Shown here one piece after another: positions 1 through 20,050 of a stretch of DNA of 20,050 nt. The first letter of the stretch is position 1. The number at the start of each line of letters is the position of its first letter. The stretch spans positions 1-20,050 of IMG/VR virus record IMGVR_UViG_3300044729_001303; one strand, written 5' to 3'. Below the pieces are notes generated by a model. It did not search any database and was not told the origin of the DNA. It was given only the letters and a program-made list of their open reading frames with translations. Origin of the DNA: a virus. A program made the position numbers and the translations under genes.

Positions 1-46
1 TATTGCTACGCGCGTCCATAGGTCGCACTATCGTGCTCCCGAGTGC

Positions 47-173
47 TGTCGGAATTCTTTACACTGTGTTTCCTTTGTATTCAAGTACTTAGCTCACTTC
101 TCATAATAGTGTAAAGTTTCCTGACAACCTAAGTGCTTGATTCTTATAGGGCAGATGTCGGAATATTTTACAC
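47..173. repeat. three copies of an 18-base element plus an enclosed inverted repeat
   Basis: TGTCGGAATTCTTTACAC (47-64) and TGTCGGAATATTTTACAC (156-173) are direct copies. GTGTAAAGTTTCCTGACA (109-126) is a degenerate inverted copy. A second inverted repeat, 79-92 with 129-142, can form a 14-base stem with one mismatch and one G-T pair. The repeats could be binding sites for a phage or host regulator, or part of a folded leader RNA. No function is proven. Confidence 0.6.
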
Positions 174-273
174 CTATAGAATATACTCATTCTCATTTAG
201 CACCTAACCTATTGATTCTATTGATTGTTTTATAGCTGGCATGGGCCTTGCTCTATAGAGGGCGTAGTCCACG

Positions 274-289
274 TTCTTTAACAGTTCGA
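274..289 (+). promoter_or_regulatory. boxA-like element 1
   Basis: TTCTTTAACAGTTCGA is nearly identical to the second copy at 502-517 and resembles the rRNA-operon boxA core CTCTTTAACAATT, which is bound by NusB-NusE (S10) for antitermination. The assignment rests on similarity alone. Confidence 0.45.
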
Positions 290-454
290 CCGATGTTCTA
301 TACCTCAGGTTGTAGTCTAACCTTTGGAATAACCTAGGCACCATTATACCTAGCTTCTTTCGGATGGTAGTAAGAACCTATCCGCCCTGATAATGAGATA
401 CATTCTCATAATGGGTTTGTGCGATATGTTGAACCCTGCCCGATTAATTATGCT

Positions 455-528
455 GCTAGTTATTCTCAGGTGAACATCGGAGCACGACAGGCTTGTCCTG
501 TCTCTTTAACAATTCGATGATAACTAGC
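455..528 (+). promoter_or_regulatory. hairpin plus boxA-like element 2 inside a closing stem
   Basis: GCTAGTTAT (455-463) and ATAACTAGC (520-528) form a perfect 9-base stem. Inside are a 6-base hairpin (GACAGG 486-491, loop CTTGT, CCTGTC 497-502) and then CTCTTTAACAATTCGA (502-517). The last contains the full rRNA-type boxA core. Hairpin followed by boxA is the order seen in rRNA-operon leaders (boxB then boxA). This supports an antitermination role for the long early transcript but does not prove it. Confidence 0.5.
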
Positions 529-712
529 TAACCACCTAATACTATTGTGTGGTGGATGTCGTTAGCTATGTCTCCCGTAAAGATGCGCTAGCAAACTAGC
601 GAAGGATGACGAGAGTGAGACTAAACATTCAATAGAAAGAATCCATCACAACGAGAGCATGGCTTGTCCGTGCTCTCCCTGATGCACTCTTTGCATCTTG
701 CCTATCAGGCAA
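525..712 (+). other. tandem stem-loops ahead of the first gene
   Basis: Successive foldable elements are visible. TAGCTAA (525-531) with TTAGCTA (562-568) encloses CCACC/GGTGG (532-536/551-555). CGCTAG-CAAA-CTAGCG lies at 586-601. A 10-base stem GAGAGCATGG / CCGTGCTCTC with loop CTTGT lies at 653-677. GATGCA/TGCATC (681-697) competes with TTGCCT-ATC-AGGCAA (698-712). They could be RNase III processing sites, as in T7-like early transcripts, or a structured RNA. They end 23 bases before the start codon at 736. Confidence 0.5.
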
Positions 713-735
713 CCAATTACATTGAAAGGATTATC

Positions 736-1239
736 ATGTTCCAGAAAATCGAAGTGTCCAAGCTGCAATCTCAAATCTCCTCCTTCGGCAAGAAGCAAGC
801 TGAAATTCAAGCCCTGCTCACTGGCATCATTGCCCAATGTGTTTATCAATCGGTTGCACATAACAATGCTGATCCTGGCATCAAGCTCATTGGGGCTTTG
901 TTCTCCAATGGTTACAATCGGACCAATGACACAATCACATTCCTTTGCAAAATGGGTAACTTTGCTTACAAGAAGGATGCTGGTATCTTCTTCAAGGGGC
1001 ACTATGCGAAGAATGAGGAACTCGCTGTTGAATTGGCGGAGAAGTGTATTAGCAATCCGATGTTCACGATTGTGAAGGAACAGAAAGTAGCGCAAGACCT
1101 TGACCTTACGAAAGCCTTGAAAGCCCTTGTTGCACGGGCTAAGGCAACTATCAAAGAAGGCAAGCAAGTGCTGGTTGATGATGACAAGGAAGCCGAACTC
1201 TTTGCCATGATTGAGGAGTATGTATCTGCTAAGGCTTAA
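736..1239 (+). CDS. early phage protein of unknown function, 167 aa
   Basis: The start is the ATG at 736, preceded by AAAGGA at a good distance; an in-frame upstream start at 664 lies inside a stem-loop and has no ribosome site. The product is a soluble, mainly helical protein with no signal or membrane segment. It begins MFQKIEVSKLQSQISSFGKK and has a Lys/Ala-rich helical stretch near residues 125-150 and an acidic patch DDDKEAE near 151-157. It is the first and largest gene after the structured leader, so high early expression is likely. I cannot name a family for it. Its place suggests a host-takeover or early nucleic-acid-related role, which is inference only. Confidence 0.85.
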   Translation: MFQKIEVSKLQSQISSFGKKQAEIQALLTGIIAQCVYQSVAHNNADPGIKLIGALFSNGYNRTNDTITFLCKMGNFAYKKDAGIFFKGHYAKNEELAVELAEKCISNPMFTIVKEQKVAQDLDLTKALKALVARAKATIKEGKQVLVDDDKEAELFAMIEEYVSAKA

Positions 1240-1320
1240 CCTGTTAGCCTTACACGTCAACATCCTCTGAAATATGGGGATGTTCGCGGGTAATGTTACC
1301 TTGTTATTATGGGGACTATT

Positions 1321-1437
1321 ATGTTTATTAATGAACAGTATGATTTTGATTGGTCGGAAGATTATGAACAAGCTTTCTATTCTGACAAAATGTGCAATCG
1401 TCTCCTTGATTGTTGTTTTACTTGGGATAATCTGTAG
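1321..1437 (+). CDS. small acidic protein, 38 aa (hypothetical)
   Basis: The ORF opens with ATG after GGGGA at suitable spacing and encodes a hydrophilic, aromatic-rich peptide starting MFINEQYDFDWSEDYEQ, with a CC pair near residues 31-32. It overlaps in another frame with the membrane-peptide ORF at 1364-1459. Only one of the two may be real. The ribosome site favours this one. Confidence 0.45.
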   Translation: MFINEQYDFDWSEDYEQAFYSDKMCNRLLDCCFTWDNL

Positions 1438-1459
1438 CTTCCAAACATCTAGCCCTTAA
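1364..1459 (+). CDS. alternative small membrane peptide, 31 aa
   Basis: The peptide begins MNKLSILTK and has one hydrophobic span at about residues 10-25 (CAIVSLIVVLLGIIC). A GGAAG lies just upstream of its ATG but very close. It ends inside the 5' arm of the terminator at 1451. Similar single-span micropeptides occur at 1706, 2061 and 2368, which supports it. The overlap with 1321-1437 weakens it. Confidence 0.35.
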   Translation: MNKLSILTKCAIVSLIVVLLGIICSFQTSSP

Positions 1460-1492
1460 CGACAAGATTGCCTTGTCCTAGGGGCTTTTTGT
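1451..1492 (+). terminator. rho-independent terminator
   Basis: AGCCCTTA pairs with TAGGGGCT, and the inner stem GACAAG (1461-1466) / CTTGTC (1472-1477) closes loop ATTGC. TTTTTGTTTTT follows. It ends the transcript unit of the 167-aa gene, or attenuates read-through into the small-gene cluster. Confidence 0.8.
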
Positions 1493-1514
1493 TTTTCCAC
1501 TGTTGGAGAATGGA

Positions 1515-1673
1515 ATGAGCAGGGATGAGATTATTAATTGGATTGTGGAGATAGCCCCCTGGATGGCATCAGAGGATGATGAAACTATCCTGGATGTATA
1601 TGAAACCTATAGACAATATAGGGATGATGGGCAATCTCATGAGATTAGCAAACAATATGCTGGCCTGTTGTAA
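1515..1673 (+). CDS. small acidic protein, 52 aa (hypothetical)
   Basis: ATG at 1515 follows GGAG at 1505-1508. The product starts MSRDEIINWIVEIAPWMASE and is acidic, with a predicted amphipathic N-terminal helix and a Tyr-rich middle (YETYRQYRDDG). No known domain is recognised. It is the first gene after the terminator at 1451, so it probably begins the next block of small genes. Confidence 0.6.
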   Translation: MSRDEIINWIVEIAPWMASEDDETILDVYETYRQYRDDGQSHEISKQYAGLL

Positions 1674-1705
1674 TATGACCGACCCTCTCGCATAAGGAAA
1701 CTAAC

Positions 1706-1780
1706 ATGCCATATTGGGCTTTCCTTTTTTACCCAGGAATTATCCTGATTGATGTTGTTTACTTTTATCTAACTCTTTAG
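1706..1780 (+). CDS. membrane micropeptide, 24 aa
   Basis: AAGGA at 1694-1698 sits seven bases before the ATG. The peptide (MPYWAFLFYPGIILIDVVYF then YLTL) is almost wholly hydrophobic, enough for one membrane span. The stop lies next to the ribosome site of the gene at 1790. The same DNA could form an AAGGAAA/TTTCCTT hairpin followed by T residues, so a terminator is the alternative reading. Confidence 0.4.
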   Translation: MPYWAFLFYPGIILIDVVYFYLTL

Positions 1781-1789
1781 GAGAAGAAC

Positions 1790-1996
1790 ATGACATATTT
1801 TGTAATGGCTCACAAACGTGATCGGACAGGCTTGTCCTGTCATGGCGTACTAGAAAACGTTCGTATTGGCGGATACAAGAACAAAGCTCAAGCCTATGCA
1901 CGATTTCGGAAGTATGCTACAGCTGAAATCAAAGTGTATGCTGCTGCTGGCTTGCGTACTGTTGCTATTCGTATTAATGGAAGGGAACTACAATGA
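1790..1996 (+). CDS. small basic protein, 68 aa (hypothetical)
   Basis: The start is well supported by TAGGAGAAGAAC just before the ATG. The product is rich in Lys, Arg, Ala and Tyr and has no membrane segment. The pattern (VRIGGYKNKAQAYARFRKY followed by VYAAAGLRTVAIRING) suggests an alpha/beta fold that might bind nucleic acid, but no family is recognised. The codons for RTGLSC contain a perfect copy of the GACAGG-CTTGT-CCTGTC hairpin of the leader (1825-1841), so translation and an RNA signal overlap here. Confidence 0.75.
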   Translation: MTYFVMAHKRDRTGLSCHGVLENVRIGGYKNKAQAYARFRKYATAEIKVYAAAGLRTVAIRINGRELQ

Positions 1997-2070
1997 AACC
2001 TGGATATGCCCATGATTATGACACTTGCTATGCATGTTGGATTACTTGGAAGGAACAAACATGGTATTAA
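1993..2070 (+). CDS. micropeptide with two Cys, 25 aa
   Basis: The ATG overlaps the stop of the previous gene (CAATGA) and follows AAGGGA. The peptide is Tyr/Trp-rich and contains CYAC near its middle. It is too short for a family call. The coupled start and overlap with the next ORF (2061) fit the style of the cluster. Confidence 0.4.
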   Translation: MKPGYAHDYDTCYACWITWKEQTWY

Positions 2071-2147
2071 TTATTCTCTGGGGTCTCTTTTGTATAGGTT
2101 ATTTACTTTTTCTTTATTGGATTTGTAAGGATTGGACGGGAGATTAA
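2061..2147 (+). CDS. single-span membrane peptide, 28 aa
   Basis: The start follows AAGGA with normal spacing. Residues 2-20 (VLIILWGLFCIGYLLFLYW) form one membrane span, followed by a short polar tail CKDWTGD. It overlaps the previous ORF by ten bases. It is probably an inner-membrane micropeptide. No function can be assigned. Confidence 0.5.
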   Translation: MVLIILWGLFCIGYLLFLYWICKDWTGD

Positions 2148-2148
2148 C

Positions 2149-2358
2149 ATGGAAGAAGAAGATGTAAGCCCCATCAAAGTTAAACATCTGATTGAATACC
2201 TTTCACAGTTTGATCCAGAACTAACAGTTGAATTGGATAAGGATGGTTGGCTTGAAGATGAAATTCCTCATAAAGATGAGGTGGATTTAATAGAAGAAAG
2301 GGGTATCTTCTTCCACTTTAAGAACGAGGAATATGAGGCACTGTATCTTAACAATTAG
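2149..2358 (+). CDS. small acidic protein, 69 aa (hypothetical)
   Basis: GGGAG precedes the ATG. The protein is strongly acidic (Asp/Glu in nearly every segment). Its central stretch LIEYLSQFDPELTVELDKDG resembles a fold seen in many small phage and bacterial proteins with the general pattern LIexLqxlDPdxeV, where a short helix packs on a beta-hairpin. No catalytic motif is visible. An acidic surface of this kind can suit DNA mimicry or binding of a basic partner, but that is speculation. Confidence 0.75.
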   Translation: MEEEDVSPIKVKHLIEYLSQFDPELTVELDKDGWLEDEIPHKDEVDLIEERGIFFHFKNEEYEALYLNN

Positions 2359-2367
2359 GAGATTAAT

Positions 2368-2472
2368 ATGGAACCTATTGATATTCTAATCCTTCTCGGT
2401 GGGGTTATCGTTGGACAACTCCTTGTTATCTTCATCTTTGTTCTACTTATCTATGTAGGAGTTATTGAATGA
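2368..2472 (+). CDS. single-span membrane peptide, 34 aa
   Basis: TAGGAGATTAAT gives a clear ribosome site. After MEPID, residues 6-32 are uninterruptedly hydrophobic with GG and G breaks, a single transmembrane helix. The stop overlaps the next start as ATGA. It is another member of the membrane micropeptide group in this region. Confidence 0.55.
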   Translation: MEPIDILILLGGVIVGQLLVIFIFVLLIYVGVIE

Positions 2473-2579
2473 AATCATCAATGAAAGTATTAACATTCCT
2501 ATATGTCACCATGTATGGAAAGAAGCCAGAACATGAGGATGTTGTATGGCTTTATTACTCACTGTTTATGAAAGGTTAG
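2469..2579 (+). CDS. small basic protein, 36 aa (hypothetical)
   Basis: The start overlaps the previous stop (ATGA), which implies translational coupling. The sequence MKSSMKVLTFLYVTMYGKKP is mixed hydrophobic and basic, with an aromatic tail (VVWLYYSLFMKG). No domain is recognised. Confidence 0.5.
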   Translation: MKSSMKVLTFLYVTMYGKKPEHEDVVWLYYSLFMKG

Positions 2580-2582
2580 GCC

Positions 2583-2795
2583 ATGTGTTACCATTTGTGT
2601 AAACAAAGTAGAATGTATAGGGGGGAGGGATACGATGGGCCAACAAGAAAGTCTGAGGAGCCTATTGATATTGCTTCATTGGAGGAAGCAAAGAGACTTC
2701 AACTGTTGTATCAAAAAAGAAATCCAGTGGGTTGGAATATCTATGATGCTGACACAGAAAAACTTGTAGATGGTTTAGATTTCTTTGAGGAATAA
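2583..2795 (+). CDS. small hydrophilic protein, 70 aa (hypothetical)
   Basis: It starts at ATG 2583 after AAGGTTAGG. Cys2 and Cys6 with a nearby His make CxxxC close to the N-terminus. The middle has a helix EEAKRLQLLYQKRNP, and the C-terminus reads WNIYDADTEKLVDGLDFFEE, a beta-hairpin pattern often seen where a small phage protein reports a substituted value. It could be a metal-binding regulator. I do not recognise its family with certainty. Confidence 0.7.
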   Translation: MCYHLCKQSRMYRGEGYDGPTRKSEEPIDIASLEEAKRLQLLYQKRNPVGWNIYDADTEKLVDGLDFFEE

Positions 2796-2797
2796 CA

Positions 2798-2929
2798 ATG
2801 CCCTATCTCTCTTATCTATCCAACCGTATTAAACAATGTGGACATTGGGCTATTGCAAGGGAGTGCTGTAAGAGGGGTGTACCGTTTGAAACCTTCTACC
2901 TTGCTTTGCTCATGGCACAGAAGGGATAA
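2798..2929 (+). CDS. small basic protein with three Cys, 43 aa
   Basis: The ORF begins two bases after the preceding stop. There is no strong ribosome site, only GAGG 7-10 bases upstream within the previous gene. The product has C...H and ECCKRG, then a helical FYLALLMAQKG. It may be a small metal-binding or helical adaptor peptide. No family is recognised. Confidence 0.5.
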   Translation: MPYLSYLSNRIKQCGHWAIARECCKRGVPFETFYLALLMAQKG

Positions 2930-2931
2930 AG

Positions 2932-2997
2932 ATGGAGACTTTACTTTCGTATAAGACAGGTATATGGATTAGAAAGGTGAACTATGCTCCCCTATAA
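2932..2997 (+). CDS. possible micropeptide, 21 aa
   Basis: The ATG follows AAGGGATAAAG, a good ribosome site placed at the stop of the previous gene. The 21-residue basic peptide ends within the start of the next gene. It may only serve as a coupling ORF for translation of 2984. Confidence 0.3.
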   Translation: METLLSYKTGIWIRKVNYAPL

Positions 2998-3150
2998 TGA
3001 TGAACTGGTAGTTAACGGTACTTTATTGGCTTTTGAGAAGGCTACAGACTATAGGTTTATCCTATTAAAGGTTGGGTTATTACAGACAAATGGACAGTAA
3101 TACCTTCCTGGTTTGTTAATGAGGATGAATTATACTGTACCTATCGTTGA
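2984..3150 (+). pseudogene. small gene with an apparent -1 frameshift
   Basis: The first frame opens at ATG 2984 (after AAAGGTGA) and reads MLPYNDELVVNGTLLAFEKA, continuing to about DYR at 3051. From about 3055 the coding-like sequence is in another frame (VYPIKGWVITDKWTVIPSWF, then VNEDELYCTYR, stop at 3148). Adding one base around 3055, for example AGGTTT to AGGGTTT, would give a continuous protein of about 55 residues. In the first frame the ORF would instead stop at 3100. It may be a true inactivation, a sequencing error or a recoding site. No canonical slippery heptamer is visible. Confidence 0.5.
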
Positions 3151-3160
3151 AAGGGTAGCT

Positions 3161-3214
3161 ATGTTCTACCTAATCGGTGTAACTCTTTTCCTCTTACTCC
3201 TGCAAGAATTTTAG
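3161..3214 (+). CDS. possible membrane micropeptide, 17 aa
   Basis: AAAGGG precedes ATG 3161, and the peptide MFYLIGVTLFLLLLQEF is almost entirely hydrophobic. A longer in-frame start exists at 3125 but has no properly spaced ribosome site. The ORF lies just before the amidoligase gene. Confidence 0.3.
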   Translation: MFYLIGVTLFLLLLQEF

Positions 3215-3216
3215 AA

Positions 3217-3230
3217 AGGTCGGTCATCAT
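3217..3230 (+). repeat. dispersed 13-14 base repeat, copy 1
   Basis: AGGTCGGTCATCAT covers the ribosome site and first two bases of the start codon of the gene at 3229. Identical cores lie at 5057 and 9763, a shorter inverted core (10 bases) at 1675-1684, and a degenerate copy near 18154. Confidence 0.5.
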
Positions 3231-4611
3231 GTATTTTACCTTCCATAAACTCTATGAAGCATTTGAAACTGCTACTCTCCCGGATGGATGGGAGTTCAAG
3301 GATAGTGGTCTTTACTTTGAGGGGGTGTGTCATTACTACATCTCCCGTTGTACTACAGATACGACTACGGTGGATGTTTACAAATACAAAGAAGGTTGGT
3401 TTTATGAAAACACACGGCCAAGAGTAGCTTATGATTACCATATCCTCTCTCTTCTCTGGCCTGAAGAAATCCCTGAAGGTCTATATCGTGGGTTCATTCA
3501 TCCTAAATTGTGGGATGAATTCCTTTCTGCTACTGAAGGGAAATCTGGACAATATAAACGTTCTTGGATGTATAAGAAAACAGGGGTAAAGGGCACTCTT
3601 GCCAAAGACTACAATACAGGGGAAATTCTTCCCAAGAATATGTTAAAAACTATCTGGTTGGATGGTGTACCTGAGTTCTTCGGAGATACTTCTTTCTTGC
3701 TTGATCGCGAGAAATACTTTTGGGATAATGGGAGGTACTACACACTAGGGGACCATTACTATGAAGTAGCTGGTGTGAAAATTCCTTTCTCCTTCCTTAT
3801 AACTTATTACAACTACTGTGATGAGCATGGCATTTACTATGGAATTGAATGCCAAGACTGTAAGAAGAAATATCAAATCTGGGAGTACAATACTCGTGCA
3901 GAATCCATCCTACCTTTTAAGGATAATGGAGAAACCACTCCTGTTTACATGGGTATTGAATTGGAATATGAAGATTGCAAAGATCAGGTTAAAAATGTAG
4001 TAGATGCCTTGAATGGTCATGCCATTGTAAAGCGGGATGGCACTATTGATTACGGCTTTGAAATCTGTACTGCCCCTGCTACTCTTGCAGTACACAAGAA
4101 AGCCTTTCAAGGTTTCTTTGACAAAGTAAAATTGTTTGTCAAGAAAAATTGTGGGATGCATGTTCATGTGGATAGGCGTAAAATGGGAGAAATGCAACTA
4201 GGTAAACTCCTTGCCTTCCTCTATAAGAAGGAGAATATCCCTTGGATTGAAGCTATTGCAGGACGTGCCTATTCAAAGAATCGCTATTGTCTAGCAGAGA
4301 ATGAGAGGAAGATAACTGATAACTTTCATTCTCGCCATGAATTCTACGCTAAGCGAGTAAGGGGTTCAGCAGGTAAATATGAAGCATTGAATACTTCTCC
4401 CGCAGATACTATTGAATTCCGTATCTTCTCCCCTCCCAAGGATGCAAAGACACTTTATATGCGCCTTGAGTTTGTTCAAGCTCTATTTGATTGGACACTT
4501 CCAGGTGTATGTGGTGTGAGAGAAGCTGCTGATATTGATAGCTTCAAGGGATTTGTTAAGAAGTATCGGAAGGTTTACCCTGAATTCTATGAGGTGGTCA
4601 AATGTGCATAA
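3229..4611 (+). CDS. amidoligase-type enzyme, 460 aa
   Basis: The C-terminal half matches the amidoligase family related to glutamine synthetase and gamma-glutamyl-cysteine ligase (COOH-NH2 ligase fold). Visible motifs are GIELEYE at about residues 242-248, IVKRDGTIDYGFEICTAP near 265-283, CGMHVHVDR at 308-316 and a late TIEFRIF near 394-400. These supply the Glu, His and Arg residues expected for ATP, metal and substrate binding. The N-terminal half (1-230) is unlike the core and carries a Cys cluster (C...ECQDCKKK) near 200-215. Such enzymes are expected to form an amide bond with ATP. The next gene is a class II glutamine amidotransferase and the one after an ATP-grasp ligase, so a short biosynthetic or peptide-tagging pathway is likely. 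The target is unknown. Confidence 0.85.
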   Translation: MYFTFHKLYEAFETATLPDGWEFKDSGLYFEGVCHYYISRCTTDTTTVDVYKYKEGWFYENTRPRVAYDYHILSLLWPEEIPEGLYRGFIHPKLWDEFLSATEGKSGQYKRSWMYKKTGVKGTLAKDYNTGEILPKNMLKTIWLDGVPEFFGDTSFLLDREKYFWDNGRYYTLGDHYYEVAGVKIPFSFLITYYNYCDEHGIYYGIECQDCKKKYQIWEYNTRAESILPFKDNGETTPVYMGIELEYEDCKDQVKNVVDALNGHAIVKRDGTIDYGFEICTAPATLAVHKKAFQGFFDKVKLFVKKNCGMHVHVDRRKMGEMQLGKLLAFLYKKENIPWIEAIAGRAYSKNRYCLAENERKITDNFHSRHEFYAKRVRGSAGKYEALNTSPADTIEFRIFSPPKDAKTLYMRLEFVQALFDWTLPGVCGVREAADIDSFKGFVKKYRKVYPEFYEVVKCA

Positions 4612-5396
4612 TCGTAGCTTCCCCCCAAGGTAAGGTTGTCCCTAAAGAAACCCTTGCTGAATGCTTTCGATGTAATTCAGATGGTGCGGGATATATGTAT
4701 TCTGATGGTAATGAATTGGTAGTAGAGAAGGGGTTCTTTACCTTCGATGAATTCTATGACAGTTATACTCCCCATGCTGAAAAGAAAATCATTCTGCATT
4801 TCCGTATTAAGACACATGGAGAAAAGAATAAGGATAATTGTCATCCCTTTAATGTATCGGAGGATATGGCTTTTGTTCATAATGGTATTATCAAGATTGA
4901 GGAGAACCATCCGGAGTATTCTGATACATGGCATTTTAATGAAAAGATTATTAAACCCATGTATCGGGATAATCGCGCTTTCCTGAAACGCCTTTATAAT
5001 CAAGAGCTTATTAAATCCTATATTGGATGGAGTAAGCTGGTATTCATGGATCGAAAAGGTCGGTCATCAATCCTCAATGCTGAGAAGGGTATTTGGGATG
5101 ATGGGGTTTGGTACAGCAACACTTCTTATCAACCTCCAAAGAAATATCCCACCCAACAACATCAAAATAAGTTTGCTGCTAATGAACCTTCCTTCATTGA
5201 AGGTGAGTTAGTTGTATTCCGGTATAACTATGGGAAGAACTTCCAGAAAGATGATTGGGCTTATGTGGAAAATGTTTTCCCCAATGGACAACTTGAGGTG
5301 ATTGTTCACAGGCGAATGGATAATGGAACATACCAAGAAATACTAGCTACTGTTCCAAAATATGCTGTAAAAGCCTTGGAGGAAGGATATGTTTAA
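4602..5396 (+). CDS. class II glutamine amidotransferase, 264 aa
   Basis: The protein begins MCIIV. Cleavage of Met would expose Cys2, the N-terminal nucleophile of GATase II (Ntn hydrolase) enzymes, which release ammonia from glutamine. The supporting pattern is SDGAGYMY (about 26-33), HFRIKTHG (about 66-73), NCHPFN and FVHNGII (about 92-98), the usual substrate-pocket and oxyanion segments. The C-terminal 90 residues are divergent, with an FIEGELVVFRYNYGKNF stretch of SH3-like character. There is no synthase domain, so ammonia or the glutaminase reaction would serve a partner, most simply the amidoligase whose last ten bases it overlaps. GAGGTGG precedes the start. Confidence 0.88.
   Translation: MCIIVASPQGKVVPKETLAECFRCNSDGAGYMYSDGNELVVEKGFFTFDEFYDSYTPHAEKKIILHFRIKTHGEKNKDNCHPFNVSEDMAFVHNGIIKIEENHPEYSDTWHFNEKIIKPMYRDNRAFLKRLYNQELIKSYIGWSKLVFMDRKGRSSILNAEKGIWDDGVWYSNTSYQPPKKYPTQQHQNKFAANEPSFIEGELVVFRYNYGKNFQKDDWAYVENVFPNGQLEVIVHRRMDNGTYQEILATVPKYAVKALEEGYV
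5057..5069 (+). repeat. dispersed 13-base repeat, copy 2
   Basis: AGGTCGGTCATCA lies within the amidotransferase gene, read as GRSS. Its frame differs from that of the copy at 9763, so protein conservation does not explain the match. Confidence 0.45.
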
Positions 5397-5643
5397 GGTT
5401 GGAGATAGGGTTAGGGTTAAAATAGATGCTGATGATCTTTCTATAGACTATAAAAGCGATTTACGGGGAGAAGTATTTACAGTTCAATCAGTAGTACATA
5501 CTTCTGTGCTTCTTCTAGAAGTCTGTTGGTGGGTACTTCCATCAGCCCTTGAGCTTGAGTCTGTCATACCCCTTACAAAAGAAGAAGGGATTCTCAAGAA
5601 AATTGCACACTTGTATAAACTCTTTGATGAAAGGAAGAAATAA
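5389..5643 (+). CDS. small beta-domain protein with KIAHLYKLF tail, 84 aa
   Basis: It starts MFKVGDRVRVKID, a pattern typical of SH3/KOW-like small beta-barrels, and ends GILKKIAHLYKLFDERKK. The same tail closes the proteins at 7653-8114, 8111 and 8561, so this is the first of four paralogue-like proteins with variable beta domains and a constant C-terminal helix. GGAGGAAGGAT gives a strong ribosome site. The start overlaps the previous stop, and the stop overlaps the next start (TAATG). It lies between the amidotransferase and ATP-grasp genes and could be a carrier, adaptor or substrate for them. That role is inference. Confidence 0.8.
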   Translation: MFKVGDRVRVKIDADDLSIDYKSDLRGEVFTVQSVVHTSVLLLEVCWWVLPSALELESVIPLTKEEGILKKIAHLYKLFDERKK

Positions 5644-6374
5644 TGTGGAAAGTAATTAGTCCTCGTATGGCTCGGGAAAGTGCTGAAACTTTGCAGTATA
5701 CTCTCAATCATTTTCATCCTATTGAGGAGGAAATTAAGATTAATTGGGGAAATAGTGGATTCAATGCTAACGATCCCCGAGAAGTGTTTGGTAATAAGTG
5801 TGAAGCAGTTTACCGTAGTGCAAGGAAAGATGTTTTCTTTCAACTTTGTAAGAAGATGGGTACTGTTCCTGTAGTAAAGGAGGAGGATGAGTACTCTCCT
5901 GGATACTTCATCCATGATGATCCTACTGGACACAATGGGGGTGGTGTAAGGTACTTAGGCGTTGGTGAACCGCATATTGTTGTGTTGAAAGCAATTCAAG
6001 AAGGTAAACTTGTTACCAAACAAATCAAAGGTACAGAGTATCGTGTATATTTCTGTTATAATATGGTGCCTAAGATTTACATGAAGGTTCCTCTTACAGA
6101 AGATACTCCCGAGAACCCTATCCAGAATAGCCACAATGGCTATGGTTATCTTAGTAATCCACCTTCACTCAAGAGAATTGAGAACCTAAAAGAAATCCTT
6201 TTGTCAAGTACTAAAGAAGTAGCGGATAAACTGGAACTTTCCTATGGAGCCATTGACTTCATTGTATCTACAGACTATACTGTTTACATCCTTGAAAGTA
6301 ACAGTGCTCCTACCCTCTTCAGTGAAGAGCTTGTAGATGGTTTTGCTGAACATATTGCTCGGAGGTTCAAATGA
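5643..6374 (+). CDS. ATP-grasp ligase-like protein, 243 aa
   Basis: The C-terminal part carries ATP-grasp hallmarks: a basic strand VTKQIKGTEYRVYF (about 120-140), then GAIDFIV (about 201-207) and YILESNSAPTL (about 218-228), where Glu and Asn are the usual Mg2+ ligands. The Gly-rich segment GHNGGGVRYLG (about 98-108) can act as the nucleotide loop. ATP-grasp enzymes join a carboxylate to an amine or thiol through an acyl-phosphate. With the amidoligase and glutaminase just upstream this forms a three-enzyme ligation module. AAAGGAAG is the ribosome site. The stop overlaps the ATG at 6371, the original start of the interrupted gene. Confidence 0.82.
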   Translation: MWKVISPRMARESAETLQYTLNHFHPIEEEIKINWGNSGFNANDPREVFGNKCEAVYRSARKDVFFQLCKKMGTVPVVKEEDEYSPGYFIHDDPTGHNGGGVRYLGVGEPHIVVLKAIQEGKLVTKQIKGTEYRVYFCYNMVPKIYMKVPLTEDTPENPIQNSHNGYGYLSNPPSLKRIENLKEILLSSTKEVADKLELSYGAIDFIVSTDYTVYILESNSAPTLFSEELVDGFAEHIARRFK

Positions 6375-6547
6375 AACTAGAGGATGCGCCGAATGGGGAG
6401 GTTGTCCGCAACCGGATCGGCACGGAACACACCAGCCTGATCTTCATCGCCGTCAAGGCGATCGAAGCGTGGTTTCTCGCGGATTCCGCTGCGCTGCATC
6501 CGGGCTACGGCTTGAACTATTCCGCTTTGGGAAAGGATGAAGCATGA
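6371..6547 (+). CDS. fusion: phage start codon region + C-terminal part of TOPRIM-like (DUF4276-type) protein, 58 aa
   Basis: The ATG, its GGAGG ribosome site and codons MKLE belong to the phage gene. From codon 5 the sequence is GC-rich and reads DAPNGEVVRNRIGTEHTSLI, then IAVKAIEAWFLADSAAL, typical of the middle of DUF4276-type proteins. The product stops 58 codons in, and family members usually continue well beyond the AWFLAD motif, so the original C-terminus is missing. The stop overlaps the ATPase start (ATGA). The matching N-terminal part lies downstream at 7653, so the gene is circularly permuted around the ATPase. Whether this short piece folds or acts is unknown; it may only couple translation to the ATPase. 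Confidence 0.6.
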   Translation: MKLEDAPNGEVVRNRIGTEHTSLIFIAVKAIEAWFLADSAALHPGYGLNYSALGKDEA

Positions 6548-7873
6548 AGATCGACCGCATCAAGATTGTGGGGTTCAAGAGTGTGGCCGAGGTCACGCTG
6601 GATCAACTGGAACCTTTCAGCGTATTTGCCGGGCCGAATGGGGCGGGGAAAAGCAATCTGACGGATGCCTTGTCGTTTGTGAGTGCCGTTATTGAACTGG
6701 GGGCCATCAAGGCCATTCGGAAGTTCAACGGGTTTTCGCAAATCCATTGCTACAAGTTCAGGAAACAAAAGGCGAGAACCTTCGAGTTTTCGATTGATGC
6801 GGTGATGAATGGAGAGAAGCTGGCTTATTCCCTGAAGATTCACGACATGGATACCGCGCCGGCTCTGGAGGAGCGCCTTTTAGTGGCGGGCAAATTGATC
6901 TTGCAGCGCAAGAAGGGCGAGCCCGCGAAACTTCGGCAAGGTGAGGAGGGTGCTCTTGGTGACATGCCCAACATGCCTGCGGATGTTTCCGCGCTGCTGT
7001 TCACTGGGGACATTCCGCTTTATCGCTATCTCAACAATATCCGGGTATTCCGTTTTGATCCTTTGGGGGCGAAAGAGCCGGATGCGTCCAGCGCGGATAC
7101 CGGGGAACTGGATGCCTTTGGCCACAATGTGGCGACGATGCTGTCCATCCTGGAGAAAAACCCGGAAATCCGGGAGCAAATCATCGACTGGATGGAATTG
7201 ATCGTACCCGGCATGGAGAAGCTGGGCACGGAACAGCAACGTCTGGATGGACGCACGGTGATCAAATTCAAGGAGGCCGGCACCAAAGCGTATTTCCCGG
7301 CCAATCTGATTTCGGATGGAACCATTTATGCACTGTGCATCATGGCTGCGGTTCTCAGTCGATCTCGGGGCTATGGATTGACCTTGATCGAGGAACCGGA
7401 ACGCGGCATCCATCCCAAGGCGATTGCCGAATTGGTGCAGTTGATGCGGGATAACGCTACGCCTGAGCATCCGGTGCTGGTGACGACCCATAGCGAGTCG
7501 GTGGTGAGGGCGTCGAAGCGGGAAGAGCTCTGGCTGGTCAACAAGGTGGATGGAAAAACCACGGTCAAGAATGCGGCGCAAAACAGCGATGACCTGGGGA
7601 GTTTGGGTCTGGACACCGCCTGGCTGATGAATCTCTTCGATGGAGGTTTGCCGTGGTGAGGGTGAGCTTCATCGTCGAGGGCGACACGGAAAAAATCATC
7701 ATCGAGTCTGCCGCCTTCATGGCCTGGGCCAAGGCGAGCGGAATCGAAATCTGTGCGCCAGTGATCAATGCCAAGGGCGGGGGAAACCTGTTGCCCCAGA
7801 ACATGGCGCAAATCGTCATGCAGGCGAAGCGGGCGAATCCTGACCACATCGTCATCCTGACGGACCTGGAGGA
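6377..7873 (+). mobile_element. foreign GC-rich insertion with permuted ATPase/TOPRIM module
   Basis: Flanking DNA is AT-rich with phage codon use, while this block is clearly GC-rich. The ends are CTAGAGGA (6377-6384) and CTGGAGGA (7866-7873), one mismatch in eight, 1489 bases apart. Joining 6371-6384 to 7874-8114 gives exactly 85 codons, an 84-residue protein MKLEEFSIGDIL... that aligns with the next gene (MKFEDFMVGDVL...) and has the shared tail. The insert is therefore an interruption of that gene. Gene order inside (TOPRIM C-part, ATPase, TOPRIM N-part) suggests capture of a circular intermediate through short homology. No transposase, terminal inverted repeat or recombinase is present. 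An assembly or amplification chimera is the main alternative. Confidence 0.75.
6544..7659 (+). CDS. OLD/AAA_21-type ABC-like ATPase, 371 aa
   Basis: It begins MKIDRIKIVGFKSVAEVTLD, the usual SMC/RecF/OLD-like first strands. Walker A GPNGAGKS is at 30-37, a signature-like LISDGTIYAL lies in the last third, Walker B LTLIEEPERGIHP follows, and the switch-type TTHSE comes next. All ATPase motifs appear intact, and the length suits a complete protein of this family. Such ATPases commonly pair with a TOPRIM-type nuclease in phage-defence modules (OLD, Gabija-like and PARIS-like arrangements). Here the partner gene is split around it. AAAGGA six bases before the ATG is a good ribosome site. The gene came from a GC-rich donor. 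It may still be made by the phage, perhaps for exclusion of rivals, or may be passive cargo. Confidence 0.88.
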   Translation: MKIDRIKIVGFKSVAEVTLDQLEPFSVFAGPNGAGKSNLTDALSFVSAVIELGAIKAIRKFNGFSQIHCYKFRKQKARTFEFSIDAVMNGEKLAYSLKIHDMDTAPALEERLLVAGKLILQRKKGEPAKLRQGEEGALGDMPNMPADVSALLFTGDIPLYRYLNNIRVFRFDPLGAKEPDASSADTGELDAFGHNVATMLSILEKNPEIREQIIDWMELIVPGMEKLGTEQQRLDGRTVIKFKEAGTKAYFPANLISDGTIYALCIMAAVLSRSRGYGLTLIEEPERGIHPKAIAELVQLMRDNATPEHPVLVTTHSESVVRASKREELWLVNKVDGKTTVKNAAQNSDDLGSLGLDTAWLMNLFDGGLPW

Positions 7874-8114
7874 ATTCTCCATTGGGGATATCTTATCTAA
7901 GGAGCGTTGGTATGGAGTTACCTACGAAGTGGTGGATATTCTACATGGCACCCTTACATTGAGAAATATGCAAGATGGGTATACTTTTACTTGGGATGGA
8001 TACCATTTTGAAGTAGGTGTACAAATTAGGAAAGCAGGTGGTCCTACTAAAACTCCTATCGAAAGAAAGATAGCTCACCTATATAAACTCTTCGAGGAAA
8101 GGAATAAGAAATGA
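7653..8114 (+). CDS. fusion: N-terminal TOPRIM-like (DUF4276-type) half + phage KIAHLYKLF-tail protein, 153 aa
   Basis: Residues 1-73 are GC-rich and read VRVSFIVEGDTEK near the start (Glu9, the first TOPRIM acid) and VILTDLE at about 67-73, where the second acidic motif is cut. From residue 74 the sequence switches to AT-rich phage coding (EFSIGDILSKERW ... TPIERKIAHLYKLFEERNKK), in frame. The GTG start overlaps the ATPase stop (GTGGTGA) and follows GGAGG. The result is an in-frame chimera of half a nuclease fold with a complete phage domain lacking only its first four residues. TOPRIM catalysis is unlikely unless the separate C-part at 6371 complements it. Confidence 0.7.
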   Translation: MVRVSFIVEGDTEKIIIESAAFMAWAKASGIEICAPVINAKGGGNLLPQNMAQIVMQAKRANPDHIVILTDLEEFSIGDILSKERWYGVTYEVVDILHGTLTLRNMQDGYTFTWDGYHFEVGVQIRKAGGPTKTPIERKIAHLYKLFEERNKK

Positions 8115-8380
8115 AGTTTGAAGACTTTATGGTAGGAGATGTTCTTTCTTGTACTAAGTGGCAAGAGCAAAAGTATCTAGTCGTAGATATAGATAATATT
8201 ACAAAAGAACTACGCCTGCAAAATATGGGATCAACCCTAGACGACACTTTTTGGTGGGGTTTCTATAAAAAGTATCGTTCAATTAATATTGAAAGAGGCC
8301 CAAACTTCGCTAATAAAACCCCTATTGAACGTAAGATAGCCCATCTTTACAAATTGTTTGAGGAAAGGAATAAATCGTGA
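8111..8380 (+). CDS. small beta-domain protein with KIAHLYKLF tail, 89 aa
   Basis: It starts MKFEDFMVGDVLS and ends TPIERKIAHLYKLFEERNKS. The N-terminus is close to the reconstructed MKLEEFSIGDILS protein that the insertion broke, and the last twenty residues are nearly identical to it, so the two are tandem paralogues. The start overlaps the previous stop (ATGA) and follows AAAGGA. The middle is divergent and beta-rich (YLVVDIDNITKELRLQNMG). The function is unknown. The conserved tail suggests a common binding partner. Confidence 0.8.
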   Translation: MKFEDFMVGDVLSCTKWQEQKYLVVDIDNITKELRLQNMGSTLDDTFWWGFYKKYRSINIERGPNFANKTPIERKIAHLYKLFEERNKS

Positions 8381-8568
8381 GTGGACGTTGCCTTAGTTGT
8401 AATGCAAAGCTCACTGTCTCTGAAATGTGTCGTAAACATGCTGAGACAGGAGAATACTTGCAAATGTGCAATAGCTGTTTGTCTGAAGTAATGGCTATTG
8501 TATCCCTTCCTGTTACAGGGGATGTTTACGTGAAACATCTTAAAGATGAGGAGGAAGATGATGTTTAA
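8377..8568 (+). CDS. small zinc-ribbon-like protein, 63 aa
   Basis: The GTG at 8377 overlaps the preceding stop (GTGA). The product has CLSC near the N-terminus, MCRKH, and CNSC in the middle: two CxxC knuckles plus Cys/His, consistent with a single zinc-binding site. The tail is acidic (DEEEDDV). Similar tiny zinc proteins are common near replication genes of T7-like phages and may bind nucleic acid or a replication partner. Confidence 0.75.
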   Translation: MSGRCLSCNAKLTVSEMCRKHAETGEYLQMCNSCLSEVMAIVSLPVTGDVYVKHLKDEEEDDV

Positions 8569-8848
8569 GGTTGGAGATATTGTTACAGGGCTTACTGAGA
8601 AACAATATGCTATTACAAATTCTCTTGGTACTTATGAAGTAGTTGAAGTACAGGATAACTATCGTATCAGGGTAAGAGTAATCACTCATGTTAAGTCTGA
8701 GTACATTGGAAAAGAATATTCTGTTGATACTAAGAAGTTTCAGTGGGTAGGAACCTATGATCTACAAGCTGCTGTTCTAAAGAAGATTGCACATCTTCGT
8801 AATCTCTTTGAGAACAGGAAACAAGAATATAAACCTCATGGTCTATAA
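8561..8848 (+). CDS. small beta-domain protein with KIAHLRNLF tail, 95 aa
   Basis: ATG 8561 gives MFKVGDIVTG, parallel to MFKVGDRVRV of the gene at 5389. AGGAGG six bases upstream supports this start over the in-frame 8546 or 8558. The sequence is beta-rich (YEVVEVQDNYRIRVRVI), and it ends AVLKKIAHLRNLFENRKQEY plus a short extension. It is the fourth and most divergent member of the tail family. Its last codons overlap the primase-helicase start. Confidence 0.78.
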   Translation: MFKVGDIVTGLTEKQYAITNSLGTYEVVEVQDNYRIRVRVITHVKSEYIGKEYSVDTKKFQWVGTYDLQAAVLKKIAHLRNLFENRKQEYKPHGL

Positions 8849-10451
8849 CAAACCCTGTCCTTCTTGCAGAAGTAAAGGACGAGACCGTACTGGAGATCAT
8901 CTGTACTTAATGAAAGATAGTATCTCCTGGCATTGCAATAGATGTGGCTATCACGAAGGGCCAGAAAAGGAAAAAGAACATACAATGGATATCGCAGCAG
9001 TAAGTAGTTTCCCTTCTCTAGCAATTGAGGAGAGAAAAGTCAGGAAAGACACTTGTGCCTATTATGGTGTTAAGATGGGTATGAGTGAAGAAACAGGAGA
9101 AGTAGATAGTCATTACTATCCTATCACTAAAGGAGGTAAGATTAGTGGATACAAAGTTAGGAAACTCCCGAAAGAATTCTATTCTATCGGAGATAGCAAA
9201 GGACAGATTGAACTCTTCGGACAGGCAGTTATTCCTAAAGGTGGCAAGAAGTTGGTTATTACAGGAGGTGAGCTTGATACACTGGCTACGTTTCAAATTC
9301 TATATGATAAGTATCCGAATTTCAAACCCTCAGTTGTATCGTTACCTAAAGGAGAGAATGCTTCAGCAGTAAAGGATAATCTTGATTATGTAATGTCTTT
9401 TGCAGAAGTAATCATCTATACAGATATGGATGAACCTGGACGTAAATGTGCTGAAGAAATTGCAGCACTAATTGGTCCACATAAATCTCGTATCATGTCC
9501 ACTTCTGAAAAAGATGCTTGTGACATGCTTAAAGCAGGAAAGCAAGCTGAGTTTATCAATGCTTTCTTTTCAGCAGAGAAGCATAAGCCCAAGGGTATTA
9601 TCTCAGGTACAGAAATTGATTTGTCTGCTGTAAAGAAAGTAAAGGTAGCTGGATATGATCTACCATATCCCATTCTCAATCGAATGATTGGTGGACTTAG
9701 GAAGGGCGAACTTACTACTCTTACAGCAGGTAGTGGTATTGGCAAGAGCACTATGGCAAAAGAGGTCGGTCATCATCTTAGGACTGCTCATAACCTTACA
9801 GTTGGTAATCTCTTTCTAGAGGAAACTCTAGAGAAAACAGTCCAGAGTTATATTGCTATTGACAACAATGTTCCATTGTCTTTGCTTAGAAAGAACCCAG
9901 ATATTCTTACAGAAGAACAATGGCAAACATCTTTTGATAGGTTGATTAACAATGACAAATGGTTCGCTCTCTCACATTTTGGCTCATTACCGACAGAAGA
10001 ACTTATGGCTAAAATGCGTTATTTGGCTTATGGTGCTAACTGTGATTTCATTATACTTGACCATCTATCTCTTGTATTCTCTGGTCAAGCTAATGACAAT
10101 GAGCGTATTGCCATAGATCAAGCTATGACGGAGTTAGCTGCTTTTTGCAATGAGTCTGGGGTAGGAATAGTTACTGTAGTCCATCTATCCAGGAATAAAT
10201 CCAAGGGTAGTTTCAATGAAGGAGCAGAAATTAGTTTGAATGATTTACGTGGCAGTGCTGCTCTTGAACAACTATCCTGGAATGTTATTGGGCTTGAGAG
10301 AGATCAACAAGGAGAAGAAAAGAATGAGTCAAAGATTCGTATCTTGAAAGCTAGGGAAACAGGATGGACAGGAGTAGCTGATACTTGTGTCTATGATTTC
10401 ACAACAGGAAGGTTGCTTCCTAAACAGGAGATTAGTTTACATGCGTATTGA
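8838..10451 (+). CDS. T7 gp4-like DNA primase-helicase, 537 aa
   Basis: This is the replicative helicase-primase, which unwinds the fork and makes RNA primers. The N-terminal zinc site is CPSC (8-11) with CNRC (31-34). The TOPRIM primase core shows GGELDTLA (about 145-152) and YTDMDEPGR (about 192-200). The helicase has Walker A AGSGIGKST (about 295-303), Walker B FIILDHLSLV (about 400-410) and a VVHLSR stretch (about 445), the order seen in T7 gp4 at near-normal length. ATG 8838 is the first Met of the zinc domain; no strong ribosome site is seen, so coupling with the overlapping upstream gene is likely. Confidence 0.96.
   Translation: MVYNKPCPSCRSKGRDRTGDHLYLMKDSISWHCNRCGYHEGPEKEKEHTMDIAAVSSFPSLAIEERKVRKDTCAYYGVKMGMSEETGEVDSHYYPITKGGKISGYKVRKLPKEFYSIGDSKGQIELFGQAVIPKGGKKLVITGGELDTLATFQILYDKYPNFKPSVVSLPKGENASAVKDNLDYVMSFAEVIIYTDMDEPGRKCAEEIAALIGPHKSRIMSTSEKDACDMLKAGKQAEFINAFFSAEKHKPKGIISGTEIDLSAVKKVKVAGYDLPYPILNRMIGGLRKGELTTLTAGSGIGKSTMAKEVGHHLRTAHNLTVGNLFLEETLEKTVQSYIAIDNNVPLSLLRKNPDILTEEQWQTSFDRLINNDKWFALSHFGSLPTEELMAKMRYLAYGANCDFIILDHLSLVFSGQANDNERIAIDQAMTELAAFCNESGVGIVTVVHLSRNKSKGSFNEGAEISLNDLRGSAALEQLSWNVIGLERDQQGEEKNESKIRILKARETGWTGVADTCVYDFTTGRLLPKQEISLHAY
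9763..9776 (+). repeat. dispersed 13-14 base repeat, copy 3
   Basis: AGGTCGGTCATCAT inside the helicase gene is identical to the 14 bases at 3217-3230. Here it is read as VGHH just after Walker A. Confidence 0.45.
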
Positions 10452-10623
10452 TAAAGAACTATTAAAACCTCTTACTTCTTGGTATGATTCTGGTAGTGAG
10501 GATTGGTATGAATTTAAAAAAGCAATGGAAGATACCTACCTAAAAGTTTTTGAATCGGGATATGATACAGGTTTCCTTGTTGGTGCTGAAAAAGGAAGGG
10601 CAGCAGGAGATGAAAATGACTGA
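10441..10623 (+). CDS. small acidic protein, 60 aa (hypothetical)
   Basis: The start overlaps the helicase end by eleven bases and follows AGGAG. The product starts MRIDKELLKPLTSWYDSGS and is helical and acidic, with a Gly-containing helix near the end (GYDTGFLVGAEKGRAAG). Phage proteins of this size directly after the helicase are often unannotated accessory factors. No motif is recognised. Confidence 0.7.
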   Translation: MRIDKELLKPLTSWYDSGSEDWYEFKKAMEDTYLKVFESGYDTGFLVGAEKGRAAGDEND

Positions 10624-10708
10624 CAAAGAACTTCTTGAGCTTGCAGCTAAGGCTGTCGATAAGGAAAGAAAATGCCTACATCAATTAATGATTATACGGA
10701 TTGTGTGA
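10616..10708 (+). CDS. truncated small protein, 30 aa
   Basis: GGAG six bases upstream supports ATG 10616. The product starts MTDKELLELAAKAV, a beginning I associate with longer phage proteins of the MTDKELLELAAKAAG type. Here it runs out after 30 residues and overlaps the next gene. It is probably a remnant left by a deletion, or a leader peptide for the gene at 10672. Confidence 0.4.
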   Translation: MTDKELLELAAKAVDKERKCLHQLMIIRIV

Positions 10709-10860
10709 TTTATCCACAAGAGAAGGAATGGAAAGATTATGATACAGCATTTCTGATTAATGAACTTCGGGATATTGCACTGAAGTATCGGGATGCACAG
10801 CAACTTAGAGAAAGGATTGCTTATGCTATTCGTCCTCTTTGCGATAGATTGAAAAAATGA
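10672..10860 (+). CDS. small helical protein, 62 aa (hypothetical)
   Basis: AAGGAAAG precedes the ATG. After an N-terminal NDYTDCVIYPQEKEW the chain is charged and helical (ELRDIALKYRDAQQLRERIA), ending in LCDRLKK. It could be a coiled-coil adaptor. The stop overlaps the next start as ATGA. Confidence 0.65.
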   Translation: MPTSINDYTDCVIYPQEKEWKDYDTAFLINELRDIALKYRDAQQLRERIAYAIRPLCDRLKK

Positions 10861-11018
10861 TCTGCTCTATCCTCCTCTCTGTAGTGCTATCGGTCCCCTC
10901 CTTATTGCCTTCTCAAGGCACCTATAAGCCCCTAGGTTCAATTAAAAAGGCTCAGGGTATACGAGGGTATGTAGACTGTAATTTTGATGCAAGGAACGTG
11001 TATGTATGCAAACCTTAA
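10857..11018 (+). CDS. small putative exported protein, 53 aa
   Basis: The start overlaps the previous stop (ATGA). Residues 2-18 (ICSILLSVVLSVPSLLP) are hydrophobic and followed by SQG, similar to a signal peptide or a membrane anchor, although there is no basic residue before them. Two Cys lie at CNFDARNVYVC in the C-terminal part and could form a disulfide in the periplasm. It overlaps the start of the polymerase exonuclease ORF by 13 bases. The gene at 13813 has a comparable plan. Confidence 0.5.
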   Translation: MICSILLSVVLSVPSLLPSQGTYKPLGSIKKAQGIRGYVDCNFDARNVYVCKP

Positions 11019-11761
11019 TTTTAGATATTGAAGCAGATGCACTACTGAGAGATGCCACAAAAGTATGGTGCATAGTGAGCTATCTTGTAGAGGAAGCTAC
11101 TTTTTACATATATGTTGACAAGGATGAAGACTTATGCTACCCTAAGAATACTATTATATATACAGATATATATAGTTATCTAGCTTTTATAGAAGATAAA
11201 TATATAGTAGGACATAATATTATAGCTTATGATCTACCATTATTAGCTAAATTATTTAATTTTAAGTATAAAATAGATATTAATAAACTAGCTGATACTA
11301 TAATTATGTCTAGATTATTTTTTCCTGATAGGAATGGACATGCTTTAGAAGATTGGGGTATTCGATTAAGAATGCCTAAAGGAGTTCATAAAGACTTTAG
11401 TAAACTTTCTAATGATATGTTGCAGTATTGTATACAAGATGTTAATATTACTAAGAGAGTCTATGATGTATTAAAAGAGGAAGCAGGAGATTGGGATTGG
11501 TCTGCATCTCTTACTCTTGAGTATAATATGCAACATATCCAGACTAAGCAAGAATTGAATGGTGTGTTGTTCGATATAAAGAAAGCTGAAACCCTACTAA
11601 CCAAGATACAAGAGGAAATCCATGAAATAGAACAGAAAGTGATACCTGCAATACCTATGACTATTAAGGATTTAGGAGAGGTTAGGAAACCTTTCCTGAA
11701 GTCTGGTGACTATTCTGAAATTACTAAAAGGTGGTTAAATGATGCAAATTACCCTGTCTGA
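11006..11761 (+). CDS. DNA polymerase (PolA/T7 type), 3'-5' exonuclease part, 251 aa
   Basis: This is the proofreading half of a T7 gp5-like polymerase. Exo I is LDIEAD (Asp7, Glu9), Exo II GHNIIAYDLPLL (Asp76) and Exo III YCIQDVNIT (Asp145). All three acidic sites are present, so proofreading should be possible. The ORF then continues to a linker ending SGDYSEITKRWLNDA and stops at 11761. The polymerase domain resumes at 11987 with LVGGPFTR, which corresponds to the T7 region just before the palm (VAGAPYTPVEHVVF). The chain is therefore divided exactly between domains. AAGGA precedes the start. The section 11100-11460 is much richer in AT, ATA and TTA codons than neighbouring genes. Confidence 0.92.
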   Translation: MQTLILDIEADALLRDATKVWCIVSYLVEEATFYIYVDKDEDLCYPKNTIIYTDIYSYLAFIEDKYIVGHNIIAYDLPLLAKLFNFKYKIDINKLADTIIMSRLFFPDRNGHALEDWGIRLRMPKGVHKDFSKLSNDMLQYCIQDVNITKRVYDVLKEEAGDWDWSASLTLEYNMQHIQTKQELNGVLFDIKKAETLLTKIQEEIHEIEQKVIPAIPMTIKDLGEVRKPFLKSGDYSEITKRWLNDANYPV

Positions 11762-11987
11762 TACCAATGGTGACTTTTCCATCTACCTTAAGGAAGATTT
11801 TGAAACCATTGATGATTACATTGAACTCCTAGTAAAACCTGTTCTCCGTGCTGCTGGCTTTGGTGAAGCCTCCCTGGATAAATACTTTGTGAAGGAAGAA
11901 CCTTACACAGTTAGTTATTCTGAATTTGAACTTGAGCCTATTGAGAAGAAAGTTGTTGATAAAGTTGCTAAGAAATATTATGAGTGA
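11739..11987 (+). CDS. small acidic protein between the two polymerase ORFs, 82 aa
   Basis: It opens with ATGATG after AAAGGTGG, inside the last codons of the exonuclease ORF, and its TGA overlaps the ATG of the polymerase ORF (TGATG). The sequence is acidic and looks like real coding DNA (ITLSDTNGDFSIYLKEDFET ... SLDKYFVKEEPY), not an intron core. No nuclease motif is seen, so it is not an obvious homing gene. It could be a factor that bridges the two halves or a passenger. The near-repeat TGATGCAAAT at one end and TGATGACTAAT at the other suggests insertion through short homology. Confidence 0.75.
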   Translation: MMQITLSDTNGDFSIYLKEDFETIDDYIELLVKPVLRAAGFGEASLDKYFVKEEPYTVSYSEFELEPIEKKVVDKVAKKYYE

Positions 11988-13120
11988 TGACTAATCTTGT
12001 AGGTGGGCCTTTCACAAGGATAGGATTTGAACCTATCAATCTTAATTCTTCGGATCAAGTAAAGAGGTATTTGCTCTCTCAAGGCTGGCAACCTACGGAA
12101 TATAACTATCGTAAGGATGCTAAAGGCTACTTGGTCAAGGATGAAGATGGTAATCCTATTCCTACTAGCCCTAAGCTTACAGAAGATAGTTTTGATAGTG
12201 TCAAGGGAGATATTCCTAAGCAAGTAGCACGAAGGAATATCCTTATCCATCGTCAACGTATGTTGAAGAATACGAGAAGGGATGGTGAAGAAAAAGGTTT
12301 GTTGAATGCAGTAAGGAATGATGGGAGGATTGAGGCCAGATGTATACCCCAATCTACCAACACAGGACGTGCTACTCATTCTGTTGTTGTGAATATCCCA
12401 TCTATCCATGCAGTATATGGGGCTGAAATTAGAGATTTGTTCATCGTACCTGAAGGTTACAGTATGGTTGGTACGGATGCTGCTGCTCTTGAGGCTCGTA
12501 TCTTTGCTCACTTTATGTTGAATTATCCTGGAGGTGATGAACTAGCTAACCTTGTTCTTCATGGAGATATCCACCAAGAGAATGCGGATATGTGGGGTTG
12601 CTCACGGAATGATGCTAAGTCTCCGTACTATGCACTGATGTATGGAGCACAGATTCCTAAATTCTCTGCTACCTTGGGGGTTGATCTAAGAACAGGTTCT
12701 AGGCACTTTGATGCTTTCTGGACTAGATATCGTGCTCTTGACCTCTTCAAACAAGACTTGACAAAAGCATGGGAAGCTAGGGGAGGTAAGAGTGGTGGCT
12801 TTATACGTGGCATAGACGGAAGAAAACTTCATGCTCGTAGCCAACATTCTCTTGTCAACCTTATGTTTCAAAATGCGGGTAGTGTTGTTGTAAAAGTTGC
12901 AGCACTCTATCTTGACAAATGGATAATTAGAGAGGAGTTAGATGCAAAGCAGTTGATATTTTATCATGATGAGTTAGAGCATGAGGTACTGGATGCACAT
13001 GTAGATAGGTTCTTGCCTCTTGCTAGACAAGCTTTTAAGAAAGCTGGTGAGTTCTTCAAGCTTAATGTAGAGATTGTTGGCGAACCTAAGGTAGGAAGGA
13101 GTTGGTACGATGTGCACTAA
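11987..13120 (+). CDS. DNA polymerase (PolA/T7 type), polymerase part, 377 aa
   Basis: This is the nucleotidyl-transfer half. Motif A is VGTDAAALEARIFAHF, the fingers O-helix region is RNDAKSPYYALMYGAQ, and motif C is YHDELEHEV. Lys and Tyr of the O-helix match T7 Lys522 and Tyr526, and the Asp residues of motifs A and C are present, so catalysis should be intact. The upstream GRATHSVVVNIPSIHAVYG is the usual template-binding segment. No T7-type thioredoxin-binding insertion is apparent. ATG 11987 overlaps the TGA of the 82-aa gene, so the polymerase is probably translated by coupling and assembles with the exonuclease half in trans. The start could also be GTG 11984. Confidence 0.93.
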   Translation: MTNLVGGPFTRIGFEPINLNSSDQVKRYLLSQGWQPTEYNYRKDAKGYLVKDEDGNPIPTSPKLTEDSFDSVKGDIPKQVARRNILIHRQRMLKNTRRDGEEKGLLNAVRNDGRIEARCIPQSTNTGRATHSVVVNIPSIHAVYGAEIRDLFIVPEGYSMVGTDAAALEARIFAHFMLNYPGGDELANLVLHGDIHQENADMWGCSRNDAKSPYYALMYGAQIPKFSATLGVDLRTGSRHFDAFWTRYRALDLFKQDLTKAWEARGGKSGGFIRGIDGRKLHARSQHSLVNLMFQNAGSVVVKVAALYLDKWIIREELDAKQLIFYHDELEHEVLDAHVDRFLPLARQAFKKAGEFFKLNVEIVGEPKVGRSWYDVH

Positions 13121-13237
13121 ACCTGTTTGGGCACTCACTTATGAAATAAATGAGTATGATCAAGATGGTGAGTACTTTATTACCTTGTTCAAGAGCTTTC
13201 TAGCGAAAATACTCTGGCTAATTTCTTAGGCATAGGT

Positions 13238-13672
13238 ATGCCACAACGAAAGGACGATATGCAAACCGTGACGATGTACGAAGCCAAAGACGGCAAACAG
13301 TTCCGCGCCGAAGCGCAGTGCTTGGAGTATGAGCAGCAGTGTGATGACCTGGCCGCCGCAAACGACATGCTGAACAACGGCGCAACGTTGATGGCCGCGC
13401 TAACCCGAGCGTACCAGACGCGCCCGTGGTGGGACAGCGGCCTGAGCTTGGAAGATAAGGTGATTCTGATGAAGACCACCAAGGACACCGGCTTTGTCGT
13501 GAGCCACTGGCAGTGCAGTGACAAGCCGGGATACAAGCCCTGCGGTCTGAACCATGCCGGACAGGTACACCTTTGGGGTGACGCAGGATGCTGGAGAGGG
13601 CCATACGGCAACTGGGTTGGCCTGGCGGATTTGCTGCGCTACGCACGCAACACTGTGCGCGAGCATGCCTAA
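13238..13672 (+). mobile_element. second GC-rich foreign segment (moron-like)
   Basis: Base composition rises sharply, with phage-type AT-rich coding on both sides. ATGCC occurs at both edges (13238-13242 and 13665-13669). The segment holds one gene with its own ribosome site and no recombinase. The edges cannot be fixed to the base, because simple joining at ATGCC does not restore every frame. Confidence 0.55.
13259..13672 (+). CDS. foreign hypothetical protein, 137 aa
   Basis: AAAGGA six bases before ATG 13259 is the natural start; an in-frame ATG at 13238 lacks a ribosome site. The product starts MQTVTMYEAKDGKQFRAEAQ, a pattern seen in small proteins of phages and mobile elements of GC-rich hosts (T-MYEAxDGxxF). 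It is followed by ALxYE-type helix residues and a Trp/Cys-rich C-terminal half (HWQCSDKPGYKPCG, WGDAGCWRGPYGNW). Four Cys residues could bind a metal. GC-rich codon use differs strongly from its neighbours. Function is not known. Confidence 0.75.
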   Translation: MQTVTMYEAKDGKQFRAEAQCLEYEQQCDDLAAANDMLNNGATLMAALTRAYQTRPWWDSGLSLEDKVILMKTTKDTGFVVSHWQCSDKPGYKPCGLNHAGQVHLWGDAGCWRGPYGNWVGLADLLRYARNTVREHA

Positions 13673-13766
13673 CTAAAGCATACGCTAGACACATCCTTAA
13701 GGAAGGAGGTAGCTTAGACAAAGAATACAAATGGTATTATTCACGCCCAATCTATCCATTGGATGC

Positions 13767-13794
13767 TTGACACAATCTATTGTTGCTGTATAAT
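13767..13794 (+). promoter_or_regulatory. consensus sigma70-type promoter
   Basis: TTGACA (13767-13772) and TATAAT (13789-13794) are separated by 16 bases and lie 19 bases before the ATG at 13813. Both hexamers are perfect. It should drive the SSB-type gene and the tRNA genes strongly with host RNA polymerase, and it is the only clear host-type promoter I see in the window. Confidence 0.88.
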
Positions 13795-13812
13795 TCTATG
13801 TAGGAGAATAGG

Positions 13813-14004
13813 ATGTGGGAACTAGTTATTTGTATAGGTGTTACTTGGGCAGGTTGTGGGACTGTTAGTATTCCAGTTTTTCCTTCAGAGGAGACCTGTT
13901 ACCGTTCACTTCGTGAGATGAAAACAGGTGATCAACCTGTTGCAGAAAGTAAGAATAAACGTAATACTGTGGCTTATTGCCAACCTAAACAAATTAAACA
14001 CTAA
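13813..14004 (+). CDS. small putative exported or membrane protein, 63 aa
   Basis: TAGGAGAATAGG provides the ribosome site right after the promoter. The N-terminus (WELVICIGVTWAGCGTVSIP) is hydrophobic and may act as a signal or anchor. Four Cys (two in the hydrophobic part, then ETCYRS and AYCQPK) resemble the pattern of small secreted disulfide proteins. It is the first gene of a strongly expressed unit. No family is named. Confidence 0.65.
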   Translation: MWELVICIGVTWAGCGTVSIPVFPSEETCYRSLREMKTGDQPVAESKNKRNTVAYCQPKQIKH

Positions 14005-14017
14005 CTGAGGAAACCAA

Positions 14018-14644
14018 ATGGCACTGAATTTTTCTGAGACTAAAAAAGCTAAGACTACCTACCCCCGTATTGGTGAAGGTACATATCCTGCACGTATTGT
14101 ACGTATCCTTGACTTCGGTATGCAATTTGCTACTGACTTCAAGACAGGAGAAGTTAAGAAGTATAATGATGGTAATGACGTAGTACAGCATAAGGTATGG
14201 ATTGACTTTGAGCTTCCTACTGAGACTATTGAGATTGAGTCTATTGCCAAACCTCGTTGGATTGGTAAGGAATACACTGTCTCTGCTCATGAGAAGGCAG
14301 CTATCCAAGGGCTTCTGAAAGCTGCTGACCCTGGTGGTAAAGCTACCATGAAAGGACGTAATGTAGCTGGCTTGCTTGGGTTGCCTCTTATGATCACTAT
14401 CGGTAGTACTTCCACGGGTAAGGATAAGATTACAGCCACTACTTCTCTTATCAAGGGTATGAATGTTGATCCTCTAGCTAATCCTACTCTCTTCTTCGAT
14501 CTAGATAGCCCCGATATTAAAACTTTTGAAGGTCTTCCTGATTGGATGAAGAAGCGTATCCAAGAAGGTGTTGACTTCGATAAGACTGCTTTCTATAAGA
14601 AGTTCAATAGCTTTGAGGATTTGGAAGAAGAGAGTCCTTACTAA
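14018..14644 (+). CDS. phage single-strand DNA-binding-type protein, 208 aa
   Basis: The protein has a beta-rich body (YPARIVRILDFGMQFA; VWIDFELPTETIEI) and a short acidic aromatic C-terminal tail (FEDLEEESPY), the hallmark of SSB-type proteins such as T7 gp2.5 that contact polymerase and helicase through the tail. The size is close to gp2.5. It sits between polymerase and exonuclease genes and is driven by a strong promoter, fitting the large amounts such a protein needs. The fold is inferred from this pattern, not from a definite motif. Confidence 0.7.
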   Translation: MALNFSETKKAKTTYPRIGEGTYPARIVRILDFGMQFATDFKTGEVKKYNDGNDVVQHKVWIDFELPTETIEIESIAKPRWIGKEYTVSAHEKAAIQGLLKAADPGGKATMKGRNVAGLLGLPLMITIGSTSTGKDKITATTSLIKGMNVDPLANPTLFFDLDSPDIKTFEGLPDWMKKRIQEGVDFDKTAFYKKFNSFEDLEEESPY

Positions 14645-14653
14645 TCAGTTCCA

Positions 14654-14728
14654 GCCGGAGTAGCTCAATGGTAGAGTTCTTCACTTGTAATGAAGGGGTT
14701 CACAGTTCAAGTCTGTGCTCCGGCTCCA
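14654..14728 (+). tRNA. tRNA-Thr (anticodon TGT)
   Basis: Acceptor GCCGGAG pairs with CTCCGGC. The anticodon stem CTTCA/TGAAG carries loop CTTGTAA (anticodon TGT). The T arm is CACAG-TTCAAGT-CTGTG. CCA is encoded. It reads ACA codons. Confidence 0.95.
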
Positions 14729-14729
14729 T

Positions 14730-14804
14730 ACCCTTGTAGTTAAATGGATATAACAGAAACCTTCTAAGTTTCCATTCTAGGTTCGATTCCTAGCGAGGGT
14801 GCCA
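14730..14804 (+). tRNA. tRNA-Arg (anticodon TCT)
   Basis: Acceptor ACCCTTG/CGAGGGT has one G-T pair. The anticodon stem GAAAC/GTTTC encloses CTTCTAA (anticodon TCT). The T arm is CTAGG-TTCGATT-CCTAG. CCA is encoded. It reads AGA, a codon typical of AT-rich phage genes and often rare in GC-rich hosts. Confidence 0.95.
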
Positions 14805-14809
14805 GATAT

Positions 14810-14893
14810 GGGAGATTGGTGAAATTGGTAAACACAAGGGATTTAAAATCCCTCGCCTTTGGCTTGAGGATTCGACTTCCTCATCTCCCACCA
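14810..14893 (+). tRNA. tRNA-Leu (anticodon TAA)
   Basis: Acceptor GGGAGAT/ATCTCCC, anticodon stem AGGGA/TCCCT with loop TTTAAAA (anticodon TAA), and a long class II variable arm are seen. Discriminator A and CCA are encoded. It reads TTA, which is abundant in the exonuclease part of the polymerase. Confidence 0.95.
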
Positions 14894-14907
14894 TTTAAGG
14901 AAATATT

Positions 14908-15099
14908 ATGACTAAAGACGAAGCATACGAAGTGATTGACGAGAGTATTGGTAGTACTCTTTGCCTGGATTGTCCTTACTATATTGTTGGATATGATAAA
15001 GTAGATGAAAGTGATTTTCCCCTAGTCTGGAAAGATTGTATGGTGGATAATCCTCACTTTTGCCCTTATGTTCAAATCGAGGAAGAGCTAGATGATTAA
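14908..15099 (+). CDS. small acidic Cys-rich protein, 63 aa
   Basis: AAGGAAATATT precedes the ATG, directly after the tRNA genes. Cys residues occur as LCLDCPYY, DCMV and HFCPY, and may form one zinc site (CxxC plus two Cys). Both ends are acidic. Small metal-binding proteins of this plan are frequent in phage accessory gene blocks. I cannot say what it contacts. Confidence 0.7.
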   Translation: MTKDEAYEVIDESIGSTLCLDCPYYIVGYDKVDESDFPLVWKDCMVDNPHFCPYVQIEEELDD

Positions 15100-15418
15100 T
15101 ATGCAACTAGCAAATAAGCTTGGACTTTCTAATTCTACTATTCATGAGATTATTTTTTGGCAAGCCTACCGAAAATCTTTAAAGCATCAGTATACTTGCA
15201 AAGAAATTTCTGCTTCTACTTATGTAGAACTTTGGGAACAAAATGAGTATCGACTCCAAGAACTCTGGGGTTTTCCTAAAGACCCCAATTACCATCGCTT
15301 CTGGGAAATGGCTGGATGTACCTGTCCTAAAATGGATAATGAGGATGCCTATCCTACTGGTTACTATACAAGGAGTGGTAATTGCCCCCTACATGGAGAA
15401 CACACATGGCAAAAGTAA
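15092..15418 (+). CDS. phage protein with C-terminal CPxxDN...CPLHG motif, 108 aa
   Basis: It starts at ATG 15092, overlapping the previous gene; ATG 15101 is a possible alternative. The N-terminal two thirds are helical and charged. The C-terminus reads AGCTCPKMDNEDAYPTG then NCPLHG, a Cys/His-rich motif I know from hypothetical proteins of T7-like phages, probably a zinc knuckle (C, C, C, H). The role is not established. Confidence 0.75.
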   Translation: MINMQLANKLGLSNSTIHEIIFWQAYRKSLKHQYTCKEISASTYVELWEQNEYRLQELWGFPKDPNYHRFWEMAGCTCPKMDNEDAYPTGYYTRSGNCPLHGEHTWQK

Positions 15419-15600
15419 GTGTATGGTTAGATAAACCATCTATTAGTGCATACTATCAAGGAGATGAAGACATTCCTGGAGTCTTTGTAGGAACTTTTGA
15501 GCAAGGGAGACAAAGGATTATTGATCATCTTTACGCTTATATCAAGAAGCTAGAGACAGTAACATATCAAGATTGGAAAAAAGATCATGAGTGTCTCTAA
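15406..15600 (+). CDS. small hypothetical protein, 64 aa
   Basis: ATG 15406 follows GGAG and overlaps the preceding gene. An in-frame start further upstream lacks a ribosome site. The product has a beta-rich N-terminus (MAKVSVWLDKPSISAYYQGD) and a helical C-terminus (IIDHLYAYIKKLETVTYQDW), with no recognised motif. Confidence 0.65.
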   Translation: MAKVSVWLDKPSISAYYQGDEDIPGVFVGTFEQGRQRIIDHLYAYIKKLETVTYQDWKKDHECL

Positions 15601-15790
15601 AGTTCCTATCCCCCGGCTTCATGGTAAAACAATTTATGAGTGGACAGAACTCCTTGGACCATGTACAATGAAGGATATTAAAGCTTATGCTAAATTGTTA
15701 GAGAATCAGTTGGAACTGGATTTTGATGAAGAACGTATCGATATTATTGGACAGAATGGGGGAGATGGAGAACACTATGGAAAAGTATGA
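15587..15790 (+). CDS. small acidic protein, 67 aa (hypothetical)
   Basis: It overlaps its neighbours at both ends, a sign of coupled translation. A weak GGAAAAAAG precedes the ATG. The body has a helix KDIKAYAKLLENQLELDFDE, then a Gly/Asp-rich tail (GQNGGDGEHYG). No domain is recognised. Confidence 0.6.
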   Translation: MSVSKVPIPRLHGKTIYEWTELLGPCTMKDIKAYAKLLENQLELDFDEERIDIIGQNGGDGEHYGKV

Positions 15791-15971
15791 GCAACCTGGA
15801 GAACGTCTTCATAGTAAAGTTCCTTCTGAGGAATACAAGGAAGCTTATGATCGTATCTTTGGGAAGAAGCAGTATTGGTATGAAAAGAAACTAGAGAAAG
15901 GAAAAGATGACAATCAAAGAATTGAAGATATTTCTACAGGAGTTGGAGAACAGTTGGACAAAGCAGGATGA
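15777..15971 (+). CDS. small charged protein, 64 aa (hypothetical)
   Basis: ATG 15777 follows GGAG seven bases upstream. The product is Lys/Glu/Tyr-rich and predicted helical, with YKEAYDRIFGKKQYWYEKKL in the centre. Its last third overlaps the ORF at 15907 in another frame, so one of the two ends may be non-functional. Confidence 0.6.
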   Translation: MEKYEQPGERLHSKVPSEEYKEAYDRIFGKKQYWYEKKLEKGKDDNQRIEDISTGVGEQLDKAG

Positions 15972-15999
15972 AGAATATTATGAAACGCCAACTGATTGA
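15907..15999 (+). CDS. small helical peptide, 30 aa
   Basis: AAAGGAAAAG lies directly before the ATG. The start MTIKELKIFLQELENSW resembles the first helix of the common phage MTxKELxxxLxxL proteins, but the ORF ends after YYETPTD inside the 12-base repeat at 15979. It may be a truncated gene whose remainder was displaced. Confidence 0.4.
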   Translation: MTIKELKIFLQELENSWTKQDEEYYETPTD

Positions 16000-16318
16000 T
16001 CAACTTATTACAGCAGATGTTGTTTTAACTGGTCCGATTAAAGACGTTATTAATTATCTGGAGGGTTTCCTCAAAAATTACGGAGAATCCGCTTACATAA
16101 AAGATATTTACTATGGTTATGATGGTGGTAGAGATACTAACATATACTACTCCAGGGAGGAAACAGATGATGAATACCAGAAGAGACTCTCTGGAGAAAA
16201 TGAAATTAAGCAGAAGAAGTTAAAAGAAAGACAAGCTAAAAAAGAAAGAGAAGTAGCACAATACCTCAAATTGAAAGCAAAGTATGAAACGCCAGAGACT
16301 TCAGTACAAACCGATTGA
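15968..16318 (+). CDS. hypothetical protein with charged helical tail, 116 aa
   Basis: Starts at 15968 (MKNIMKRQLIDQL) or 15980 are possible, with no strong ribosome site. Residues 15-35 (DVVLTGPIKDVINYLEGFLK) and YGYDGGRDTNIYYSREETDD follow a plan common in small T7-like phage proteins (a helix followed by ETDEEY). The C-terminal 50 residues are a Lys/Glu coiled-coil-like helix. It ends KYETPETSVQTD, an end encoded by the second copy of the 12-base repeat. The role is unknown. Confidence 0.7.
   Translation: MKNIMKRQLIDQLITADVVLTGPIKDVINYLEGFLKNYGESAYIKDIYYGYDGGRDTNIYYSREETDDEYQKRLSGENEIKQKKLKERQAKKEREVAQYLKLKAKYETPETSVQTD
15979..16294 (+). repeat. 12-base direct repeats bracketing a 304-base unit
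   Basis: TATGAAACGCCA occurs at 15979-15990 and 16283-16294. Each copy encodes YETP at the end of one ORF and, in another frame, MKRQ at the start of the next. The unit between the copies is essentially the 116-aa gene. This looks like insertion or duplication by homologous ends. Confidence 0.55.
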
Positions 16319-16997
16319 TGGTACTCTTGCCCTTTTAGATGGAGACATCATTTGTTACCGTATAGGGTTTACTACCCAAGATGTTGATGAAAAGATTACT
16401 CTCTCTCGTATTAATTCCTATTTGGATAATATTCTATTCGATAGTGGTGCTTCTGATTATGTTGTCTTTCTTACTGGAACGAACAACTATCGGAAAGTAA
16501 TTTATCCTGATTACAAAGCTAATCGTACTCAAGATAAACCTAAACATTATGAGCTTATTCGTGAATACCTCATGAATCATGAAGCTGCTGTAATGTGTGA
16601 GGATGAGGAAGCTGATGATGTAATGGGGTATAGCCAAACAGAGCACACTATCATCTGCTCAATTGACAAAGACCTTGATCAGATTCCTGGAAGACATTTC
16701 AACTTTGTCAAGAACAAGCATTATGAAATTACTCCAGAAGAGGGTCTGGCTTTCTTCTATTCTCAATTGTTGACAGGAGATAGGGTAGATAATATTCCTG
16801 GTCTTCCTAAAGTTGGGCCTGCTAAAGCTAAGAAAATTCTAGGAGAGTGGACTAATGAACAAGATGCTAAAACAAAAACTCTTACAGCCTACCAAGAATT
16901 CTTGGGATTGGACGAAGAGAAAGCAAGAGAGAGAATTAGCCTTATCGGAAAGCTCCTATGGATTAGGAAAAAAGAAAATGAGCTTTGGGAGTTTTAA
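16284..16997 (+). CDS. T7 gp6-like 5'-3' exonuclease (PIN/FEN fold), 237 aa
   Basis: Motifs of the 5' nuclease family are in order: LLDGDIICYR near residue 18, YPDYKANR near 72-79, EDEEADDVMG near 107-116, SIDKDLDQIPG near 129-139 and the helix-hairpin-helix GDRVDNIPGLPKVGPAKAKK near 168-187. The many Asp/Glu residues bind two metal ions. The enzyme degrades DNA from 5' ends, removes RNA primers and feeds recombination. It lies just upstream of an HNH nuclease. The start is inside the second 12-base repeat. Confidence 0.92.
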   Translation: MKRQRLQYKPIDGTLALLDGDIICYRIGFTTQDVDEKITLSRINSYLDNILFDSGASDYVVFLTGTNNYRKVIYPDYKANRTQDKPKHYELIREYLMNHEAAVMCEDEEADDVMGYSQTEHTIICSIDKDLDQIPGRHFNFVKNKHYEITPEEGLAFFYSQLLTGDRVDNIPGLPKVGPAKAKKILGEWTNEQDAKTKTLTAYQEFLGLDEEKARERISLIGKLLWIRKKENELWEF

Positions 16998-17000
16998 GTA

Positions 17001-17354
17001 GTGTGGACAGAAGGCAGGAAAAAAGGCTTCATCATCTCCCTTCTCCGTAAGGGCTTCTCTCGATTTCCTGCTAAGTATGAAACTCTAAAGAAAGCTTCTG
17101 TAGGTAGAAAGATTAACAAAGCTACAGGCAGGCTTGCTGAACATTATAAGTGTGCTAAATGCAAAAAGGAGTTTGTTAAGGTAGATGTAGAAGTAGATCA
17201 TATAGTTACAGTAGTAGATGTTGACAAAGGGTTTACAAGTTTTGATGAGTATGTTGACAGACTCTTCTGTTCTCCTGACAATCTTCAAGTACTTTGTAAA
17301 CCCTGTCATCGAAAGAAAACTCTTGCTGAAACAAAGAAAAGGAAGAAGAAATGA
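17001..17354 (+). CDS. HNH endonuclease, 117 aa
   Basis: The start is GTG after GGGAG. The basic N-terminus (KKGFIISLLRKGFSRFP) precedes CAKC (about 51-54), VEVDHIVTV (about 62-70, the His-containing strand), CSPDNLQVLCKPCHRKK (about 90-106, with the Asn and second His) and a Lys-rich tail. Four Cys as two CxxC-like pairs bind a structural zinc. This is a complete single-domain HNH, of the type found in many T7-like phages next to the exonuclease, rather than an obvious homing gene. It may act in recombination or host DNA breakdown. Confidence 0.88.
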   Translation: MWTEGRKKGFIISLLRKGFSRFPAKYETLKKASVGRKINKATGRLAEHYKCAKCKKEFVKVDVEVDHIVTVVDVDKGFTSFDEYVDRLFCSPDNLQVLCKPCHRKKTLAETKKRKKK

Positions 17355-17596
17355 ACTGGTATGAAGACCTCTTTGCCTGGGTGGCAATACTCCTTGTAGG
17401 AGTAGCTATTGCTTTCTTTGGGTTTATTCTAGGAGAAAAGAATGTAATTACACATTGTAACACTTATGGAGCGTACAAGATTAGTGAGGAAGAAGCTATG
17501 CTATGTGTAGTTAAACCCCTTCTGAAGAATAATTCAGGGGAGATGAATTATATTCCTGAAGCTAAAGAGAAAGTTAAACAAGGGAAGATGACATGA
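17351..17596 (+). CDS. membrane-anchored small protein, 81 aa
   Basis: Coupled to the HNH gene (ATGA). Residues 9-27 (WVAILLVGVAIAFFGFILG) form one membrane span. The rest is a charged domain of about 50 residues with two Cys (CNTYG and LCVVKP). The topology is probably N-in with a periplasmic domain, or the reverse. It has no recognised family and could be a spanin-like or superinfection-exclusion factor, which is a guess only. Confidence 0.7.
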   Translation: MNWYEDLFAWVAILLVGVAIAFFGFILGEKNVITHCNTYGAYKISEEEAMLCVVKPLLKNNSGEMNYIPEAKEKVKQGKMT

Positions 17597-18090
17597 AGAC
17601 TTTTCTTATTAGCGATACCCACTTTGGACACGCTAATATTCTAACATTCAGTAATGAGGATGGTACACCTGTTCGTTCTTTTTCCTCTCTTGAGGAGATG
17701 AACGAAACAATGATCGAAAATTGGAATAGGGTTGTTGGTAAGGAAGATAAGGTCTACCATCTAGGCGATGTTCTCTTTACTAAGAAGTGGCTTGATCTTA
17801 TCCTTCCGAGGCTAAATGGCACCAAGGTACTAATCAAAGGTAATCATGATACATTAAAACTTAGTCAGTACCAACAATATTTTAAAGATGTTAGAGCTTA
17901 CTGGATACTAGATAAGGTCATTCTTTCTCATATCCCTATTCACCCTGAAAGCCTATCTCGTTGGAGAGCTAACATTCATGGACACCTACATGGAAATTCC
18001 TTGCAGGATATTAGATATATGAATGTGTCTGTTGAACAGATTAATTATACCCCCGTTGATTTTGAAGAAGTGAGGGCAAAATATGGCTAA
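17593..18090 (+). CDS. calcineurin-like metallophosphoesterase, 165 aa
   Basis: Motifs of the family follow in order: SDTHFGH (7-13), HLGDV (about 56-60), KGNHD (about 82-86), LSHIPIH (about 115-121) and NIHGHLHGN (about 129-137). All metal-binding Asp, Asn and His residues are present. Short phage enzymes of this group are expected to act on phosphomonoesters, phosphodiesters or nucleotide ends. The start overlaps the previous stop (ATGA). Confidence 0.92.
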   Translation: MKTFLISDTHFGHANILTFSNEDGTPVRSFSSLEEMNETMIENWNRVVGKEDKVYHLGDVLFTKKWLDLILPRLNGTKVLIKGNHDTLKLSQYQQYFKDVRAYWILDKVILSHIPIHPESLSRWRANIHGHLHGNSLQDIRYMNVSVEQINYTPVDFEEVRAKYG

Positions 18091-18844
18091 AGTTCATGCA
18101 GTAATTCCAGACGTACAGGCTAAGTCTGGTAATGATTTCAAGTTCTTGGAAAGAGTCGGTCATTATCTTGCTGACAAGAAACCTGATGTAATTGTCCAGA
18201 TTGGTGATTTCGCTGATATGCCCTCTCTAAGCTCGTATGACAGGGGCAAGAAGAGTTTTGAGGGTAGGAGCTATACCCAAGACATCCAAGCTGCTACAGA
18301 GGCTATGAACACCTTTCTCAAACCTATTGAAGATGAGATGCTTCGTCTTAAGAGGAATAAAGAGAAGCAGTGGAAACCTCGTCTTATTCTTACCCTTGGT
18401 AATCATGAGGAGCGTATTAATCGAGCTATTGAAGAAGATAGGAAACTAGATGGGCTTATTTCTGTTGCTGATTTGCCTTATTATGTTTGGGAGGTTCATC
18501 CATTTCTTGAAATCGTAACTATTGATGGAATTAACTACTCACACTACTTTACCTCAGGTGTGATGAATCGTCCCTGTACAAGCGCTAGGCAAATGCTTGT
18601 TAAGAAGCATATGTCTTGTGTACAAGGTCATGTACAGACTATGGATATTGCTACAGACTACCGAGCAGATGGAAGTACAATAACTGGTTTGTTTGCTGGT
18701 TGTTGTTATGAACATGATGAAGACTACTTGACAAAGCAGGGGAATAACTATTTCCGTGGTGTACACATGCTGTATGAGGTGGATAAAGGCAGCTTCTACC
18801 ATCATGCCATTAGCTTGAAATACTTGGAGAAGAAGTACAAATGA
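18083..18844 (+). CDS. second metallophosphoesterase, divergent, 253 aa
   Basis: The N-terminal PDVQAK (in place of DxH), IVQIGDF near 37-43, LTLGNHEER near 108-116 and CVQGHVQTMD near 176-185 are the calcineurin-like motifs, with Gln where the first His is usual. It belongs to a group of phage phosphoesterases with a long helical insert between the GD and GNHE blocks. The gene overlaps the first metallophosphoesterase by eight bases. Together they suggest that phosphate ends or nucleotides are processed in two steps. Confidence 0.85.
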   Translation: MAKVHAVIPDVQAKSGNDFKFLERVGHYLADKKPDVIVQIGDFADMPSLSSYDRGKKSFEGRSYTQDIQAATEAMNTFLKPIEDEMLRLKRNKEKQWKPRLILTLGNHEERINRAIEEDRKLDGLISVADLPYYVWEVHPFLEIVTIDGINYSHYFTSGVMNRPCTSARQMLVKKHMSCVQGHVQTMDIATDYRADGSTITGLFAGCCYEHDEDYLTKQGNNYFRGVHMLYEVDKGSFYHHAISLKYLEKKYK

Positions 18845-19215
18845 GCTTTTACAATCGTATTGGTAATGCTTCTAACAGATTCCAAGGAACTACAAAAAAA
18901 GTCCTATGTGTCTGTAGTGCAGGACTTCTCCGTAGCCCTACAATGGCTGTAGTGCTCTCCCAAGAGCCTTACAACTACAACACTAGGGCAGCAGGGTTGA
19001 GTAAAGAATACGCTCTCATTCCTGTGGATGAAGTACTTCTACATTGGGCAGATGAAATTGTCTGTGCTGAATCTTGGATGGCTCAAGAGATTGAGGGGAT
19101 GCTTACAACTTTTGGTCTCCAGCACAAAGACCTCATTGCTCTAGATATTCCTGACCAATATGAATATAGGCATCCTGAGCTTATTAAAATGATTAAGGAG
19201 AAGTACGATGGGTGA
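18841..19215 (+). CDS. CX5R phosphatase-like protein, 124 aa
   Basis: VLCVCSAGLLRSPT (about 21-34) contains the CX5RS loop of cysteine phosphatases, with catalytic Cys and Arg. IPDQYEYRHPEL near the C-terminus supplies the general-acid Asp of the low-molecular-weight tyrosine phosphatase style. The length is a little short but complete. It could dephosphorylate a host protein or a nucleotide-type substrate. The start overlaps the previous stop (ATGA). Confidence 0.8.
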   Translation: MSFYNRIGNASNRFQGTTKKVLCVCSAGLLRSPTMAVVLSQEPYNYNTRAAGLSKEYALIPVDEVLLHWADEIVCAESWMAQEIEGMLTTFGLQHKDLIALDIPDQYEYRHPELIKMIKEKYDG

Positions 19216-19438
19216 TTGCTCAGATATTCTGTATGAAGATAAGCAGACTTCTTGGGACTATGTTCTAGAAGACATTGCTAAAAGAGAGAAGATGGGTTAT
19301 AATAAGTATGGTAAGTACCTTACAGCAAATACAAATGAAGACATGCTAAACCATGCTTATAATGAAGCTCTAGACCTTGTAGTTTATCTTCGTACTCTCT
19401 TGCTGCAAAAAGAAACAGATTATAACCCCCATCTCTAA
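19208..19438 (+). CDS. MazG-like/all-alpha NTP pyrophosphohydrolase, 76 aa
   Basis: The pattern WDYVLEDIAKREKMGYNKYG, then NEDMLNHAYNEALDLVVYLR matches short all-alpha NTP pyrophosphatases, where Glu and Asp of helices 2-4 bind Mg2+ (EALD). Such enzymes cleave (d)NTP to the monophosphate and pyrophosphate, perhaps to adjust nucleotide pools or remove modified nucleotides. It overlaps the phosphatase gene by eight bases, and AGGAG precedes the ATG. Confidence 0.8.
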   Translation: MGDCSDILYEDKQTSWDYVLEDIAKREKMGYNKYGKYLTANTNEDMLNHAYNEALDLVVYLRTLLLQKETDYNPHL

Positions 19439-19447
19439 GGAAACTTA

Positions 19448-19639
19448 ATGAAATTTGAACGAGTACTTATCCATATTACTAACGTTGATGATGAGTTTGC
19501 TAATGTCAAGGTTGAGTTTGATCCTCCTCTTCCAGATGATCCAGAAGATATTGAAGAGCAACCTTGTCTAACTCTTCTTGATGCCATGCTGGAGTCTATT
19601 GGAGCAGAAGAACAAGAAGTACAGGAGTGGTTGCAATGA
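19448..19639 (+). CDS. small acidic protein, 63 aa (hypothetical)
   Basis: AAGGAAACTTA precedes the ATG. The protein is strongly acidic. Its first half (FERVLIHITNVDDEFANVKV) is a beta-hairpin and is followed by EFDPPLPDDPEDIEE, a pattern common in small phage proteins placed just before lysis genes. No catalytic residue is evident. The stop overlaps the holin start. Confidence 0.7.
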   Translation: MKFERVLIHITNVDDEFANVKVEFDPPLPDDPEDIEEQPCLTLLDAMLESIGAEEQEVQEWLQ

Positions 19640-20050
19640 ATCCCCTACTTTTAACAGGAATCTTCGATGTTGGTACAAAACTTATTGAAAGACTTTTCCC
19701 TAATCCTGAAGAGAAAGATAAGGCACGTCTTGCTCTTTTACAACTTCAACAGGATGGTGAACTTAAGCAGCTTGAAGCTGATGTATCTTTGGCTCTTGCT
19801 CAAATTTCAGTTAATAAAGCTGAAGCGGAGTCTACCGATCCTTTCCGGGCAGGTTGGCGTCCTTTTATTGGTTGGGTGTGCGGTTTTGGTTTGGCTTTTC
19901 AGTTTGTGGTTCGTCCTTTGGCTAATTGGACTGTAGCAATAAATGGCTATACTACATTCCTTCCTGGTCTCGAACTAGAAACTCTTATGACTCTTCTTTT
20001 TGGTATGCTTGGTCTTGGTGCTTATAGGTCTTTTGAGAAGGCTAAAGGTG
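19636..20050 (+). CDS. 3TM-holin-type protein (incomplete at window end)
   Basis: It starts MNPLLLTGIFDVGTKLIERL, then a charged helix (PNPEEKDKARLALLQLQQDG), then RAGWRPFIGWVCGFGLAFQF and a final hydrophobic helix near TLMTLLFGMLGLGAYRSFEK. This is the layout of the 3TM holin family, where DPFRAGWRPFIGW is a recurring block. It would form the membrane lesion of lysis. 138 codons are visible and the stop lies outside the window. Confidence 0.88.
   Translation, partial: MNPLLLTGIFDVGTKLIERLFPNPEEKDKARLALLQLQQDGELKQLEADVSLALAQISVNKAEAESTDPFRAGWRPFIGWVCGFGLAFQFVVRPLANWTVAINGYTTFLPGLELETLMTLLFGMLGLGAYRSFEKAKG

Follow-up and report, generated by a model that had tools for sequence, protein, structure and literature searches.

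Leader and first gene of the early region

The window analysed here, the 20,050-nt stretch that makes up positions 1 to 20,050 of the IMG/VR virus record IMGVR_UViG_3300044729_001303, begins with repeats and promoter-like elements, followed by a leader with two boxA-like sites, a first early gene and a terminator-like hairpin (Table 1). An earlier note on this DNA had paired the two sites, and their positions hold: TTCTTTAACAGTTCGA at 274-289 and CTCTTTAACAATTCGA at 502-517 are identical at 14 of 16 positions. Read by eye against the published gamma-proteobacterial boxA consensus GYTCTTTAANA (PMC5725501), the first site (273-283) agrees throughout and the second (501-511) at all positions except one. 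When up to three mismatches to TTCTTTAACARTTCGA are allowed, the window holds four matches for 0.67 expected, a number reached in 1 of 100 shuffles, and the two leader sites are the only ones with no or one mismatch. There is no ATG frame of at least 30 aa within 264-735, and the boxA-consensus sites thus lie in an untranslated leader, about 220 and 450 nt before the start codon of gene 1; an alternative start of this gene, TTG at 664, falls inside the leader. The terminator that the earlier note had placed inside the early operon is likewise present, as a terminator-like hairpin with a T run.

Table 1. Early-region features in window coordinates
Feature	Position	Strand	Remark
Enhancer-like site 1	47-63	-	TGTAAA-N5-CCGACA, exact to TGTMAAN{4,5}YYGACA
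Enhancer-like site 2	110-126	+	TGTMAAN{4,5}YYGACA match
Enhancer-like site 3	156-172	-	TGTMAAN{4,5}YYGACA match
IHF-like site YAANNNNTTGATW	205-217	+	presumed consensus; second match 130-142
Sigma-54-like -24/-12 element CTGGCAT-N5-TTGCT	236-252	+	exact; start would be expected near 264
Untranslated, probably structured leader	264-735	+	no ATG frame of at least 30 aa; fold z about -4.3
boxA1	273-286	+	11/11 to GYTCTTTAANA
5' arm of predicted stem closing unit 1, CCGATGTTC	290-298	+	9/9 pairing with 472-480
5' arm of the earlier note's 9-base stem, GCTAGTTAT	455-463	+	pairs with 520-528; alternative conformation
3' arm of predicted stem closing unit 1, GAACATCGG	472-480	+	predicted fold
boxB-like hairpin directly before boxA2	486-502	+	
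boxA2	501-514	+	10/11 to GYTCTTTAANA
3' arm of the earlier note's 9-base stem, ATAACTAGC	520-528	+	pairs with 455-463
First early gene, phrog_1448 match	736-1239	+	
Intrinsic terminator after first gene	1451-1496	+	hairpin and T run, 1451-1486

The first gene encodes a helical protein of 167-201 aa across the loci described below. It had no match to N families in PHROGs and Pfam, and N proteins may escape sequence-based detection. Structure prediction reached a pLDDT of 42 for the window protein alone and of 69 for the L008 protein with seven sequences; the L008 model matched none of the solved structures at E <= 0.001, and the structure search gave five viral matches at this threshold, the one named being an uncharacterised protein of phage CVT22.

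The phage had been taken by the earlier note to be T7-like, and this stands in part: window proteins match primase-helicase, DNA polymerase and exonuclease, but a scan of 10 window proteins gave no match to a phage RNA polymerase, and the relatives of gene 1 are of Zobellviridae type. This tentative placement of the 20-kb record runs through phrog_1448, matched by gene 1, likewise by L002 and weakly by L005, whose protein finds Zobellviridae. Cobaviruses, which are related to T7-like phages, are reported to carry no RNA polymerase gene (PMC6918029). The DNA polymerase matches (phrog_17) are spread over two frames, 11006-11761 and 11984-13120, with exonuclease and polymerase parts and a small frame between them. 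Elsewhere in the window, a cluster at 3229-6374 has amidoligase, glutamine-amidotransferase-like and S6-glutaminyl-transferase-like matches, and a similar cluster seems present in L002; an AAA ATPase of AAA_21 / AbiEii type (6544-7659) shares 54% identity with a protein frame of a short E. coli phage record that has no annotation; and three tRNA genes (Thr, Arg and Leu) lie at 14654-14893.

Conservation of the leader and its promoter elements

The window leader is a real regulatory leader, conserved among divergent relatives. DNA searches of window positions 1-2000 among phages, near and distant, and tblastn of gene 1 in phages gave no match, and direct BLASTP of gene 1 against L005 was not significant. 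A counterpart is the IMG/VR contig L002, with a 56% identical copy of gene 1 and a leader whose two boxes lie 193 nt apart. Viral contigs were scanned for a sigma-54 element with boxA downstream, which gave three stretches (the contig of L002, L005 and L007), and the first-gene protein of L005 found five viral loci, L008-L012, among which L008 is the contig of L005 and L009 that of L007, together with 23 phage records. Thirteen of these records were taken in, namely Erwinia phage Pecta, Klebsiella phages Asterion and Klyazma, Citrobacter phage CVT22, Salinivibrio phage CW02, Vibrio phages 1.253, 1.235 and VPMCC5, and five oyster-metagenome phages; two RefSeq duplicates and eight Aeromonas records matching 45% of the query were left out. 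L025, being almost a duplicate of L017, was set aside, and the counts cover 19 loci that carry the first gene.

A sense-strand leader boxA with at most two mismatches to YTCTTTAACAATT is present in 15 of the 19 loci, and with at most one mismatch in 12; the boxA-bearing leaders include those of the Zobellviridae Pecta, Klyazma and CW02. None was found in the leaders of L021, L022 and L023, or in the 500 nt scanned before the gene of L015. The earlier note had suggested looking for the paired element in related leaders, and two or three copies at the two-mismatch threshold, 193-272 nt apart, do occur in 10 of the 19 (the window, L002, L009, L010, L012, L017, L018, L019, L020 and L024), seven of which (all except L009, L012 and L019) have at least two copies with no more than one mismatch. 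Across the 22 whole records, boxA with at most one mismatch occupies 37 places against 7 for the reversed pattern; by our own reading, 26 of the 37 lie on the sense strand of a leader, including the copies in L025 and in the terminal repeat of Klyazma. Gene 1 follows the leader in all these loci.

A sigma-54-like promoter, which the earlier note had missed, would put the transcription start of the window upstream of both boxes. The element was recognised with YTGGCAY-N5-TTGCW, which we take to be the sigma-54 consensus, and is the only match with at most one mismatch in 20 kb; shuffled sequences give 1.11 such matches, so this single-window count means little. Across the 22 records, exact YTGGCAYNNNNNTTGCW occurs 10 times against 0 for the reversed pattern, nine times upstream of an early leader, two of the nine being near copies in phages 1.253 and 1.235 and the 1.253 site, at the other end of its linear record, being placed by analogy. 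The element lies within 60 nt of the first boxA in five loci, the window, L002, L008, L009 and L011, three of which (L002, L008 and L009) were partly selected by the sigma-54 and boxA scan (L002 being known earlier) and one of which (L011) came in through its protein. It lies about 150 nt before the first boxA in L019 and about 700 nt before it in phage 1.235.

The surroundings of the element resemble promoters that combine sigma-54, IHF and a distant activator, with a -24/-12 element, an IHF-like site and upstream repeats. Matches to the sequence that we take to be the IHF consensus number five in the window for 1.7 expected, a weak signal alone; an IHF-like site precedes the sigma-54 element in the same relative place in the window, L002, L008 and L011, and not in L009. 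The repeat pattern TGTMAAN{4,5}YYGACA was derived from these very sites, and its count in the 22 records, 11 rows against 4 reversed, is therefore a check of specificity: 10 of the 11 rows precede the sigma-54 element, in the window, L008, L009 and L011, and one lies elsewhere.

Two candidate activators were weighed. GlrR was rejected, its motif, presumably TGTC-N10-GACA, having a different spacing. A site in L011, GTCAATAAATCGAC, resembles the FleQ consensus GTCaNTAAAtTGAC quoted, and called unreliable, in PMC6120874; the resemblance is weak, the window sites are one base longer and the promoter here is in a phage, and FleQ was dropped as a firm assignment. A scan of a genome collection for tandem enhancer sites, as of a host regulon, gave five matches, in Marivita, Clostridia and Gemmatimonadetes contigs. 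DnaA-box-like TTATCCACA sites also occur just upstream of sigma-54 promoters, two each in L008 (526-562) and L011 (3890-3926) and one in L009 (4237-4245).

Other leaders carry other promoter-like elements. L002 is without the enhancer-like repeat and has an antisense sigma-54 core match and a strong sigma-70-like TTGACA-17-TATACT 705 nt before boxA1. Sigma-70-like sites were found in L014, L016, L017, L019 and L020, extended -10 sites in L010 and L012, and a weak sigma-70-like site before the first boxA of L011; no site of comparable quality precedes the first boxA in the window (273 nt), L008, L009, L013, L018 or L024. Sigma-54 is thus not general in the family.

Folding of the leader RNA

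As the earlier note had observed, a hairpin stands upstream of the second boxA: GACAGG-CTTGT-CCTGTC forms a perfect 6-bp stem whose final base is the first base of boxA2, and boxA1 has no hairpin directly before it. Family-wide, a hairpin of -4 kcal/mol or lower ends within 8 nt upstream of 12 of 30 leader boxA sites, compared with 1047 of 9510 other leader positions (11.0%; binomial 4e-5). The same 17-nt hairpin, GACAGGCTTGTCCTGTC, recurs in the window at 1825-1841, within a 68-aa frame (1790-1996), and a related one, GGCTTGTCC, lies at about 652-677.

The 9-base stem that the earlier note took to close the whole unit does exist, but as a recurring closing stem it was rejected: it crosses the predicted 290-298/472-480 stem, so that, short of a pseudoknot, only one of the two can form at a time, and no counterpart was seen in the predicted fold of L002. 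The recurring closing stem is the predicted one; two runs placed its closing energy within the best 4.8% and 5.6% of same-spaced leader positions. Across the family, in 5 of 14 units the sequence that follows one boxA pairs with the sequence ahead of the next boxA better than 95% of same-spaced positions (Fisher 1e-5 over 13 units). Adjacent positions and related loci do not count as independent, and the P values for hairpins and stems are to be taken as guides.

In predicted pairing, boxA is unpaired at 0.57 compared with 0.38 for the rest of the leaders, a value reached by none of 5000 random sets. Thirteen leader stretches fold better than their shuffles (z -2.3 to -6.3), whereas three coding controls from first genes do no better than theirs (z +1.4 to -1.8). 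Two-sided compensatory changes exceed all 500 null shuffles in both directions for L008/L009 (23, 30), L010/L012 (25, 31) and L008/L011 (38, 28), and in one direction only for L009/L011 (30 against a null maximum of 29; 19 in the other). The pair made up of the window and L002 (47% identity) gives 13 and 14, equal to the null (14.0, 13.4), and coding and upstream controls stay within the null range. The hairpin enrichment, the less paired boxA and the compensatory changes in close relatives argue that the leader is probably a structured RNA, a claim that rests on the relatives and not on the window, since window/L002 covariation is at the null.

At gathering thresholds, Rfam returned no family except tRNA, and a permissive search of the window added two snoRNA matches below their thresholds. 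Unit 1 of L019 (2010-2256) and unit 1 of L024 (2117-2329) share a stretch of about 30 nt, GGACAGTCAAGGATAAAGACGTTAAAACCC, and differ elsewhere. Stretches resembling what we take to be a Fur box lie between the two boxA sites of the window (389-411, where the stretch also forms a hairpin) and of L002 (4690-4713).

Candidate mechanism and alternatives

With a probability of roughly 0.55, we favour a reading of these sequences in which a sigma-54-driven untranslated leader would load host Nus factors as rRNA operons do, shielding early transcription from Rho. Host RNA polymerase with sigma-54 would start near 264, perhaps assisted by IHF and by a host enhancer-binding protein at the three upstream repeats. 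The new RNA would expose boxA1 at once and, about 230 nt later, the boxB-like hairpin and boxA2. NusB/S10 could then attach to the boxes and join NusA, NusG and probably SuhB in an rRNA-type complex on the polymerase. This complex would shield the untranslated, probably structured leader of about 470 nt, together with the early operon, from Rho, and it may also assist folding of the leader into stem-closed units like those of pre-rRNA. In rRNA work, an rRNA boxA is reported to give partial protection from Rho to a reporter that has a noncoding leader of 567 bp, and folding, not antitermination, is argued to be the main role of the complex (PMC4807359).

The nearest known system is the boxB-boxA of leader and spacer in E. 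coli rRNA operons (rrnTAC), which shares the boxA consensus, a hairpin followed by boxA (in the window at boxA2), a second boxA farther along, and a long untranslated structured RNA with a stem-closed domain after boxA (as described in PMC10250234 and PMC4807359). Here, in contrast, the leader belongs to a phage early region and is followed by a protein-coding gene, rRNA is replaced by units of 193-272 nt, the promoter in the window lineage is sigma-54-like, and Nus dependence is putative. The leaders of CRISPR arrays are likewise noncoding and carry a boxA that boosts the transcription of a long untranslated RNA (PMC7862264), but with one boxA, a repeat array and no phage early operon. A bolder version is conceivable, though we regard it as rather unlikely: repeated boxB-boxA-stem-closed units of about 200-270 nt, under enhancer-driven sigma-54 control in one lineage, would form a pre-rRNA-like phage leader, a new structured RNA that captures the host rRNA transcription machinery and may divert NusB/S10.

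The terminator after gene 1 bears on how far such protection could reach. In 10 of the 19 loci, including the window and all six of L002 and L008-L012, the gene-1 stop has a terminator-like hairpin no more than 700 nt away (that of L018 is weak, and that of L021 overlaps the stop), and the next ~2.2 kb hold one such hairpin in total over 18 loci. Published descriptions have complexes of the rRNA boxA type counter Rho, and N complexes resist both Rho and intrinsic terminators (PMC4807359, PMC10250234); read-through at 1451 therefore needs something more, and boxA alone is a doubtful way past this terminator. Under the favoured Nus-loading reading, transcription beyond 1451 could come from partial read-through, from a further factor such as the gene-1 product, or from a downstream promoter.

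This arrangement also invites a lambda-like reading, which we consider improbable, in which an N-like gene-1 product, bound to the boxB-like hairpins and acting together with Nus factors at boxA, would make the polymerase ignore intrinsic terminators including 1451. Lambda itself is laid out as pL - nutL - N - tL1, and the order promoter, boxes, gene 1, terminator and operon resembles it, with boxA and a hairpin near the early promoter, a leader always before gene 1 in these loci, and a terminator after the first gene. However, boxA precedes boxB in lambda and the hairpin here precedes boxA2, hairpin loops vary among relatives, the terminator is absent in 9 of the 19 loci, and the helical gene-1 protein has no family match to N. 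The window proteins scanned gave no sign of a repressor region. PMC11893012 describes temperate phages that depend on Nus factors and have an N-like protein together with nut sites.

It also seems unlikely that the leader is itself the product, an abundant early structured noncoding RNA in which boxA would serve folding or act as a NusB/S10 sponge away from rRNA synthesis. The compensatory changes and fold z scores, the presence of boxA in two or three copies in 10 of the 19 leaders and the lack of any Rfam family above threshold except tRNA fit such an RNA; yet there is no sign of a separate RNA end, the structure could equally be regulatory, and two or three boxes per transcript make a small sponge unless the RNA is very abundant. 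Still less probable is that boxA represses or tunes the first gene instead of aiding elongation: an upstream boxA is reported to repress E. coli suhB, but the suhB-like search in the same source used boxA within 50 bp (PMC5725501), far closer than the window boxes stand to their gene. That the boxA sequences arose by chance or as by-products of coding and serve no function is very improbable: most of the 81 tandem-boxA places examined from a scan of viral contigs, which holds at least that many, fall in open frames, and that scan was rejected as stand-alone evidence, but boxA is conserved in divergent relatives and exceeds its reversed-pattern and structure controls.

Among phages, boxA is chiefly familiar from temperate ones that encode an N protein, and rRNA-type boxA leaders recur here in Zobellviridae-type phages that seemingly depend on host polymerase. 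Should these leaders prove functional, lytic phages would commonly target the Nus factors of their hosts, and an early promoter of sigma-54 type would link infection to the regulatory state of the host. Among the matches listed by a literature search that left most subscription papers outside, no paper dealt with boxA leaders of lytic podophages or with sigma-54 early phage promoters.

Phages outside this family have promoter-boxA modules as well. A search for CTCTTTAACAA downstream of a sigma-70 promoter gave 71 viral stretches, which may include temperate phages with N, against 34 for the reversed boxA, only a twofold difference with one control; the contrast grows for distinct sequences (56 against 19) and for those outside open frames of at least 100 aa (45 against 3). 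Of the latter, 44 of 45 have a G before the pattern, a boxA consensus base absent from the search pattern. Just 11 of the 45 have a hairpin of -4 or lower ahead of them, compared with 11.1% of shifted positions, and 17 have one of -2 or lower, compared with 435 of 2413 shifted positions; GNRA loops account for 13 of these 17 against 20 of the 435, some of the 13 being related sequences. Modules of this kind accompany a phage's own RNA polymerase gene in AAPEc6, from the tandem-boxA scan, and in Achelous; they are also present in Providencia phage PR1 and, beside A1/A2 genes, in Salmonella phage S124, both presumably T5-like, as fits their size and gene names.
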